The notes under the pieces were generated by a model, which did not search any database, had not been told where the DNA came from, and worked only from the letters and a program-made list of their open reading frames with translations. DNA of 64,000 nucleotides. It comes from Pedobacter cryoconitis. GTDB taxonomy: Bacteria; Bacteroidota; Bacteroidia; Sphingobacteriales; Sphingobacteriaceae. Within the stretch, counting starts at the first letter, position 1, and the number at the start of each line of letters is the position of its first letter. Shown in pieces: positions 1-64,000 of the stretch. The stretch spans positions 62,001 to 126,000 of the forward strand of contig NZ_JACHCC010000001.1 of NCBI RefSeq assembly GCF_014207135.1, read 5' to 3'. Both the position numbers and the translations under genes were made by a program.

Positions 1-28
1 TACAATGTGCTACCAAACATAAAACTAT

Positions 29-1024
29 ATGAAATTAGTATCCTACAAAACAGAAGACAGAGAACATCTTGGTGTTTTCATCAACGGACATATCTATAAT
101 TTGAATTCCTGCGATAAGCAGATTCCAAATGATATGAACGGATTTCTAAAAGATTCAGAAGTACTGATGGAACGGGCTTTAGCAATTGATGCCAAAATTA
201 AATCCGGCGAAATTGAACCTAAAGAAGAAGCGTTTTATGAGGTTGTAGCTCCGGTTCCACATCCAAGCTCCTGCAGGGACGGTTACGCTTTCCGCCAGCA
301 TGTAGCTGCGGCACGCAGAAACCGGAAGGTAGATATGATTGCCGAATTTGATCAGTACCCTATATTTTATTTTACTAACCATAACGCTATTCAGGGACCT
401 GGTGAGATTGAATGTATGCCAGATCATTTCCAGAAACTTGATTTTGAGCTGGAAGTAGCGATTGTAATAGGTAAAAAAGGAAGAAATATTAAGGCCGCTG
501 AAGCAGATGCCTATATCGCAGGTTATATGATCATGAATGACATGAGTGCGAGGACACTGCAGATGGAAGAAATGTTATTAAACCTGGGCCCGGCAAAAGG
601 AAAAGATTTTTCTACTGTTATAGGTCCATGGCTGGTAACTCCTGATGAACTGGAAGAATATAAAACAGCACCTAAAGCAGGTCATACAGGAAATAGTTAT
701 AAACTGGAAATGAGCTGTACTGTAAATGGAAAACAGGTCTCATCGGGTAATATGGCGGATATGGACTGGACGTTTGCTGAAATTATTGAACGTTGTGCTT
801 ACGGAGTTGATATTTTACCAGGAGATGTCATTGGTTCCGGTACTGTCGGTACCGGCTGTTTCCTTGAACTGAATGGTACAGGACTATTAAACAATCCTGA
901 TTTTAAGCCACAATGGTTACAGGATGGAGATGTTGTTGAGATGGAGATTACAGGTCTTGGCCGTTTGAGTAATACTATCCGTAAAGTGGATACTGATTTT
1001 TCTATTTTAGCCTTGAAAAAATAA
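29..1024 (+). CDS. fumarylacetoacetate hydrolase (FAH) family protein
   Basis: This 331-residue protein belongs to the FAH superfamily, which cleaves or hydrates beta-keto acids with a bound divalent metal. The family signature is visible: a DFELEVAIVIG strand carrying the metal-binding glutamates (residues about 138-148), a DMSAR segment near residue 171, and a C-terminal GDVIGSGTVGTG turn. Its length suits stand-alone fumarylacetoacetase-like enzymes of Bacteroidota. The stop codon shares one base with the ATG of the flavin reductase-like gene that follows, so the two are translationally coupled. With the phenylalanine hydroxylase 4 kb away, a role in the last steps of tyrosine/homogentisate breakdown is a reasonable inference, but the exact substrate cannot be read from the sequence. 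Confidence 0.85.
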   Translation: MKLVSYKTEDREHLGVFINGHIYNLNSCDKQIPNDMNGFLKDSEVLMERALAIDAKIKSGEIEPKEEAFYEVVAPVPHPSSCRDGYAFRQHVAAARRNRKVDMIAEFDQYPIFYFTNHNAIQGPGEIECMPDHFQKLDFELEVAIVIGKKGRNIKAAEADAYIAGYMIMNDMSARTLQMEEMLLNLGPAKGKDFSTVIGPWLVTPDELEEYKTAPKAGHTGNSYKLEMSCTVNGKQVSSGNMADMDWTFAEIIERCAYGVDILPGDVIGSGTVGTGCFLELNGTGLLNNPDFKPQWLQDGDVVEMEITGLGRLSNTIRKVDTDFSILALKK

Positions 1025-1917
1025 TGCTGACAGTTAAAACTTCAGATTTGAGTCCGGCGCAACTGCAAAATTATTTGCAATATGCAGTTGCGCCAAGACC
1101 GATATGTTTTGCAACGACAATTGACAAAGAGGGGAATATTAATTTAAGCCCCTTTAGCTTTTTCAATATGTTCAGTACCAACCCTCCATTATGTATTTTT
1201 TCTCCTGCAAGAAGGGTACGTGACAATACGACAAAGCATACCCTTGAAAATATTCTGGAAGTCAAGGAATGTGTAATTAATATCGTAAACTATCCAATGG
1301 TTCAGCAGACCAGTCTGGCTAGTACTGAATATGCCAAAGGGGTAAATGAATTTGAAAAGGCTGGTTTTACCATGCTTCCTTCACAACTGGTTAAACCGCC
1401 ACGTGTAGCAGAAGCTCCTGTACAGATGGAGTGTATAGTTACAGAAGTGATCCATCTGGGAAACAATCCCGGTGCAGGGAACCTGATCCTGGCAGAGATA
1501 AAACTGATCCATATTCAGGAAGAGATTCTGGATGAAGACGGGAAAATTGATCAGGCAAAGATTGATCTGGTTGCCCGGCTGGGAGGAGACTGGTACTGTC
1601 GTGTAACTGCTGATAATCTTTTTAAAGTAGCTAAGCCATTAACTACCCTGGGTATTGGAGTTGATGCCCTTCCTAAAGGAGTAAGGAATTCTTATGTATT
1701 GAGTGGTAATGATCTGGGGATGTTGGGAAATATAGAAAATGTTCCTTCTGAAGAAGAAATCGACCTGGTGAGAAATATGCCTGCTGTAAAGGAAGTGCTG
1801 GATGCAACTATTGGTGATGCCGTAAATCGTCAGCGTGAATTGCATGAACTGGCTAAAACTATGCTGGAACAGGGCGAGGTATCGGATGCCCTGAAAGTTG
1901 TATTGCTGGAAAGCTAG
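1024..1917 (+). CDS. flavin reductase-like FMN-binding split-barrel protein
   Basis: A 297-residue protein whose first 200 residues look like the flavin reductase-like domain: APRPICFATT near the start, then LSPFSFFNMFSTNPP, typical of the FMN-binding split barrel. Such proteins bind FMN and may reduce flavin or act on small aromatic compounds. The C-terminal 90 residues are an extension of unknown role. The ATG overlaps the stop of the FAH-family gene by one base, so both are probably one operon. A homogentisate-pathway link is inferred only from the neighbours. Its stop codon shares CTAG with the stop of the convergent NlpC/P60 gene. Confidence 0.8.
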   Translation: MLTVKTSDLSPAQLQNYLQYAVAPRPICFATTIDKEGNINLSPFSFFNMFSTNPPLCIFSPARRVRDNTTKHTLENILEVKECVINIVNYPMVQQTSLASTEYAKGVNEFEKAGFTMLPSQLVKPPRVAEAPVQMECIVTEVIHLGNNPGAGNLILAEIKLIHIQEEILDEDGKIDQAKIDLVARLGGDWYCRVTADNLFKVAKPLTTLGIGVDALPKGVRNSYVLSGNDLGMLGNIENVPSEEEIDLVRNMPAVKEVLDATIGDAVNRQRELHELAKTMLEQGEVSDALKVVLLES

Positions 1918-2429
1918 AGAATACTTACCGCTCTCATCAGACGGCTTTTGTAATAAGGATTAAGTGTAGTAATAGTTACACCATGTGCTTTACCGGAGGT
2001 AGAATGGATAAATTGTATCGTATCTCCGGTAATACTTGCTATAATTCCAACATGTCCTACCACCCGTCTTCTGGGATTGGTACCTGTGAATATAAGGACA
2101 TCACCAACTTTTGCATTTTCCAGCTTTACAGGAGTGCCTGTCTGATTAAATTCTGTAGAAGAACGTGGTACGTTAACACCAAAATTGTGGAATACATAAC
2201 TGACAAAACCCGAACAGTCAAATCCTATCGATGGATTGCTGCTTGCATATCTGTAAGGGATACCGATTAGAGTTTTTGCGAAATCTATTAATTGGTTGGA
2301 GGTCTTGTTTTGTGAAAAATGAACAAGCATTTTATTGAGCAGGTCCTGGTATTTGACAGGGACCGTCTGCGATTGACCAGTGCTGGCAAAAAGAACTACG
2401 AAGCAGAATGATAAAAATATTTTCTTCAT
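1914..2429 (-). CDS. secreted NlpC/P60 family cell-wall hydrolase
   Basis: A 171-residue exported protein with an N-terminal signal peptide (about 20 residues ending near GQSQ) followed by an NlpC/P60 domain. The catalytic cysteine lies in FDCSGFVSYVF, the catalytic histidine in RVVGHVGIIAS, and a third polar residue in the following HSTSG segment. Members cleave gamma-D-glutamyl-diaminopimelate bonds in peptidoglycan. It is a minimal enzyme with no SH3 domain, unlike the second NlpC/P60 gene at 53.3 kb. It stands alone on the minus strand, its stop overlapping that of the upstream plus-strand gene. Confidence 0.88.
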   Translation of the reverse strand: MKKIFLSFCFVVLFASTGQSQTVPVKYQDLLNKMLVHFSQNKTSNQLIDFAKTLIGIPYRYASSNPSIGFDCSGFVSYVFHNFGVNVPRSSTEFNQTGTPVKLENAKVGDVLIFTGTNPRRRVVGHVGIIASITGDTIQFIHSTSGKAHGVTITTLNPYYKSRLMRAVSIL

Positions 2430-2561
2430 ATATCGGTCGCTAAGTTATTAAAATATTTTACAAAGCAATATAAAATTAAGTTGGTCGCTTTGAGATAAGA
2501 CCCTATGGATATATCGGCCTGATAAAAAATTGAGGGATTTATAAATATTGAATTTGTATTG

Positions 2562-3620
2562 ATGAAAAATTGCGATCTTGGCAGAATTAATCATCTTAAA
2601 GCTCATCAATTGAAGTATTCATTTATTTTTTTAACTGCCATTGTGTTTATGACCAATGTTTCTTATGGTCAAGACAATAATATTTTTCAGGCAGGTGGTA
2701 ATGTTGGTATTGGAACGACAGGCCCAACAACAAGGTTACAGGTTAGCGGGACATTAAGTGCTGTTGATCTTGCGAATGCCCTGGGCACATCTACACCTGT
2801 TATTTTTGGAAGTGTCAGTAATGCATATCCTACATTTGGAGTTTCCATGAACCATGTGGTTGAAGATCCGGGTACAAACGTTTATGGAATGGCTCTGCTG
2901 TCTACTGACAGTTATTTAACGGGACGTACTGAGAAGGTGAGAATTACCGGTAGCGGAAATGTGGGGATAGGAACGAAGACACCAAATACAAAATTACAGG
3001 TTAGCGGGACATTAAGTGCTATTGATCTTGTAAGTACCCTTGGTGCATCAACGCCTGTTATTTATGGCAGTATTGGTGGGGCATATCCTGGCTGGGGAGT
3101 TTCTATTAATCATGTGGTTGAAGATGTTGGCTCTAATCACTATGGTATGGCCCTGCTTACAACGGATAATTTTCTGACAGGGCGTACAGAGAAAATGAGA
3201 ATTGCTGCTAACGGAAATGTTGGGATCGGTACTGCGGCACCAGATTCAAAACTTTCTGTTAATGGAGTAATTCATTCAAAATCGGTTAAAGTTGATATGA
3301 ACAACTGGCCTGATTATGTATTTAAACCAAAGTATGATTTGCTTACTTTAAATGAAGTTAAAAGTTACATTATAAAGAATCAGCATTTGCCAGAAATGCC
3401 TTCGGCTGTGGAAATTGAAACGAATGGTTTAAATCTGGGTGATATGAATAAGCTGTTGACGAAAAAGGTGGAAGAACTGACACTTTATCTGCTGGAAAAA
3501 GATACAGAAGTCAGTACATTAAAATCAGACCTCGGTTCATTGGAGAAAAGATATAGTGACCAGCAAAGTCAGCTCAATGCTATAAAAGATATGTTAGACC
3601 AACTCAAAAAAGCTAAATAA
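2562..3620 (+). CDS. secreted fibre-like protein with two 86-residue repeats and C-terminal coiled coil
   Basis: An exported protein of about 352 residues. The signal peptide is preceded by a long N-terminal stretch and ends near SYGQ. The body has two tandem 86-residue modules, each opening with NVGIGT and ending with LTGRTEK.RI; a third NVGIGT opens the C-terminal part. The C-terminus carries the WPDYVFKP motif and LPEMPSA, then a predicted coiled coil rich in K, E and L. Proteins with this C-terminus are common in Bacteroidota and are often annotated tail-fibre-like; surface or trimeric-fibre roles are inferred. The preceding TTG (2559) directly abuts the ATG; I chose the ATG. A shorter paralog lies 470 bp downstream. 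Confidence 0.75.
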   Translation: MKNCDLGRINHLKAHQLKYSFIFLTAIVFMTNVSYGQDNNIFQAGGNVGIGTTGPTTRLQVSGTLSAVDLANALGTSTPVIFGSVSNAYPTFGVSMNHVVEDPGTNVYGMALLSTDSYLTGRTEKVRITGSGNVGIGTKTPNTKLQVSGTLSAIDLVSTLGASTPVIYGSIGGAYPGWGVSINHVVEDVGSNHYGMALLTTDNFLTGRTEKMRIAANGNVGIGTAAPDSKLSVNGVIHSKSVKVDMNNWPDYVFKPKYDLLTLNEVKSYIIKNQHLPEMPSAVEIETNGLNLGDMNKLLTKKVEELTLYLLEKDTEVSTLKSDLGSLEKRYSDQQSQLNAIKDMLDQLKKAK

Positions 3621-3689
3621 CCAGTCAGTTCCGGCTATCAAAAATGTTACCGGTATGCGGGTTATATTCAGGTCTTTATATTTAAATTC

Positions 3690-4025
3690 ATGTTTATGAA
3701 AACATATAAAAATTATCTGTTTATTATAACAATTTTTTGCTTTTTACTGGCCTCATGTGCGCTCCCTGTAACTTATTTGGGTGACCGGCTTACGCCGACA
3801 TCATCTATTGATTTTTTCTATTCGGCCCACGATGTCAAAACTAATTATAAAGTTATTGGTCACCTGGTTTGCAATAACGTCAGAGAAAGTCAGGTGAAAC
3901 AATCACTAATTGAATATGGAAAAAAAATAGGAGCAGATGCTATTGTTCTTCTCGGAACCAGCGCTAACGGAGATATCCAAGCTGGCATTGTTAATGCAGA
4001 TGCACTGAAGTATATTAAAGAATAA
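3690..4025 (+). CDS. small putative lipoprotein
   Basis: A 111-residue protein with a hydrophobic N-terminus and a lipobox (FLLASC) placing the lipidated cysteine near residue 22, so it is probably anchored in an outer or inner membrane. The rest has a mixed alpha/beta look with VIGHLVCNN and KKIGADAIVLLG, reminiscent of small lipoproteins that sort with heavy-metal-binding-type folds, but I do not recognise the family. A second ATG at 3696 gives an equally good signal peptide and may be the true start. It lies between the two fibre-like paralogs and may be co-transcribed with them. Confidence 0.7.
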   Translation: MFMKTYKNYLFIITIFCFLLASCALPVTYLGDRLTPTSSIDFFYSAHDVKTNYKVIGHLVCNNVRESQVKQSLIEYGKKIGADAIVLLGTSANGDIQAGIVNADALKYIKE

Positions 4026-4091
4026 TCTTGTAAAGTTCTTCTACATTTATTATTTAATATAATTAAGGATAATATTAAATAATAGATCTTA

Positions 4092-4613
4092 GTGAAATTA
4101 ACAATCATAAAGATCAGAAAATTGAAGAACCTATTTATTTTTTTAACAGCAGTAACCTTCACAATTAATACCTCTCATGCCCAGAATAATATTTTTTCTG
4201 TAAATGGTAATGTTGGTATTGGAACTACAACACCAGATGAAAAACTTGCAGTTAATGGAGTGATCCATTCCAAAGAAGTAAGAGTTGATCTAAAGGCCTG
4301 GCCTGATTATGTTTTTAAGCCGAGGTATAATCTCCTTACTTTGAATGAGGTTAAGACCTTTGTTGAACAGAATCATCATTTACCAGAGATGCCTTCGGCA
4401 CAGGAGGTCGAAACCAAAGATTTGAAATTAGGTGAAATAAATACACTCCTGACTAAAAAAGTCGAGGAATTAACACTCTATTTATTTGAAAAGGATGCTG
4501 AGGTAACTACGCTGAAATCCAACTTTGATTCGTTGGAGAAAAAATATCAGGATCAGCAAAATCAGCTCCATGCTATAAAAGATATGTTGGACCAGCTCAA
4601 AAAAGGCAAGTAA
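4092..4613 (+). CDS. secreted fibre-like protein, short paralog
   Basis: A 173-residue secreted protein, the short paralog of the gene at 2562. The signal peptide ends near TSHAQ. One NVGIGTTTP segment leads straight into the conserved C-terminal block (VNGVIHSKEV, WPDYVFKP, HLPEMPSA, LTKKVEELTLYL) and a final coiled coil (KDMLDQLKKGK). It lacks the 86-residue repeats that the longer paralog has twice, so the pair differ mainly in repeat number. The start is GTG; no ATG precedes the signal peptide. The stop codon sits in the loop of a small terminator shared with the convergent SDR gene. Confidence 0.75.
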   Translation: MKLTIIKIRKLKNLFIFLTAVTFTINTSHAQNNIFSVNGNVGIGTTTPDEKLAVNGVIHSKEVRVDLKAWPDYVFKPRYNLLTLNEVKTFVEQNHHLPEMPSAQEVETKDLKLGEINTLLTKKVEELTLYLFEKDAEVTTLKSNFDSLEKKYQDQQNQLHAIKDMLDQLKKGK

Positions 4614-4622
4614 TTGCCTTTT
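4601..4622. terminator. compact bidirectional terminator spanning both stop codons
   Basis: AAAAGGCAA and TTGCCTTTT form a 9-bp stem around a GTAA loop. The plus-strand stop TAA lies at the loop/stem edge and the minus-strand stop of the SDR gene lies in the distal arm. The flanking A and T runs serve both directions. Confidence 0.7.
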
Positions 4623-5322
4623 AGGGTGTAGTCACCGCAACCGGAAGAATCTTCCCATTGAAGAATTTATGTCCTGTTTTTGCAAAGTCGGCAACGTATT
4701 TTCCCATTTCAAAAGCCATTACCGGAGATTGATACCCAGGGAATGCCTGTTCAAGCATTTCAGTTTGTGCCGAACCCAGGGCCAGGCAATTTACCTTTAT
4801 GCCCAAATCTGCCAGCTCAAAAGCCAGGCATTCAGTTAAAGTATGCAATGCACCTTTACTGGAAGAATATGCAGCAAGTCCCGGGAATTTAATACTTCCC
4901 TGAAAGCCACCCATACTGCCTATATTTACAATATGACTTTCTTTGTGCATTAAAGGAACCAGGTTTTTAATCATATTAAAATGACCAGTTACATTACTCT
5001 GAAACATCTCATTTAAATCCGCAGCAGAGGTCTCTAAGAATGGCTTGTTGATTAAAGCACCTGCATTATTGATCAGGACGTCCACGGTACCCAGTCTCTC
5101 TCTTAGAAAAGGTACTAATGCTGCATAATCATCATTTACAATATCAAATTCGACAGGTAATAAGGTGCAGTCCGGGTTAATCCCCCGGGCAATTTCCAAT
5201 AACTTTCTTAGTTTGTCTGCCGAGCGGGCAATACATACTACTTTATTCTCTGTCTGTAGCGTAAATTCTAAGGCAGCTTCAAAACCTATTCCGCTGCTTG
5301 CACCTGTTAATACAATATTCAT
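4621..5322 (-). CDS. SDR family oxidoreductase
   Basis: A 233-residue short-chain dehydrogenase/reductase. The nucleotide-binding TGASSGIG motif is at residues 6-13, NNAG near residue 87, and the catalytic Y-x3-K in AAYSSSKGALHTL near residues 154-158. The gene starts 2 bp after the stop of the phenylalanine hydroxylase gene, so they are almost certainly co-transcribed. Aromatic amino acid hydroxylases need a reduced pterin, and known dihydropteridine reductases are SDR proteins, so this enzyme may recycle that cofactor; this is inferred from position, not from any specific motif. A generic carbonyl reductase is the alternative. Confidence 0.85.
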   Translation of the reverse strand: MNIVLTGASSGIGFEAALEFTLQTENKVVCIARSADKLRKLLEIARGINPDCTLLPVEFDIVNDDYAALVPFLRERLGTVDVLINNAGALINKPFLETSAADLNEMFQSNVTGHFNMIKNLVPLMHKESHIVNIGSMGGFQGSIKFPGLAAYSSSKGALHTLTECLAFELADLGIKVNCLALGSAQTEMLEQAFPGYQSPVMAFEMGKYVADFAKTGHKFFNGKILPVAVTTP

Positions 5323-5324
5323 GT

Positions 5325-7109
5325 TTAATCTTCTTCTGTAATCAACTGAGTAACTGGGTTCGCAATTACATGCAGCCCGTCATTAATCAGTTTTTGATGA
5401 TGAGGTTCGGCCAGGGCCTTTGTTTCCAGGTAATTCCTGATCTCTTTTTCCAATTCGGGATGCGACCCTTTATAATGAGTTATTTCCAGGATTTCAAGTA
5501 AACTAAGCCAATCCTGTGGATAAGTTGTTTTTATAGTGCCGAATAAGGAGGGTAATTGCTCTTCACCATTTCCGCTTTCCCTGATCTGCCTTATATTTTT
5601 GTAGATATCATGCAATTGCGTAGTAGCTTCATCGTAAATAACCTTTTCTGTTTGTTTTTCGCTGATATAGGTGATTTCTTCATAAGCGTCTTTATCCGCT
5701 GCCCCGTTAAACACAGATACAATTTTCTCTCCGACAGCCATATCATAAGTTCCCCATTCCGGCTGGAAGAGTATATTTCCACTACTTTCTTTAACTGTAC
5801 ATTCTTCAAATGCAATCAGGATGATCTGATTATTATGCTTATAGATCTTTTTCACTAAACCACTAACATTTATACCACTCTCAAAAGTCAGTTCAGTGAG
5901 ATTGTTTTCTTTAATGCCAATTGCATCCAGTTCTTCATCACTAAAGTTTTCAAGTGCTGTTACTGAGTTTTTTAACTTTCCTACCGGAGATGAAAAACCA
6001 TCTTTATGGTATTGTTTACCATGACCTTCCAGTTGTTTATCAGCAACTGATAAGGCCGAAGGTCCCGAGGTTTTGATAAAGGTAAGCTCCCCAGATCCGT
6101 TCAATCCCATATCGCTGAATACACCAGTTACCTGCAAGCCTGAACTATATACCGCAGTCGCTGCATTTTTTGAATCTATAGCTTTATTTATGCTCTCGGT
6201 ACCACCTTTCCTAAATGACATTGTATCAGCAAATTGTTCCAGTACATCTATCAGATTCTGAAAAGTTTCTGTAACAAAAAGCTGAGGTTGTGTTTTAGTG
6301 ATGTCGTAGCTGTAATTAATAGTATCTATGGTGTAAGGAATCTTTTTTACATTCTCCTTCATACAGCTTGAGCTTTCCCCTATAGAGGAAAGAAGACCAG
6401 CACCATAGATCTTTGGATCAGAAAGTGTACCGATCAAACCATATTCTACTGTCCACCAATGTAATCTGCTCAGTAAAGCCATTTCCGAAGGTTCACCCAT
6501 ATTGGCCGATATATGTTGTAAGCGTTCTTCTGCTCTGGCGATCTCAAACTCAGGAATTTCGACAGCTTCTTTTAAAATAGAAAGTTCACGGATAGCCTCA
6601 TATAGTTCGAAGTCTTTTGCCGAAAACATAGCTTTTGCACCTATAGAACCAAAATAACTCAGGTAATTATTGTAATCCGCATCCGCGATAATAGGAGCAT
6701 GACCTGCCGATTCATGGATAATATCCGGTGCCGGCGTATATTCGATATGGTTAATCTGACGAATGTCTGCTGCAATTACCAATACCCGGTAAGCCTGGTA
6801 TTCCATGAAAGCTGCGGGAGGGATAAATCCATCTACAGTTACTGCACCCCAGCCTAGTTTTGCAAGGTTGTTGTTCATGGTTTGCAGATCAGGGATATAT
6901 TCGATGCTTAGTCCTGCACGTTGTAAACCCTTGATATACGGATAGTAAGCAACATCTTTTAAATAACTGTAATTCTGACGCATTACATAACGCCACACCG
7001 CCTGATCAACTGGCGTGTATTTAGCATAGTTCTGATCTACGATAAATTGCCTCAGATGTTTAGGTAATTTTGTTACCTGGGGGTTGTTAAAGTCATTAAA
7101 ATCGCTCAT
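5325..7109 (-). CDS. phhA: aromatic amino acid (phenylalanine) hydroxylase with long C-terminal extension
   Basis: A 594-residue protein. Residues about 10-300 form the non-heme-iron aromatic amino acid hydroxylase domain, which uses tetrahydropterin and oxygen to turn phenylalanine into tyrosine. The iron ligands are visible as H132 and H137 in IIHESAGHAP, and E222 in WWTVEYGL. The spacing between the histidines and the glutamate is about 40 residues longer than in short bacterial enzymes. Residues 300-594 are a C-terminal extension without a motif I recognise; bacterial enzymes such as that of Chromobacterium are only about 300 residues. No N-terminal ACT domain is present. It heads an operon with the SDR gene. 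Substrate choice (Phe versus Tyr or Trp) cannot be settled from sequence. Confidence 0.88.
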   Translation of the reverse strand: MSDFNDFNNPQVTKLPKHLRQFIVDQNYAKYTPVDQAVWRYVMRQNYSYLKDVAYYPYIKGLQRAGLSIEYIPDLQTMNNNLAKLGWGAVTVDGFIPPAAFMEYQAYRVLVIAADIRQINHIEYTPAPDIIHESAGHAPIIADADYNNYLSYFGSIGAKAMFSAKDFELYEAIRELSILKEAVEIPEFEIARAEERLQHISANMGEPSEMALLSRLHWWTVEYGLIGTLSDPKIYGAGLLSSIGESSSCMKENVKKIPYTIDTINYSYDITKTQPQLFVTETFQNLIDVLEQFADTMSFRKGGTESINKAIDSKNAATAVYSSGLQVTGVFSDMGLNGSGELTFIKTSGPSALSVADKQLEGHGKQYHKDGFSSPVGKLKNSVTALENFSDEELDAIGIKENNLTELTFESGINVSGLVKKIYKHNNQIILIAFEECTVKESSGNILFQPEWGTYDMAVGEKIVSVFNGAADKDAYEEITYISEKQTEKVIYDEATTQLHDIYKNIRQIRESGNGEEQLPSLFGTIKTTYPQDWLSLLEILEITHYKGSHPELEKEIRNYLETKALAEPHHQKLINDGLHVIANPVTQLITEED

Positions 7110-7192
7110 TGCCTTTTATATTTGATATTTGCTAAGATAAGGTTGAAATACGATTTATCAAGAAAACCGTAATGCTTTTACTTCTGTGTGAT

Positions 7193-7672
7193 TTATTTTT
7201 TAACCTTGAAAGAGAAGTGTTTTTGGGTGAAATAGCTGAATATAGCCAGAATAACTGTACATATAATTTTAGCCACGGTTGCATAAACATGGAAGGTTTC
7301 TACCAATACTTTCAGCATGGCAAAGTTAAGCAGAATGTTTGTAGCGAACACAGTACCATACCTGAATAATTGTATTCTTCCTTTGAGCTGCGACTGTGTA
7401 AATACAAGATACTTATTCAGTATAAAACCGATCAGAAAGCTAATAAAGGATTCTATAATCAGTGCTGCTACAGGAGCGGTAATCATTCCTGGAGGAAAAG
7501 GAAGATTGACGTGCTGCTGATGTAAAATGTAGTTATAGACAATATAATAAACAACAATACCTGCCGCAGCATTTGTACCACCTGAAATGATATATCTGAA
7601 AGTATGAACGGAGACCCAGCGCGAAAACGGGGGGTAGAAAAAATCTATAAATTTGAGTACGGCTTTACGCAT
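7193..7672 (-). CDS. GtrA family membrane protein
   Basis: A 159-residue integral membrane protein with about four hydrophobic segments and the GtrA-type pattern: FRYIISGGTNAAAG near residue 25, an ESFISFLIGFILNKYLVF block near residue 75, and a final YFTQKHFSF near the C-terminus. GtrA-like proteins are thought to help flip lipid-linked sugars across the inner membrane for surface polysaccharide decoration. No glycosyltransferase lies next to it, so its specific partner is unknown. It is transcribed alone on the minus strand between the CAP-domain gene and the hydroxylase operon. Confidence 0.85.
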   Translation of the reverse strand: MRKAVLKFIDFFYPPFSRWVSVHTFRYIISGGTNAAAGIVVYYIVYNYILHQQHVNLPFPPGMITAPVAALIIESFISFLIGFILNKYLVFTQSQLKGRIQLFRYGTVFATNILLNFAMLKVLVETFHVYATVAKIICTVILAIFSYFTQKHFSFKVKK

Positions 7673-7741
7673 GCAGGGTTAAAATCTGTAATAGCGGGCA
7701 ATTTAGGGATTGATATTCAATATCGAAAATAACAGGTCATT

Positions 7742-8428
7742 TTAACGTGCCGGAGGAGCAGAAATAAAATCAATAACAGCACAGTATTTGTATCCCGGAT
7801 GGGTACCGATATTTACACCGACCAGGCTTAAATTATAATTTGTACCGAGTATGGTTTTCCGGTGTCCAAGATCAGGAACATTTTTATCCAGCAGTAGCAT
7901 ACAGACATTAGCTAGTCCTTTAGAAAAGCCAAAGGCCAGATTTTCTGCCATTGCCCTTCGGGGATAAAATTTTGAAATCCGGTCTGATACCGTACGGCCA
8001 TCACTCGAATTATGCCCTGCAAGATTATGCTTCTTCAGATCTTTGGCATGTTGCTGAGCCACCCAGGTAAGCGTTTCATCCGGGCTGAAAAGCGTCAGAT
8101 CTTTAATATCTTTAAGATCCTTTTCCAACCCGCGGTAGTATTTATCTTTCCGGTTAATCTTCAGCTCATTATAATTACTGTATTGCTGCATATCGATATT
8201 ATAGGCATCAGCAAACTCCTGGAAATAGGTGTTGAAAAATTTCTCTCCATCGGTGCGTGCCAGGTTCATATAGAAGATGATGCTTTTTTCTTCATCATTT
8301 AGATAGCTGATGTTTTTTGCTGTATTCGCATTTTCAAGTTCCTGTGCTGACCATGTCCTGCCTGACTGTGCTTTTGAGATACCTGAATTAAAAACGAAAA
8401 AAAGAATGACCAGAGGGATGAATTTCAT
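7742..8428 (-). CDS. secreted CAP-domain (SCP/PR-1-like) protein
   Basis: A 228-residue protein with a signal peptide ending near SKAQ. The mature part resembles the CAP superfamily: IIFYMNLARTDGEKF near residue 50, WVAQQHAKDL with HNSSDGRT (the first conserved histidine region) and AMAENLAFGF (conserved glutamate region), then DLGHRKTIL carrying the second histidine. CAP proteins are small secreted proteins with varied or unknown roles in bacteria. It is divergently oriented from the secreted protein gene at 8500, with a 71-bp shared upstream region. Confidence 0.85.
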   Translation of the reverse strand: MKFIPLVILFFVFNSGISKAQSGRTWSAQELENANTAKNISYLNDEEKSIIFYMNLARTDGEKFFNTYFQEFADAYNIDMQQYSNYNELKINRKDKYYRGLEKDLKDIKDLTLFSPDETLTWVAQQHAKDLKKHNLAGHNSSDGRTVSDRISKFYPRRAMAENLAFGFSKGLANVCMLLLDKNVPDLGHRKTILGTNYNLSLVGVNIGTHPGYKYCAVIDFISAPPAR

Positions 8429-8473
8429 GTTAGGATTAACGTCAGTAAATGTGTTTTAATATGATATAAAATC

Positions 8474-8481
8474 TAAATTTG
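8474..8481 (+). promoter_or_regulatory. -7 box TAAATTTG
   Basis: A match to the Bacteroidota TAnnTTTG -7 element, 18 nt before the ATG at 8500. It contains the TTG (8479) that could be taken as an earlier start, which argues for the ATG. Confidence 0.55.
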
Positions 8482-8499
8482 GAAAGATTAAATCAGGTT

Positions 8500-8889
8500 A
8501 TGAAAAAAGCATTTATTTTATCAGCATTACTATTTGCAGGTATTTCAGGTTATACACAAACCTATAAACCGGTTACAAGTACTAATAAATACTATTTACA
8601 GACTGTCAAAGGGATTACTTATACCTATAAAGACGGGGTCATTGAGGTGAAAAATAATGGACAGTACGCTATCGGTACCTTAAGTATTATAGCTTCTTCT
8701 AAGGTTGACAGTACCTTATTTGGAATAGCTTTATTCGAAGACACTACATTGGGGAAAGGTGAAACTGCCCGTCAGAGTGTTTGTTTTTCCCGTGGTCTTG
8801 GTAAAGATGAAAAGGAAATTCCATTGAAAGAGATTGATCCAAAGAGTTTAGTGTTTTCCTTTGATAAGGCTACCAGGGCAATTAAATAA
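8500..8889 (+). CDS. small secreted protein of unknown function
   Basis: A 129-residue protein starting MKKAFILSALLFAG with a signal peptide cleaved near GYTQ. The mature part is predicted to be mostly beta strands (YYLQTVKGITYTYKDG, IGTLSIIASSK) with no motif I recognise. I start it at the ATG because the upstream in-frame TTG lies inside a probable -7 promoter box. It is followed at once by a strong bidirectional terminator shared with glyS, so it is a single-gene transcript. Confidence 0.7.
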   Translation: MKKAFILSALLFAGISGYTQTYKPVTSTNKYYLQTVKGITYTYKDGVIEVKNNGQYAIGTLSIIASSKVDSTLFGIALFEDTTLGKGETARQSVCFSRGLGKDEKEIPLKEIDPKSLVFSFDKATRAIK

Positions 8890-8927
8890 TAAAATCCGCT
8901 CCTTTTTTCAATGAGGAGCGGATTTTA
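8890..8927. terminator. bidirectional terminator between 8889(+) and glyS(-)
   Basis: TAAAATCCGCTCC pairs with GGAGCGGATTTTA (13 bp) around a 12-nt loop. A/T runs on each flank serve both converging genes. Confidence 0.8.
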
Positions 8928-8943
8928 GCTGTTTTAGCAATTA

Positions 8944-10431
8944 TTAAATTTGTCTCAGCAGGTTTTTCCAGCTTACTTTATTAGAGATAATTTCTTCCAG
9001 ATCTTTGATGTCAATTCTCTGTTGCTCCATGCTGTCGCGATGACGGATCGTAACCGTATCATCCTCCAGTGTCTGATGATCAATAGTGATACAGAAAGGA
9101 GTACCGATAGCGTCTTGTCTGCGGTAACGTTTTCCTATGGAATCTTTCTCCTCATAAACTACGTTATAGTCCAGTTTCAGATTATCCATAATTTTCTGCG
9201 CTTTCTCCGGCAGGCCATCTTTTTTGGTTAATGGTAAAATAGCTGCTTTTATCGGTGCAAGACAAGGATGCAGGTGAAGTACAATACGGCTGTCAGTTTT
9301 TTCTCCTTCGCTCAGATCCTGCTCTTCAAAAGCTCCGATCATAGTTAACAGGAACATACGATCCAGACCTATTGAAGTTTCAATAACATAAGGAATATAG
9401 TTACCATAAGGCTTGCCATCCTCATTCAGATCATTATCAAAATATTGCATTTTCTTACCAGAAAATTCCTGGTGCTGCGTCAGATCAAAATCTGTACGGC
9501 TATGAATACCTTCAACCTCTTTAAAGCCAAAAGGGAATTCAAATTCAATATCAACTGCAGCATTTGCATAGTGTGCGAGTTTTGCATGATCATGATATTT
9601 GTATTTTGCAGGGTCTGTACCTAAAGCAGTATGCCATTTCAGACGTGCTTCTTTCCAGTAAGCATACCATTTCATCTCTTCACCCGGGCGAACAAAGAAC
9701 TGCATTTCCATTTGTTCAAATTCACGCATACGCATGATGAACTGACGGGCAATCACTTCATTTCTGAAAGCTTTACCAATTTGGGCAATACCGAAAGGGA
9801 TTTTCATTCTTCCGGATTTTTGAACATTCAGGAAGTTTACAAAAATACCCTGTGCTGTTTCAGGACGTAAATATACTTCTTCAGCACCTTCAGCCATTGC
9901 GCCAAACTGGGTACTGAACATCAGGTTAAACTGACGTACATCCGTCCAGTTTTTGGTGCCGCTTACCGGGCATGCGATCTCATGCTCTTCGATCAGGACT
10001 TTCAGCTGAGGCAGGTTTTCAGCTTTCAGAGCTTCATCCATATCAGCCTGTAGCTTAGCTGCTTTATCTGTTTTACCGTCTTTTTCATAACGGGCGATTT
10101 TATCTTCTAATAACTGGTCTGCACGATAACGTTTTTTCGAATCTTTATTATCGATCATCGGATCACTGAACCCATCTACGTGTCCACTGGCTTTCCATAC
10201 TTTGGGATGCATAAAAATTGCTGAATCTATCCCTACGATATTTTCATGCATTTGCACCATAGATTTCCACCAGTAAGTCTTGATGTTGTTTTTTAGCTCA
10301 GCACCTAACTGACCATAATCATAAACGGCACTTAAGCCATCATAAATTTCGCTGCTTTGAAATACGAAACCATATTCCTTGGCGTGGGAGATCACATTTT
10401 TAAATTGTTCGTCGTTATTCGTTTTGGCCAT
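8944..10431 (-). CDS. glyS: glycyl-tRNA synthetase (alpha2 type)
   Basis: A class II synthetase of 495 residues that charges tRNA-Gly in the cytoplasm, of the single-chain homodimeric type. Visible features are the N-terminal AKEYGFVFQSSEIYDGL block, YDYGQLGAELKNN, motif 2 around RPETAQGIFVNF and GIAQIGKAFRNE, MREFEQMEMQFF, motif 3 with ETSIGLDRMFL, and the anticodon-binding domain after IVLHLHPCLAP. An open frame extends 32 codons further upstream but those residues do not fit the family; I start at MAKTNNDEQF, 7 nt downstream of a -7 box. It is divergent from gldA. Confidence 0.95.
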   Translation of the reverse strand: MAKTNNDEQFKNVISHAKEYGFVFQSSEIYDGLSAVYDYGQLGAELKNNIKTYWWKSMVQMHENIVGIDSAIFMHPKVWKASGHVDGFSDPMIDNKDSKKRYRADQLLEDKIARYEKDGKTDKAAKLQADMDEALKAENLPQLKVLIEEHEIACPVSGTKNWTDVRQFNLMFSTQFGAMAEGAEEVYLRPETAQGIFVNFLNVQKSGRMKIPFGIAQIGKAFRNEVIARQFIMRMREFEQMEMQFFVRPGEEMKWYAYWKEARLKWHTALGTDPAKYKYHDHAKLAHYANAAVDIEFEFPFGFKEVEGIHSRTDFDLTQHQEFSGKKMQYFDNDLNEDGKPYGNYIPYVIETSIGLDRMFLLTMIGAFEEQDLSEGEKTDSRIVLHLHPCLAPIKAAILPLTKKDGLPEKAQKIMDNLKLDYNVVYEEKDSIGKRYRRQDAIGTPFCITIDHQTLEDDTVTIRHRDSMEQQRIDIKDLEEIISNKVSWKNLLRQI

Positions 10432-10438
10432 AATACTG

Positions 10439-10446
10439 CAAATATA
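10439..10446 (-). promoter_or_regulatory. -7 box TATATTTG of glyS
   Basis: A TAnnTTTG element ending 7 nt before the glyS ATG. It implies a very short or absent 5' leader and rejects the longer upstream start. Confidence 0.65.
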
Positions 10447-10542
10447 GAATTTGGAGGGTAATTTTACTCTATATAGCGTACGAATTATTACTTTTGAAAT
10501 TGATACGCAGGATACCATCATCCACAATTAAAATTTAGCACA

Positions 10543-11250
10543 TTGAGCATTCAGGTAGAAGGACTGTCCAAAACATACGGTCGGCAAAAAGCAGTAGATA
10601 ATATCAGTTTTCAGGCGGTACCAGGTAAAATTCTGGGTTTTCTGGGGCCAAACGGAGCGGGAAAGTCTACGACAATGCGGATGCTGACGGGGTATCTGCT
10701 TCCTACATCTGGAAAATCAAGTTTAGGCGGTTACGATACCAGCTCGCAGAGTCTGGAGATGCGTCGTATCATGGGCTATCTGCCTGAAAATACACCATTA
10801 TATACAGATATGTATGTAAGAGAATTTCTGACTTTTGTAGCAGATACTTATCAGTTGTCGCAGCCCGGAATCAAAGTAAAGGATGTAATTGCAAGAGTGG
10901 GGCTGGGTGATGAGCAACATAAAAAAATTGCGATGTTAAGTAAAGGATATAAACAGCGTGTAGGACTGGCCCAGGCAATTATACACGATCCTGAGGTCCT
11001 GATTATGGATGAACCAACTACTGGTCTGGACCCTAATCAGTTGTCTGATATCCGGGAATTAATTAAGACTCTTGGTAAGAATAAAACTGTAGTTCTTTCC
11101 ACACACATTATGCAGGAAGTTGAAGCTCTTTGTGAACAGGTCGTGATTATCAATAAAGGAAAAATTGTCGCCGATTCGTCATTAATTGAACTTAAAAAAA
11201 TACATAAAACTGACTCTTTGGAGGATATGTTCAGGATGTTAACTGGTTGA
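10543..11250 (+). CDS. gldA: gliding motility ABC transporter ATPase GldA
   Basis: A 235-residue ABC ATPase with Walker A GPNGAGKST (near residue 37), the signature region LSKGYKQRV, Walker B VLIMDEPTTGLDP and switch histidine LSTHIMQE. It closely fits GldA, the ATPase of the GldAFG transporter linked to Bacteroidota gliding motility. The partner permease genes gldF and gldG lie 3.5 kb downstream rather than adjacent. The start is TTG, the only codon that leaves the N-terminal MSIQVEGLSKTYG strand intact. The gene is divergent from glyS. Confidence 0.85.
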   Translation: MSIQVEGLSKTYGRQKAVDNISFQAVPGKILGFLGPNGAGKSTTMRMLTGYLLPTSGKSSLGGYDTSSQSLEMRRIMGYLPENTPLYTDMYVREFLTFVADTYQLSQPGIKVKDVIARVGLGDEQHKKIAMLSKGYKQRVGLAQAIIHDPEVLIMDEPTTGLDPNQLSDIRELIKTLGKNKTVVLSTHIMQEVEALCEQVVIINKGKIVADSSLIELKKIHKTDSLEDMFRMLTG

Positions 11251-11340
11251 AGGGTAGTTTATTGATTGCTTAATGGTAGGTTTGGCTAGCTTTTTGTTTA
11301 TGTCTTGAAGGACTTTGTCCTTTAACTTAAATAAGAAATC

Positions 11341-11886
11341 ATGAAAAGATTATTTTTACTAACAGCTATAGCTGGAATTTTCGCCTTCTCAAACGTTTCA
11401 GCTCAAACGAAAGATCCGGCCATGTCGGGTCAGAAATTAGGTATAGGATTAGATTTTGCTTTACCTACAGGTAATACTAATAACCTTTATAAATTAGGAT
11501 TTGGTGGTTCATTGCAGTATCAGACACCGATTGCGCAGAGTTTAAACTTTACAGCTGATGCAGGTTTTTTAAGCTTCAGCGGCAAAGATTTTGGAGGGTT
11601 CAAATATCCTAAATATAGCGCTATCCCAGTAAAAGCAGGTTTGAGATACTTTTTAGTTGAAAATGTTTTTGTAGGTGGTGAAATTGGTGCCGCTTTTGGA
11701 ACGAGTTCTGGTGCAAAAACTTCGTTTATCTATACACCGGGAGTAGGTGTTGAATTTCCTGTCGCTAACAAATCAACCATTGAGCTAGGTGCACGTTATG
11801 AAGGATGGACAGGTGGTAACAATAATATTATTGTACCTGTTAAGAATTTTATCGGTTTTAGATTGGCTTACAACTTTGGCATATAA
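11341..11886 (+). CDS. outer-membrane beta-barrel protein
   Basis: A 181-residue protein with a signal peptide ending NVSAQ. The mature chain is made of alternating amphipathic strands with glycine turns (GLDFALPTG, LGFGGSLQYQT, AGLRYFLVENVFVGGEIGAA, ELGARYEGW), and ends in a strand finishing FRLAYNFGI, as in small outer-membrane barrels of about eight strands. No specific ligand can be named. It is followed by a strong terminator and is probably transcribed alone. Confidence 0.75.
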   Translation: MKRLFLLTAIAGIFAFSNVSAQTKDPAMSGQKLGIGLDFALPTGNTNNLYKLGFGGSLQYQTPIAQSLNFTADAGFLSFSGKDFGGFKYPKYSAIPVKAGLRYFLVENVFVGGEIGAAFGTSSGAKTSFIYTPGVGVEFPVANKSTIELGARYEGWTGGNNNIIVPVKNFIGFRLAYNFGI

Positions 11887-11919
11887 TAAGGTTATACTTA
11901 GCTATTAGACTTAATACTC

Positions 11920-11949
11920 AAAAGGCGCCTTAAATTAAAGGCGCCTTTT
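11920..11949 (+). terminator. rho-independent terminator after the beta-barrel gene
   Basis: AAAAGGCGCC and GGCGCCTTTT form a perfect 10-bp stem with a 10-nt loop, followed by more T-rich DNA. Confidence 0.85.
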
Positions 11950-11995
11950 ATGTTGGATTGTCCCAAATAAGTATTGAATATTTATCTGGTTTGCA

Positions 11996-13540
11996 TTAAA
12001 AAACCTTTTTAGGTTGAACAGTTATGCTTAAAAGATTTCCGGTTGTTATTTCTCTGGTAGTATAACTACCACCTGAACTTCCAGTAATTATAGGTTGGTC
12101 GAAGGTCAAAATTGCCTCTCCTAAGAAATCAGAATTTAAGGTTGTCTTAACAGTATAACTGTTTTTAGTACTCGTAGTCGCACTTCCGCCAAACTTTAAT
12201 CCTATTTTTTTAGATACACCGAGGTCGATTCCGAAATTTCCAGCATACGTGCTTGTATTTTCGTAAGATTTAGTGATTTCCTGAGCGTTATCTGTTTCAT
12301 AAAATATGAATTTCCAAGCAGTACCGTAATTTTCCAGGTCCCATGGTACTAACTCTATATTTGGATGAAATTCTTTTGGTGTGACACTTTTGATTTGATA
12401 TATTTTTATTGTCCCAAATGGACCGTGCGCATCTTGAATCAGATCATATTGAAGATCAAATAACTCTCCCGGGCTTACACTCATAACTTTAGTTAATTCA
12501 CTTCCCGCTCCATTTTTTGCATTAATTAATATAGTAATCTTAATTTCGAAATTACCTTCTGTCCACATTGTTTTTGGAAGTGGGGGTTTAGTATTAGCTT
12601 GACCGTATAGATCATTTTTCTTTGGATCCTCATCTTGATCTGAAATTATGCCTAGAGCATTAGGAGTAAGGAATTTAAAGGAAGTAATGAATTCACTATA
12701 GTTATGCTTAAATTCTCCATTTGGGGTACTTGCAGTAAGTCCATAATATATGTAATCACGGTGCCATTCATTTCCTGAATTATAAGCTTCAATACTGATA
12801 GGGTCAATATCATTAACGATTGCTGCATTACTTTTAACAAAGTTAACTTGCTTGCTTTTATTAGTACCATCAAAAGCCTTATCAGCAAAACTTAGTGATA
12901 AATTGCTATTCTGATAAGCAATTGATGATCCATTTTTTATTGAATTAGACATTTTCGCAGTAGACTGTAATGAGTTTCTGTTTACAATTACTCTCTCATT
13001 TTGTTTAATAACAAGAACAGGGAATGCTGGTGTTTGGTTCGGTTTTAAAACCATTGAGTTTCCAGAACCGTCATATAGTGAAACATTACTTTCTCCAACA
13101 TTTGAAGTTGCAATAAAAGGGACTTCACTAGCAGCATTCCATTTTTCTGGTGAAAAACTAGGTAAACTTGGGATAAAAATTGTTAATAGAGGTAGTTGAG
13201 TCTCAATTGAATCTAGCTCTTTATCAGAGACTTGGTAGCGAATTAATTTTTCATGGAGAGTCTCTGCTCCATTGATTTTTACATCTTTAACCATATGGTA
13301 TAAAATATCATGGTCATTGTCAAATTGTTTTAAGCTTTCATTTTTAAGGAAGTTTCTTAAATCTGGATCTGATTTTACTGCCTTAGCTAACAGCACTGCG
13401 AATTTGGTTTGGGCTAGATTTGTTTCTGAGTTTTTTGAATCAATAGCAGTTGACCCAGTGTTTTGTCGATTCGAATCTTTTTTACAAGATTGATGGATGA
13501 TTGAAATCGCAATACATGCAATTATTAAAATTTTTTTCAT
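11996..13540 (-). CDS. large lipoprotein of unknown function
   Basis: A 514-residue protein with a lipoprotein signal: IISIIHQSC-type end with the lipidated cysteine at residue 19, then a KKDSNRQ linker. The N-terminal third is helical (AVLLAKAVKSDPDLRNFLK); the middle and C-terminal parts are strand-rich. The last 90 residues are rich in G, S and T with alternating hydrophobic residues (GLKFGGSATTSTKNSYTVK), a look shared with beta-hairpin-forming secreted proteins, but this is weak. I do not recognise the family. It is A+T-rich and sits between gldA and gldFG next to a non-coding stretch, suggesting accessory DNA. Confidence 0.7.
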   Translation of the reverse strand: MKKILIIACIAISIIHQSCKKDSNRQNTGSTAIDSKNSETNLAQTKFAVLLAKAVKSDPDLRNFLKNESLKQFDNDHDILYHMVKDVKINGAETLHEKLIRYQVSDKELDSIETQLPLLTIFIPSLPSFSPEKWNAASEVPFIATSNVGESNVSLYDGSGNSMVLKPNQTPAFPVLVIKQNERVIVNRNSLQSTAKMSNSIKNGSSIAYQNSNLSLSFADKAFDGTNKSKQVNFVKSNAAIVNDIDPISIEAYNSGNEWHRDYIYYGLTASTPNGEFKHNYSEFITSFKFLTPNALGIISDQDEDPKKNDLYGQANTKPPLPKTMWTEGNFEIKITILINAKNGAGSELTKVMSVSPGELFDLQYDLIQDAHGPFGTIKIYQIKSVTPKEFHPNIELVPWDLENYGTAWKFIFYETDNAQEITKSYENTSTYAGNFGIDLGVSKKIGLKFGGSATTSTKNSYTVKTTLNSDFLGEAILTFDQPIITGSSGGSYTTREITTGNLLSITVQPKKVF

Positions 13541-13989
13541 AAATATAGTTTTTCAATGATTAATTCAATAAATAACGCTTAGTATTGGTAATTGTTTTGA
13601 TTATGGGTAAATTATTGTAAAATAATTTTCTCTTTTAAGGAAAGTTGATAAGATTTGTTAGAGTCGGATTTTATGTTTGTATCAATGATAGATCGCACTA
13701 TAGGTAAGCTATTGATGCCATTAAACTAGCGAATGCTACTAGATACTTTTTGTTTGACTATAATGTTGCAGATAGATCTTTAGCACCACTATTATTGGTT
13801 GGGACCAGGTAATAATGTGAAAAACAGATAGTTAATATGACCCTGAGGAGGCAATTTATACTGTGTAATTTTTAAGACTATTCCATGTTTTTTTTGCAAT
13901 GACTTAAGGTATTAACCAGATCAATTAGATTTGTTTTTAGTGACCTCAACTAGGATGAAGTTACCTGAGTGTTTTTGGTTAGTTCCTAC
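13541..13989. other. 449-bp stretch without an intact gene
   Basis: A+T-rich DNA between the unknown lipoprotein and the YdeI-like gene, with no intact ORF of normal size and no RNA gene that I can recognise. It contains short protein-like fragments described separately as a possible gene remnant. The promoter for the lipoprotein gene should lie near its left end. Confidence 0.5.
13708..13868 (+). pseudogene. possible remnant of a degraded gene
   Basis: Two short protein-like fragments lie close together in different frames: positions 13708-13809 read AIDAIKLANATRYFLFDYN followed by VADRSLAPLLLVGTR and a stop, and 13836-13868 read YDPEEAIYTV and a stop. Their residue make-up is more protein-like than expected from random A+T-rich DNA, and the frame change with stop codons is what a decayed gene would give. 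I cannot name the parent gene, and chance is a serious alternative. Confidence 0.2.
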
Positions 13990-14598
13990 TTATTTTTGAT
14001 ACTTCCAGTTCCTCCCTTTACCCTCTGCGATCCATTCCAATGCCGTATTTATTCGTTTATTCCTGGTCGCATCAGTTTTTGCCTCACTGAACCATTCCAG
14101 GTATTCTTTTTGTTGCGAATAACTAAATTTCTCGAAATGCGCTCTAGCCTCCGGGATTTTGATTAGTTCCTGTCTGAAGTCATCAGGAATCTGTAATTCC
14201 GCTTTAGGCGCAGCAGGTTTTTTAATCTTTTTTACACCTTCTTTATTCAGGATGACAGCATTTTGTATATAAGTAATCAGGACATCGTCACCAGGTAAAT
14301 CTGTAACCGATTCAATCCGGCCTAAATGTCCCATAGAATGTGGTTTGTCTTCACCGGTCAGATGATGAAGGTCCGGGAGCAATGAGGCTTTCCAGAAATT
14401 AAAGGCACAGTGAGTTTTGAAACCAGCCATGCCACATACCGTACCCCTGTAATCAAAATGAGGAAATCCCCATTTAATAGTTTCAGAGATTTCAGGACAC
14501 GCTTCATGTACCAGCATCCTGAGATGTTTTAATATCGGCTGTGCAAAAACAGCTGCCTGATCAATATATGCATCAATACGACTATCAAATTTTTCCAT
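13990..14598 (-). CDS. DUF1801 / YdeI-OmpD-associated family protein
   Basis: A 202-residue cytoplasmic protein. Residues 1-110 match the DUF1801 pattern (RMLVHEACPEISETIKWGFPHFDYRG, followed by a CAFNFWKASLL strand), and the C-terminal part resembles the YdeI/OmpD-associated domain: IPDDFRQEL, then FEKFSYSQQKEYLEWFSEAK and TRNKRINTALEWIAEGK. Some members are annotated as bacteriocin-protection proteins, but their biochemical role is not firmly known. It has no evident operon partner. Confidence 0.85.
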   Translation of the reverse strand: MEKFDSRIDAYIDQAAVFAQPILKHLRMLVHEACPEISETIKWGFPHFDYRGTVCGMAGFKTHCAFNFWKASLLPDLHHLTGEDKPHSMGHLGRIESVTDLPGDDVLITYIQNAVILNKEGVKKIKKPAAPKAELQIPDDFRQELIKIPEARAHFEKFSYSQQKEYLEWFSEAKTDATRNKRINTALEWIAEGKGRNWKYQK

Positions 14599-14733
14599 GA
14601 TTCCTGCTTTATTACACTAAAATAAAGAAAAATTATGTGTTTCACAGGTATGTTCTGTTTTGTCTGGCTAATCAAATGGCACATTTTAAGATTAGCATAT
14701 TTTCTCTAACTTCGGCATCATTATAATTTTTTC

Positions 14734-15462
14734 ATGTACGCAGTATTTAAACGCGAATTATTCAGTTTATTAGACTCATTAATGGCTTACATCACTATAG
14801 GTGTATTCCTTTTAGTATCTGGCCTGCTTTTATGGTTTTTTCCGGATACTTCCATTCTGGAGTATGGCTATGCCGAACTGAATGGGTTTTTTAGCCTTAC
14901 CCCATTTCTTTTTATGTTTCTTATTCCTGCAATTACGATGCGTTCCTTTGCAGAAGAACGCCGGGAAGGTACCTATATTCTGCTTGCCAGCAGGCCACTG
15001 ACCGAGTGGCAGATTATATTAGCCAAGTATTTTGCCTGTTTGGTATTGGTGTTCTTTGCACTGGTACCTACCTTATTATATTATTACTCTATTGTTCAGC
15101 TGGGTTTGCCCAAAGGGAATATTGATGGAGGGGCAGTTGCTGGTTCTTATACGGGACTTTTGCTTTTGGGAGCAGCTTTTACTGCGATCGGTATTTTTTC
15201 TTCCTCCGTTACCAAAAATCAGGTGATTGCTTTTGCAGTGGCTGTCTTATTATCTTTTATTGCCTATAGTGGTTTTGATGCTTTGGGCAAAATTTTTACT
15301 GCGACTGTACTGGAAAATATATTTGTATGGCTGAGTATCAATGTACACTTCCAGTCTATGAGCAGGGGAGTATTAGATACCCGGGACCTGGTCTATTTTA
15401 TAACTTTTATTTTATTGTTTCTGGGTATAACCCGATTAGTGATAGGAGGTAGGAAATGGTAA
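14734..15462 (+). CDS. gldF: gliding motility ABC transporter permease GldF
   Basis: A 242-residue ABC-2-type permease with six hydrophobic segments and the typical N-terminus (FKRELFSLLDSLMAYITIGVFL). The cytoplasmic MRSFAEERREGTYILLASRPLTEWQI loop is characteristic of GldF-like permeases. It forms the membrane part of the GldAFG transporter needed for gliding in related Bacteroidota. It overlaps gldG by 7 bp, showing translational coupling; the ATPase gene gldA is 3.5 kb upstream on the same strand. Confidence 0.88.
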   Translation: MYAVFKRELFSLLDSLMAYITIGVFLLVSGLLLWFFPDTSILEYGYAELNGFFSLTPFLFMFLIPAITMRSFAEERREGTYILLASRPLTEWQIILAKYFACLVLVFFALVPTLLYYYSIVQLGLPKGNIDGGAVAGSYTGLLLLGAAFTAIGIFSSSVTKNQVIAFAVAVLLSFIAYSGFDALGKIFTATVLENIFVWLSINVHFQSMSRGVLDTRDLVYFITFILLFLGITRLVIGGRKW

Positions 15463-17132
15463 AAAGAAACTGGGGCAGAATACTTCTTTTTGCAATTCTG
15501 CTGATCTTATTGAATGTAGTTGCTAATTATTTTTATCACCGTTTCGACTTCACGAAGGATAAGCGGTTTACACTTAATCCCAAATCCAAAACAATTCTGG
15601 ACAAAGCCAGCAGGCAGATTACTGTTACTGTATTTCTCGATGGAGACCTTCCTTCGGCATTTAAACGTTTACAGCATGCAACAGCAGATCTGTTAAACGA
15701 CTATAAAGCAAACTCTTCTGTAAAAATTAAGGTTGTATTTACAGATCCGATCAGCGGAGTGGCCCAGCAGGAACAGGATACAGTTTTAAGTAACCTGTAT
15801 CGTATTGGTATCGAACCTACCAATCTGAATATTAAAAACGATGCAGGGTTTACACAAAAGACCATTTTTCCGATGGCTATTGTACAGGCCGGTGATAGAC
15901 AGATTGCCGTTAAACTTCTTCAGAATCTTGATGCAGGAGGCAATTATGAAGAAAATATTAATAATTCCATTCAGAACCTGGAATATGTATTTACCTCTGC
16001 GATTAAAAAGGTAAGTACCGGGATCAACCCACGGATAGGCTTTACTGAAGGGAATGGGGAGCCTGCTGATCCATATCTGAGTGATGCGATGAAATCATTG
16101 TCCGATAGTTATGAAGTAGGACGTGTGGATCTTAACCAGATCAGTAAACAAGGACTGGATAAGCTTAAAATACTTTTTATCACCAAACCCCAAAAGGAAT
16201 TCTCAGAAGCTGTAAAATACAAAATCAATTATTTTGTGATGAACGGTGGAAGTGTAGTCTGGAGTATCGATCAGGTTAGCGCCAGTCTGGATAGTTTACA
16301 GGGAGCGGGTGAACAACTTGCATTTAACAATAAACTGAATCTTGATGATATGCTCTTTATGTATGGGGCAAGGGTGAATTATAACATCGTAGCAGATTTA
16401 AATTGTGCAGAAATTCCTATAGCTATGAATGGTGGTCAGCAGCGTGATATCCAGATGGCACCATGGATTTATTATCCTGTACTGATCCCTGATACCTCAA
16501 ATAATATGGTCAGGAATATTGACGGTATAAAAACAGAATTTCTGAGTACTGTAGATACGATCGGCGTGAAGGGAGTACGCAAAACGACGATCCTGCGTAC
16601 TTCTCCTTATAATATAGTATATAATACACCCAGGGTCTTATCACTGGAAAGTATAGCTGAAAGACCGGACCAGAAGTTATATTCAAACCCTCAGCGAAAT
16701 GCAGCTGTCTTGCTGGAAGGAAGCTTTCCATCTGTGTTCTTAAACAGGGCAGTCCCGGCAGGTATCACTGAAAATTACGGTAGTGCAGCGCACAGTAAAA
16801 CTACTAAGATGATAGTCATTGGAGACGGAGATATGTTCCTTAATCAGGTAAGTGGACGTGATGGTTCCGTTTTTCCGCTTGGTTTTGACCGGTATACTCA
16901 AAGGAATTTTGGAAATAAGGCTTTCCTGTTAAATATTGCAGATTATTTATCCAGTGATGATAATCTGATCGAATTAAGGAATAAAGAGGTTAAGGTCAGA
17001 CTGCTGGATAAGCAGCTTTTAAGGCAATCAAAAACCAAATGGCAGTTTATTAATCTTATTTTACCATTATTACTGTTAATATTGTTCGCAATTTTTCAAC
17101 ATTATTACCGCAAGTATAAGTATGCAAGGTAA
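15456..17132 (+). CDS. gldG: gliding motility ABC transporter component GldG
   Basis: A 558-residue membrane-anchored protein: one N-terminal transmembrane segment (ILLFAILLILLNVVANYFY), a long extracytoplasmic part with the ABC_transp_aux-type segments (YFYHRFDFTKDKRFTLNPKSK, KILFITKPQKEFSE) and a C-terminal transmembrane helix (FINLILPLLLLILFAIF). This layout is that of GldG, the accessory subunit of the GldAFG transporter. The ATG lies inside the end of gldF. Confidence 0.9.
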   Translation: MVKRNWGRILLFAILLILLNVVANYFYHRFDFTKDKRFTLNPKSKTILDKASRQITVTVFLDGDLPSAFKRLQHATADLLNDYKANSSVKIKVVFTDPISGVAQQEQDTVLSNLYRIGIEPTNLNIKNDAGFTQKTIFPMAIVQAGDRQIAVKLLQNLDAGGNYEENINNSIQNLEYVFTSAIKKVSTGINPRIGFTEGNGEPADPYLSDAMKSLSDSYEVGRVDLNQISKQGLDKLKILFITKPQKEFSEAVKYKINYFVMNGGSVVWSIDQVSASLDSLQGAGEQLAFNNKLNLDDMLFMYGARVNYNIVADLNCAEIPIAMNGGQQRDIQMAPWIYYPVLIPDTSNNMVRNIDGIKTEFLSTVDTIGVKGVRKTTILRTSPYNIVYNTPRVLSLESIAERPDQKLYSNPQRNAAVLLEGSFPSVFLNRAVPAGITENYGSAAHSKTTKMIVIGDGDMFLNQVSGRDGSVFPLGFDRYTQRNFGNKAFLLNIADYLSSDDNLIELRNKEVKVRLLDKQLLRQSKTKWQFINLILPLLLLILFAIFQHYYRKYKYAR

Positions 17133-17138
17133 TTTTTA

Positions 17139-17146
17139 TATTTTTG
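17139..17146 (+). promoter_or_regulatory. -7 box TATTTTTG of dnaN
   Basis: A TAnnTTTG element 20 nt before the dnaN ATG, in the short gap after gldG. It suggests dnaN has its own promoter. Confidence 0.5.
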
Positions 17147-17166
17147 AGAACTGACAAGATCATATT

Positions 17167-18291
17167 ATGAGATTTATTGTATCCACATCAACGCTATTAA
17201 AACATTTACAAACGGTTAATGGTGCATCAAGCAGCAGCACTGTTTTGCCGATACTGGAAAATTTCCTTTTCGAGATTAAGGACGGAAGTTTAACTATTTC
17301 TGCTACAGATTTGCAGACAAGTATGACTACTTCACTGCCTGTAGAGTCTAAAGAGGGCGGAAAAGTTGCTGTACCTTCAAGAATCTTACTGGATACTTTG
17401 AAAACACTTCCGGATCAGCCCATCTCTTTCAATATTGACGATGCTACTTTTTCTATTGAGATTAGTGCAGGTGACGGAAAATATAAACTGAGTGGTGAAA
17501 ACGGAGATGATTTTCCTAAAATCCCAGTTGTAGAGAATGCTTCTTCAGTAAATCTTCCGGCCTCTGTTTTAACTGAGGCGATTACCAAAACTATTTTCGC
17601 TGTAAGTAATGACGAGCTTCGTCCGGCAATGACTGGTGTTTTCTGTCAGTTATCTGATCAGTTTATCACTTTTGTGGCTACTGATGCACATAAACTGGTA
17701 AGATACAGACGTATGGACAGCAAAGCTGATAAAACAGCTTCATTCATTCTGCCTAAAAAAGCACTGACTTTATTAAAAGCAGCTTTACCTTCAACAGAGA
17801 TCAATGTATCGGTAGATTACAATGCAACCAGTGCATTCTTTAAATTTGAGAATATCAATCTGGTATGTCGTTTAATTGATGAACGTTATCCTGATTATGA
17901 AGCAGTGATTCCTGCTAACAATCCTAACAAATTAATTATTGACAGGGCATTATTCCTGAATACTTTACGTCGTGTAGTTATTTTTGCAAATAAAACTACC
18001 CATCAGGTAAGATTGAAAATCAACGGAAGTGAATTGAATATTTCTTCTGAAGATCTTGATTTCGCTAATGAAGCTCATGAGCGTTTAAGCTGTCAATATG
18101 AAGGTGAGGATCTGGAAATAGGCTTCAATGCACGTTTTCTGATTGAAATGTTAAGTAATCTTTCAGGTGAAGAAGTAACACTGGAACTTTCGACACCAAA
18201 CCGTGCAGGTTTATTGATTCCTCAAACCAACGACGAAAACGAAGATGTCCTGATGCTGGTTATGCCGGTTATGCTGAACAACTATAATTAA
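17167..18291 (+). CDS. dnaN: DNA polymerase III subunit beta (sliding clamp)
   Basis: A 374-residue protein of normal clamp length, made of three similar domains. Recognisable segments are TVLPILENFLFEIKDG and LTISATDLQTSM (domain 1), ELRPAMTGVFCQL with FVATDAHKLVRYR (domain 2), RLIDERYPDYEAVIP, and the C-terminal VLMLVMPVMLNNYN that forms part of the protein-binding pocket. It tethers DNA polymerase III to DNA. It is not next to dnaA or recF here, which is usual for Bacteroidota. Confidence 0.96.
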   Translation: MRFIVSTSTLLKHLQTVNGASSSSTVLPILENFLFEIKDGSLTISATDLQTSMTTSLPVESKEGGKVAVPSRILLDTLKTLPDQPISFNIDDATFSIEISAGDGKYKLSGENGDDFPKIPVVENASSVNLPASVLTEAITKTIFAVSNDELRPAMTGVFCQLSDQFITFVATDAHKLVRYRRMDSKADKTASFILPKKALTLLKAALPSTEINVSVDYNATSAFFKFENINLVCRLIDERYPDYEAVIPANNPNKLIIDRALFLNTLRRVVIFANKTTHQVRLKINGSELNISSEDLDFANEAHERLSCQYEGEDLEIGFNARFLIEMLSNLSGEEVTLELSTPNRAGLLIPQTNDENEDVLMLVMPVMLNNYN

Positions 18292-18312
18292 TTTTATAAA
18301 TATATATACCTG

Positions 18313-18353
18313 AGCGTCATTACATGCGAGAATAAACGTGTTGTAATGACGTT
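18313..18353 (+). terminator. hairpin after dnaN
   Basis: CGTCATTACA and TGTAATGACG form a 10-bp perfect stem with a 17-nt loop, extended by A-U and G-U pairs. The T run after it is weak, so it may be a terminator or a 3' stabilising hairpin. Confidence 0.45.
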
Positions 18354-18367
18354 TGCTATAATACAAT

Positions 18368-19027
18368 ATGGACATCATCAATCAGTTGATACAATTTATT
18401 CTGCATACAGATGTAGAATTGGTTAAGCTGGTAAGTAATTATCAGACCTGGACCTATCTTATTTTATTCATTATCATTTTTGCCGAAACGGGATTCGTGG
18501 TTACTCCATTTTTACCTGGGGACTCTATGTTATTTGCAGTAGGAGCATTGATTGCAAAAGGTAATACAGGTCTGGAGATCTGGATTATGTTTTTCCTTTT
18601 ATCTCTTGCGGCTATTCTGGGTAATAGTTTAAATTACCGTTTGGGCAGCTTTTTTGGAGTTAAGGTGTTTAAAGAAGGTAATAAAATTCTAAAACTTGAA
18701 TATTATAACAAATCGCATATGTTTTTTGAGAAACATGGCGGAAAAGCGATCATATTCAGCCGTTTTTTGCCAATTTTCAGAACCATAGCACCCTTTGTTG
18801 CCGGAGTAGCAAAAATGCCATTTGGCAGATTTACCTATTACAATATCATTGGAGGATTAGGATGGATTGCCAGTTTATTGTTCGCAGGATTCTTATTGGG
18901 ACAGATCCCTGTGGTAAGGGATAACTTCTCTATCGTAATTATATTTATTGCAGTGGTGACGTTTGCACCAGTAATCTTCGCAGCTATCAAATCAAGATTC
19001 AAACCTAAAGATGTTACCGGAGGTTAA
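18368..19027 (+). CDS. DedA family (VTT domain) membrane protein
   Basis: A 219-residue membrane protein with the DedA/VTT pattern: FLPGDSMLFAVGAL near residue 50, and the conserved FSRFLPIFRTIAPFVAGVAKM segment near residue 145 with the arginines typical of the family. DedA proteins support membrane potential and are implicated in recycling lipid carriers such as undecaprenyl phosphate. The stop codon shares TTAA with the convergent phospholipase-like gene. Confidence 0.92.
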   Translation: MDIINQLIQFILHTDVELVKLVSNYQTWTYLILFIIIFAETGFVVTPFLPGDSMLFAVGALIAKGNTGLEIWIMFFLLSLAAILGNSLNYRLGSFFGVKVFKEGNKILKLEYYNKSHMFFEKHGGKAIIFSRFLPIFRTIAPFVAGVAKMPFGRFTYYNIIGGLGWIASLLFAGFLLGQIPVVRDNFSIVIIFIAVVTFAPVIFAAIKSRFKPKDVTGG

Positions 19028-19980
19028 TTCTCCCTCCCTATAATTTTTTCGGAGCTGAACTTTCTGTTCAGCTCCTTCATCTCCTTTTCTTCTGTGGGGT
19101 CTGCAGAGACCTTAATCATATTTTCTAAAGTTGGCTGGCCCGCATCTACCCATGCCGAATACCACCAGGAGCCAATAGATAAAACAGAGGCCCGCATTTG
19201 TAGTTCTACCATACGATTCATTTTTGTATGATAGGCATCGGCATATTCAAATGAGTACTGTTTGGTGACCTGTTTATTCCGTTTAGTGTAACTGTATTTC
19301 CGATAAGACGGAAAGTTACGGTTTAACTCAGCTTCTATCTTTAAAACACTGTCTGCGAGTGTATGAGTATGACTGACTGTTTTCCATATTGCAGTCATAG
19401 GGTCATCTATATATATGGCTCTTCCTACCAGAAAATTATATTTTTCGGAGAATAATTCGGGCAGACGGCTTTCCCAGAAGGCATGAATGCCAACTTGATT
19501 ACTGAGTTGCCCGTTGTGATTTTCTGTAGTGTGAAGGGGAACATGGGCGTCTGCAATATAATGCCCCAGGTAAGCAGAATGGATCAGGATTTTTATTGAA
19601 TCATGTTGTTTAAATGCTTTAACCAACTGGTAATAGGTACGCTGGATCTGCCAGGGAAGTATGCCGTTTTTGGCTAATTTTTGCGACCCGTATCTTTGGA
19701 CCGCATCATTCCATTTCCTGGGTATACTGTCTGTCTCTGTTTCATATAATTCGACATCTAAATAATGCCTTGCTGCTTCAGCAGTATCGGCATAACGTCT
19801 TTTATCAGGATCAATAGCATGATCTGTGAGGTATTGTATGTTGGATTTGTAAAATCTGCTCATCCCGGAAGGGAGTGTAAATACAGCAAGACGATTGATG
19901 CGCTTATGGGCGAAAAAGCCCCAGGAAGTAATAAGGAGCCAGGTAGTACAAACAATTACGGGGATGAAAAGTCTTTTCAT
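19024..19980 (-). CDS. exported S1/P1-nuclease or zinc-dependent phospholipase C family protein
   Basis: A 318-residue protein with an N-terminal export signal after which comes SWGFFAHKRINR, the Trp and His that open the trinuclear zinc site in this fold. Further candidate ligands are the D/H in AARHYLDVE, the histidines and aspartate in LGHYIADAHVPLH (near residue 150), and HAFWES. The order W/H ... H-x3-D ... H-F-W-E matches the S1/P1 nuclease and phospholipase C fold, but the substrate (nucleic acid or phospholipid) cannot be decided. It begins 37 bp after the hscA stop on the same strand, so it may be co-transcribed. Confidence 0.82.
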   Translation of the reverse strand: MKRLFIPVIVCTTWLLITSWGFFAHKRINRLAVFTLPSGMSRFYKSNIQYLTDHAIDPDKRRYADTAEAARHYLDVELYETETDSIPRKWNDAVQRYGSQKLAKNGILPWQIQRTYYQLVKAFKQHDSIKILIHSAYLGHYIADAHVPLHTTENHNGQLSNQVGIHAFWESRLPELFSEKYNFLVGRAIYIDDPMTAIWKTVSHTHTLADSVLKIEAELNRNFPSYRKYSYTKRNKQVTKQYSFEYADAYHTKMNRMVELQMRASVLSIGSWWYSAWVDAGQPTLENMIKVSADPTEEKEMKELNRKFSSEKIIGREN

Positions 19981-20017
19981 CCCCGTAAACTAATTATAAG
20001 CTATAATATTCTGGTAA

Positions 20018-21874
20018 TTAATCTATCGCTTTTCCCTTCATGGCTTTAGAAACAGCCATGTCCATTAGTCTTTCTGCAAACGGACGGGTAAATTCGTTCA
20101 GTTCATCTGCTTTTTTCAGAATGATGTCTTTATCTCCTTCGGCCAAAGCATTTTTCAGCGCAGTAATATAAGTTTTTGTGTCTGCCAGCTCCTCTGCTGT
20201 CAGTACGAAACCATTTTTATCGATAAATCTTTCTGCAGTATAAACCAGTTGCTCACCTTCGCCTTTTGCTTCAATCAGCATTCTCTGTGCTACATCACTT
20301 TTGGCATGTGTGATACTGTCAATCAGCATTTTCTCTACGGTATCATCTGTCAGACCGTAACTTGGTGTAATATCTATTTCCTGTTTTACACCAGAACGCA
20401 GTTCAATAGCCTGGACGGTTAATATTCCATCGGCATTCAGGATAAAATTGATATCAACTTTAGGCATACCTGCAGGCATTGAGGGGATCCCTTTTAAATC
20501 AAATTCTGCTAACTTTCTGTTTTCTTTAACCAAGTCACGTTCTCCCTGGAAAACAGAGATTTTCATATTGATCTGGCCATCTATAGAGGTTGTGTACTGA
20601 CGACCTGCTTTGGTTGGTACTTTTGCATTTCTGGCGATGATAACATCCATTAATCCACCCATAGTTTCAATTCCAAGGGAGAGAGGTGTAACATCAAGCA
20701 ATAAAATATCTGAACGGTTACCCGCAAGAATATCTGCCTGTATTGCTGCACCCAGGGCTACAACTTCATCCGGATTGATCTGATCATGCGGCTGACGGCC
20801 AAAGAACTCAGCTACTTTCGCTTTGACGTAAGGTGTACGTGTTGATCCGCCTACCATGACCACTTCGTCGATATCAGTAATGGTTAACTGCGCATCTTTT
20901 AATGCCTGCTGGCAGGAATTAAGTGTCTCCGTAACTTTAGCTTCAATTAACTGTTCGAAAGTTTGTTTGTCCAGTGTACACCAGATTTCATCTAATTTTT
21001 CATTGAACAGGTTCTGGGTACTTAATGCTTTTTTAGCTTCTTCAGCTTTTAAACGAAGTTTTTGCATCAGGCCCGAATCTGCCGTCAGCATAGTTGTATC
21101 CAGTTTGTTTTTGTCTATCCAGTAGTGAACAATTGCACGGTCAAAATCATCTCCGCCGAGGAAAGTATTTCCATTGGTGGAAAGGACTTCGAATATACCA
21201 TTCTGAATTGCCAGAATAGAAACATCAAATGTTCCGCCACCTAGATCGTAAACGGCTATAGTTTTCTGTTCTGCAGGGTTAAGACCTATACCGTAAGCTA
21301 AACTTGCCGCAGTAGGTTCATTCACAATTCTCAGTACATCTAATCCCGCAAGACGACCTGCATCTCTTGTTGCCTGACGCTGACTATCATTAAAGTAGGC
21401 AGGGACAGTTATTACAGCACGGTTGACTGGTGTCTTTAAGGCATGTTCAGCTCTGGCTTTCAGTTCTTTTAAAATCTCAGCTGATAATTCAATAGGCGTA
21501 TAGAATTTCTCACCGGCCTGTATTTTGACTAGGGAGTCATTGCCTTCATCAATTAGTTTATAAGAAAATGTATCCTGATGGCCGGCTATATCTTTATAAG
21601 AACGGCCCAGTAAACGTTTAACCGAAAATATAGTATTGGCAGGATCAGTAATCAGAAAATCTCTGGCCTCGTTACCTACCAAAGTATCACCAGCAGCATT
21701 AAAATGAACAATAGAAGGGACTAATAAACCCTTTCCTGTATCATTTATAACTTTAGGATTTTTGTCCGGGTCGATAAAAGCTACCAGGCTATTGGTTGTG
21801 CCTAAATCAATACCTACAATGATCTCTTCTTTTTGTAAAGAACCTGTCGCCAGGTTGATGGATATCTTTGCCAT
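20018..21874 (-). CDS. hscA: Hsp70-family chaperone, HscA type (Fe-S cluster assembly)
   Basis: A 618-residue Hsp70. The nucleotide-binding domain shows VGIDLGTTNSLVAF, the VPAYFNDSQRQATRDAG block, IAVYDLGGGTFDVSIL and VMVGGSTRTPYVK; the linker/substrate-binding domain begins at DILLLDVTPLSLGIETMGG. A stretch resembling HscA rather than DnaK is LVPSIVHFNAAGDTLVG with ANTIFSVKRLLGRS, and the total length equals E. coli HscA (616). HscA helps move Fe-S clusters from IscU to clients. No hscB or iscU is adjacent; an Isc ferredoxin and iscX lie 16 kb away. A second DnaK cannot be excluded but is less likely. Confidence 0.82.
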   Translation of the reverse strand: MAKISINLATGSLQKEEIIVGIDLGTTNSLVAFIDPDKNPKVINDTGKGLLVPSIVHFNAAGDTLVGNEARDFLITDPANTIFSVKRLLGRSYKDIAGHQDTFSYKLIDEGNDSLVKIQAGEKFYTPIELSAEILKELKARAEHALKTPVNRAVITVPAYFNDSQRQATRDAGRLAGLDVLRIVNEPTAASLAYGIGLNPAEQKTIAVYDLGGGTFDVSILAIQNGIFEVLSTNGNTFLGGDDFDRAIVHYWIDKNKLDTTMLTADSGLMQKLRLKAEEAKKALSTQNLFNEKLDEIWCTLDKQTFEQLIEAKVTETLNSCQQALKDAQLTITDIDEVVMVGGSTRTPYVKAKVAEFFGRQPHDQINPDEVVALGAAIQADILAGNRSDILLLDVTPLSLGIETMGGLMDVIIARNAKVPTKAGRQYTTSIDGQINMKISVFQGERDLVKENRKLAEFDLKGIPSMPAGMPKVDINFILNADGILTVQAIELRSGVKQEIDITPSYGLTDDTVEKMLIDSITHAKSDVAQRMLIEAKGEGEQLVYTAERFIDKNGFVLTAEELADTKTYITALKNALAEGDKDIILKKADELNEFTRPFAERLMDMAVSKAMKGKAID

Positions 21875-21882
21875 AATTACGG

Positions 21883-21890
21883 CAAATTTA
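21883..21890 (-). promoter_or_regulatory. -7 box TAAATTTG of hscA
   Basis: A TAnnTTTG element 8 nt before the hscA ATG. Confidence 0.6.
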
Positions 21891-21915
21891 GGAATGTTTT
21901 GTCCTTTTTATTGTA

Positions 21916-23028
21916 TTAAGGTTGTAATGTTTTGTTTTGTGCCGGAATTAGTGGAGAATGTCCTGGCTGATTGTATAGGTTGAATACCCATAAAACAATA
22001 TCCTGGTAACTATCTCTGCCTTTTGGCTGATTATTGATTTTTAGAAACTGATCAAATGCGCTGCCCATATAACCAGACATTTCGGAGTTGTATTTTTTCC
22101 AGAATTCCTGCTCCAGATGGAAATCAGCTAATGTGCCCTCATTGATCTTTTTGTAAAGTATGGCAAAGTCTTCCGGTGATTTTATTCGGATTTCTAAAAG
22201 AACACTTCTCAATATATTATAATATCCGGAATATTGAAAGTTAAGGTCCGGGCTGTTAATGCTGACCAGATAACCAACGAGGTTAGCCTCATCTTCTCTT
22301 GCTACTCCCAGTTCATGAGAAATTTCATGACAGGTTACAAAGGGAAGACCTACAGGCGGGAGTCTCATATTCACATTAGCTTCACCCGAAGGAGGACTAT
22401 AGTAACCTTCTATTCCTGTTTTAGTAATTATCCAGTCAAGTAATACAGGTTTTACAGCTGGAACCCTGTACCTGAAAAAAGGATTGATCCGGGCCAGTTT
22501 GTCATAAGCATATTTAGATTTGCTCTCCAGTTCTGTAATTCCAGCCTCTTTTTTAGTACCGGCAGATTGGATCTGACCTTTAATATTATTGACTTTTCCA
22601 ATGAGAAAATCACCTAATTGTACGAGATCTTTAGTGGTATATTTCTGATGACTGATACCCAGCTGTCCTGAAATGGATGGACGTGAATAGTTTAATCCCC
22701 AGAGAAGTTTAAAAACAATATATAAGATCAGTATAAAATTGATCAGTTGCAGCGGGATCAATATTCTCTGACCCGGTACTTTGAAATTTCTGATAGCTTT
22801 AAATACTGACCAGAGACAATAGCCGATGAGGAACAGATATAAAAAATCGCCTACTGCAAAAGGAAACAGTGAGCTGATAAAACGTTGTGCGACCGAGGTC
22901 AATGGATAAAGACCGCCTGAATAAACAGATTCTACAACATTGCTATTTAGCCCTAAGAGAAAAATAAATAAAGCAATGCTGCATAATATGATTAAGCGGC
23001 GGGTTTTTGTCTTGATCGCTGGATTCAT
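21916..23028 (-). CDS. DUF3810 membrane protein with zincin-like HExxH motif
   Basis: A 370-residue protein with about three N-terminal transmembrane segments (residues 10-125) and a soluble C-terminal domain holding TCHEISHELGVAREDEANLVG. HEISH fits a metallopeptidase HExxH motif, with a glutamate 15-20 residues later as possible third ligand. This matches DUF3810, common in Bacteroidota, whose substrate is unknown. The start codon directly abuts the stop of the dihydroorotase gene, so they share a transcript. Confidence 0.85.
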   Translation of the reverse strand: MNPAIKTKTRRLIILCSIALFIFLLGLNSNVVESVYSGGLYPLTSVAQRFISSLFPFAVGDFLYLFLIGYCLWSVFKAIRNFKVPGQRILIPLQLINFILILYIVFKLLWGLNYSRPSISGQLGISHQKYTTKDLVQLGDFLIGKVNNIKGQIQSAGTKKEAGITELESKSKYAYDKLARINPFFRYRVPAVKPVLLDWIITKTGIEGYYSPPSGEANVNMRLPPVGLPFVTCHEISHELGVAREDEANLVGYLVSINSPDLNFQYSGYYNILRSVLLEIRIKSPEDFAILYKKINEGTLADFHLEQEFWKKYNSEMSGYMGSAFDQFLKINNQPKGRDSYQDIVLWVFNLYNQPGHSPLIPAQNKTLQP

Positions 23029-24363
23029 CTACCTGTTGAAAGCTAATCTCTTCCCTGTTTCGTTAGTCATAAACTTACCCTTCTGATAAGCCAGGTTTCC
23101 GGAAATAAAAGTGTGGGTAATATCTGCCTTGAAAGTTTGTCCTTCGAAGGGTGACCATCCACATTTATACAGGATATTTGCTTTTGTCACTTTAACCGGA
23201 TCATTCAGTGCTACAAGAACTAAATCTGCCCAGTAACCTTCTCTTATAAATCCGCGTCTGTCTATCTGGAAACAGGTCGCGACATTGTGTGCGGTTTTTT
23301 CTACTATTTTTTCGAGGGATATTTTTCCCTGGTGATACATTTCGAGCAGCGCAGAAAGTGCATGCTGTACCAGCGGGCCTCCTGCAGGGGCTTTCAGATA
23401 AGGCTGTGCTTTTTCTTCAATAGTATGCGGGGCATGGTCCGTAGCAATTACATCAATATGACCGTCAAGTACAGCTTTTAGAATGGCCTCTCTGTCAGCA
23501 GCCGTTTTAACCGCCGGGTTCCATTTAATCAGATTTCCTTTCTCAGCATAATCTTGAGCGTCAAACCACAGGTGATGAACACAGGCTTCGGCTGTAATTC
23601 TTTTATCTTTCAGTGGAGTGATGTTTTCAAATAAGGAGATCTCTTTCGCAGTTGAAATATGAAGGATATGTAAACGGGTATTATGTTTTTTAGCCAGAGA
23701 GACAGCCAGTGAAGAGGAAATATAACAGGCTTCTGCATTACGTATCAGCGGATGCATCTCTATAGTAATATCTTCTCCATATTTTTCTTTGAAAGCAGCC
23801 ATGTTATTCCGGATGGTCATTTCATCCTCACAATGTGTTGCTACCAGTATCGGAGCTTCCCGGAAAATGTTTTCCAGTACGGTTTCGTTGTCTACCAGCA
23901 TGTTTCCGGTAGAGGATCCCATGAAGACTTTTATGCCACATACTTGTGCCGGGTCTGTTTTCAGGACTTCTTCGATATTGTCATTCGAAGCGCCCATGAA
24001 AAAGGAGTAATTGGCAAGGGATAGTTCCGATGCGATCTTATATTTGTCAGCCAGTAAACTTTGTGTTAAAGTATTCGGGACAGTATTTGGCATTTCCATA
24101 AAGGATGTAATCCCACCAGCAACAGCTGCCATGCTTTCAGTGAAAATATCTGCTTTATGAGTCAAACCAGGTTCTCTGAAATGGACCTGATCGTCTATCA
24201 TACCAGGCAATAGATGCAAACCTTCTGCATTGATTTCCTGATCGGCTGGTCTGTTGATCACTGGGCTTATTTCTTCAATAAATCCGTCTTTGATAAATAC
24301 ATCCGAGGTGTAAATTTTCCCTTCGTTGACTAAAGTTGCAGCTTTTATAAGAATGGTGTTCAT
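23029..24363 (-). CDS. pyrC: dihydroorotase
   Basis: A 444-residue amidohydrolase of the long (class I, PyrC/PyrX-like) dihydroorotase type, which closes carbamoyl-aspartate to dihydroorotate in pyrimidine synthesis. Metal-site features are visible: DDQVHFREPG (near residue 59), the carboxylatable lysine in CGIKVFMGSSTGN, the histidines in VATHCEDE and LHILHIST, and the catalytic aspartate in IATDHAPH. All are intact, so it should be active rather than an inactive paralog. It heads an operon with the DUF3810 gene. Close relatives include allantoinases, but the motif set favours dihydroorotase. Confidence 0.92.
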   Translation of the reverse strand: MNTILIKAATLVNEGKIYTSDVFIKDGFIEEISPVINRPADQEINAEGLHLLPGMIDDQVHFREPGLTHKADIFTESMAAVAGGITSFMEMPNTVPNTLTQSLLADKYKIASELSLANYSFFMGASNDNIEEVLKTDPAQVCGIKVFMGSSTGNMLVDNETVLENIFREAPILVATHCEDEMTIRNNMAAFKEKYGEDITIEMHPLIRNAEACYISSSLAVSLAKKHNTRLHILHISTAKEISLFENITPLKDKRITAEACVHHLWFDAQDYAEKGNLIKWNPAVKTAADREAILKAVLDGHIDVIATDHAPHTIEEKAQPYLKAPAGGPLVQHALSALLEMYHQGKISLEKIVEKTAHNVATCFQIDRRGFIREGYWADLVLVALNDPVKVTKANILYKCGWSPFEGQTFKADITHTFISGNLAYQKGKFMTNETGKRLAFNR

Positions 24364-24368
24364 ATTGC

Positions 24369-24376
24369 CAAATCTA
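24369..24376 (-). promoter_or_regulatory. -7 box TAGATTTG of the dihydroorotase gene
   Basis: A TAnnTTTG element only 5 nt before the ATG, so the mRNA is probably leaderless or nearly so. Confidence 0.55.
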
Positions 24377-24495
24377 AGAAATTCGAAACAATATTTTAAT
24401 CCTGATTTGGATCTTTAAGTTAAATCCAAAGTTAAATATACGGTTGTTTTTCTATATGTTACACGGTTAACTGATTTAAACCCAATTAATATGAC

Positions 24496-24503
24496 TAATT
24501 TTG
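24496..24503 (+). promoter_or_regulatory. -7 box TAATTTTG before the GIY-YIG gene
   Basis: A TAnnTTTG element 3 nt upstream of the ATG at 24507. The TTG at 24501 lies inside it and is not a credible start. Confidence 0.45.
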
Positions 24504-24506
24504 GAA

Positions 24507-25181
24507 ATGACTATTAAACACTTACTAACCAAGACACAGGAAAGCTTTATTAAAAAACATAAAATCCCTATGGATTTGCTGTTTGACGCACAAGGAGAGG
24601 GGATGACAGAGGGGCTGAAGCAGCTTATGTCTGAAGCGAACACAGTTATTGCATACAATACTGTGGGGTGCAGTAAGGATGATAATCATAATTTTAAGAC
24701 TATCGATGGTCATTGTCCGCAGTGTGAAACAGGTAGAATTGCCTTTCTTTTAAGAGAACGTCAGACGGGGTTTATTTATATTGCAGGATCGAGAAAAGGA
24801 AACCTGATTAAGATTGGTTCTACACAGAATGTAATAAACAGGATTAAAAGTTTAAATATGCCGAAGACAATGTATGCTGGCTTTGATGACTGGGTACTCT
24901 TATTTGATGCAAAAACAACTACACAAGGCAGGACAGAACGCAAAATCCAGGAGAAACTGATTGAGAATAAGGTAGTAAATCAATACGAAAAAAGTGGAAA
25001 ACTACAGGATGCAGGTGAATTATACAGATGTTCCTATAATAAAGCTAAAGATGCAATCACAACTTTAGAGGGCGAAGAGCAATTCGAATTTACCCAGATA
25101 CATGAAAAAAGGGATCTGATTCCTGATTATCAGTTCAAGAATTTAAAAGCAAGAATTAGTGTTGCTGCCTTTGAGGCATAG
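24507..25181 (+). CDS. GIY-YIG (T5orf172-type) nuclease-domain protein
   Basis: A 224-residue protein. The central region GFIYIAGSRKGNLIKIGSTQNVINRIKSLN (near residue 90) is the GIY-YIG core as found in T5orf172/MUG113-like proteins, with the arginine R-x-K-S following the second strand. Before it comes GCSKDDNHNF ... GHCPQC, a Cys/His set that could bind zinc. GIY-YIG domains cut DNA, but this subfamily is poorly characterised. A start further in at 24570 (MDLLFDAQ) is possible since the -7 box is so close to 24507. It has no operon partner and no restriction-modification genes nearby. Confidence 0.75.
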   Translation: MTIKHLLTKTQESFIKKHKIPMDLLFDAQGEGMTEGLKQLMSEANTVIAYNTVGCSKDDNHNFKTIDGHCPQCETGRIAFLLRERQTGFIYIAGSRKGNLIKIGSTQNVINRIKSLNMPKTMYAGFDDWVLLFDAKTTTQGRTERKIQEKLIENKVVNQYEKSGKLQDAGELYRCSYNKAKDAITTLEGEEQFEFTQIHEKRDLIPDYQFKNLKARISVAAFEA

Positions 25182-25291
25182 CTTTAAATAGTATTTTCTT
25201 TTGATCATTTTTTATAAGCTGCTTTGTTTTTAGCAGAGCATGTGTTCATGCGCCTCATAAAAAATGTAATTACTGGTCCTATTAATTATAG

Positions 25292-25299
25292 TATATTTG
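25292..25299 (+). promoter_or_regulatory. -7 box TATATTTG of the helicase gene
   Basis: A perfect TAnnTTTG element 4 nt before the helicase ATG, pointing to a leaderless mRNA. Confidence 0.6.
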
Positions 25300-25303
25300 C
25301 AAA

Positions 25304-26641
25304 ATGCCAAAAACATTCGAAGAGTTTAACCTAAACAGACAGATTTTAAACGCTGTTGCTGATGCTGGGTTTACGGTTGCTACCCCAATACAAGAAAAAG
25401 CGATAGCGCCGGTTTTATCGGGCCAGGATATTTTTGGTATCGCTGAAACAGGAACTGGTAAAACGGCAGCTTATGTGCTGCCTATATTAATGAAACTGAA
25501 ATATGCTCAGGGCGATGCAGCACGTGCATTGATTCTTGCGCCAACACGTGAATTAGCTATGCAGATTGCTGAACATGTGAAAATATTTTCGAAATATACA
25601 GATTTACGTTCAGTTGTAGTTTTTGGAGGAATTGGTCCGAAAACGCAGATAGAACAAATTAAGGCTGGTGTTGATATTATTATCGCAACACCTGGTCGTT
25701 TCCTTGATATTTATCTTGCAGGCCATATTAATACACAATACCTGAAATTTTTGGTATTGGATGAGGCTGATAAGATGATGGATATGGGATTTATTGGATC
25801 TATCCACAGGATATTGGAAATAGTACCCCGTAAGAGACAGAATCTTCTTTTCTCGGCAACAATGAGTGACCTGGTACATAAAATAGCGGGTGATTTTCTG
25901 AAAAACCCAACTATTATCGAAGCAGGGCAACAGGCTACACCTGCACAGACTGTTACTCAGGGTTTATATGAGGTACCGAATTTTAAAACAAAAATCAACC
26001 TTTTACAACACTTACTGAAGAACGAGATCGACTTTAAACGTCTGATTATCTTTTGTAAAACAAAGACTGTGGCTGATAATATATTCAGCTTTATTGAACG
26101 CAGGTACGGTGCTGAAGAGGTGAGGGTTATCCATGCAAATAAAGGCCAGAATACACGGATTAATTCAATCAATAGTTTTAAGGAAGGAAATATTCGCGTA
26201 CTGGTAGCTACAGATGTAGCTTCCCGGGGTATTGATGTGGCAGAAGTAAGTCATGTGATTAATTTTGATGTGCCGATTATTATTGAAGATTATGTACATC
26301 GTATCGGACGTACCGGAAGGGCATATGCTAAAGGAGATGCGCTTACTTTCTGTACTGAAGCCGAAAAGTATTATATCAAAAAGATTGAGAAACTGATGCG
26401 TCAGAGTATTCCGGTAATGGAACTTCCTTCCGAAGTTTTTGTAGAAGAAACTCCGTACGAAGAACGTCAGTATATTGCAAGGGAGATTGACAATCAGAAA
26501 AGAAAAGACGATCCTGATTTTAAAGGAGCTTTTCATGAGAAGAAACATGCAGCTGCTATTGCTGCTGCTGCGGTTGCTGCAGCAAAGAAAAAGATGGATA
26601 AGACCCCGGCCTGGAAGAAAAGAAAATTCAAAAAAACTTAG
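25304..26641 (+). CDS. DEAD-box RNA helicase (RhlE-like)
   Basis: A 445-residue ATP-dependent RNA helicase. All core motifs are present: Q motif with TPIQEKAI, motif I AETGTGKTA, Ia PTRELAMQ, II DEAD, III SAT, V ATDVASRGID and VI HRIGRTGR. The C-terminus is a basic tail (KKKMDKTPAWKKRKFKKT) after an alanine-rich stretch, as seen in RhlE-type helicases that act in ribosome assembly, mRNA decay or cold adaptation. A small membrane protein gene follows 2 bp after the stop. Confidence 0.93.
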   Translation: MPKTFEEFNLNRQILNAVADAGFTVATPIQEKAIAPVLSGQDIFGIAETGTGKTAAYVLPILMKLKYAQGDAARALILAPTRELAMQIAEHVKIFSKYTDLRSVVVFGGIGPKTQIEQIKAGVDIIIATPGRFLDIYLAGHINTQYLKFLVLDEADKMMDMGFIGSIHRILEIVPRKRQNLLFSATMSDLVHKIAGDFLKNPTIIEAGQQATPAQTVTQGLYEVPNFKTKINLLQHLLKNEIDFKRLIIFCKTKTVADNIFSFIERRYGAEEVRVIHANKGQNTRINSINSFKEGNIRVLVATDVASRGIDVAEVSHVINFDVPIIIEDYVHRIGRTGRAYAKGDALTFCTEAEKYYIKKIEKLMRQSIPVMELPSEVFVEETPYEERQYIAREIDNQKRKDDPDFKGAFHEKKHAAAIAAAAVAAAKKKMDKTPAWKKRKFKKT

Positions 26642-26643
26642 TC

Positions 26644-26913
26644 TTGAGATTAACCCCGTTAAATATTGTTACTTCAGGCTGCCTGGTATTGGCAATGCTA
26701 ATGATTTTCGGTCCTGAACAACACGTTCCGGTACAGAAAGGTGTCAATATATTATTGACAGGACTTTGTGTTTTAACTGCAATTATTGCATTCATTTCAG
26801 ATCTGATTTTCCGAAAGTTCATACCTTTGCTCCGTAACTTATGGATCATAGAGTGTGCGCTGATCGTATTTACTGTCGTTTTAATGTTTATTCTCAAGAT
26901 AGTTTTAGGATAA
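26644..26913 (+). CDS. small integral membrane protein of unknown function
   Basis: An 89-residue protein with three predicted transmembrane segments (LNIVTSGCLVLAMLMIF, ILLTGLCVLTAIIAFISDLIF, LWIIECALIVFTVVLMFIL). It starts with TTG 2 bp after the helicase stop, so it should be translated from the same mRNA. I do not recognise the family. A shorter product starting at an internal ATG would lose the first membrane segment. Confidence 0.65.
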   Translation: MRLTPLNIVTSGCLVLAMLMIFGPEQHVPVQKGVNILLTGLCVLTAIIAFISDLIFRKFIPLLRNLWIIECALIVFTVVLMFILKIVLG

Positions 26914-26988
26914 AGATAAGGCGGTAACTAAAAATTATTTTGTTCCGGAAAGCAACGAAAAACAATACGAAAAACAATATATATATCA

Positions 26989-27324
26989 ATGAAAACAGCA
27001 GAAATTAAAATAACGGTTGAGTTAGATGATAATAATGTCCCTGAAAATTTAATGTGGGAATCTACTGATGCTGAGACTCAGGAAAAGGTACCGGTAAAAT
27101 CTATGATGCTGGCTTTATGGGATCATAATTATAAGAATACAATGCGTATTGATCTCTGGACTAAAGATATGCCTGTCGATGAGATGAAAAGGTTTTTTTA
27201 TGAGACCTTACAGACCATGGGGGACAGTTTCCTGAAAGCAACTGGCGAGACCTTGATTATCGAAGATCTGAGAGATTATTGTGCGCATTTCGCCGATAAA
27301 ATGGGGATAGATCCAGGGAAATAG
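26989..27324 (+). CDS. gldC: gliding motility protein GldC
   Basis: A 111-residue soluble protein matching GldC: TAEIKITVELDDNNVPENLMW at the start, then MMLALWD, RIDLWTKDMPVDEMKRFF near residue 65 (the most typical block) and a final DYCAHFADKMGI. GldC is a cytoplasmic gliding protein of Bacteroidota of unclear mechanism that stabilises GldB; gldB is not next to it here. It is followed by a 25-bp-stem terminator and is probably a single-gene transcript. Confidence 0.9.
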   Translation: MKTAEIKITVELDDNNVPENLMWESTDAETQEKVPVKSMMLALWDHNYKNTMRIDLWTKDMPVDEMKRFFYETLQTMGDSFLKATGETLIIEDLRDYCAHFADKMGIDPGK

Positions 27325-27336
27325 ATTTTCAGATAT

Positions 27337-27394
27337 AAAAAAATGCCGTTTTTCTGCAGTCAAGTATCGGACTGCGGAAAAACGGCATTTTTTT
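27337..27394. terminator. very long bidirectional terminator after gldC
   Basis: Positions 27337-27361 pair with 27370-27394 over 25 bp (one G-U), with an 8-nt loop. The stem includes A7/T7 ends and an ATGCCGTTTTTC / GGAAAAACGGCAT core. Confidence 0.85.
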
Positions 27395-27566
27395 TACACA
27401 ATTCTATTGATTTCGGATGCGGGTGTCAGGGATGGCTTATACAAAATTGAAATGATTTCTGAGCGGGCTGAGAATTTGGTGTTTAATAACAGTTATGAAT
27501 GTGTTTATTGAGTTAAATTATTTTGTAATGATTAAGTTAATTAATTTTACAGAACAATTTAAAAAT

Positions 27567-28205
27567 ATGGAACAGGTAAATGAACGGTTAACCGCTTTAG
27601 AAAAAGTTATACATGTTTTAGTAGGGCATGTTGAAGATTTACTTATCGGAATAGGTAAAATTAATGAAAGACTGGATCGCATAGAAATCAGACTGGATCG
27701 CATAGAAACCAGAATGGATAGCCTTGAAACCAGAATGGATAGTCTTGAAACCAGAATGGATAGTCTTGAAACCAGAATGGATAGTCTTGAAACCAGAATG
27801 AATAGTCTTGAAGCCAGAATGGACAGTCTTGAAGTCCGGATGGGCAGTCTTGAAATCAGGATGGATAGTCTTGAAATCAGGATGGATAGTCTTGAATCAA
27901 AAGTTGATAAACTTGAGGTCAGATTGGATAAAGTTGAGACAGAGCTAGGCGATTTAAGGAGGTTTACGATTGCAGGCTTTAAGTCGGTTGAGGGTAGGCT
28001 GGACAAAGTTGAAATGGAACTTAGTGATTTAACAAGATACACCATTGCTGGTTTTGGAGTAGTTGATGTCAGACTTGACCAGGTTCAGGTTAATTTTGAT
28101 AATCTGGGTACGAAGTTGGATTTTGTTCTGGACGAAATCACAAAAATTAATGGAGTTACCCGTTATGAGGAAATTAATAAAAACCTGAAGACGATAAAAC
28201 CTTAG
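27567..28205 (+). CDS. heptad-repeat coiled-coil protein
   Basis: A protein of about 212 residues (236 if started at 27495, 225 if started at 27528). The centre is a run of heptads of the type RMDSLET, more than ten in a row, forming a long uninterrupted coiled coil; the C-terminus has two RRFTIAGF / TRYTIAGF-like segments followed by LDFVLDEITKI. There is no signal peptide or membrane segment. I do not recognise a family with known function. I start at MEQVNERL because a -7-like TTATTTTG sits at 27518-27525. The coding DNA is a tandem 21-bp repeat prone to change in length. Confidence 0.6.
   Translation: MEQVNERLTALEKVIHVLVGHVEDLLIGIGKINERLDRIEIRLDRIETRMDSLETRMDSLETRMDSLETRMDSLETRMNSLEARMDSLEVRMGSLEIRMDSLEIRMDSLESKVDKLEVRLDKVETELGDLRRFTIAGFKSVEGRLDKVEMELSDLTRYTIAGFGVVDVRLDQVQVNFDNLGTKLDFVLDEITKINGVTRYEEINKNLKTIKP
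27669..27899 (+). repeat. eleven tandem 21-bp repeats within the coiled-coil gene
   Basis: Eleven in-frame 21-bp units, each encoding one heptad. Units at 27732, 27753 and 27774 are identical (agaatggatagtcttgaaac plus c), and those to either side diverge gradually. Confidence 0.9.
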
Positions 28206-28225
28206 CCCGCATTATGTTCTAATAG

Positions 28226-28259
28226 AGACACAAAGGTTCTTTTGAGGGCCTTTGTGTCT
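28226..28259 (+). terminator. hairpin after the coiled-coil gene
   Basis: AGACACAAAGG and CCTTTGTGTCT form an 11-bp stem with a 12-nt loop. No clear T run follows, so termination strength is uncertain. Confidence 0.5.
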
Positions 28260-28324
28260 GAAGAGGCTAAATAAATTTAGAAGAATCTCTTATTTATAAC
28301 AGATTGAATATTGTAAATAGATCA

Positions 28325-28332
28325 TACTTTTG
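28325..28332 (+). promoter_or_regulatory. -7 box TACTTTTG with upstream ATTG
   Basis: A TAnnTTTG element 26 nt before the ATG at 28359. An ATTG lies 18 nt upstream of the box, in the place of the -33 element. Confidence 0.55.
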
Positions 28333-28358
28333 TCCCTGTTTATTAAAATATATTTTTT

Positions 28359-28784
28359 ATGAAGATTCAGGGCGTTATCGGAGCCTTATTAATGGCAGTT
28401 GGAGGGATGTGTCCTCTGGTGCATGTACCTATTATTGGAAACTGGAACTATTTTGGGATTGATCAGTCTCTGGGGGTTATTTTCTATGTAATCATTGTGC
28501 TTGCTTTTGCCGGTGCTTTTCTGAACAAGATTGGCCTGATCAGGTTTTCTGGCTGGGCGGCTATTGCTATGGTTATACTAACACTGGCTGCGGTGTGGTT
28601 TAAGTCACATGATTACTTTAGTTTCATTCATTTTAAGAAATTAATCAATCTGGCTTCAGGAATGGTAAAGTATAAATGGGGCTGGTTTGTTATTCTGGCT
28701 GGAGTATTACCTCTGATTACGGTTAGGAGAGCAATTGGTGCAACTCAAGTATCAGAAATACCTGTCTCAGAAATTCAGCAGTAA
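28359..28784 (+). CDS. membrane protein of unknown function
   Basis: A 141-residue protein with four predicted transmembrane segments (IQGVIGALLMAVGGMCPL, LGVIFYVIIVLAFAGAFL, GWAAIAMVILTLAAVWF, KWGWFVILAGVLPLITV) and a short polar C-terminus. I do not recognise the family. It has its own -7 box. Its last 18 bases overlap the end of the convergent alkyltransferase gene. Confidence 0.7.
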   Translation: MKIQGVIGALLMAVGGMCPLVHVPIIGNWNYFGIDQSLGVIFYVIIVLAFAGAFLNKIGLIRFSGWAAIAMVILTLAAVWFKSHDYFSFIHFKKLINLASGMVKYKWGWFVILAGVLPLITVRRAIGATQVSEIPVSEIQQ

Positions 28785-29258
28785 CTGGCCTTGTTGCGAG
28801 ATCTCCCGTTCATGATTCAGGAGCCATTGTTTTCGCCAGAGTTCGCCTGCATAACCGACTAATTTTCCACTGCTGCCGATCACACGGTGGCAGGGAACTA
28901 CAATGGCAAGATTGTTCTTTCCGTTTGCTGCAGCAATAGCGCGAATGGCTAATGGGTTCTCCAGCTGAGCTGAAAGCCCGGCATAAGATAGGGTTGTACC
29001 ATAAGGAATTGTTTTTAAAGCTTGCCACACACCTTGTTGAAAAACTGTTCCTGGTTGTTTTTCAGAAAAAGTAAAAGCTTGTAATGAACCATCAAAATAG
29101 GCTGATAATTCGGCTGCGGCCTGGTAAGTGTGATCGTTTTCTTTCAGATCAGCTTTGGCGGATTGCAGGAAGGAAATTGTATTAACAGCTCTTTCGTCTG
29201 CAAAGATGCTGACATCTCCAATAGGGCTATGCACTATACTGCAGTATTCTTTTATCAT
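28767..29258 (-). CDS. ogt: methylated-DNA--protein-cysteine S-methyltransferase
   Basis: A 163-residue DNA repair protein that removes O6-alkyl groups from guanine by transferring them to its own cysteine. The active-site motif IVVPCHRVIGSSG is present with C123 as acceptor, followed by LVGYAGELWRKQWLL. The DNA-binding helix-turn-helix lies in TIPYGTTLSYAGLSAQLENPLAIRAIAAAN. It lacks the Ada regulatory domain, so it is the constitutive Ogt-like type. It converges on, and overlaps, the membrane protein gene at 28359. Confidence 0.93.
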   Translation of the reverse strand: MIKEYCSIVHSPIGDVSIFADERAVNTISFLQSAKADLKENDHTYQAAAELSAYFDGSLQAFTFSEKQPGTVFQQGVWQALKTIPYGTTLSYAGLSAQLENPLAIRAIAAANGKNNLAIVVPCHRVIGSSGKLVGYAGELWRKQWLLNHEREISQQGQLLLNF

Positions 29259-29327
29259 AGAAGTACAATATAATCATTATTTAAGCCTGAAATATGCCTC
29301 TTTTAGTAAAAAAACGATCCATAAAAT

Positions 29328-29335
29328 TATCTTTG
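29328..29335 (+). promoter_or_regulatory. -7 box TATCTTTG of ccmB
   Basis: A TAnnTTTG element 7 nt before the ccmB ATG. Confidence 0.6.
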
Positions 29336-29342
29336 TCCCGAA

Positions 29343-30002
29343 ATGCAATTAATTAAGGAAGTTAAATATTTGATTGGGAAAGAGTTGCTACTGGAGTGGC
29401 GGTCAAAATATGCGTTAAATGGAGTTTTGCTTTATGTAGTATCTACCATATTTGTGTGTTTTCTCTCTTTCGTTTCTCTCAGAGGGGTTACCTGGAATGC
29501 ATTGTTCTGGATTATTATGTTATTTGCTTCCATTAATGCTGTTTCCAAGAGTTTCCTTCAGGAAAGTAAAGGGAGGCAATTATATATATATACCATAGCA
29601 AGCCCTTTGGCACTGATTATCTCAAAGACAATTTACAACGTTTTTCTGATGCTGCTGCTTACACTGATTGCACTGGCATTTTATACACTTGTGTTTGATT
29701 ATGTGCCAGAGGATATGGGATTATATATCCTGGCCACTATTCTGGGCAGTTTAAGTTTCTCAACTATATTCACTATGATTTCCGCGATTGCTTCAAAAGC
29801 AGGTAACGGAGGGATGCTGATGGCTATCCTGAGTTTTCCAGTTATCATTCCGGTTATTACCGTGCTGATTAAGCTCAGTAAGAATGCGATTGATGGTCTG
29901 GATAGAAGCGTAAGTCTTGATGAAATCGGAATTTTATTGATTATTAATGTACTGGTAGCCGTATTTGCATTACTGTTGTTTCCATACTTGTGGAGGGACT
30001 AA
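29343..30002 (+). CDS. ccmB: heme exporter membrane protein CcmB
   Basis: A 219-residue membrane protein with six hydrophobic segments and the CcmB pattern, starting with KYLIGKELLLEWRSKYALNG and including SFLQESKGRQLYIYTIASPLALIISKTIYN (residues about 75-105). CcmB is the permease of the CcmAB complex that releases heme-loaded CcmE in type I cytochrome c maturation. The ATPase gene ccmA is not adjacent, although ccmAB are usually paired. It is followed by ccmC and ccmD on the same strand. Confidence 0.88.
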   Translation: MQLIKEVKYLIGKELLLEWRSKYALNGVLLYVVSTIFVCFLSFVSLRGVTWNALFWIIMLFASINAVSKSFLQESKGRQLYIYTIASPLALIISKTIYNVFLMLLLTLIALAFYTLVFDYVPEDMGLYILATILGSLSFSTIFTMISAIASKAGNGGMLMAILSFPVIIPVITVLIKLSKNAIDGLDRSVSLDEIGILLIINVLVAVFALLLFPYLWRD

Positions 30003-30116
30003 TGGATTTACAATAATTAAAAAAATATATAAAGCTTTATTACCTTTGAACTCGCAAAATTAAACTGAGCCTGTCAAATATGATTTGTTTAACCTGCGAC
30101 CTTAAATCTGAAATAA

Positions 30117-30773
30117 ATGTATAAATCCTGGTGGAAAATTTTGGGAGCAGTGCTTGTAGTTTACTCTACAGTTTTTGGCTTCTTGTCTTCAGCTCCTGCT
30201 TTGCCTATATTGCATCAAAGTATTAGAAATCTATATTTCCACGTACCAATGTGGTTCAGTATGATTGTGCTTTTTAGTGTGTCGGTATTTCATAGTATAA
30301 AATATCTGAATGGCAATAATGAAACCGATGACAGAAAAGCGGTGCAGAGTGTAAACGCAGGTGTGGTTTTTGGGATACTTGGGATTATTACCGGTGCGGT
30401 CTGGGCAAAGTTTACCTGGGGACAAGCCTGGAGTTTTGACGTCAAACAAAATTTTGCAGCTATTGCGTTGCTCTTGTATTTTGCCTACCTGATTCTCCGT
30501 AATGCGATTGATGAAGAACAGAAAAGAGCTAAGATCTCAGCCATATATAATATTTTCGCTTTCCCAATGATGGTAGTGCTTCTTTTTGTGTTGCCAAGAT
30601 TATCTGATTCACTGCATCCTGGTAACGGAGGTAATCCCGGATTTAATGCTTATGATCTGGACAGCCATATGAGAATGGTTTTTTATCCTGCTTGTATGGG
30701 TTGGATATTAATAGGTTACTGGATATACACTATCCTTTTTAGAGTATCATCTTTAGAAAAGAATAAAATATAA
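30117..30773 (+). CDS. ccmC: cytochrome c maturation protein CcmC (heme-handling, CcsA family)
   Basis: A 218-residue membrane protein with six transmembrane segments. The tryptophan-rich heme-binding segment is AKFTWGQAWSFDVKQNF (near residue 100), a less Trp-rich version of the WGxxWxWD motif. Likely axial histidines are in LYFHVPMWF and DSHMRMVFYPA. CcmC presents heme to CcmE on the outer face of the inner membrane. It sits between ccmB and a ccmD-like gene. Confidence 0.87.
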   Translation: MYKSWWKILGAVLVVYSTVFGFLSSAPALPILHQSIRNLYFHVPMWFSMIVLFSVSVFHSIKYLNGNNETDDRKAVQSVNAGVVFGILGIITGAVWAKFTWGQAWSFDVKQNFAAIALLLYFAYLILRNAIDEEQKRAKISAIYNIFAFPMMVVLLFVLPRLSDSLHPGNGGNPGFNAYDLDSHMRMVFYPACMGWILIGYWIYTILFRVSSLEKNKI

Positions 30774-30790
30774 ATCATTAAAATATAGCG

Positions 30791-30997
30791 ATGAAAAGAT
30801 TAATTACCACGGTCCTGATGTTAATGGTTACGATGCAGCTTTTTGCACAAAGTCAGGATTCTGCAGTTGTTCAAACTCTGGAAGGGTCAGAAAAGATATA
30901 CGTAGTAGTTGTATGTGTGGGCATTATTTTGCTTGGACTACTGTTTTTCCTCTTCTCAATTGAACGAAGATTAAAAAAACTGGAAAAAAAATCTTGA
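30791..30997 (+). CDS. ccmD: CcmD-like small membrane protein
   Basis: A 68-residue protein with a signal-like N-terminus (MKRLITTVLMLMVTMQLFAQ), then one transmembrane helix (KIYVVVVCVGIILLGLLFFLFSI) and a basic tail ERRLKKLEKKS. Size, single helix, charged tail and position 17 bp after ccmC fit CcmD, which holds CcmC, CcmE and CcmAB together. Sequence identity in this family is low, so position is the main evidence. Confidence 0.75.
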   Translation: MKRLITTVLMLMVTMQLFAQSQDSAVVQTLEGSEKIYVVVVCVGIILLGLLFFLFSIERRLKKLEKKS

Positions 30998-31160
30998 GGT
31001 AAAAAATTATTTTAAAGCCTTTAACACAGGTTTTTGGCTGATTTAAAAGGATGTGTTTCTCTTACACTAAGCAATTATTTATTTGTATTAATCGTTTTTT
31101 TTAGTGCAATTTTGCAGTTATAAGAATAAGAACATAATTCAAATTCATAAAAATCAAATA

Positions 31161-32582
31161 ATGGCTACTACAGCAAACGAGACAAATTTTTTTACTGACG
31201 TCTGTAAAAACTTTGATAACGCAGCACAATTCACCGGTCACCCAGAGGGTTTACTTTCCCAAATTAAAGCTTGTAACAGTGTTTATCGTTTCCAGTTTCC
31301 AATCCGCAGAGGAAATGGCTTCGAGGTAATTGATGCATGGCGTGTTGAACACTCTCACCACATGAGCCCTACAAAAGGAGGGATTCGTTACAGTGAAATG
31401 GTTAATGAAGATGAGGTAATGGCATTGGCGGCATTAATGACTTATAAATGCGCAATCGTGAATGTTCCTTTTGGTGGTGCAAAAGGTGGAATTAAAATTA
31501 CGCCAAAAAACTATACAACAGGTGAATTAGAGAATATCACCCGTCGTTATACTACTGAATTGATTAAAAAGAATTTTATCGGTCCTGGTATTGACGTTCC
31601 TGCTCCTGATTACGGATCTGGAGAACGTGAAATGAGCTGGATTGCTGATACATATATGACTATGAATCCAGGTCAGCTGGATGCTTTAGGTTGTGTTACT
31701 GGTAAACCTATTGCTTTACATGGTATCCGCGGACGTAAGGAAGCTACCGGCCGTGGTGTTGCTTACGCTGTAAGAGAGTGTGTAAGAGTAACTGAAGATA
31801 TGCAGAAAATTGGCCTTAAAGCTGGTTTGGATGACAAAAGAGTTATCGTTCAGGGGTTAGGAAACGTAGGGTACCACTCTGCAAAATTCCTTACTGAATT
31901 TGGAGCTACTATTGTTGGTCTTTGCGAATTTGAAGGCGCTATCTACAATGCAAACGGATTAAACGTAGATGAGGTATTTGCACACCGTAAATTAACAGGT
32001 TCAATCTTAGGTTTCCCTGGAGCTACAGAATTTAAAAATTCTATGGAAGGTTTAGAGCAACCATGCGATATCCTTGTTCCTGCAGCTTTAGAGAATCAGA
32101 TTACAGTTGAAAATATCAGAAACATCAAAGCGAAAATTATCGCTGAAGGTGCAAACGGACCATGTACTCCTGAGGCTGAAGAAATCTTCACTGAAATGGG
32201 CGGTATTATTATCCCTGATATGTACTGTAATGCTGGTGGTGTAACTGTATCTTACTTTGAGTGGTTGAAAAACCTTTCTCACGTAGCTTTTGGCCGTATG
32301 GAAAAACGCTATGCTGAAAACTCAAATGCTAACCTGATCAACACACTGGAAAGCTTAACTGGTCAGAGTATCCCGGCTGAGCACCGCTTAATGATTGTTA
32401 AAGGTGCGTCTGAGTTAGAATTAGTAAACTCAGGATTAGAGGATACAATGATTCACTCTTACCATGAAATCAGAGAGACTTTGGTAACTAAACCTGGTAT
32501 TCAGACTTTAAGAACTGCTGCTTTTGTTGGTTCAATCGACAAAATTGCCGTTTCTTACATGAACTTAGGTATCTGGCCATAG
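31161..32582 (+). CDS. gdhA: Glu/Leu/Phe/Val dehydrogenase (probable glutamate dehydrogenase)
   Basis: A 473-residue oxidoreductase that interconverts glutamate with 2-oxoglutarate and ammonia. The family features are [33 protein letters not shown] holding the catalytic lysines (near residue 108), [19 protein letters not shown], and the nucleotide-binding [17 protein letters not shown]. An in-frame extension of 19 codons upstream is not family-like; I begin at [10 protein letters not shown]. The coding sequence uses a more ordered codon set than its neighbours, as expected of a highly expressed gene. It interrupts the ccm genes. Cofactor preference is not certain. Confidence 0.9.
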
Positions 32583-32604
32583 GCTGTTTCTAAATAAATA
32601 ACTC

Positions 32605-32638
32605 ATCCGCAACGTCTACACGTTGCGGATTTTTTTTT
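32605..32638 (+). terminator. strong rho-independent terminator after gdhA
   Basis: ATCCGCAACGT and ACGTTGCGGAT form a perfect 11-bp stem with a CTAC loop, followed by eight T. Confidence 0.92.
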
Positions 32639-32732
32639 GGACTCAACTCTGGTACTGAAGGTCTCATTATGACATTAATCTTGAAATCCCTGCTGCAGCA
32701 TTTTCGTATATTGGTATGGAGGAATGATTACG

Positions 32733-33407
32733 ATGATCAACCAGTTTAAAAGAGGCAGCCTGTTTTTATTAATCACCGGCCTGCTGTTGACTGCCTGTTC
32801 GGGCAGGACCCAGGAAATTGCCAGTAATAATGGTTTTGCAGTTTTACCTGTACCAGATCCAAATGAAGCAGTGGCGACCTTTGCCGGCGGCTGTTTCTGG
32901 GCGTTGCAGGAAAGTATGATCCAGCTGAAGGGGGTAAATATCGTGATCAGTGGTTATGCCGGAGGAAGTACAGTAAATCCTACTTATGATGACGTATTAA
33001 CTAAAAATACAGGCCACGCCGAATCTGTTCAGGTATATTATGACCCCACTAAGATTTCCTATGAGCAATTGGTGCGCGCTTTTTTCTTTGCACATAATCC
33101 AACAGAATTGAACAGACAGGGCCCAGATGAAGGTACTGACTACCGTTCAATTGCATTTTATCGTAGTCCTAAAGAATTTAATACGATTCATAAAGTTATG
33201 GCCGAAATGGAAGCCGCAAAATATTATGCCGGTAGTTTTGTTACAGAACTCGAGCCCTTTTCTGTGTTTTATCCGGCCGAAAGCTCCCATCAGGACTATT
33301 ATGAACGTAATCTCTGGGATCCATATATCCGCAACGTATCCAGACCAAAAGTGATACATGTGAGAAAGGAGCTTCCTCAATTAATTAAAGCAGAGTATCT
33401 TAAGTGA
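32733..33407 (+). CDS. msrA: peptide methionine sulfoxide reductase MsrA, lipoprotein form
   Basis: A 224-residue enzyme that reduces methionine-S-sulfoxide in proteins. The active site is FAGGCFWALQE (GCFW motif), followed by GHAESVQVYYDPTKISY and the family block FFFAHNPTELNRQGPDEGTDYRS. An N-terminal lipobox (LLLTAC) means it is exported and membrane-anchored, not cytoplasmic. A GGAGG at 32718-32722 lies 10 nt before the ATG at 32733, a spacing that favours it over the ATG at 32724; such clear Shine-Dalgarno sites are unusual in this window. It lies between gdhA and ccmE. Confidence 0.9.
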   Translation: MINQFKRGSLFLLITGLLLTACSGRTQEIASNNGFAVLPVPDPNEAVATFAGGCFWALQESMIQLKGVNIVISGYAGGSTVNPTYDDVLTKNTGHAESVQVYYDPTKISYEQLVRAFFFAHNPTELNRQGPDEGTDYRSIAFYRSPKEFNTIHKVMAEMEAAKYYAGSFVTELEPFSVFYPAESSHQDYYERNLWDPYIRNVSRPKVIHVRKELPQLIKAEYLK

Positions 33408-33530
33408 TATTTCTTCTTTCCTGTCAGTTCCCGCACCGGCGAAATGTAGTTTATTTGTCAGCCAACTATCAATATTTTGTCATCTAAAGTATTAGCCCGC
33501 TACTAAAATACATTAGGTACTTATATTTTT

Positions 33531-33538
33531 TATCTTTG
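33531..33538 (+). promoter_or_regulatory. -7 box TATCTTTG upstream of ccmE
   Basis: A TAnnTTTG element 90 nt before the ccmE ATG, in the 221-bp gap after msrA. It gives ccmEF and the genes after them their own promoter with a longish leader. Confidence 0.5.
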
Positions 33539-33628
33539 TCTACTCTTTTAACAGGTTAGGTAAGCAAGGGGAGATGGATGTAGTGTATTACTATAAACAT
33601 CAGCATTGATAAAAAACGATATATTCTC

Positions 33629-34039
33629 ATGAAGAAAAGTGCAATTATTGGCTTAATTACTATAGCTATCTGTGTTTGTTTTCTGGTTAGCTTAAATGCT
33701 GATACCAGTAATTACTCAACTTTTACAGAAGCGGCTAAAGACTCCAGGGAGTTTCACGTAATGGGACATTGGGCAAAAGAAAAGGGAACTTATTACGATG
33801 CATTGAAAGATGCCAATCATTTTTCATTCTATATGAAAGATGAAAAAGGCGACGTGAAGAAAGTGATCTACAGTGGTACTAAGCCACAGGATTTTGAACG
33901 TTCAGAAAAACTGGTACTGATTGGTAAAATGAGCAGTGATACTTTCTACGCTTCCAAAATATTAATGAAGTGCCCTTCCAAATACAACAATGACCTGGTA
34001 GAGATTAATCAGGACGGACAGGTTAAAAAATACAAATAA
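33629..34039 (+). CDS. ccmE: cytochrome c maturation protein CcmE with CXXXY motif
   Basis: A 136-residue periplasmic heme chaperone anchored by an N-terminal helix. The OB-fold body is recognisable from NHFSFYMKDEKGDVKKVIYSG, PQDFERSEKLVLIGK and DTFYASKILMKCPSKY. In the usual CcmE the heme-binding residue is a histidine in HXXXY; here the matching position is cysteine (C115-P-S-K-Y119). CcmE of this CXXXY type is known from Desulfovibrio and some archaea. The ccmF gene starts 5 bp after the stop. Confidence 0.86.
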   Translation: MKKSAIIGLITIAICVCFLVSLNADTSNYSTFTEAAKDSREFHVMGHWAKEKGTYYDALKDANHFSFYMKDEKGDVKKVIYSGTKPQDFERSEKLVLIGKMSSDTFYASKILMKCPSKYNNDLVEINQDGQVKKYK

Positions 34040-34044
34040 TTTTA

Positions 34045-36513
34045 ATGGACATACAATTTACAGGAGAAACCCTCCTTCCCGGCAAAGTTGGGCAGTTTTT
34101 TATTGTTTTAGCGTTTGCCGCTTCACTACTTGCAACGATTTCTTACTTCTTTGCAACACGGAATAAAGACCTTGCTGATAAATCCTGGCAACGGTTAGGA
34201 AGAACCGCATTTCTGATTAACCTGTTTAGTGTTATTGGAATAGGGGTAACCTTATTTTATCTGATCCTGAATCATTATAACGAATACTATTACGTTTATT
34301 CTCACTCTTCAAAAACCCTTCCGGTATACTATATCGTTTCTGCATTCTGGGAAGGACAGGAAGGAAGTTTCTGGCTTTGGGCATTCTGGCAATCACTTTT
34401 AGGAACTATTCTGATCTGGAAAGCTAAATCATGGGAAAATGGGGTGCTTACAGTTATATCCTTCTCGCAGGTTTTCTTAACGTCTATGTTATTGGGTGTT
34501 CAGATATTTGGTGAGCGGATTGGAAGTTCTCCTTTTATCCTGTTAAGAGATGCTGTAAACCTGAAAGAAATGGCTCCGGTAGTATTTGCCGATCCTGAAA
34601 ATTTTAAAAATTACCTGAAGTTTATTACTGACGGAAGAGGTTTAAATCCGCTTCTTCAGAATTACTGGATGGTTATTCACCCGCCGACATTGTTCCTGGG
34701 TTTTGCCAGTATGGTGGTACCTTTCGCTTATGTGATCACAGGTTTATGGCAAAAAAGATATAAAGAATGGGTAAAACCAGCTATGCCATGGGCTTTGTTT
34801 GCTGTAATGGTACTAGGAACTGGGATTATCATGGGCTCTTTCTGGGCATATGAGGCACTTAACTTTGGTGGCTTCTGGGCCTGGGATCCTGTAGAAAATG
34901 CCTCATTAATTCCATGGTTAACCCTGATTGGTGCTGTCCATGTGATGATTGCCTTTAAAAACACAGGACATGCTTTCTTTACCTCCATCGCATTAGTTCT
35001 GGTAAGTTTTGTCCTGGTATTATATGCATCCTTCTTAACCAGAAGTGGTATTCTTGGAGAAACTTCTGTACACTCATTTACCGATCTGGGAATGTTTGGA
35101 CACCTGATTTTATACAATGTAGTTTTCCTGGCTATCCCGGTTGTTTTAATTGTGTTGCGTTGGAAAGAACTACCAATTACCAATAAAGACGAAGAAACTT
35201 ACTCAAGAGAATTCTGGATGTTCATTGGTGCACTTGTTGTTACTGTGGCCTGTATCCAGGTTATTTTCTCAACTTCAGTTCCTGTATTCAACAAAGCATT
35301 CGGAACTAATTTTGCGCCTCCTATAGATGCGATCAAATATTATAATCAGTGGCAGGCACCTTTTGCTATCCTGATTACAATGATATCCGGTTTCTCACAG
35401 TTCTTAAAATACAAACGTACTGATACGCGTAAATTCTACAGTAGCCTGGTCGCTACCTTAGTGATCTCAATTGTGGTTACAGCGGGTTTTGTTTATGTGA
35501 CTAATGTTTACAACAACCTGATTTATATTTTGTTGTCATTCAGTTGTATGTTTGCCATTCTTTCCAATGCACGTATTCTTTCGCAAGGATTTAGTGGTAA
35601 AGGTAAGCTGGTAGGAGCTGCTGTAGCACATATCGGATTTGCTTTGTTACTGGTAGGTGCATTGGTTGCTGCTGCAACAAGTAAGCCCGTTTCTATCAAT
35701 GCAACCAATTTCATCCCTGTAAAAGACTTTGAAAAGGTAGAGAAACCTGGGGAGAATATGGTTCTGTATAAAAATGAGCCTAAGAAAATGGGACGTTTTA
35801 CAGTTACCTATACCAACGATACAACTATTGCTCCCAATACCTACTATACGCTGAATTTTAAAGTTATTGAAGAGAAAACCGGTAAGGTTAAAGAAGACTT
35901 TAACCTGAATCCACGTGTTCAGATTAACGAAAAGATGGGGCTGATTGCTTCTCCCGATACTAAACACTATCTGACTTACGATGTCTATACACATATTACC
36001 AGTGCTCCTGACAAAAAGGAAACACACGGAGATATGGACGCACAAAGTGATGAGCAGAACTATAAAAAACCAAGAATTGTAAATGTGGCTGCGGGTGATA
36101 CCCTGCATACAAGCAGTGGAATTATCACTGTAAAGAATCTTAACTTCAAACCTACAGCCAAAAGCCTTGCTTTAGCTGAGGGAGATATCGCAGTAGGACT
36201 TCCGCTGGAAATTGACCTGAACGGTAAGATTTATAAAACAGAGCCTATATTCTTAGTAAAAGGAAACAATACGTTCGATTTTGCACGTAATATTCCTGAT
36301 TTAGGTTTAAGACTGAGATTTACCAAAATTCTTCCCGATCAGAAAAAAGTTGAGTTGCAGGTATTTGAAAAACCTCAGCAATCTAAAGACTGGGTAGTAT
36401 TCAAGTCTATCGAATTCCCTTATATCAATTTATACTGGGTTGGTCTGATCGTTATGGTTATTGGATTCCTGATCTCTATTGTCAGAAGACAAAAGGAAAT
36501 TAAGACTGTCTAA
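34045..36513 (+). CDS. ccmF: cytochrome c heme lyase subunit CcmF
   Basis: An 822-residue membrane protein of the CcmF/CcsA family that ligates heme to apocytochrome c. The WWD heme-handling motif is intact in NFGGFWAWDPVENASL (near residue 280), with histidine-bearing segments NYWMVIHPPTLFLGF upstream and LGETSVHSFTDLG downstream. The first 500 residues are multi-span; residues about 540-790 are a large extracytoplasmic domain, followed by a last helix (YWVGLIVMVIGFLISIV). It lies directly after ccmE and its stop abuts the ATG of the DUF2520 gene. Confidence 0.95.
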   Translation: MDIQFTGETLLPGKVGQFFIVLAFAASLLATISYFFATRNKDLADKSWQRLGRTAFLINLFSVIGIGVTLFYLILNHYNEYYYVYSHSSKTLPVYYIVSAFWEGQEGSFWLWAFWQSLLGTILIWKAKSWENGVLTVISFSQVFLTSMLLGVQIFGERIGSSPFILLRDAVNLKEMAPVVFADPENFKNYLKFITDGRGLNPLLQNYWMVIHPPTLFLGFASMVVPFAYVITGLWQKRYKEWVKPAMPWALFAVMVLGTGIIMGSFWAYEALNFGGFWAWDPVENASLIPWLTLIGAVHVMIAFKNTGHAFFTSIALVLVSFVLVLYASFLTRSGILGETSVHSFTDLGMFGHLILYNVVFLAIPVVLIVLRWKELPITNKDEETYSREFWMFIGALVVTVACIQVIFSTSVPVFNKAFGTNFAPPIDAIKYYNQWQAPFAILITMISGFSQFLKYKRTDTRKFYSSLVATLVISIVVTAGFVYVTNVYNNLIYILLSFSCMFAILSNARILSQGFSGKGKLVGAAVAHIGFALLLVGALVAAATSKPVSINATNFIPVKDFEKVEKPGENMVLYKNEPKKMGRFTVTYTNDTTIAPNTYYTLNFKVIEEKTGKVKEDFNLNPRVQINEKMGLIASPDTKHYLTYDVYTHITSAPDKKETHGDMDAQSDEQNYKKPRIVNVAAGDTLHTSSGIITVKNLNFKPTAKSLALAEGDIAVGLPLEIDLNGKIYKTEPIFLVKGNNTFDFARNIPDLGLRLRFTKILPDQKKVELQVFEKPQQSKDWVVFKSIEFPYINLYWVGLIVMVIGFLISIVRRQKEIKTV

Positions 36514-37278
36514 ATGAACATTGTTTGTATAGGCTCCGGAAATGTAGCAACACATCTTGCAATTGCTTTTAAGGCGATAGGAGCTGACATTGTTCAGGTT
36601 TGGAGTCATGATAGCCGGAATGCAGAAATTTTGGCTGCTTTAACAAAGGCAGAACCTATCAGTAACTGGGACCATCTTGACCGTACCGCTGACTGTTATC
36701 TCATTGCTGTGAAGGACGATGCTATTGCTTCTGTTGCGGCCCATTTAACAGACGTTAAAGGAATAGTTGTTCATACTTCGGGAGCAACATCAATGAGTGT
36801 ACTTTCTGGATCAAAAAACGGTTATGGGGTGCTTTATCCCTTACAGACTTTCTCCAAATCAAAGGCAGTTGATATGACACAGGTACCTTTGTGCATAGAG
36901 GCAGATCAGGAAGAAACACTGGAAAGAATTAAAGCCATTGCCCAGCTGTTAAGCGCTAAGGTTGCCGTTGTGACGACTTCGCAACGTAGTATTTTACATC
37001 TGGCAGCAGTTTTTGCCTGTAATTTCAGTAATCATCTTTATGAACTCAGCAGCCAGCTGCTGGAGCGACACCACCTTTCATTTGACCTGTTAAAGCCACT
37101 TATACTGGAAACTGCAGAAAAGGTACAGTCAGCTACACCAGCCGAAGCACAAACCGGACCTGCTATCCGAAACGATCAGGAGACTATAAAAAAACATCTG
37201 AATCTGCTTGAAGGGGCTCCGGCATTGCAGAAAATCTACGAAACGCTAAGTAATAGCATTAAAAAAACACATCTATAA
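36514..37278 (+). CDS. Rossmann-like and DUF2520 domain protein
   Basis: A 254-residue protein with an NAD(P)-binding Rossmann N-terminus (IVCIGSGNVATHLAIAF), VVHTSGATSMSVL and YPLQTFSKSK in the middle, and a C-terminal helical DUF2520 domain containing AAVFACNFSNHLYELSSQLL. It resembles ketopantoate-reductase/6-phosphogluconate-dehydrogenase-like folds, but no substrate is established. The ATG follows the ccmF stop without a gap, and in Bacteroidota such genes commonly stand near kdsC and maf, as here. Confidence 0.88.
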   Translation: MNIVCIGSGNVATHLAIAFKAIGADIVQVWSHDSRNAEILAALTKAEPISNWDHLDRTADCYLIAVKDDAIASVAAHLTDVKGIVVHTSGATSMSVLSGSKNGYGVLYPLQTFSKSKAVDMTQVPLCIEADQEETLERIKAIAQLLSAKVAVVTTSQRSILHLAAVFACNFSNHLYELSSQLLERHHLSFDLLKPLILETAEKVQSATPAEAQTGPAIRNDQETIKKHLNLLEGAPALQKIYETLSNSIKKTHL

Positions 37279-37300
37279 CAGGATTGCGGTTTTTGCTGCT

Positions 37301-37308
37301 TATTTTTG
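37301..37308 (+). promoter_or_regulatory. -7 box TATTTTTG before the ferredoxin gene
   Basis: A TAnnTTTG element 9 nt before the ATG at 37318. The TTG at 37306 lies within it and is a false start. Confidence 0.55.
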
Positions 37309-37317
37309 AGAACAATT

Positions 37318-37650
37318 ATGAATATTTATCAATTAACAGTCAATTTTGAAGAGAAGGGTAAAGAACAGATTCAGTTGCCAATTGCAGGTGGAGAATCAGT
37401 ACTTGATGTTTGCCTCGATAATGGAATAGATTTACAGCATAACTGCGGCGGTGTATGCGGTTGCAGTACCTGTCATGTATACGTGACTAAAGGAATGGAT
37501 AACATCCAGGAAATATCTGATAAAGAAGAAGACTTTATCGATAGGGCGGTAAACCCAAAGATTTCTTCCCGATTAGGTTGTCAGTGTGTAGTTATTAACG
37601 GAAATATTGAAGTTACTATTCCGAACCAATCTGAGTTTTTAGGCCATTAA
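37318..37650 (+). CDS. fdx: Isc-type 2Fe-2S ferredoxin
   Basis: A 110-residue ferredoxin of the adrenodoxin/Isc type. Cluster ligands are C43, C49, C52 (HNCGGVCGCSTC, spacing Cx5Cx2C) and C88 in RLGCQC; two extra cysteines, C47 and C90, lie beside them. This type gives electrons to the Isc cluster-assembly system. It is followed 22 bp later by iscX, the same order as the end of the E. coli isc operon. The start is the ATG after the -7 box. Confidence 0.88.
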   Translation: MNIYQLTVNFEEKGKEQIQLPIAGGESVLDVCLDNGIDLQHNCGGVCGCSTCHVYVTKGMDNIQEISDKEEDFIDRAVNPKISSRLGCQCVVINGNIEVTIPNQSEFLGH

Positions 37651-37672
37651 TTAATAATAAAAGAAAATAAAC

Positions 37673-37915
37673 ATGCAGGATAAGTTTGCTTTACCGATTC
37701 ACTGGCAGGATCATGAAGATATCGCCCAGGAATTATACGAGAAATTTGGTGATGATTTTAATGAATCTAAAATCTACCGTATCAGGTTTACTGAACTGGT
37801 AGACTGGGTATTGTCACTACCTAATTTTAAAGGTACAAGAGAAGAAAGCAACGAAGGTCACCTGGAGCAGATCCAGTCTGCCTGGGTTTATGAGTGGAGA
37901 GATAACCAGGACTAA
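37673..37915 (+). CDS. iscX: Fe-S assembly protein IscX
   Basis: An 80-residue acidic protein matching IscX: a start WQDHEDIAQELYEKFGDDF, a central KIYRIRFTELVDWVLSLPNFKG and a C-terminal SNEGHLEQIQSAWVYEW. E. coli IscX is 66 residues, so this one has a short N-terminal and a loop extension. IscX binds IscS and iron and tunes the desulfurase. It is directly followed by kdsC with no gap. Confidence 0.88.
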   Translation: MQDKFALPIHWQDHEDIAQELYEKFGDDFNESKIYRIRFTELVDWVLSLPNFKGTREESNEGHLEQIQSAWVYEWRDNQD

Positions 37916-38443
37916 ATGTTACTGCAAAAGCTTAAAGGGATCACTACCTTCGTCTTTGATGTCGATGGAGTACTGACTGATGGTCATATTATTGCCACTG
38001 AGTCTGGAGAGCTTTTGCGTAGTTTCAATATTAAAGACGGCTATGCCTTACAGCTGGCCGTCAAAAAAGGATACCATGTATGTATCATCTCCGGTGGACG
38101 GGGCCAGGCGATGGAGAAGCGTTTTGAGGGCCTGGGTATACCAGATGTATTTTTAGGTATTTCTGATAAAGTCCAGGTTTTTAAAGAATACCTGGAAATT
38201 TATAATATCAACCAGCAGGAAGTATTATATATGGGAGATGATATTCCCGACCTTCAGGTCATGAAGTTGGTGGGACTTCCAACCTGTCCTGCAGATGCCT
38301 GTACGGATATAAAAGCAATCTCTGAGTATATTTCCCCATTTAACGGAGGTAAAACTGCTGTCAGAGATGTTATTGAAAAAGTTCTTCGTATTCAGGGTAA
38401 ATGGTTCGATACCAACCCTTCAGCTGCTGATTCTAGCAAATAA
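37916..38443 (+). CDS. kdsC: KdsC-like HAD phosphatase
   Basis: A 175-residue HAD-superfamily phosphatase without a cap domain, of KdsC type (3-deoxy-D-manno-octulosonate 8-phosphate phosphatase in lipopolysaccharide synthesis). The motifs are FDVDGVLTDG with the nucleophilic aspartate, IISGGRG, and GDDIPDLQVM. The absence of the cap domain and the TDG after motif 1 are as in KdsC. Its start abuts the iscX stop, so the two are co-transcribed. Confidence 0.88.
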   Translation: MLLQKLKGITTFVFDVDGVLTDGHIIATESGELLRSFNIKDGYALQLAVKKGYHVCIISGGRGQAMEKRFEGLGIPDVFLGISDKVQVFKEYLEIYNINQQEVLYMGDDIPDLQVMKLVGLPTCPADACTDIKAISEYISPFNGGKTAVRDVIEKVLRIQGKWFDTNPSAADSSK

Positions 38444-38513
38444 GTTACAAAACCGGTTTAAACCTTCCTGGATTTTTCAGCTCTATCCCTGAAAACCAAC
38501 AGATTATAAACAG

Positions 38514-38903
38514 ATGAAAAAATTATTATTGATTTGCGGATTGTTATTCAGTGTAATAACATTTGCACAGGCACAAGGTGGTAATCGTATGGCAGGTACC
38601 CCTGAAGAACGGGCAACCAAAGCTACAGCTACATTGACAGAGAAATTAAGTCTGACAGCTGATCAGCAAACTAAAGTCCATGACATTCTTTTAGATCAGA
38701 ACACACAAATGAACAAGGCCCGTGAAGACGCAGGTGATGACAGACAGGCAATGCGAACTAAAATGATGAGTCTGATGCAGGATAATAATAAAAAGATCAA
38801 TGATTTATTAAACGATGATCAGAAAAAAACTTATGCAGCTTATCTGGAAGAAAGAAGAGGAGCGATGAAAAGCAGAGGAGCCGGACAAGGTACACAACCT
38901 TAA
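38514..38903 (+). CDS. small exported Spy/LTXXQ-like protein
   Basis: A 129-residue protein with a signal peptide ending FAQAQ and a helical mature chain: KLSLTADQQTKVHDILLDQNTQM, then KMMSLMQDNNKKINDLLNDDQKKTYAAYLEER. The LTADQQ segment and helix pattern recall Spy/CpxP-like periplasmic chaperones and related Bacteroidota proteins. The chaperone role is an inference. A strong terminator follows, so it is a single-gene unit. Confidence 0.7.
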   Translation: MKKLLLICGLLFSVITFAQAQGGNRMAGTPEERATKATATLTEKLSLTADQQTKVHDILLDQNTQMNKAREDAGDDRQAMRTKMMSLMQDNNKKINDLLNDDQKKTYAAYLEERRGAMKSRGAGQGTQP

Positions 38904-38920
38904 AAAGGGTAAATATTTAA

Positions 38921-38953
38921 ATAACAGAAGCGGCTTTGAGCCGCTTTTGTTAT
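38921..38953 (+). terminator. rho-independent terminator
   Basis: ATAACAGAAGCGGCT pairs with AGCCGCTTTTGTTAT over 15 bp (one G-U) around a TTG loop, with further T downstream. Confidence 0.85.
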
Positions 38954-38973
38954 TTTAGCGCAAAATATATCAT

Positions 38974-39543
38974 ATGTACAAGCAAACTACTCCTTTAATA
39001 CTGGCTTCTAAATCGCCCCGTCGCCAGGAACTGATGCAACTGATGGGGCTTGATTTTAAAGTTCTGTTAAAGGATGTAGATGAAAGTTATCCGGAAAATC
39101 TTTCCCCTGCAGAGATAGCCTGTTATATCTCGGAAAAGAAGGCTGTGGCCTTTGCAGAAGAACGTTTCTCCAGCCTGGTAATCACCGCAGATACCATAGT
39201 CGCTTATCAGGGAGAGATTTTAGGTAAACCTGAAAATGCAGCACATGCCAAAGAAATGTTGCAGAAATTATCAGGTACGAGCCACCTAGTATATACAGGT
39301 GTAAGTCTGGCTTACAAAGACAAGCTTAAAACCTTTTTTGATCAGACAGAAGTTTGTTTCAGAGTACTAACCATAGAAGAAATCGAACATTATATCCAAA
39401 AATACAATCCGCTCGATAAAGCCGGTTCATATGGCATACAAGACTGGCTTGGATTTATTGCCGTCGAGCAGATTACGGGTTCTTACACGAATGTGATGGG
39501 GTTGCCAACCGAAAAACTCTATCTGGAGCTGTCAAATTTCTGA
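38974..39543 (+). CDS. maf: Maf-like nucleotide pyrophosphatase
   Basis: A 189-residue Maf/YhdE family protein that hydrolyses dTTP, UTP or modified nucleoside triphosphates to monophosphates. The family segments are LASKSPRRQELM near the start, VITADTIVAYQGEILGKP in the middle and DKAGSYGIQDW followed by GSYTNVMGLP near the end. The precise subfamily (dTTP/UTP versus CTP and modified bases) is not certain. The last 25 bases overlap the convergent ppx gene. Confidence 0.92.
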   Translation: MYKQTTPLILASKSPRRQELMQLMGLDFKVLLKDVDESYPENLSPAEIACYISEKKAVAFAEERFSSLVITADTIVAYQGEILGKPENAAHAKEMLQKLSGTSHLVYTGVSLAYKDKLKTFFDQTEVCFRVLTIEEIEHYIQKYNPLDKAGSYGIQDWLGFIAVEQITGSYTNVMGLPTEKLYLELSNF

Positions 39544-40448
39544 TCTGCCTGGATAGCGTGCAGTACCCCCATTTTTAAATCATAAGTAGATAAACTGACC
39601 GATTTTAGCCCCATTTCTTCCAGGATATAACTGGTCAGAATTGCAGCAATGACTATCATGTCTACTCTTAGCGGAATCAGATTCGGCATAATTGCCCTTT
39701 CTGCATGTGTAGAAGCAATCAGCTTTTCGGAAAGTAACTGGTATGCATTTATGTCCAGTGCCGCAGAGCTGATTGTTTTGATATCCGTGTCTTTCAGCAA
39801 CATGGCAGCGAAGGTCTCAAATGCTCCGGCCGAGCCAATCAGGACCTGTGGATGGTCAATTGAACAGGCTGTTTTTAATTCAGTCAGTTCCCGGTCAAGA
39901 TGTTTCCTGATACTGGTTTTTTCCTCCGTACTGATCGGATCTGTATGAAAATAAGCCTGCAATAATCTTGCAGCACCTATATTATAACTTTTCTTCCATA
40001 AATAGCCATCGGGATTACAGATAATAAATTCTGTACTGCCCCCGCCAATATCCATAATCAGAGATGGTTGTTTGATTACACCCGTAGCTTTTACTCCATT
40101 AAATATAAAGGCAGCTTCCTGTTCACCAGTGATGACTTCAATGGTTATTCCAGCTCTCGAAAGTGCTTCATCTACAAATTCAGCACCGTTTGCAGCACTC
40201 CGTATGGCAGAGGTAGCTATCGCCCTGACAATTTGAACCTGTTGTCTGTCTAGTTCAGCCTTAAAACCTTTTAAGGCCTGTATACCCCGTTCAAAAGCTT
40301 CAGGAATGATTATGTTTTCATTAATACGTCCCTGGCCCAACTGTACCGGCAGATTAGTTTTATAGCAGACCTCAACTCCTGAAGAAGAGAGTTCCGCTAT
40401 AATCAGATGAAAAGTATTTGTACCCAGGTCAATAACAGCAGCCTTCAT
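39519..40448 (-). CDS. ppx: Ppx/GppA phosphatase family protein
   Basis: A 309-residue member of the sugar-kinase/Hsp70-fold exopolyphosphatase and pppGpp phosphohydrolase family. Residues AAVIDLGTNTFHLIIAE form the phosphate 1 loop, AIATSAIRSAANG and VITGEQEAAFIFNGV lie in the middle, and SLIMDIGGGSTEFIIC is the phosphate 2 loop. It is the short form, with no C-terminal HD-like domain. It follows the ABC permease gene by 5 bp and is probably part of that operon. Whether it acts on polyphosphate or pppGpp is not known. Confidence 0.9.
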   Translation of the reverse strand: MKAAVIDLGTNTFHLIIAELSSSGVEVCYKTNLPVQLGQGRINENIIIPEAFERGIQALKGFKAELDRQQVQIVRAIATSAIRSAANGAEFVDEALSRAGITIEVITGEQEAAFIFNGVKATGVIKQPSLIMDIGGGSTEFIICNPDGYLWKKSYNIGAARLLQAYFHTDPISTEEKTSIRKHLDRELTELKTACSIDHPQVLIGSAGAFETFAAMLLKDTDIKTISSAALDINAYQLLSEKLIASTHAERAIMPNLIPLRVDMIVIAAILTSYILEEMGLKSVSLSTYDLKMGVLHAIQADQKFDSSR

Positions 40449-40453
40449 CCGGG

Positions 40454-41779
40454 TTAATTTTTATAAGTAAACCATTTGATCATCTCTCTGAAGCTGGTCT
40501 TTTTTCCATACATCAGAATACCCACACGATATATCCTTGAAGCTACCCAGACGGTGCCTATAAAACCAACAATCAGTAAAGCCATAGATAAAGCCAGCTG
40601 CCAGTCAGGTACACCATATGGTAATCTGACCATCATAGCAATCGGAGAAGTAAAAGGAATCATCGATAACCAGAAAGCGAGCTGTCCATAAGGATCATTC
40701 GTAATCACACTCAACGATAGTGCATAACCGACAAACAAAGGCATCATGACGGGCATAATAAATTGCTGGGTTTCTGTTTCGCTGTCTACTGCCGAACCGA
40801 TCGCTGCATAAAGTGCACTATAAAACAAGTAGCCACCGATAAAGAAGAAAAGGAAAACCAGTACAATCTTGGTCAGATCCAGACTAGCCAGGCTCTTTTG
40901 CACATAAGCAATGGGACCAGCTTCGGCTACATCTGCGGCTACTTTAGTTGGTTTCACCTGGGTATTGGATACGGTGACCTGTTTTAAGTCTTTTTTATCT
41001 GAGAAGATCTTCACCGCGACCGTTGAAATAGCTGTTGTTAATACAATCCAGAGGATAAACTGCGTGAGTCCTACTAAAGCGATCCCAATAATTTTACCCA
41101 TCATCAGCTGAAAAGGTTTAACCGATGAAATCATGACTTCAATTATTCTGCTTGTTTTTTCCTCGATGACCCCACGCATCACCTGTATCCCATAAAGCAG
41201 GATAAACATAAACATGAGTATGCCCGAAGCAGAGCCGATGATTGTAATTGCCCCCGCACTGGAGTCTTCCTCATTACCCGTTTCGTTGATCGTTTTGTTA
41301 TCTATATTGACTGATGACTGTAACTTGTCCAGGTCTTCCTGGGCAATGCCACTTTCTTTTAATTTTTGCGTTCTGATTGCATTTTCCAGTGCATCTGTCA
41401 CTTTACTGTTGAGTGAAAGACTGGCTTGTTTAGTGCCAAATAACTGGATGCCATCCGGATGCCCCAGATTGAAATCCGGGAGATATAATACATAATCATA
41501 ACCCGATTTTCCCATATTTGATTTCATCTCGGCAAGAGATTGACCCACATAGGTATAAGAAGCATTTTTTGAAGAAACCAGCTTCTCCGTTAATGACTTG
41601 TTTTCATTAACTACAGCTATTTTATTAAAGGTGCCCGAGGCACCCTGTATGGAAAAATAAATAATGATCCCATAGAAACCTGCGATAATTAAAGGAGTAA
41701 GTAAGGTCATCAGAATGAATGACTTTTTCCTTACCCTCGAAAGGTACTCTCTGCGTATAATGAGTAAAATCTTATTCAT
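40454..41779 (-). CDS. ABC-2 type transporter permease (NatB-like)
   Basis: A 441-residue membrane protein: one N-terminal transmembrane helix after LIIRREYLSRVRKKSF, a large extracytoplasmic segment (residues about 50-180), then five helices. The YGIQVMRGVIEEKTSRIIEVMISSVKP loop is characteristic of NatB-like ABC-2 permeases, such as Na+ exporters. The gene follows its ATPase partner by 3 bp. The exported substrate is not identifiable from sequence. Confidence 0.9.
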   Translation of the reverse strand: MNKILLIIRREYLSRVRKKSFILMTLLTPLIIAGFYGIIIYFSIQGASGTFNKIAVVNENKSLTEKLVSSKNASYTYVGQSLAEMKSNMGKSGYDYVLYLPDFNLGHPDGIQLFGTKQASLSLNSKVTDALENAIRTQKLKESGIAQEDLDKLQSSVNIDNKTINETGNEEDSSAGAITIIGSASGILMFMFILLYGIQVMRGVIEEKTSRIIEVMISSVKPFQLMMGKIIGIALVGLTQFILWIVLTTAISTVAVKIFSDKKDLKQVTVSNTQVKPTKVAADVAEAGPIAYVQKSLASLDLTKIVLVFLFFFIGGYLFYSALYAAIGSAVDSETETQQFIMPVMMPLFVGYALSLSVITNDPYGQLAFWLSMIPFTSPIAMMVRLPYGVPDWQLALSMALLIVGFIGTVWVASRIYRVGILMYGKKTSFREMIKWFTYKN

Positions 41780-41782
41780 AGT

Positions 41783-42688
41783 TTAATTTTCTTGTTTAAC
41801 CTGATCAATAAAAATGTCATTCATGGTTGGAATAACCTCATCCAGGCGATGTATATTGACTATTGGCAGTAATGCTGATAAAAGCTGATTGGCGGTCTTA
41901 CCGGCCATTAATCTGACCTTTAGTATAGTTTTCCCCCTCAGGGTATCTTTCTGGAGAACTTCAAAAATATCAGCGGTCAGTTCAGGATTATAATCGCCGT
42001 CAAACTCAACCCAATAAGTGTTGTTTCTGTATTTTTCTTTAATATCCAGCACTGATCCGTCCAATATTTTTTTGGAACGATGAATTAAAGCAATATTATC
42101 ACATAATTCTTCTACAGATTCCATGCGGTGTGTAGAAAATATAAATGTTGCTCCTTTTTTGTTCAGTTCGAGGATTTCATTTTTTATGATGTCTGCATTT
42201 ACCGGGTCAAAACCAGAAAAAGGTTCGTCCAGGATAATCAGTTCCGGTTCATGCAATATCGTAGCTACAAACTGTACTTTCTGCTGCATACCTTTACTCA
42301 GGTCTTCGACCTTTTTGTGCCACCAGCTTTCCATTTCCAGTTTTTCAAACCAGTACCTGATTCTTTTGGTGGCTTCGGCGGTAGTCAGTCCTTTTAACCT
42401 GGCCAGGTATAAAACCTGTTCCCCTATTTCCATTTTCTTATATAAACCACGTTCTTCGGGGAGATAACCTATTTGTGCGATGTGATTGGCATTCAGGCGT
42501 TGACCATTAAAAATTACTTCACCACTATCAGGTGCAGTAATCTGTGTGATAATTCTGATCAGGGAGGTTTTCCCGGCACCATTAGGTCCGAGTAAGCCGA
42601 AAATCTTGCCTTGTTCTACTTCCAGACTTACGTCGTCCAGTGCAAGATGTGAGGCATATTGCTTGACAATATTGTTTACACGAAGCAT
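41783..42688 (-). CDS. ABC transporter ATP-binding protein (NatA-like)
   Basis: A 301-residue ABC ATPase with Walker A GPNGAGKTS, signature LSKGMQQKV, Walker B LIILDEPFSGFDP and the H-loop FIFSTHRMESVEE. The 80-residue C-terminal part (NPELTADIFEVLQKD) is of the DUF4162 type seen in NatA-like ATPases. It is the first gene of a three-gene minus-strand operon with the permease and ppx. Confidence 0.92.
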   Translation of the reverse strand: MLRVNNIVKQYASHLALDDVSLEVEQGKIFGLLGPNGAGKTSLIRIITQITAPDSGEVIFNGQRLNANHIAQIGYLPEERGLYKKMEIGEQVLYLARLKGLTTAEATKRIRYWFEKLEMESWWHKKVEDLSKGMQQKVQFVATILHEPELIILDEPFSGFDPVNADIIKNEILELNKKGATFIFSTHRMESVEELCDNIALIHRSKKILDGSVLDIKEKYRNNTYWVEFDGDYNPELTADIFEVLQKDTLRGKTILKVRLMAGKTANQLLSALLPIVNIHRLDEVIPTMNDIFIDQVKQEN

Positions 42689-42708
42689 TTATTATTCGAT
42701 TTAGTTTT

Positions 42709-43473
42709 TTAGTTACCGTTTAGACGTAAAAAAGTGGTTTTGTTACAAAAACCGGTTCTGCCATTGAGCAATTCAATCAACTGTGCTGCATTGGTTAGTG
42801 CAGCTGTGCCCCAGGTATTGTTGAAATATACGAATACTTGTTTGTTTACCGGGACTATAACCGAAGCGAATTTACTAATTTCCTCTGCTGTATACAGAGA
42901 TTTGTACAATACAGGTTTGCCATGAAAACGATAATAAACCGGGTTTGTAAATTGAATAACCTGATCTGGCAGTGCCGATGGATAACTGAGACCACTAAAT
43001 GTGACATTTTTATTTTTGAATTCAGTGAATACGTCATTATTCCACCAGCTAATATGCCTGAATTCAACGACATTATGAAAGGCCTGACTTAAGTTTTTAA
43101 GAATCAGTGATAACCGATCTGCAGTATAGGTAAAAGAAGGAGGGAGCTGGAAGAGTACACAGCCCAGTTTTTCTTTTAACCCGCTGGCGATGGTCTGGTA
43201 AAAATTACTGATGAGTTCTTCTGTATCACTGAATTTAGCCTCGTGTGTAATTTTTGCGGGAGCTTTAATCGTAAACAGAAAGTCATCAGAACTGGTGTGG
43301 TACCAGTTGTCCATAGTTTTTACAGTAGGTAATCCATAAAATGAAGAGTTAATCTCGATGGTATTAAAATGCCTGCAATAATAACCAAACCAATCTTTTG
43401 ATGGTAGGTCAGCAGGATAAAATACACCTTTCCATTCCTTGTAATGAAATCCTGAACAACCGATTCTTATCAT
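42709..43473 (-). CDS. DUF72 family protein (YecE-like)
   Basis: A 254-residue TIM-barrel protein of the DUF72/YecE family. The opening IRIGCSGFHYKEWKGVFYP, the FNTIEINSSFYGLPTVKT strand, LFTIKAPAKITHEAK, VVEFRHISWW and the late YYRFHG and VFVYFNNTWGTAALTNA segments are diagnostic. The function of the family is not established. It lies 21 bp upstream of the ABC ATPase on the same strand and may be co-transcribed with it. Confidence 0.92.
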   Translation of the reverse strand: MIRIGCSGFHYKEWKGVFYPADLPSKDWFGYYCRHFNTIEINSSFYGLPTVKTMDNWYHTSSDDFLFTIKAPAKITHEAKFSDTEELISNFYQTIASGLKEKLGCVLFQLPPSFTYTADRLSLILKNLSQAFHNVVEFRHISWWNNDVFTEFKNKNVTFSGLSYPSALPDQVIQFTNPVYYRFHGKPVLYKSLYTAEEISKFASVIVPVNKQVFVYFNNTWGTAALTNAAQLIELLNGRTGFCNKTTFLRLNGN

Positions 43474-43513
43474 AAACCATATAACAAGGATCCGGGATTA
43501 AAGTTTAGCGCAT

Positions 43514-43550
43514 AAAAAAACAGGCTGTATCGTTTCCGTTACAGCCTGTT
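43514..43550 (-). terminator. terminator after dnaJ
   Basis: AACAGGCTGTA and TACAGCCTGTT form an 11-bp stem with a 10-nt loop. Read on the minus strand a run of T follows, so it closes the grpE-dnaJ transcript. Confidence 0.85.
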
Positions 43551-43570
43551 CGTTATATTAAGTTTCGGTA

Positions 43571-44743
43571 TTATTCGAAATATTCTTTCATTTTCTCAAA
43601 GAAACTCTTGTCATTTTTACCTGGCTGAGGTTTGAAGTTTGGAGATTCACGTAATTTCTCCAGCATATTACGTTCCTCACTGCTCAGTGCTTTAGGCGTC
43701 CAGATATTCACATGAATGATCTGGTCTCCGCGATGATAAGAATTCACCTCAGGGATACCTTTCGCTTTCAGACGTAATAATTTTCCGCTTTGCGTACCCG
43801 GCTCGATTTTGATTTTTGCTTTACCATCAATGGTCGGTACTTCAGCGCTATAACCCAAAGCAGCATCAATGATACTTAAATGCAGGTCATAAACAATATT
43901 GTTTCCTTCACGTTTCAGTGTTTCATGAGGGATTTCTTCAATCAGTATGATCAGGTCACCTGGTATACCACCATTTGGGGCAGCATTACCTTTTCCGCTC
44001 ATGCTTAACTGCATACCATCACTTACACCCGCAGGGATATTGATTGTAATTGTTTCTTCACCACGCACAGTTCCATCACCATGACATGAAGTACATTTAG
44101 AAGTAATCTGTGATCCGGCACCGTTACAGGTCGGACAGGTAGAAGTAGTTTGCATCTGTCCCAGGATGGTATTGGTTACCCTGCGAACAGAACCACTGCC
44201 ACCACAGGTTTTACAAGTGCTGATTGAAGATTTGTCCTTAGCCCCTGAACCATCACAGGTTTTACATACAATCTGTTTGTTGACCTTTATTTTTTTCTCT
44301 GCGCCATGCGCAATCTCTTCAAGGGTAAGTTTAACTTTGATACGAAGATTAGAGCCTTTGGCTACACGTCTGCCGCTGCTGCGTTGCTGTTGTCCGCCAA
44401 AGAAACTATCGAAAGGGCTGCCACCGCCACCGCCGCCACCAAAGATATCCCCAAACTGGCTGAATATATCTTCCATGTTCATGCCGCCGCCGCCATAACC
44501 GCCACCGCCTGAAGCCCCTCCAACTCCTGCATGACCATAATGATCATACCTTTGTTTTTTCTCAGGGTTACTTAATATTTCATAAGCTTCAGCAGCTTCC
44601 TTAAATTTATCCTCAGCAGTATGGTCATTCGGATTTTTATCCGGATGGAACTTTATAGCCAGCTTTCTGTAAGCTTTTTTAATCTCTTCAGCTGAAGAAT
44701 TTTTGGCTACACCAAGAATATCATAATAATCTCTCTTACTCAT
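43571..44743 (-). CDS. dnaJ: chaperone protein DnaJ
   Basis: A 390-residue type I J-protein that stimulates DnaK. It has the J domain ([22 protein letters not shown]... with the HPD motif in KFHPDKNP), a Gly/Phe-rich linker (residues 75-130), four CxxCxGxG zinc motifs ([32 protein letters not shown]) and the C-terminal peptide-binding domain. It starts 2 bp after the grpE stop. No dnaK is adjacent; the only Hsp70 in the window is the HscA-type one. Confidence 0.96.
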
Positions 44744-44745
44744 AA

Positions 44746-45324
44746 TTAACTACCTACAACAACTTTTGCAAAGCGTATAACTTTATCATTTAAAGTATAT
44801 CCCTTTTCTAATTCATCTATGACTTTTCCTTTCAGCTCTTCAGTCGCTGCCGGAACTTTAGTGATTGCTTCATGAAGGTCAGTGTCAAAAACAGTATTCA
44901 CACTTTCCATTTCTTTTAATCCTTTTTGATTAAGGATGCTTTTAAGCTTGGTATGTACCAATTGAATTCCTTCACGGATCGCAGTGATATCAGTCGCGTT
45001 TTCAGTTGCTTTATTTGCACGGTCAAAATCATCCAGTACAGGAAGCATGGAAATGATTACATCTTTACCAGCAGTCTGTAAAAGTTCAACACGTTCTTTT
45101 TGCGTACGTCTTTTATAGTTATCAAATTCAGCAAAAAGGCGAAGATATTTATCATTCAATGCTGCATTATCGAGTTTTAATTGCTCTTCAGCAGAGATTT
45201 CCTCAACAGGTTCAGTGATAGTATCCGCATTCGCGTCATCAGTTTGCTCTTTGTTCAACTGCTCTTCAGCAATATTTTCCGTAATAGGATTTTCTGTATC
45301 GTTTGTTTTCTTCTTGCTAAACAT
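44746..45324 (-). CDS. grpE: nucleotide exchange factor GrpE
   Basis: A 192-residue GrpE: a charged, disordered N-terminus (rich in E, T and N), a long coiled coil with [21 protein letters not shown], the [12 protein letters not shown] segment, and the C-terminal beta domain ending [19 protein letters not shown] ([17 protein letters not shown]). GrpE drives ADP release from DnaK. It is the first gene of the grpE-dnaJ operon. A long imperfect palindrome lies in the gap upstream. Confidence 0.95.
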
Positions 45325-45376
45325 GGTATAGTAGAATTTTAGGATGCAAACTCAAAAGGTTTGCCAATGAAGTATA

Positions 45377-45425
45377 TCAGCCATGCTGTCAGTTTTGTTT
45401 GAACAAGACTGTACAGAATGGCTGA
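45377..45425. repeat. 49-nt imperfect palindrome between ftsE and grpE
   Basis: TCAGCCAT pairs with ATGGCTGA at the ends; CTGT with ACAG and CAGTTTTGTT with AACAAGACTG inside, with one G/A mismatch and one bulged T. The stem is over 20 bp with almost no loop. There is no T run on either side. Confidence 0.7.
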
Positions 45426-45450
45426 AAAAGAATTATTTTGTCAGGAATGA

Positions 45451-46134
45451 TTAGTTAATTGTAGCATCATCATGCACGATACCAGCTTCACATTTGATAA
45501 TACGTGAAGGCAGGGTACGGATGATATGATAGTCATGGGTAGCCATAAGTACGGCTGTACCATTCTGACTGATTTGTTTCAGTAACAGGACTATTTCCTC
45601 CGAAGTCTCAGGATCTAAGTTTCCGGTGGGTTCATCTGCCAGGATAATATCAGGATTATTCAACAGTGAACGGGCGATAACTACACGTTGCTGTTCTCCG
45701 CCAGAAAGTTCATGCGGCATTTTTTTGATCTTGGAACGTAAGCCTACTTTTTCAAGTACATCCTTAATCCGCTCCTGGATCAGATTTTTATCTTTCCAGC
45801 CGGTAGCCCTTAAAACAAAATCAAGATTTTTTTCAATGGTGCGGTCTGTCAGCAGCTGGAAATCCTGGAAAACAATTCCCAGTTTTCTGCGCAGATAGGG
45901 AACATCTCTTTCTGCCAGCTTTTTCAGGTCAAAACCTGCAATTTCTCCCTCACCATTACCGATATGAAGATCACCATAGATGATTTTCAGTAAACTGCTT
46001 TTACCCGAGCCGGTCTGTCCGATTAAAAATACAAATTCACCCTTGTCTATGTTAAGGTTAACATTAGAAAGTACGAGGTGTTTTTGCTGGAATACATCTA
46101 CGTTTTTTAAATTTATAACTGCGTTTCCTGTCAT
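45451..46134 (-). CDS. ftsE: cell division ABC ATPase FtsE
   Basis: A 227-residue ABC ATPase of FtsE size and pattern: Walker A GQTGSGKSS, LRRKLGIVFQDFQLLTDRTIEKNL, signature LSGGEQQRV, Walker B IILADEPTGNLDP and H-loop VLMATHDYHII. FtsE with FtsX controls peptidoglycan hydrolases at the septum. No ftsX gene is next to it; instead a short conserved-looking ORF lies 3 bp upstream. LolD/MacB-type ATPases are close relatives, but the QDFQLL region favours FtsE. Confidence 0.85.
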   Translation of the reverse strand: MTGNAVINLKNVDVFQQKHLVLSNVNLNIDKGEFVFLIGQTGSGKSSLLKIIYGDLHIGNGEGEIAGFDLKKLAERDVPYLRRKLGIVFQDFQLLTDRTIEKNLDFVLRATGWKDKNLIQERIKDVLEKVGLRSKIKKMPHELSGGEQQRVVIARSLLNNPDIILADEPTGNLDPETSEEIVLLLKQISQNGTAVLMATHDYHIIRTLPSRIIKCEAGIVHDDATIN

Positions 46135-46137
46135 GTC

Positions 46138-46341
46138 TTAAATATCTAATTTTGCAATCTGGCCAAAAGGTAAATTCTTTACCATATCCATAATATAAGG
46201 CAGTTTATCGCCAAGCCCTAGTTTGTCCAGTGATTTATCCGGACGGTCTACCCTGAAATAAGCCAGTAAGGTGAATTTATCATCCCTCAGTTGGACATAA
46301 TCCGGGATCTTGGCAATACCTTTAACTTTGATTACATACAT
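46138..46341 (-). CDS. small protein of unknown function upstream of ftsE
   Basis: A 67-residue protein starting MYVIKVKGIAKIPDYVQ, with DDKFTLLAYFRVDRP and a C-terminal LPYIMDMVKNLPFG. It is likely a single small alpha/beta domain without signal or membrane segment. I start it at the ATG at 46341; the TTG three codons earlier lies in a -7 box. It ends 3 bp before ftsE, so it should be co-transcribed and may be related to FtsE function, but I do not recognise the family. Confidence 0.65.
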   Translation of the reverse strand: MYVIKVKGIAKIPDYVQLRDDKFTLLAYFRVDRPDKSLDKLGLGDKLPYIMDMVKNLPFGQIAKLDI

Positions 46342-46347
46342 TTTGTT

Positions 46348-46355
46348 CAAAAATA
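46348..46355 (-). promoter_or_regulatory. -7 box TATTTTTG of the ftsE operon
   Basis: A TAnnTTTG element 6 nt before the ATG at 46341. It includes the TTG of a falsely longer ORF. Confidence 0.6.
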
Positions 46356-46412
46356 GTGTTTCAAAATGAGAAAATAAGAGCCTGTTTAAATTTAGATGCT
46401 CAAATAGGCGGC

Positions 46413-47432
46413 TTATAAGCTGTTCAAAAAAGTAATCGTATCCACATTATCTGCATAATCCCATAAACGCGGATGCTGGCTTTGTCCAAATGTCACAACT
46501 TCGGCATCCAGCTGCAAATCAACATTAGATACCACACACTGTATATTTTCGCCGATAGCTTTAAGTTTTGTGGTCAGCTCTTCCAGAGATTGATACCTTT
46601 CAAAATACAATACAGCAAGAGGAGAGGAGAGCCCTTCATCTTCTTTGACCAGTAAAAAGCCGTTGTCAAAATGCTGAACGGTATTTACCAGGTAAATAGA
46701 CTTATTATAATCGTAATTATTATTGTATTTGAAATGATTAATAATGGGCTGAAACTGTTCCAGGGGTTCAAAAAAGTTTTTGATTTCATAATCTTCAGGC
46801 AGATAGATTTTGGATACATTTCTGCAGCCCAGTCCGAAATAATCAAAAATATCATGACCAAGCAGAGCGATATCTTCTGTACTTTCCCGGCCATCCAGTA
46901 CTGCGATGCTATTTCTGTTTTTCCTGATGATATTGGGCACTTTGCCAAAGTAATACTCAAAGTAACGGGACGTATTATTACTGCCAGTGGCGATGATCGC
47001 GTCAAAATCTTTCAGTCTTTCAGCATAAATGATTCTGTCAGACAGAAGCGGTTCAAATAAGACCAGTTGCTTAAGCAATGCAGGCAAAAGCTGACTGTCT
47101 GAAGATGACAGCTTAATAACCGCTATATTACCCGTGGCCAGTACCGACAGTATATCATGGAAACCAACCATTGGAATATTTCCGGCGAGGATCAGACCTA
47201 CCTTTTTTGGGTTTTGACTAACATTAATCTGCTGAAACCATTTTTCCAGATCATTTAAATTCAGCATTTCCTGCAGAGAAGATAAAGATCTATTTACCTC
47301 ATCCGTAGTGAACCAGGCATTATGGTTAGGAGCTGAACTAATCGTATTACTAAATTCATCTCCAGGGTGATTTAGAAAATCACTTAGTTTATGGAATGCA
47401 ATAATTAACTTTTCAGCGGTTAGGATTGACAT
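46413..47432 (-). CDS. acyl-CoA reductase (LuxC-like)
   Basis: A 339-residue aldehyde-dehydrogenase-fold protein of the LuxC-like acyl-CoA reductase type. Residues KVGLILAGNIPMVGFHDILSVL, then NIAVIKLSSSDSQLLP and IIATGSNNTSRYFEYYFGK are typical of the nucleotide-binding part; the candidate catalytic cysteine is in YFGLGCRNVSKIYLP. It should reduce an acyl-CoA to an aldehyde. The divergent neighbour is a 4Fe-4S ferredoxin with 77 bp between them, an arrangement seen in Bacteroidota. The substrate is unknown and there are no lux genes. Confidence 0.85.
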   Translation of the reverse strand: MSILTAEKLIIAFHKLSDFLNHPGDEFSNTISSAPNHNAWFTTDEVNRSLSSLQEMLNLNDLEKWFQQINVSQNPKKVGLILAGNIPMVGFHDILSVLATGNIAVIKLSSSDSQLLPALLKQLVLFEPLLSDRIIYAERLKDFDAIIATGSNNTSRYFEYYFGKVPNIIRKNRNSIAVLDGRESTEDIALLGHDIFDYFGLGCRNVSKIYLPEDYEIKNFFEPLEQFQPIINHFKYNNNYDYNKSIYLVNTVQHFDNGFLLVKEDEGLSSPLAVLYFERYQSLEELTTKLKAIGENIQCVVSNVDLQLDAEVVTFGQSQHPRLWDYADNVDTITFLNSL

Positions 47433-47460
47433 GCTTTGATTAATTTTAAAGTATAAATGT

Positions 47461-47468
47461 TATATTTG
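47461..47468 (+). promoter_or_regulatory. -7 box TATATTTG of the ferredoxin gene
   Basis: A TAnnTTTG element 41 nt before the ferredoxin ATG, in the divergent intergenic region. Confidence 0.55.
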
Positions 47469-47509
47469 CAAGGCAAAGGTAACTTTAGCAAATAGATTTA
47501 TACGAAGAC

Positions 47510-47860
47510 ATGGCTATTAAAATAACAGACGAATGTATTAATTGCGGAGCATGTGAGCCTGAATGCCCGAATAATGCAATTTATGATGCAGGCACAGCCT
47601 GGAGATTTTCTGATGGTACCAATCTAAATGGTATTATCGATTTTGGGGATCAGGAGATTGATGCAGGAGCAGCTCAGGAAGCAATATCTGACGAAGTGTA
47701 TTATATCGTTTCAGATAAGTGTACCGAATGTAAAGGTTTTCATGATGAACCTCAGTGTGCGGCAGTGTGCCCGGTAGATTGTTGCGTGGATGATGAAGAT
47801 ATCCGTGAGACTGAAGAAGAATTATTAAAGAAGAAAGCCTGGTTACACCAGGAAGGTTAA
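47510..47860 (+). CDS. 4Fe-4S dicluster ferredoxin
   Basis: A 116-residue ferredoxin. Cluster-binding motifs are [12 protein letters not shown] (residues about 9-20) and a second set [18 protein letters not shown] (near residues 72-90), where the long spacing between the second and third cysteines is that of YfhL/Allochromatium-type ferredoxins. It probably carries two 4Fe-4S clusters. It is divergent from the acyl-CoA reductase gene and is followed by the first copy of the duplicated terminator. Confidence 0.9.
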
Positions 47861-47869
47861 TTCTTCAAT

Positions 47870-47916
47870 AAAAATATAAATGGAAACAGGCTATGCAGAT
47901 AGCCTGTTTTTTTTTG
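47870..47916 (+). repeat. terminator-containing repeat, copy 1
   Basis: A 47-bp sequence that includes a terminator hairpin. It matches the copy at 51881-51927 at 46 of 47 positions; the one difference (G versus A) is in the hairpin loop. Confidence 0.9.
47884..47915 (+). terminator. terminator after the 4Fe-4S ferredoxin
   Basis: AAACAGGCTAT and ATAGCCTGTTT form a perfect 11-bp stem with a GCAG loop, followed by six more T. Confidence 0.92.
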
Positions 47917-48076
47917 TCCGGACATTTTTTGTGGCGTTAATTTAATATAAGCATAATATTATTGCTTAATACGGGTTGATTTATTGAGTAATTTCGCAAT
48001 CAGAAAAATATATGCTCATCAATCCATAAAATAGTCATTTGAGTAGGACTGTTTTTATGCCCCCAGTTTTTTAGCC

Positions 48077-51000
48077 ATGAATAAATTTAGCTCATCTTGT
48101 TATCTCTTTTTGTTTTTAATTTTCTCTGTTATAGTGGCTTTTGCCCAAAAGACAGATGAACCACAGAATAAAGCACCCGTAAATTTGCCCCAGGTTATAC
48201 AGGCCTCACCAGAAGCTGCTGCATTAGGCAGATATGGGGATCAGCAAGTAGGACTGAATACGGGGACTGCCGCTGTTCAAATACCTTTATACGCTTTAAA
48301 GACTAAAAAACTTTCGTTAGCGATTGGTCTTAGTTATAGTTCCAATGGAGTAAAGGTGAATGAATATGCCTCAAAAGTTGGGATGAGCTGGGTTTTAAAT
48401 GCTGGTGGAGCGATTACAAGGACAGTATATGATAAACCTGATTTAGCAGTACCAAGAACTATTTTACCCCCTAATCGTAATTTTCATAGTTACAATTCAG
48501 GTTTAAATAATTCAGGGAGCTCATTATATCAAACTAATCAGGAGTTATTATCCTGGCTGGAGTCGAACGGGAACAATTCGACCGATATGGAGATGGATGA
48601 GTTCAACTTCAATTTTAATGGTTATACAGGGAAATTTGTATTTGATAATAATAAAATCCCGGTCTTACTGCCTCAGTCAAATCTTAAAATTGAATATCAG
48701 GACCAACCAGATTCCAAATGGAATTTTAAAATTACAACTCCCGATGGTACCCGATATTACTTTGGTGGAGTGGCTTCTGAAATGACCCAAAGTTCTACTG
48801 GGTATAGTAATCACGATCGATATGCGAGTGCATGGTATTTAAACCGGATTGAAAGCGCTGGAGATCCTACTGATTACCTTACATTTAGTTATGGAGAAAC
48901 ATCTTATGGATTTTATCCTGGCGTTTCTCAGAATGTAACACTGGAAAATAAGCCGCCTACATTATATGGATCTCCAAGACCATATGGATATTCAAGTGAA
49001 GTAAATGCGAATATACCTGGTCTGGGGTTAATGAATTTTACAAAACAAAATATTGGTATTTCAGGTGTTTATCTGAAAAGTATCAACTCTTCTCATTATG
49101 GAATTGTAAAATTTTCTTATCAGAGTAAACCTGATGTTATTTCTAAAGCGGACTATCTTTTAGAAAAAATAGAAGTGGACTTTGGAGATGGGAAGGCAGC
49201 GCTATTGTATAGTTTTAATTATGATATAGTTAGTCCAGGTGGGCCTAAAAACGAGATAAGTGATTATTATGCCAGTGATTATTTTTCACTCCTGGAAAAT
49301 TTGTCAAGGCCTTTTTTGAAAAGTGTAGTGCAGACAACAGCCAACGATTCCTCATTGAGTAAGAAATATAGTTTTGAATATCTTGATAAGGGTAATTTAC
49401 CTCCTCATCTGGCATTTAACCAGGATCATTGGGGATATTATAATGGTAAAACTGGGTTGAACTCACTCATTGTTCCTGAAAGTAATTATATTTTACTTGG
49501 TAATACATTGATTAGCAGGTTGAAAGTAAATCGTGATGTAGATTATGATTATGCACAAAAGGGGATGCTTAGCAAAGTTATCTATCCAACTGGGGGCTCA
49601 ACAGAATTTTTTTATGAGGGTAATTCTTCTAATGGGCAGACCCCTGTATTAACGTCAGGGGACTTCACGGCGAATAATCCTGATGTTGAAGTTCAGCGTA
49701 TAGACCTTAGTACTGCAGGAAAACCAAGTGCAACCTTCAGAGTTACGGCCCCAATAACGGTAAACCTGACGATGAATATTAGTTGTAATTGTCCTAAAGG
49801 AGGGGGGTGCCCCATATTACCAGATGGGACGCTGGCGGGTGAATTGGTTTTTAATCAATTAACCAGCATAGCTAAACTGGATTTTGCTCCATTTAATGCA
49901 AGAGGGGATTGTTCAAGATCATCTGGAGGGAGTTATAAATTAGAGGCAGGAAGTTACGGTGTCGGCGTGTTAAACCGGGGACCTTATACGATTACAATTT
50001 CAGTGACAAGTCCTGATGGTAAAATATTTGTTCCCTATCAGTCTATACCTGGAAATCCTGCTATACCAGTTCATAAATCTCTTGATGGTACATTTTACGG
50101 TGGTGTCAGGGTAAGAAAAATGATTGATACCGATCCTGTAAGTAAGCAAGTGAAAACAACTAATTTTTTGTATAGTGGGATGTCGGGATCATATTTACCC
50201 TTATATCAGCTAAATATCTGCAGATACGGTTTGGGGACAATGCCTCTTTCTTCTCCTACTCAGTATTATACCAAACCAAGTATGCCATTGGACTATGCAG
50301 AATACTACCAGTACCTTGCTGGTACTTATTCAAATCTTGTAGGTAGAAACTCATATAATGTATCTTATAAAGCAGTTACAGAAAAATATGGTGATAACTA
50401 TGAAAATGGGGGAATAGATCATATTTACTCCTATAATCAGAACAATAGTAGTTCAATTGCCAGATATGGAGGGCATATTGTTGAAAATGTAAGTCCGCCA
50501 GATCTTTCCTGGAGGAATGGACTTGAATTATCAAAATCTATCTATAAATATATTAATAACATTAAAGTGCCGGTTCAGGAAATTACAAATGTTTATACAG
50601 TAGATCCCCGTATCAGTAAATCCTTTGAACAGTTTATCATTAAAAATAATGGCAATGATATCTTTGTCTGTTCGCCTGGTATAACCTATTGTTTAGATAA
50701 TTACTCAGTTGTTGGATGCGGACCATATTTATTTGCAAATGACTATGGTTATAATAAAAGAGAGAGTATTTATGATGTATATGCTGTGACCAGCAAGCAG
50801 GAATGGCAGTATTTATCACAAACCAAAACACTGAATTATGATGTTAACGGGCAGAATCCTGTAACCAATATTGAAAACTATTATTATGATAATTCTGCTC
50901 ATACACAACTTAGCCGCAAAGCAGTGACTAACAGTAAAGGTAAAGTTCTGACTTCATTGCATACTTATGCAGATGATTATCCTGAAGGAGTGACATTTAT

Positions 51001-51838
51001 AAATGATATGAAAACTAATCATTTGACTGGGGTACCAATTGAGGAGGTAAATTATCAGACTGAAGGGAATACTACAGAAATTACTTCAGGGAAAATGACA
51101 AGATATACAGTTGGTGGAACAGGTTTGATTGATACTGTGTTATTAACTGAAGCAACTGATCCGATACCGTTAGCTGGTTTTAAATTTTCTAACGCGATAA
51201 AGGGGCAATTACCTGCGGCAGGAGCAGGTAGTAGCTATAGTCTGGATGGCCGCTATGTTCCCAGATTATCTTACCGTTATAATCTGACAGGAGATCCTAT
51301 AACAATCAACTTATTAAATGGAAGACCAGAAGCCTATCAGTGGGGTTATAACAATCAATATCCGGTAGCAGAAGTTAAAAATTCCAGATACAATAACATT
51401 TTCTATGATGGCTTTGAGGAAGGAAATGGTAATAGCAATTTAGATGACTCGAAGACGGGGCATTATAGCTATACTAGTAGTTCTGTTGGTTATTCGAAAA
51501 AAATTGACGGACTTGATGCTGGTCTGTACACGTTAAGCTACTGGAAAAAGAACGGTGCAAACTGGTCATGGGTTGTTAATACTGCTGTGTCGGTTACTGG
51601 AACCAGTTACACCATAAGTATTCCTGCAGGTAACCAGATAGATGATATTTGTTTTTATCCATCAAATGCCCAAATGGCTACTTATACTTACGATCCGTTA
51701 GTAGGTATCACAAGTATGACCGATGTCAAGGGAAATACGACATATTATGAGTATGACAGTTTTCAAAGGTTATTAAACATTAAAGATAAAGACCGAAATA
51801 TTGTGAAAAGATATAGTTATCATTTTCAGGGACAATAG
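48077..51838 (+). CDS. large secreted RHS-like protein without toxin domain
   Basis: A 1253-residue protein with a signal peptide ending VAFAQ. The N-terminal part (AAALGRYGDQQVGLNTGTAAVQIPLYAL, then LSYSSNGVKVNEYASKVG) is the common start of Bacteroidota RHS/YD-repeat surface proteins. The middle holds many strand-rich repeats and a Cys-rich insert (SCNCPKGGGCP). Near the C-terminus is a YD-type stretch, MATYTYDPLVGITSMTDVKGNTTYYEYDSFQRLL. It then stops at KRYSYHFQGQ, with no RHS core or toxin tip. The gene and its promoter region lie between two nearly identical terminators. Function is unknown; surface shell, adhesion or carrier roles are possible. Confidence 0.82.
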   Translation: MNKFSSSCYLFLFLIFSVIVAFAQKTDEPQNKAPVNLPQVIQASPEAAALGRYGDQQVGLNTGTAAVQIPLYALKTKKLSLAIGLSYSSNGVKVNEYASKVGMSWVLNAGGAITRTVYDKPDLAVPRTILPPNRNFHSYNSGLNNSGSSLYQTNQELLSWLESNGNNSTDMEMDEFNFNFNGYTGKFVFDNNKIPVLLPQSNLKIEYQDQPDSKWNFKITTPDGTRYYFGGVASEMTQSSTGYSNHDRYASAWYLNRIESAGDPTDYLTFSYGETSYGFYPGVSQNVTLENKPPTLYGSPRPYGYSSEVNANIPGLGLMNFTKQNIGISGVYLKSINSSHYGIVKFSYQSKPDVISKADYLLEKIEVDFGDGKAALLYSFNYDIVSPGGPKNEISDYYASDYFSLLENLSRPFLKSVVQTTANDSSLSKKYSFEYLDKGNLPPHLAFNQDHWGYYNGKTGLNSLIVPESNYILLGNTLISRLKVNRDVDYDYAQKGMLSKVIYPTGGSTEFFYEGNSSNGQTPVLTSGDFTANNPDVEVQRIDLSTAGKPSATFRVTAPITVNLTMNISCNCPKGGGCPILPDGTLAGELVFNQLTSIAKLDFAPFNARGDCSRSSGGSYKLEAGSYGVGVLNRGPYTITISVTSPDGKIFVPYQSIPGNPAIPVHKSLDGTFYGGVRVRKMIDTDPVSKQVKTTNFLYSGMSGSYLPLYQLNICRYGLGTMPLSSPTQYYTKPSMPLDYAEYYQYLAGTYSNLVGRNSYNVSYKAVTEKYGDNYENGGIDHIYSYNQNNSSSIARYGGHIVENVSPPDLSWRNGLELSKSIYKYINNIKVPVQEITNVYTVDPRISKSFEQFIIKNNGNDIFVCSPGITYCLDNYSVVGCGPYLFANDYGYNKRESIYDVYAVTSKQEWQYLSQTKTLNYDVNGQNPVTNIENYYYDNSAHTQLSRKAVTNSKGKVLTSLHTYADDYPEGVTFINDMKTNHLTGVPIEEVNYQTEGNTTEITSGKMTRYTVGGTGLIDTVLLTEATDPIPLAGFKFSNAIKGQLPAAGAGSSYSLDGRYVPRLSYRYNLTGDPITINLLNGRPEAYQWGYNNQYPVAEVKNSRYNNIFYDGFEEGNGNSNLDDSKTGHYSYTSSSVGYSKKIDGLDAGLYTLSYWKKNGANWSWVVNTAVSVTGTSYTISIPAGNQIDDICFYPSNAQMATYTYDPLVGITSMTDVKGNTTYYEYDSFQRLLNIKDKDRNIVKRYSYHFQGQ

Positions 51839-51880
51839 ATTCTTGAAATCTTAGTATGAAATTTCCATAAAATCTTTGCC

Positions 51881-51927
51881 AAAAATATAAATGGAAACAG
51901 GCTATGCAAATAGCCTGTTTTTTTTTG
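51881..51927 (+). repeat. terminator-containing repeat, copy 2
   Basis: The second 47-bp copy, 43 bp after the RHS-like gene and 3 bp before the stop codon of the convergent gene at 51931. Confidence 0.9.
51895..51926 (+). terminator. terminator after the RHS-like gene
   Basis: AAACAGGCTAT and ATAGCCTGTTT form an 11-bp stem with a GCAA loop and a nine-T run in total. Confidence 0.9.
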
Positions 51928-51930
51928 CCT

Positions 51931-52731
51931 TTACCATTCTCTGTGTAGTTCGATTACCTTTTCGGCTTCCGCTTCATTCAAACCTCTGCCGGAAGCAATT
52001 TCAATTAATTTATCAATGATAGCTTCGGCCTCAATCGTTGAAATAAATGATTGTTTCCCGTCGATTTTATTAATAGCCAGAACACACTTTTTTAATTCTT
52101 TAGTTGCCCCTGTCTGATCCGTGCCCTGTTCAAACGTTGAGATTGTTTTTTCCGTTTTGACAATATTTTCTGGTTCAACATACTCCAGCCAGTCTTTGAA
52201 ATAGATTGGTATCGTACTGCTTCTTTTTTTTGTTTTGCCTTTTTCTTCCTGTTCAAGTCCCCAGAGGATGACCTGCCAGGCTAAATGATTATAGGTAATA
52301 TCAATTCCTTCATCATTTGTTCTACATTGAACGTTATAAGAGAAATCTTCAGAAATTTCAGGATTGAAGCTACTGCTGACTTTTAAATTATCAAAAAATA
52401 TCAGTTTGTATTTACTCTTCATCTCCTGGTACATCAGGTCTGTTCTGAACTTTATATTCGGTTCTGAATTCCAGATCCCGGCAAAAAGAATTGTCTTTTT
52501 CCAGATATATTTTGGTTTGTAAATTCTTTGCAGGTCTAATTCTTTGGCGGATTCTGGTAATTTCCGGAATGTCTTTTCAAAAAAGACAACAAAGTAACCA
52601 AACCTGTTTAATTGGTCCTGCGTTTCCGCTGCATGGATTACCTGCAGGAAATAAAACGTTTTGTTAACTTTTACATAGAAGACGTCCCCTGGTTTGAGGT
52701 CTTCTGCAACTATATCGTCTATGGGTGTCAT
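51931..52731 (-). CDS. unknown protein with Imm26-like N-terminus
   Basis: A 266-residue soluble protein without signal peptide. The N-terminal 90 residues (LKPGDVFYVKVNKTFYFLQVIHA, then FGYFVVFFEKTF and WKKTILFAGIWNSEP) have the strand order of Imm26-type immunity proteins, starting with the GDVF turn. The remainder, with FKDWLEYVEPEN and a C-terminal helical segment (EAEAIIDKLIEIASGRGLNEAEAEKVI), is not recognised. It faces the RHS-like gene tail to tail, 92 bp away. An immunity role is only a suggestion. It precedes no other gene and follows the universal stress gene by 7 bp on the same strand. Confidence 0.6.
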   Translation of the reverse strand: MTPIDDIVAEDLKPGDVFYVKVNKTFYFLQVIHAAETQDQLNRFGYFVVFFEKTFRKLPESAKELDLQRIYKPKYIWKKTILFAGIWNSEPNIKFRTDLMYQEMKSKYKLIFFDNLKVSSSFNPEISEDFSYNVQCRTNDEGIDITYNHLAWQVILWGLEQEEKGKTKKRSSTIPIYFKDWLEYVEPENIVKTEKTISTFEQGTDQTGATKELKKCVLAINKIDGKQSFISTIEAEAIIDKLIEIASGRGLNEAEAEKVIELHREW

Positions 52732-52738
52732 TTAAGAA

Positions 52739-53188
52739 CTATACGTCTGCTTTATTTGGAATAATCAAGACAGGGCAGGCAGATTTACGCGCTACATGTT
52801 CTGCAACACTTCCCATCAAAAAATGATACAGGCCAGTCCGGCCGTAAGTACCGATTACAATCAGGTCAGAGCCCCATTCATCAGACTGCTGGATAATTCC
52901 GTGAGCCGCAGTATCAACCACACTTAAATAAGTGGTTTTGATACCATTTGAATAAGTATTTTCCATTTCTTTCAGTAACTGATGACTGTTCTCCTCACTA
53001 TTATCATAACTCTCCAGAAATACCGGGGCGAGCGTGAGATCCTGGTTCATAGTAGCTGGCATAGGTTCAATAATATTGACCAGGGCAACCTCTGCACCAA
53101 AATTTTTAGCTAGTTCGTAACCTGTTTTTGCAGCTTTTTCCGAACAGGTACTATTATCGACTGCGATTAAAATTTTCTTGAGGTTCAT
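52739..53188 (-). CDS. universal stress protein (UspA family)
   Basis: A 149-residue USP. It opens with KKILIAVDNSTCSEKAAKTG, has VALVNIIEP, and ends with the nucleotide-binding motif IGTYGRTGLYHFLMGSVAEHVARKSACPVLIIP (G-x2-G-x9-G-S), so it should bind ATP. I start it at MNLKKILIAVD; an extra 17 upstream codons in frame do not fit the family. It may be co-transcribed with the gene at 51931. Confidence 0.92.
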   Translation of the reverse strand: MNLKKILIAVDNSTCSEKAAKTGYELAKNFGAEVALVNIIEPMPATMNQDLTLAPVFLESYDNSEENSHQLLKEMENTYSNGIKTTYLSVVDTAAHGIIQQSDEWGSDLIVIGTYGRTGLYHFLMGSVAEHVARKSACPVLIIPNKADV

Positions 53189-53320
53189 AATTTGAAGCAT
53201 TAATGAATATAATACAGATATAACAGTTTTGTGCCCCAAATGTTTACCATAGGCCCTGTCAACTGAAAATAAATAGAAAAAAATTGATAAATTTTAAACT
53301 GTTTCTTAGTTCTCTATCAG

Positions 53321-53328
53321 TACTTTTG
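53321..53328 (+). promoter_or_regulatory. -7 box TACTTTTG
   Basis: A TAnnTTTG element 16 nt before the ATG at 53345. Confidence 0.5.
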
Positions 53329-53344
53329 AGTACTATATTTTATT

Positions 53345-54121
53345 ATGGAACAGACATTCGCAATTTGCAGAGTAGCGGTTGCCCCTTTGAGGGCTTCCTC
53401 ATCAGACAAAGCCGAGATTTCGACGCAGCTCTTATTCGGTGACCGGGTTGAAGTAATAGAAAAAGCCGAACCCTGGTGGTTTGTTCATAGTGCTTATGAT
53501 GGTTATGAAGGCTGGATAGATTTTAAGCAGCTCGCCGAAATTACATCGGAAGAATATCATCAGCCTGCTACCGCTCTGGTACCTGCTGCGGTCAGTAATC
53601 AGCTTATCTGTGCTGATGGAAGCAAATATTATCTTGCTGCATCCAGCAGTTTGCCGGCTTATGCTGACGGGTACTGCGGATTCGGAAAAGAAAAATTCCA
53701 GGTCATGTTTCAGGCACATGAGATTTTAACCACACCCTCGGCTTCGGTATTGACTGAACTGGCGCTGTTTTTTCAGAATGCCCCCTATCTGTGGGGTGGA
53801 CGTACAGTTTTTGGTATTGATTGTTCAGGTTATGTACAGGCAGTTTTTAAACTGGCTGGCATCAAAATCTACAGAGATGCCTCCCAACAGGCGGAACAGG
53901 GAAAAATAGTCAATTTTCTACCTGAAGCACAGGCCGGAGACCTGGCTTTTTTTGATAATAAAGATGGGAAAATTATTCATGTCGGCATGATGCTGAATGC
54001 AAACCAGATCATTCATGCTTCCGGTAAAGTAAGGATTGACTCTATTGACGATCAGGGAATCTATAACCCTGAACTGGGACGTTATAGTCATCAGCTCAGG
54101 ATTATTAAAAGATTTATGTAG
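53345..54121 (+). CDS. SH3-domain NlpC/P60 cysteine peptidase
   Basis: A 258-residue cell-wall peptidase. Residues 1-65 form an SH3-like domain (VAPLRASSSDKAEISTQLLFGD, WWFVHSAYDGYEGWID), residues 65-135 a second SH3-like part, and residues 135-258 the NlpC/P60 domain with the catalytic cysteine in FGIDCSGYVQAVF, the histidine in KIIHVGMML and a second histidine in QIIHASGKVR. This is the layout of gamma-D-glutamyl-L-diamino acid endopeptidases (YkfC type) that process peptidoglycan peptides. There is no signal peptide, which fits an enzyme of peptide recycling in the cytoplasm. The last 8 bases overlap the convergent WD40 gene. Confidence 0.9.
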   Translation: MEQTFAICRVAVAPLRASSSDKAEISTQLLFGDRVEVIEKAEPWWFVHSAYDGYEGWIDFKQLAEITSEEYHQPATALVPAAVSNQLICADGSKYYLAASSSLPAYADGYCGFGKEKFQVMFQAHEILTTPSASVLTELALFFQNAPYLWGGRTVFGIDCSGYVQAVFKLAGIKIYRDASQQAEQGKIVNFLPEAQAGDLAFFDNKDGKIIHVGMMLNANQIIHASGKVRIDSIDDQGIYNPELGRYSHQLRIIKRFM

Positions 54122-55013
54122 CCCATTCCCAGATCATCACCAGTTTGTCGTCACCGGTGGTTAGTAAATACTTTCCATCCTGGCTCCAGACCAGCTTGTT
54201 TATAGAATGAGTATGTCCGTGCGTGTTTTTCTCTATGCTCAGGATTTTGTAGAGTTTCAGATCATCGCTTCCCCATAATTTGATACTCTTATCCTGGCTG
54301 ACTGTAGCGAAATAGGGTAGGTCCGGGTGGAATGCAATGCCATATATACTAAACAAGTGTGCAGGAATAGTATGCTGAAGCTGATAATCCGGAAGAGACC
54401 AGAAATTTAACTGTGCATCCCTTCCCCCCGAAATCAGATATTTACCATCAGGGGAATACTGGACCGAAGTAACTGGTAACGTATGGTGCTCCAGGATATG
54501 TAATAAACTATAATCAGTAAGATCGTAAATCCGGATTACTCCGTCTTTACAGCCAAAGGCTACGTGTTTACTTCCCGGACCAACAGCTATAGCCCTGACT
54601 GTATCTGCAGAAACCCTGATGCGGTAAAGCAGGGATAAATCTGACATAGACCATACACCAACCGTTCCATCTTCACTGGCTGTTAAAAACTCCTGTTTCT
54701 CAGGCACGGTGATGATATCAAAAATAGGTTTATCATGAGCCTGGAAACTCGCTGTAACCTCCTGTTTACCGAGATCAAAAATACTCAGCTCCCCGCTTCT
54801 CTGTCCGACATAGAGCAGGTCATTGTAACTATGAAGACTATAGACAGATGTTCTTACCGGCATCAGCACCTTGACAAATGACATTTTACTCAATGACCAT
54901 TCCACTACCCCCTTATCATTTCCACCAGTAAAGAAGATTCCTGCTTTCCCTGAATTAGCCAGGGCATAAATCGGGTTCTGATGTCCGCTAAGTGATCTTA
55001 AATGTTTCAGCAT
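54114..55013 (-). CDS. WD40 repeat beta-propeller protein
   Basis: A 299-residue protein made almost wholly of WD40 repeats, about seven, enough for one closed propeller. Repeats are marked by GH-like starts and D-x5-[WL] ends, for example DGTVGVWSMSD, KDGVIRIYDLTD, GGRDAQLNFWSLPD and SQDKSIKLWGSDD. There is no signal peptide. Such proteins are scaffolds; the partner is unknown. It begins 6 bp after the hisIE stop and is probably a distal gene of the his operon transcript, though unrelated in function. Confidence 0.9.
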   Translation of the reverse strand: MLKHLRSLSGHQNPIYALANSGKAGIFFTGGNDKGVVEWSLSKMSFVKVLMPVRTSVYSLHSYNDLLYVGQRSGELSIFDLGKQEVTASFQAHDKPIFDIITVPEKQEFLTASEDGTVGVWSMSDLSLLYRIRVSADTVRAIAVGPGSKHVAFGCKDGVIRIYDLTDYSLLHILEHHTLPVTSVQYSPDGKYLISGGRDAQLNFWSLPDYQLQHTIPAHLFSIYGIAFHPDLPYFATVSQDKSIKLWGSDDLKLYKILSIEKNTHGHTHSINKLVWSQDGKYLLTTGDDKLVMIWEWAT

Positions 55014-55019
55014 ATGGAA

Positions 55020-55607
55020 TTAACGATGTCTGCTTTCCAGGTTTGTACCAATATCAGCAAGTGTTTTACCTTTTTCTCTCAGTAAAACCAGTAAGTGGAA
55101 GATCAGATCAGAACTTTCATTCACGAAATCAACATCTGTTTCATTCAGCGCAGCAATCACTGTTTCCACACCTTCTTCGCCTACTTTCTGTGCAATCTTG
55201 TTTAAACCCTTTTGACGTAGTTTATTGACATAAGATTCTTCTGTAGGATGATCATATCTGTCGCCGATAATTTTCTCCAGCTCAAAGATGAAGTTCTGAT
55301 TAAAATTGGTTTTAAAGCAGCTTCTGCTACCTGTGTGACAAGTAGGCCCAACCGGAGTAACTTTAATCAGAATGGTGTCTTTGTCGCAATCGATATGCGT
55401 TTCCTTCACGTATAAAAAGTTGCCGCTTTCTTCTCCCTTGGTCCATAGCCGGCTTTTAGAGCGCGAGTAAAAAGTAACTTTACCTTCCTGCTGCGTTTTT
55501 GTCCAGGCCTCCTGGTTCATATAACCCAGCATTAACACTTCCAATGTCTGTATATCCTGAATGATTACAGGAACTAATCCATCGGTTTTCTCAAAATCTA
55601 TATTCAT
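55020..55607 (-). CDS. hisIE: bifunctional phosphoribosyl-AMP cyclohydrolase / phosphoribosyl-ATP pyrophosphatase
   Basis: A 195-residue fused enzyme for steps 2 and 3 of histidine synthesis. The HisI part holds [32 protein letters not shown] and the zinc-binding cysteine region [13 protein letters not shown] with CHTGSRSCF; the HisE part (from about residue 115) has [32 protein letters not shown] with its acidic metal-binding helices. It is the last his gene, its ATG lying 4 bp inside the end of hisF. Confidence 0.95.
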
Positions 55608-56359
55608 AACCTTACTGGTATGTTGTGCTTATTTAATTCATTTTTCAATATAGGTATGGGTATCTCACCGAAATGAAAGACCGATGCGGCAAGGGCAGCA
55701 TCAACACCTGTTGTGCTAAAAACTTCTGTAAAATGTTCAATTTTTCCGGCACCGCCCGAAGCAATCACGGGGATATTAATCAGTTTGCTGATTTTATCCA
55801 GTAAATTGCAGTCGAAGCCTTGTTTGGTACCATCGTGATCCATCGAAGTCAGTAATATTTCTCCCGCTCCGTATTCCTCTGCCTGTTTGATCCAGTGCTC
55901 TGTCTCAATTTCAGTAGTTAAGCGGCCACCATTCAGATGGACCATATTCCGGCCGGCAATCAACTTCGTATCTACAGCTACAACAACGAACTGTACGCCG
56001 AATACTTTGGCCAGGTCCGCAATTAACTGTGGGTTTTTAACAGCCGCAGAATTGATACTGATTTTATCTGCACCTGCATTCAGCAAAGCTTCAGCATCAG
56101 CGATTGCTGTAATTCCTCCACCTATGGTAAAAGGGATATTGAGTTGTCTGGCTACAGATTTCACCATTTCAATCATCGTTTTCCGACGTTCATTGGTCGC
56201 TGTAATATCCAGAAATACGAGTTCGTCGGCACCTTGCTGAGCATATTGCCAGGCCAGTTCAACCGGGTCCCCCGCATCTTTCAGATCTACAAAATTAACT
56301 CCTTTTACAGTCCGTCCGTCTTTGACGTCCAGACATGGGATGATACGTTTGCTTAACAT
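55604..56359 (-). CDS. hisF: imidazole glycerol phosphate synthase subunit HisF
   Basis: A 251-residue TIM barrel, the cyclase half of the HisFH complex. Catalytic aspartates are D11 in [16 protein letters not shown] and the one in [42 protein letters not shown] is the conserved phosphate-binding stretch. It takes ammonia from HisH to form the imidazole ring. It starts 3 bp after hisA and overlaps hisIE by 4 bp. Confidence 0.97.
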
Positions 56360-56362
56360 CGT

Positions 56363-57112
56363 TTACAGGGAAGTCATTGCCTTGAGGTTCCATTCTTTGA
56401 TTTCCTCAATAGAAATCCGGTTCTCATAAATAGCTTTTCCGACCACACATGACCTGATATCCAGTTTGGCCAGCTCCTCAATGTCAGCCATTGAACTAAT
56501 ACCACCAGAGGCAATTAGTTTAATAAACGGAGAGTGTTCCAGCAATTTTTTATACAGATCAACGGCTGCACCACCTAATTTACCATCCTTATTGATATCG
56601 GTACAAAGGAATCTGAAAAAGCCTAATTGTAAACATTTATCCACGTAATCCATTAACTTGATTGGTGAGCTTTCCATCCAGCCCGAGTATTTGATTACTT
56701 CATCCAGTACATCAATGGCAACCACGATGCGGTTTGCGTAATCGTACTTCTTGCCAACCTCTTTACTCAGGTCGGACAGGAAATCAGGATTTGTAATGGC
56801 CTGGGTGCCTACAATGACTCTATGGATACCTGCATCCAGTAAGTTGGTCACCTGCTCAATCGTACGGATACCACCTCCGTACTGTACACGCATATCTGTT
56901 TTTTTTATAATATCAAAAAGCTCAGTCTGATTACTGAAATCTCCTTTAGCACCATTTAAGTCAATAATATGTATGAATTCAGTACCGTTAGACTTATAGG
57001 TATTGATCATTTCGGCGATAGAAACATCATATACAGTCTTTTGGTTATAATCACCTTCTCTCAGACGGACAACTTTACCATCCAGAATATCTATAGCGGG
57101 AATAATGTACAT
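56363..57112 (-). CDS. hisA: phosphoribosylformimino-5-aminoimidazole carboxamide ribotide isomerase HisA
   Basis: A 249-residue TIM-barrel isomerase for step 4 of histidine synthesis, paralogous to HisF. Catalytic D8 lies in IIPAIDILDGKVVRL and the second catalytic aspartate in FLCTDINKDGKLGG. The QYGGGIRTIEQVTNLLDAGIHRVIVGT stretch and ASGGISSMADIEEL are the phosphate-binding loops. Separated by a single base from hisH. Confidence 0.96.
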   Translation of the reverse strand: MYIIPAIDILDGKVVRLREGDYNQKTVYDVSIAEMINTYKSNGTEFIHIIDLNGAKGDFSNQTELFDIIKKTDMRVQYGGGIRTIEQVTNLLDAGIHRVIVGTQAITNPDFLSDLSKEVGKKYDYANRIVVAIDVLDEVIKYSGWMESSPIKLMDYVDKCLQLGFFRFLCTDINKDGKLGGAAVDLYKKLLEHSPFIKLIASGGISSMADIEELAKLDIRSCVVGKAIYENRISIEEIKEWNLKAMTSL

Positions 57113-57113
57113 T

Positions 57114-57707
57114 TTATTGTTTTAAGTTTGAAAAGTTCATTAATAATCGTTCACCGGCAGCACCAGATTTTTCAGGGTGAAACTGTACCCCGTAAAAGTT
57201 ATCTTTCTGTATTGCCGCCGAAAATGGCAGACCATAATCTGCCGTGGCTATCTCAAAAATAGCGTTATATTCAATAAAGTACGAATGCACAAAGTAAAAT
57301 TGTGTCTGATTTTCAACACCTTCGAATAGTAAATTGTTTTTAATTTCTATATTATTCCATCCCATGTGCGGGACTTTAATACCCAGGTTTCTGTCAAAAA
57401 GTTTCGTTTCCAGCGGCACAATATCTGTTAACCTGGCATCACCCTCTTCAGAATGTGAAGTGAGCAACTGCATCCCTACACAAATCCCCAGAACAGGTTT
57501 TTTAAGTTGTCTGATCGCTTCGACCAAACCGGTATTGTTCAGTTTTTCCATCGCAGCTCCGGCATGTCCTACACCAGGGATAATAATATGGGAGTATAAG
57601 TCAAAATCCTCCACAGTATTGATCATTCCATAACTGAGTCCAATCCTGGATAAGGCTGATTCCAGTGAAAAGATGTTTCCTGCACCGTAATTAACAATTC
57701 CTATCAT
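57114..57707 (-). CDS. hisH: imidazole glycerol phosphate synthase glutaminase subunit HisH
   Basis: A 197-residue class I glutamine amidotransferase. The triad is visible: cysteine in VLGICVGMQLL, histidine and glutamate in VQFHPEKSG. The oxyanion region IIPGVGHAG is also present. It supplies ammonia to HisF. It begins 2 bp after the hisB stop. Confidence 0.96.
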   Translation of the reverse strand: MIGIVNYGAGNIFSLESALSRIGLSYGMINTVEDFDLYSHIIIPGVGHAGAAMEKLNNTGLVEAIRQLKKPVLGICVGMQLLTSHSEEGDARLTDIVPLETKLFDRNLGIKVPHMGWNNIEIKNNLLFEGVENQTQFYFVHSYFIEYNAIFEIATADYGLPFSAAIQKDNFYGVQFHPEKSGAAGERLLMNFSNLKQ

Positions 57708-57709
57708 GG

Positions 57710-58846
57710 TTACAATAAACCTTTAGTGCTTGGTAAAACTAATTTTTCTGCATCTCTTTTGATCGCCATTTTGATCGCCTTTGCAAAAGCTTTAAATATA
57801 CATTCAATTTTGTGATGCTCATTATCTCCTTCAGCTTTGATATTCAGATTACATTTCGCGGCATCACTGAATGATTTGAAGAAGTGATAAAACATTTCTG
57901 TCGGAACATCACCCACTTTTTCACGTTTAAACTCTGCATCCCATACGATCCAGTTGCGGCCACCAAAATCAATAGCCACCTGTGCCAGACAATCATCCAT
58001 TGGCAGGCAAAAACCATAACGTTCCAATCCGAGCTTGTTGCCTATAGCTTTGGCAAAAGCTTCACCCAGGGCGATTCCGGTATCCTCAACAGTATGATGC
58101 TCATCGATATGAAGATCTCCCTTAGCCAGGATGTTCAGATCTACTGAACCATGACGAGCAATCTGATCCAGCATATGGTTGAAAAAATTCAAACCAGTTT
58201 CTATCTGTGCTTTTCCGGTTCCATCCAGATCAATATCAATAACGATATCGGTCTCATTGGTTTTACGAACGTGATGAACCTGTCTGCTCCCTGCTTTGAG
58301 GAAGGTATAGATATCTACCCAGTTCTGGGTTTGCAGTGCAATTACTGAAGTTAAGGTCTCTGCTTTGTCTAGCATTTCTGCAGAACCCAGTAAATCATTG
58401 TTTCTTATCCAGATCGCTTTTGCACCCAGGTTTTTGGCCAGTACCACATCATTAATCCGGTCGCCAATCACAAAAGAGCCTGCCAGATCATATACTTCCG
58501 GATTGAAATAATGCTGTAACAAACCTGTATTTGGTTTACGTGTCGGTGCATTTTCATGAGCGAAAGTCTTGTCAATGATCACTTCAGCAAATACGACGCC
58601 TTCTCCTTCAAAAGTGTCAAGGATGAAATTATGTACAGGCCAGAAGGCAGGTTCTGGATGTGAATCTGTCCCTAACCCATCCTGATTAGTTACCATAACC
58701 AGTTCGTAATCCAGTTCTGCAGCTATCTTAGCCAAATAATAAATTGATTTGGGATAAAATTTAAGCTTTGCAAAGGAATCGATTTGTTCGTCTTCAGGTT
58801 CAACGACCAGTGTGCCGTCACGATCTATAAAAAGTATCTTCTTCAT
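57710..58846 (-). CDS. hisB: bifunctional histidinol-phosphatase / imidazoleglycerol-phosphate dehydratase HisB
   Basis: A 378-residue two-domain enzyme for steps 6 and 8. Residues 1-165 are a HAD phosphatase ([42 protein letters not shown]); residues 185-378 are the dehydratase with its metal-binding [10 protein letters not shown] and [18 protein letters not shown] motifs. The fused form is known from enteric bacteria and is typical of Bacteroidota as well. It lies 2 bp after hisC. Confidence 0.97.
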
Positions 58847-58848
58847 AG

Positions 58849-59895
58849 TTAAGGTTTTAACGATTTTAAAGCGGATAATAGTATGCTGTTTTCGGCTGGG
58901 GTTCCAACGGTAATCCTCAGGCAGCCTTCACATAAAGTTATTTTTGCACGGTTACGGACAATAATACCCTGTTCTACCAGTGCATCATAAGTTCCATTGG
59001 CATCATCTACCTCTGCAAGAATAAAGTTTGCATCCGAAGGATACACCTTTCTGATCATAGGTAGCTCCAGCAGCTGCTTACTCAGCAATTCTCTTTCGGC
59101 TACCGTAATTTTAATCCATTCATTGACCTGTCCGATATTTTGCAGGGCAGCCAGTGCGAGGTCCTGGGTAGACTGACTGATATTGTATGGTGCTTTAACT
59201 TTATTCAGGATGTCAATCGTGATACTGGAAGCAAAGGCCATACCCAGACGTAAACCTGCCAGGCCCCAGGCTTTAGAGAAAGTCTGTAAGACAACTAACT
59301 GGGGATATTCAGTCAATTCCTGGATGAACGTACGTTGTTTAGCGAAATTGATATAAGCCTCGTCAATAATGACCAATCCATTGAAATTAGCCAGAACAGT
59401 TTCTATATCCGTACGGATGATTGAATTTCCTGTCGGGTTATTCGGAGAACAGATAAAGATCAGTTTGGTATTGGCATCAATAGCTTCAGCTATCCCTTCC
59501 AGATCTAACTGAAAGTTGGGTAATAAATTAACTTTACGGATCTCCACATCATTAATATTTGCAGAAACCTCGTACATGCCATAGGTGGGCGGGAGGATGA
59601 TCACGTTGTCTTTTCCAGGGTTACAAAAGGCACGGAACAAAAGATCGATGGCCTCATCACTTCCATTTCCTAAAAATGTATTTTCAATGGGCACACCTTT
59701 AATTTTGCTGATTGCATCTTTCAGATCCAGTTGTAAAGGATCAGGGTAACGGTTAAAATTCTCCGGTAAAGGAGAACCGAAACTATTTTCATTTGCATCT
59801 AAAAATACACTTGCCTGGCCTTTGTATTCATCTCTGGCGGTAGAGTAGGGGCGAAGGTTTTTGATGTTTTCGCGTTGTAGGTTTTTAATATCCAT
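58849..59895 (-). CDS. hisC: histidinol-phosphate aminotransferase
   Basis: A 348-residue PLP-dependent class I/II aminotransferase. Features are [13 protein letters not shown] near the start, [35 protein letters not shown], and the PLP-binding lysine in [14 protein letters not shown]. It makes histidinol phosphate from imidazole acetol phosphate and glutamate. Its first codons overlap the end of hisD by 11 bp. Confidence 0.96.
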
Positions 59896-61183
59896 CTGAT
59901 GATTTTAAACGAATAGTGATTGCATTTTTGTGTGCCTGAAGCCCTTCGGCGGCAGCGAGAATTTCGACAGTAGTGCCAATATTGGCCAGACCCTGAGGAC
60001 TGATATGCTGAAAAGTGATCTTCTTCAGAAAAGAATCCATAGATACGCCCGAATAGGCTTTGGCAAAACCACTAGTCGGTAAGGTGTGGTTAGTACCTGA
60101 AGCATAGTCACCGGCACTTTCCGGGGTCAGATTACCCAGGAAAACAGAACCAGCATTGATAATTTGTTGAATAAGTTCCTGGAAATCAGTTGTAGCCAGG
60201 ATCAGGTGTTCAGGGGCATAACTATTGCTGAATTCCATAGCTTGTTGCTTATTTTCTGTCAGTACAGCATATGAATTGGCAATGGCCTGAGCGGCTATGT
60301 CTTTTCTGGGTAAAGCATTAAGCTGGATCTCAATCTGTCTCTCCACTTCTTCAATAAGCGTGGCCGAAGTGGAAACCAGTATAGCCTGGCTGTCTGTTCC
60401 GTGTTCGGCCTGAGCCAGCAGATCAGAAGCTACAAAAGCAGGGTTAGCAGTTTCGTCTGCAATAACCAGTACTTCTGAGGGACCGGCGGGCATATCAATC
60501 GCTGTCATTCCCGAAGCCAGGACCTGTTGTTTGGCCTGGGTTACATAACGGTTTCCAGGGCCAAAGATCTTATAAACTTTAGGTACACTTTCTGTACCGA
60601 ATGCCATGGCTGCAACAGCTTGTGCGCCACCAACCAGATAGATCTTTTCAATGCCCAAAAGTTGAGCGCAGTAAGCAAGAAAACAGTTTGTTTTCCCATC
60701 TTTCTGAGGAGGGGAGCAGACTACGATTTCCTTACATCCGGCCAGCACTGCGGGGATACCTAGCATTAAAAAAGTACTTGGTAAAACAGCAGTTCCACCA
60801 GGGATATAAAGTCCTACCCGTTCTATTGCCCTCGACTCGCGCCAGCAGGAAACACCCGGCATAGTCTCAACCGGAAGTTCTTTATATAACTGTGCAGCAT
60901 GAAATTTTTTGATGTTCTCGTAAGCAGTATCGATAGCCTTTTTCGCCTCAGCCGGAATGGCCGAAGCAATCTTGCTGATCTCTTCTTTTCCGATGAAAAG
61001 CTGGTCGAGGCTAACCTTGTCAAAAGCTAAAGCGTAATCTCTTAATGCCTGATCACCTGCTACTTTGACCTGTGCAATAATCTCTTTTACACTTTCTGCG
61101 ATGCTGGTATCATCAGCCAGCTGTCTCAAACAGATCTCTTCGATATTCTGTTTAGATAAGTTATTATACCTGTAGAGTTTCAA
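59885..61183 (-). CDS. hisD: histidinol dehydrogenase
   Basis: A 432-residue enzyme for the last two oxidation steps of histidine synthesis. Signature regions are RVGLYIPGGTAVLPSTFLMLGIPA, KIFGPGNRYVTQAKQ, DMPAGPSEVLVIADETA, DLLAQAEHGTDSQA with the zinc-binding His, NSYAPEHLIL with the catalytic Glu-His, and AGDYASGTNHTLPT near the end. It follows hisG by 67 bp. Confidence 0.97.
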   Translation of the reverse strand: MKLYRYNNLSKQNIEEICLRQLADDTSIAESVKEIIAQVKVAGDQALRDYALAFDKVSLDQLFIGKEEISKIASAIPAEAKKAIDTAYENIKKFHAAQLYKELPVETMPGVSCWRESRAIERVGLYIPGGTAVLPSTFLMLGIPAVLAGCKEIVVCSPPQKDGKTNCFLAYCAQLLGIEKIYLVGGAQAVAAMAFGTESVPKVYKIFGPGNRYVTQAKQQVLASGMTAIDMPAGPSEVLVIADETANPAFVASDLLAQAEHGTDSQAILVSTSATLIEEVERQIEIQLNALPRKDIAAQAIANSYAVLTENKQQAMEFSNSYAPEHLILATTDFQELIQQIINAGSVFLGNLTPESAGDYASGTNHTLPTSGFAKAYSGVSMDSFLKKITFQHISPQGLANIGTTVEILAAAEGLQAHKNAITIRLKSSDGY

Positions 61184-61250
61184 TGTCTTATGTTTTTGTG
61201 TTAACTATAAGTTAATGGTGAAATGAAGCTTTTTTGGAAAAAAACAGCGC

Positions 61251-62102
61251 TTAAGAAATGATTTTTTCTATCGGCATGACTACAATTCCTTCTGCACCAG
61301 CAGCTTTCAGGCTGTTGATCTTTTCCCAGAAATCCTGTTCTGCAATCACAGAGTGAACTGCTACCCAGTCTTCTTCAAAAAGAGGAACTATTGTCGGACT
61401 TTTCACTCCCGGAAGTAAACTCACTACTTTTTCAAGATTTGATTTGGCCACGTTGAGCACTACATATTTTGTCTCTTTGGCACGGAGTACTGAACGGATC
61501 CTTTGCAATAATTCAATCACATCTTCGTTTAGTTCTGTTCCTTTACTGCCGATCAGGACAGCTTCGGATTTCATCACTTCAGCGAAAGGTTTCAGGCCAT
61601 TACTTTTTAAAGTTCCGCCCGTCGAAACGATATCACATATAGCGTCACTCAGCCCCAGACCGGGACCAATTTCTACAGATCCTGAAATCGTACGGACTAC
61701 TGCATTTACTTTATTTTCATCCAGATATTTTTGCAGGATAACAGGGTAAGAAGTCGCGATAGCTTTACCTTCCAGACCACTGATATCAGAGATTTCACTT
61801 TCGTTGGGAATAGCGATTTTGAGGGTGCATTTTCCGAAGCCTAATTTTTGAAGGTAAGTGACATCGGCGTTAACTTCAGTGATTACATTCTCCCCTACAA
61901 TACCCAGGTCGGCAATACCATCCTGCACATATTCAGGGATATCATCATCTCTCAGAAATAAGATTTCCAACGGAAAATTTGTAACTGTTGTGATCAGGGA
62001 GCTTTTATAGTTTTCGAATGATAAACCACAATTTTTAAGAATCTCTACGGATTTTTCGTTTAGCCTTCCAGATTTCTGGATAGCAATTTTAAGTGTTTTC
62101 AA
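61251..62102 (-). CDS. hisG: ATP phosphoribosyltransferase, long form
   Basis: A 283-residue enzyme catalysing the first, feedback-regulated step of histidine synthesis. It has the catalytic domains (LKIAIQKSGRLNEKSVEILKNCG, DIPEYVQDGIADLGIVGENV, GLGLSDAICDIVSTGGTLKSNGL) and a C-terminal ACT-like regulatory domain (GVKSPTIVPLFEEDWVAV), so no HisZ is needed. I start at the TTG at 62102, where the family alignment begins; the ATG at 62147 would add 15 residues that look like a translated leader. A histidine-rich leader ORF lies 72 bp upstream. Confidence 0.92.
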   Translation of the reverse strand: MKTLKIAIQKSGRLNEKSVEILKNCGLSFENYKSSLITTVTNFPLEILFLRDDDIPEYVQDGIADLGIVGENVITEVNADVTYLQKLGFGKCTLKIAIPNESEISDISGLEGKAIATSYPVILQKYLDENKVNAVVRTISGSVEIGPGLGLSDAICDIVSTGGTLKSNGLKPFAEVMKSEAVLIGSKGTELNEDVIELLQRIRSVLRAKETKYVVLNVAKSNLEKVVSLLPGVKSPTIVPLFEEDWVAVHSVIAEQDFWEKINSLKAAGAEGIVVMPIEKIIS

Positions 62103-62173
62103 TTGATTGAAATTATTGAATGAAACAGGAAAATAATTCGGAAACAAGTTTTGAAGTACAAAACATTACATAT

Positions 62174-62230
62174 CTATCGCCACAACTGGCGATGGAAGAA
62201 ATGAAAATGATGTTTCAAAATATTGTTCAT
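62174..62230 (-). CDS. hisL: candidate histidine operon leader peptide
   Basis: An 18-codon ORF on the minus strand encoding MNNILKHHFHFFHRQLWR. Four of the eight residues K-H-H-F-H-F-F-H around its centre are His, all encoded CAT. It lies between a good promoter (62274-62305) and hisG, the position of a his leader. A hairpin covers its last codons. By analogy with enterobacterial hisL, ribosome stalling at the His codons when charged tRNA-His is scarce could raise his operon expression. A downstream terminator hairpin with a T run is not obvious, so the exact mechanism is unclear. Confidence 0.65.
   Translation of the reverse strand: MNNILKHHFHFFHRQLWR
62176..62193 (-). promoter_or_regulatory. 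hairpin at the end of the his leader ORF
   Basis: ATCGCCA and TGGCGAT form a perfect 7-bp GC-rich stem with a 4-nt loop over the last codons of the leader peptide. It could be a pause or anti-termination hairpin. Confidence 0.55.
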
Positions 62231-62273
62231 AATATATGTCTCTATTCAATAATGCGTTGCACACTGAGTTTGA

Positions 62274-62305
62274 CAAATATATAGATAGAATTGACAAAAC
62301 AAAAA
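62274..62305 (-). promoter_or_regulatory. his operon promoter
   Basis: On the minus strand a TTTG (62300-62303) is followed after 18 nt by TATATTTG (62274-62281), the Bacteroidota -33/-7 promoter pattern. The leader ORF starts about 43 nt after the box. Confidence 0.7.
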
Positions 62306-62379
62306 TATATGGCATTTTATTTGATTAGGGTGGTTACAATGCATAGTAACAATCCCGTATTAATTAATTTACGCTCATT

Positions 62380-63972
62380 TTGAAGAAAATAATAACCCTT
62401 GTTTTGCCTATTTGTTTCCTAATATCTTCTTGTAACTGGTTTAAAACCCCACCAGAAGTAGGGATCCTGTTGTCAGAACATTTTAAAAACAAACTTTATA
62501 AAGATTTTGATACTGCTGCCTATCATGTAGTTTTTAACCGTCACCTTGACTCTTTACAGTCGAAACTAAGTAATCCTAAAGTAATTAAAAGCTATTATGC
62601 TGACGATGAGCATAAAAATTCAATGGTTACCCGCTTTTATGTTAATGGTGGATTGGATACCCTGAAAAAATATCTGGAAAACAGTGCTGTACATGGCTAT
62701 AACCCTGAAATATTCGGATATAAAAAGCTGGGTGAATTATTAACAGAGCTGGGAGACAACAAATTTAAGTCTGTCGCTGAGGCTTACCCTGTCCTGGCAG
62801 ATCTGGAGCTTTATACTGCCTCCTCATTGTTGAAGTATGACACTTTTGTGGCTTACGGAAGCATTAATCCGAAAAAGGTACTTAACCGTTACTATATCAC
62901 AACCGCAAGACCTGATAGTAATACCATGAATAAAGTACTGGGTACTAAAGATCTGTCTGGTTTATTAAAGGATATCCAGCCCGCTACAGAAAACTATAAA
63001 GTCCTGCAGCAGACACTGGCAGAACTGCAAAAAGATCCTGTGCGTAATGCAGTAGCGATCCAGACAGTTGAGGTCAATATGGAGAGATCGAGATGGAAAA
63101 TCCCTGGTTTGGAATCTGAATACGTAGAGGTCAATATTCCGGATTTTTCACTGACCTGGTTTAAAGGGCAGGATACAGTAACACATATGAAAGTTTGTGT
63201 GGGTGCCAGACGGGAAAAAACATACGAGGAGAAGATGAAGGTTTATGCTAAGACTCATTCTCTTGACGATAAGCCCAAAAATCACCAGACGCCTATTTTA
63301 TTGAGTAAATTCAATGCGATACAGGTAAACCCGGTCTGGAATATCCCTGTCAGCATTGCCCAGAATGAGATTTACAATCAGGCCAGGAGAGATCCTTATT
63401 ATTTATCAAACAATAACATGAAGGTTTACCACAAAGGACAACTGGTAAATGATCCTGATACTATACAATGGGATAAATATTCGCGTGAACATTTACCTTT
63501 CCAGTTCAAACAAGGTTCTGGAGCGGGAAATGCTTTGGGAAAATTCAAATTTATATTTGAGAACGGAGCCAGTATTTATCTGCATGATACCAATAATAAA
63601 TCGGGATTTAATCTTTCGAGCAGGGCAATCAGCCATGGTTGTGTCAGGGTAGAAAAGCCATTGGAGTTTGCAGAAAAGATGGTGAATAACAAATACGAAT
63701 ATGACCAGCTGAGAATGGAGGTTAATTTACCGCCTGTTGATACCACTAAAATGGACGTCTACAGAAAGAAACTGGCTAAAAAGGCTGATACGCTGAACGT
63801 CTTCCAGTTAAAACCGAAATGGTTTGGAACAAGAAAGAACATTTCTGTGTTTATTAATTATAAGACTGCATGGGCTGAACATGGCAAAGTGCAGTATCGC
63901 AATGATGTTTATGGTCTGGACGATGCTTTGTTTACCGCAATGAAGAAGTACAGGGCAAACGTCAGGAATTAA
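62380..63972 (+). CDS. lipoprotein L,D-transpeptidase (YkuD/YcbB-like)
   Basis: A 530-residue cell-envelope enzyme that forms 3-3 peptidoglycan cross-links or attaches proteins to peptidoglycan. The N-terminus has a lipobox (FLISSC, C18), so it is membrane-anchored. Residues 20-240 are a helical scaffold domain with a peptidoglycan-binding look (LDTLKKYLENSAVHGYNPE); the catalytic domain has the YkuD motif RAISHGCVRVEKP with catalytic C421 and an upstream histidine in SIYLHDTNN. This is the YcbB-type layout. The start is TTG since no ATG precedes the lipobox. Gene complete in the window. Confidence 0.9.
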   Translation: MKKIITLVLPICFLISSCNWFKTPPEVGILLSEHFKNKLYKDFDTAAYHVVFNRHLDSLQSKLSNPKVIKSYYADDEHKNSMVTRFYVNGGLDTLKKYLENSAVHGYNPEIFGYKKLGELLTELGDNKFKSVAEAYPVLADLELYTASSLLKYDTFVAYGSINPKKVLNRYYITTARPDSNTMNKVLGTKDLSGLLKDIQPATENYKVLQQTLAELQKDPVRNAVAIQTVEVNMERSRWKIPGLESEYVEVNIPDFSLTWFKGQDTVTHMKVCVGARREKTYEEKMKVYAKTHSLDDKPKNHQTPILLSKFNAIQVNPVWNIPVSIAQNEIYNQARRDPYYLSNNNMKVYHKGQLVNDPDTIQWDKYSREHLPFQFKQGSGAGNALGKFKFIFENGASIYLHDTNNKSGFNLSSRAISHGCVRVEKPLEFAEKMVNNKYEYDQLRMEVNLPPVDTTKMDVYRKKLAKKADTLNVFQLKPKWFGTRKNISVFINYKTAWAEHGKVQYRNDVYGLDDALFTAMKKYRANVRN

Positions 63973-64000
63973 AGTTAAGATATCTCTGGGTACTGTTCGA

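Follow-up and report, generated by a model that had tools for sequence, protein, structure and literature searches.

The enterobacterial his operon is controlled by attenuation through hisL, its leader peptide. In translational attenuators, of which the ermC leader is an example, stalling of a ribosome within a short leader ORF frees the start region of the next gene. In the Bacteroidota, which mostly initiate translation without Shine-Dalgarno pairing, attenuators were reportedly predicted for some members in a 2004 survey by Vitreschak and colleagues. Leaders before hisG have been described in gamma-proteobacteria (PMC4833913). For bacilli, His leader peptides upstream of hisS and of hisZ are mentioned together with the ermC leader (PMC2965389); leader-like ORFs are mentioned for Bacteroides (PMC7366714), and from Actinobacteria come the LEU element and leader peptides that lack obvious terminators (PMC1262725). 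In the LEU element, which precedes leuA, the control codons pair with the Shine-Dalgarno box, and the authors favour a protein (PMC1262725). Bacteroid-trp (RF01692), a predicted cis-regulatory RNA of the Bacteroidetes whose role in trp control is read here from its name, appears in a table of another report (PMC2864571). No description of an element of the kind reported below was found in the accessible portions of the open-access PMC literature on Bacteroidota His leaders and related leaders.

In this study, we analysed a window of 64,000 nucleotides of Pedobacter cryoconitis, in which an initial annotation had proposed a his attenuator before hisG. Like the classical His attenuator (RF00514, His_leader), the locus has a short His-rich leader ORF directly before hisG and alternative RNA structures; it differs in that no terminator or antiterminator was found, hisG has a non-AUG start and a helix, P0, lies beside hisG. 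Like translational attenuators of the ermC type, it is predicted here to free a downstream start when a ribosome stalls in the short leader ORF, whereas its predicted signal is an amino acid sensed through several control codons and its predicted sequestering helix involves the 5' UTR. A scan of the window gave no Rfam family at its cut-off, RF00514 and RF01692 included; seven Sphingobacteriaceae leaders gave no Rfam match up to an E value of 1, and RF01692 was not matched by the trp leader region of this genome at the gathering score. We consider the chances evenly balanced that the locus is a his leader without a recognisable intrinsic terminator which controls the initiation of hisG translation through competing RNA folds.

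Materials and methods

hisG was found in 144 of 145 Pedobacter genomes, and the upstream regions of 90 of these 144 were examined together with 40 regions from other genera of the Sphingobacteriaceae. Five of the 130 leaders (L056, L200, L207, L208 and L217) were not parsed, so that counts refer to 125 leaders, 54 of which make up alignment A1. Loci L171-L191, being repeats of genomes already included, were left out. A separate set of 80 named loci was used to count ORFs within 260 nt of hisG. A sixth His position, used by only part of the Sphingobacteriaceae, was omitted from the count of His retention. Covariation of the long-range helices P0 and P1 was tested with strand swaps among 25 divergent leaders, using gapped duplexes and 5000 swaps. 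The probability of hairpin 2 was obtained from 89 sequences folded with the ribosome footprint blocked. Start codons were compared by one rule applied both to the Sphingobacteriaceae and to relatives with terminators.

Results

The leader ORF and its conservation

The leader ORF, MNNILKHHFHFFHRQLWR, occupies 62174..62230 on the minus strand and consists of 18 codons and a TAG stop, read from the ATG at 62230 to 62174. Its CAT codons, the presumed control codons, are codons 7, 8, 10 and 13 (62192..62212, minus strand). Upstream on the same strand lie a -33 box, TTTG (62300..62303), and, after 18 nt, a -7 box, TATATTTG (62274..62281), which is followed by 43 nt up to the leader ATG; from the Bacteroidota promoter consensus we take the two boxes to be the promoter. 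All 125 leaders keep a -7 box of the form TAnnTTTG in the 75 nt that precede the leader ATG. The 3' end of the ORF is covered by a perfect hairpin, hairpin 1, ATCGCCA-GTTG-TGGCGAT (62176..62193, minus strand). The initial annotation had named all three elements, as an 18-codon minus-strand ORF with four CAT codons within seven, a TTTG-N18-TATATTTG promoter motif about 43 nt before it and a GC hairpin on its 3' end, and the ORF, the motif and the hairpin are each borne out.

Upstream of hisG a His-rich ORF is present in all 90 Pedobacter regions examined, often with the peptide LNHHLHLHHR, and, under a rule of at least three His, in 40 of 40 regions from the other genera of the family, two of which (L208 and L217) have the ORF without clear hairpins as judged by eye. 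Among the 80 named loci, 79 have an ORF with clustered His codons no more than 260 nt before hisG; in the sole exception, L144, the ORF seems to lie farther upstream. At five aligned leader positions His is retained in 110-125 of 125 sequences, with interchange of CAT and CAC. A model combining His codons and hairpins matches this genome once, before hisG, and matches 10 of 156 Bacteroidota genomes, namely six of Sphingobacteriaceae and four of one genus in another family. By these comparisons the histidine-codon leader of the his operon is conserved in the family Sphingobacteriaceae, and the loss of the ORF or its His codons among relatives, which the initial annotation had named as grounds for rejecting its proposal, is not what was found.

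hisG itself occupies 61251..62102 on the minus strand and begins with TTG (at 62102). Its nearest named relatives, at 97 percent in a Pedobacter sp. and 96 percent in P. cryoconitis, place the genome in Pedobacter. Its start is TTG (89) or GTG (33) in all 122 Sphingobacteriaceae leaders lying no more than 150 nt from hisG, and no in-frame ATG occurs in these within the 14 codons searched. Under the same rule an in-frame ATG is found in 25 of 25 terminator-type relatives, in four of which a TTG lies nearer the motif. A hisG start farther upstream was ruled out, the open frame being just 283-284 amino acids long in several relatives. In five far-spaced Sphingobacteriaceae leaders (L193, L195, L200, L207 and L209), roughly 170-390 nt from hisG, the gene starts with ATG; the three of these that could be parsed retain hairpin 2. 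The next gene in the window (59885-61183, minus strand), apparently hisD, is likewise listed with a TTG start.

Local hairpins and long-range helices

The segment 62095-62275 folds better than 198 of 200 shuffled sequences (z -2.96). Beyond the coordinates covered by the initial annotation, at 62112-62164, lie a second hairpin (hairpin 2) and the 3' strands of P0 and P1, two long-range helices. Hairpin 2, GUUUUG-UACUU-CAAAAC, lies at 62148..62164 (all features given here are on the minus strand). P1 pairs region 1 inside the ORF start, GAACAATATTTTGAA (62214..62228), with region 4, TTCAAAACTTGTTTC (62141..62155), which comprises the 3' arm of hairpin 2 and its tail, so that hairpin 2 and region 1 are alternative partners of region 4. 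P0 joins a strand of the 5' UTR, ATTATTGAATAGAGACA (62237..62253), to a strand that ends 9 nt before the hisG start (62112..62127); over 23 leaders the distance from P0 to hisG is 10 nt at the median and ranges from 0 to 24 nt.

Hairpins 1 and 2 together have 97.1 percent of their cells paired over 53 distinct rows, with 58 cells showing double changes against 23 in shuffles, and sliding the partners lowers the pairing to 60.1 percent or less. Taken separately, hairpin 1 has 96.8 percent of cells paired (53 distinct rows) with double changes at two pairs, and hairpin 2 has 97.4 percent with double changes at three pairs. Strand swaps of hairpin 2 between genera gave 9 of 5000, and swaps within genera were not significant (z -0.97; 37 leaders, five genera); the support for hairpin 2 thus comes from changes between genera.

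Both long-range helices covary clearly. For P1 the cognate strands give -9.55 kcal/mol against -6.14 kcal/mol when swapped (z -7.4; 0 of 5000), and for P0 -10.38 against -7.28 kcal/mol (z -6.2; 0 of 5000), while four non-cognate segment pairs in the same test and the same 25 leaders range from z -1.2 to +0.8. The ORF start does not covary with the 5' arm of hairpin 2 (z +0.84, 25 leaders). Swaps kept within genera (37 leaders, five genera) still single out P1 (z -5.1) and P0 (z -4.6; 0 of 5000), and two control pairs treated in this way give z +0.99 and +0.59. A first, cruder test of P0, with ungapped helices in 90 unfiltered Pedobacter sequences, was weak: the value for the cognate strands was 18.67 against 18.00 (s.d. 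0.32) for permuted ones, and the largest of 2000 permutations, 19.12, exceeded it. Since P1 and hairpin 2 share region 4 and both covary, they represent two mutually exclusive folds. The arrangement differs from that of the LEU element in that here the 5' UTR pairs with the stretch before hisG and the ORF start with the 3' arm of hairpin 2; pairing of the LEU type, between the hisG start region and the control codons, was not seen, as no covariation links the stretch before hisG to the segment that runs from the ORF start to the first His codons inclusive (z -1.2, 25 leaders).

Absence of a terminator and contrast with other families

The initial annotation had seen no classic terminator with a T run before hisG, and this proved correct: a scan of 61900-62500 gave no terminator-like site, and such a site occurs in just 3 of 125 Sphingobacteriaceae leaders, under a rule that hairpin 2 has too few G-C pairs to satisfy and that a weak terminator might escape. 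Under the same rule 25 of 31 leaders from other Bacteroidota families have one, a count that includes six ORFs judged spurious by eye (L238, L246, L259, L260, L264 and L267), which were excluded from the swap control of 25 leaders. These 31 are the ones with a His-rich ORF, under the rule used, among 40 regions, the other nine having no such ORF; two of the six leaders that miss the terminator rule (L241 and L265) show a terminator by eye.

The terminator-type leaders of other families (L232-L266) resemble those of the Sphingobacteriaceae in having a His-rich ORF before hisG, the start of which may pair with the stretch after its stop codon (z -2.5). They differ in having a strong terminator, the arms of which covary (z -8.6), an antiterminator-like pairing of the ORF end with the terminator 5' arm (z -7.4) and an ATG-started hisG, and in lacking P0, as their 5' UTR shows no covariation with the stretch before hisG (z +0.53; all in the 25 leaders of the control). 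P0 therefore goes with the loss of the terminator. Their terminators average -15.1 kcal/mol, against -2.8 kcal/mol for hairpin 2. Among 13 such loci scanned for RF00514, only L234 and L266 gave hits, both below the cut-off.

Within the genome of the window, leaders of a classical appearance precede other operons. An attenuator with a Thr/Ile-rich leader, MINNSNLTTSIIITTTGILGGGSIMV, stands before thrA (L277, G000:C9:253500-254800) and one with a WLW leader, MINNKQTWLWRNGSEKSPVAALCTL, before trpE (L278, G000:C13:2300-3400); by eye, each has a GC-rich hairpin and a T run followed by the ATG-started gene, and neither region matches an Rfam family at its cut-off. Terminators can thus be recognised in this genome, and the his leader differs from these two leaders.

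Folding with a blocked ribosome

In the folding calculations the probability of hairpin 2 is 0.26 in the naked RNA, becomes 0.87, 0.85, 0.72 and 0.62 when His codons one to four in turn are occupied by the ribosome, and falls to 0.19 when the ribosome has reached the stop codon. Halted at the first His codons, a ribosome masks the ORF start, which prevents P1 and leaves hairpin 2 to form. The predicted openness of the leader start likewise changes from 0.29 in the naked RNA to 0.61 with a ribosome stalled at the first His codon, a clear difference from which it seems probable that the switch involves ribosomes loading repeatedly on the leader. At hisG itself the predicted unpaired fraction of positions -35 to -5 is 0.45 in the naked RNA, 0.51 with a ribosome at the first His codon and 0.63 with one on the leader start, rising by more than 0.1 in 7 of 23 and 18 of 23 leaders, respectively; positions -15 to +15 hardly change (0.65, then 0.63). 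Even when the ribosome occupies the first His codon, the fold retains P0, its pairs going from 12.2 to 10.1.

Discussion

Sequence comparison establishes the leader ORF, hairpins 1 and 2, helices P0 and P1, the non-AUG start of hisG and the missing terminator. Taken together with the folding calculations, these features are most likely those of a His attenuator acting on the translation of hisG, although we infer its last step, to which folding lends modest support. A ribosome that has passed the ORF would let P1 and P0 zip into a closed rod, which by the predicted fold ties up in helices both the start of the leader and the segment ahead of hisG, and with plentiful histidine this rod would hold down the translation of hisG. 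Under a shortage of charged tRNA-His, the first ribosome would halt at His codons 7-8 and cover region 1, region 4 would form hairpin 2 instead of P1 and the rod could not close; ribosomes on the leader start, or awaiting it, would then hold P0 open, and the weak hisG start would be used. Rho-dependent polarity could spread the effect along the operon. A putative stall site near the start of the leader ORF, a feature of translational attenuators, is present in the sequence as His codons 7 and 8. The weak point of the model is that the predicted effect on the hisG start region is small. It also leaves unaccounted for the five far-spaced leaders with an ATG-started hisG, which indicate that the hairpins can persist without P0 beside hisG.

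The initial annotation had regarded the leader as a functional equivalent of the enterobacterial attenuator. The comparisons support this in part, as to the His-codon leader with its covarying RNA structure, whereas an attenuator of the strict enterobacterial kind is not supported, in that no terminator/antiterminator pair was found; as the second step, covariation favours occlusion of the hisG start region, which had been offered there as an alternative. The element would act like other leaders that sense codons, yet it lacks the terminator by which a classical His attenuator is defined, and it is for this reason classified as a variant.

Several other explanations have to be weighed against control of translation. 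Hairpin 2 and its U-rich tail might act as a weak intrinsic terminator in classical transcription attenuation. The 8 nt that follow hairpin 2 contain at least five T in 96 of 125 leaders and in 11 of 25 representatives, some Pedobacter have seven T there and hairpin 2 covaries between genera; on the other hand, 14 of the 25 representatives fail this rule, most other genera having no T run at this place, and the stem is weak at its average of -2.8 kcal/mol. Moreover, a stall at the first His codon favours hairpin 2, so that a terminator there would have the wrong sign and shut the operon when histidine is short. On account of this weakness and sign hairpin 2 was set aside as a terminator, and we judge the weak-terminator explanation, retained for the U-rich tail, quite unlikely. 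The same two points lead us to see the operon as off when P0 and P1 form the rod and as on when the ribosome is stalled. Termination by Rho is a stronger candidate, though still an unlikely one: with the leader folded or untranslated, Rho would end transcription before or early in hisG unless a stalled ribosome or an alternative fold prevented it. This would suit a leader that has kept its His codons although no intrinsic terminator was found, and short C-rich stretches are seen by eye after hairpin 2 in several other genera, but it explains neither the pairing of P0 beside the hisG start nor the occurrence of hisG without ATG in 122 of 122 leaders.

The remaining explanations dispense with the competing folds or with the sensing of histidine. 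A protein might bind the conserved hairpin 2, whose loop is UACGU or UACUU, or might recognise the inverted P0 strands in the DNA, the His codons merely fine-tuning leader translation. Outside Pedobacter, hairpin 2 indeed has a nearly invariant 5' arm and loop (GUUUC-UACGU), whereas the strands of P0 differ between genera and yet remain complementary, a pattern more in keeping with paired RNA than with a DNA site, and protein binding seems scarcely probable. We consider it very unlikely that the leader is a mere remnant or that, as a plain upstream ORF, it sets the level of hisG translation with no response to histidine; such readings would suit an element whose regulation is so far a prediction, and against them stand the His codons kept through synonymous change and the single match in the genome, before hisG, of the model that joins His codons to a hairpin.

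Of the history of the element we can offer a tentative account, to which we give slightly less than even weight: among the ancestors of the Sphingobacteriaceae, control by the his attenuator may have moved from transcription to translation, the terminator and antiterminator that other Bacteroidota families retain giving way to the P0 helix and an obligatory non-AUG hisG start, with the thr and trp leaders remaining classical. If true, this would be a clean natural case of the codon-sensing leader of one operon changing its output within one phylum, with both versions of the leader and an in-genome control (thr and trp) at hand. It would also bear on how a leader gates a downstream start in bacteria that mostly do without Shine-Dalgarno pairing.

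Some minor observations may be added. Hairpin 2 opens with ATG, TTG or GTG in 110 of the 122 close-spaced leaders, reading MFLRE or MFCTS (here from 62166 downwards on the minus strand). A second ORF beginning there and coupled to hisG was ruled out, as stops near hisG are not commoner in that frame (64, 49 and 59 of 122 leaders in the three frames, and 8, 10 and 2 of 22 representatives); among the close-spaced leaders neither the length nor the stop position of this ORF is conserved. The leader shares its intergenic region with a divergent plus-strand gene (62380-63972), the translation of which contains SHGCVRVE, in our view resembling the L,D-transpeptidase signature. In some genera (L192, L194, L203, L206, L212 and L214) an extra local hairpin is seen by eye in the leader 5' UTR, for example AATTTCT...AGAAATT or CCCAA...TTGGG.
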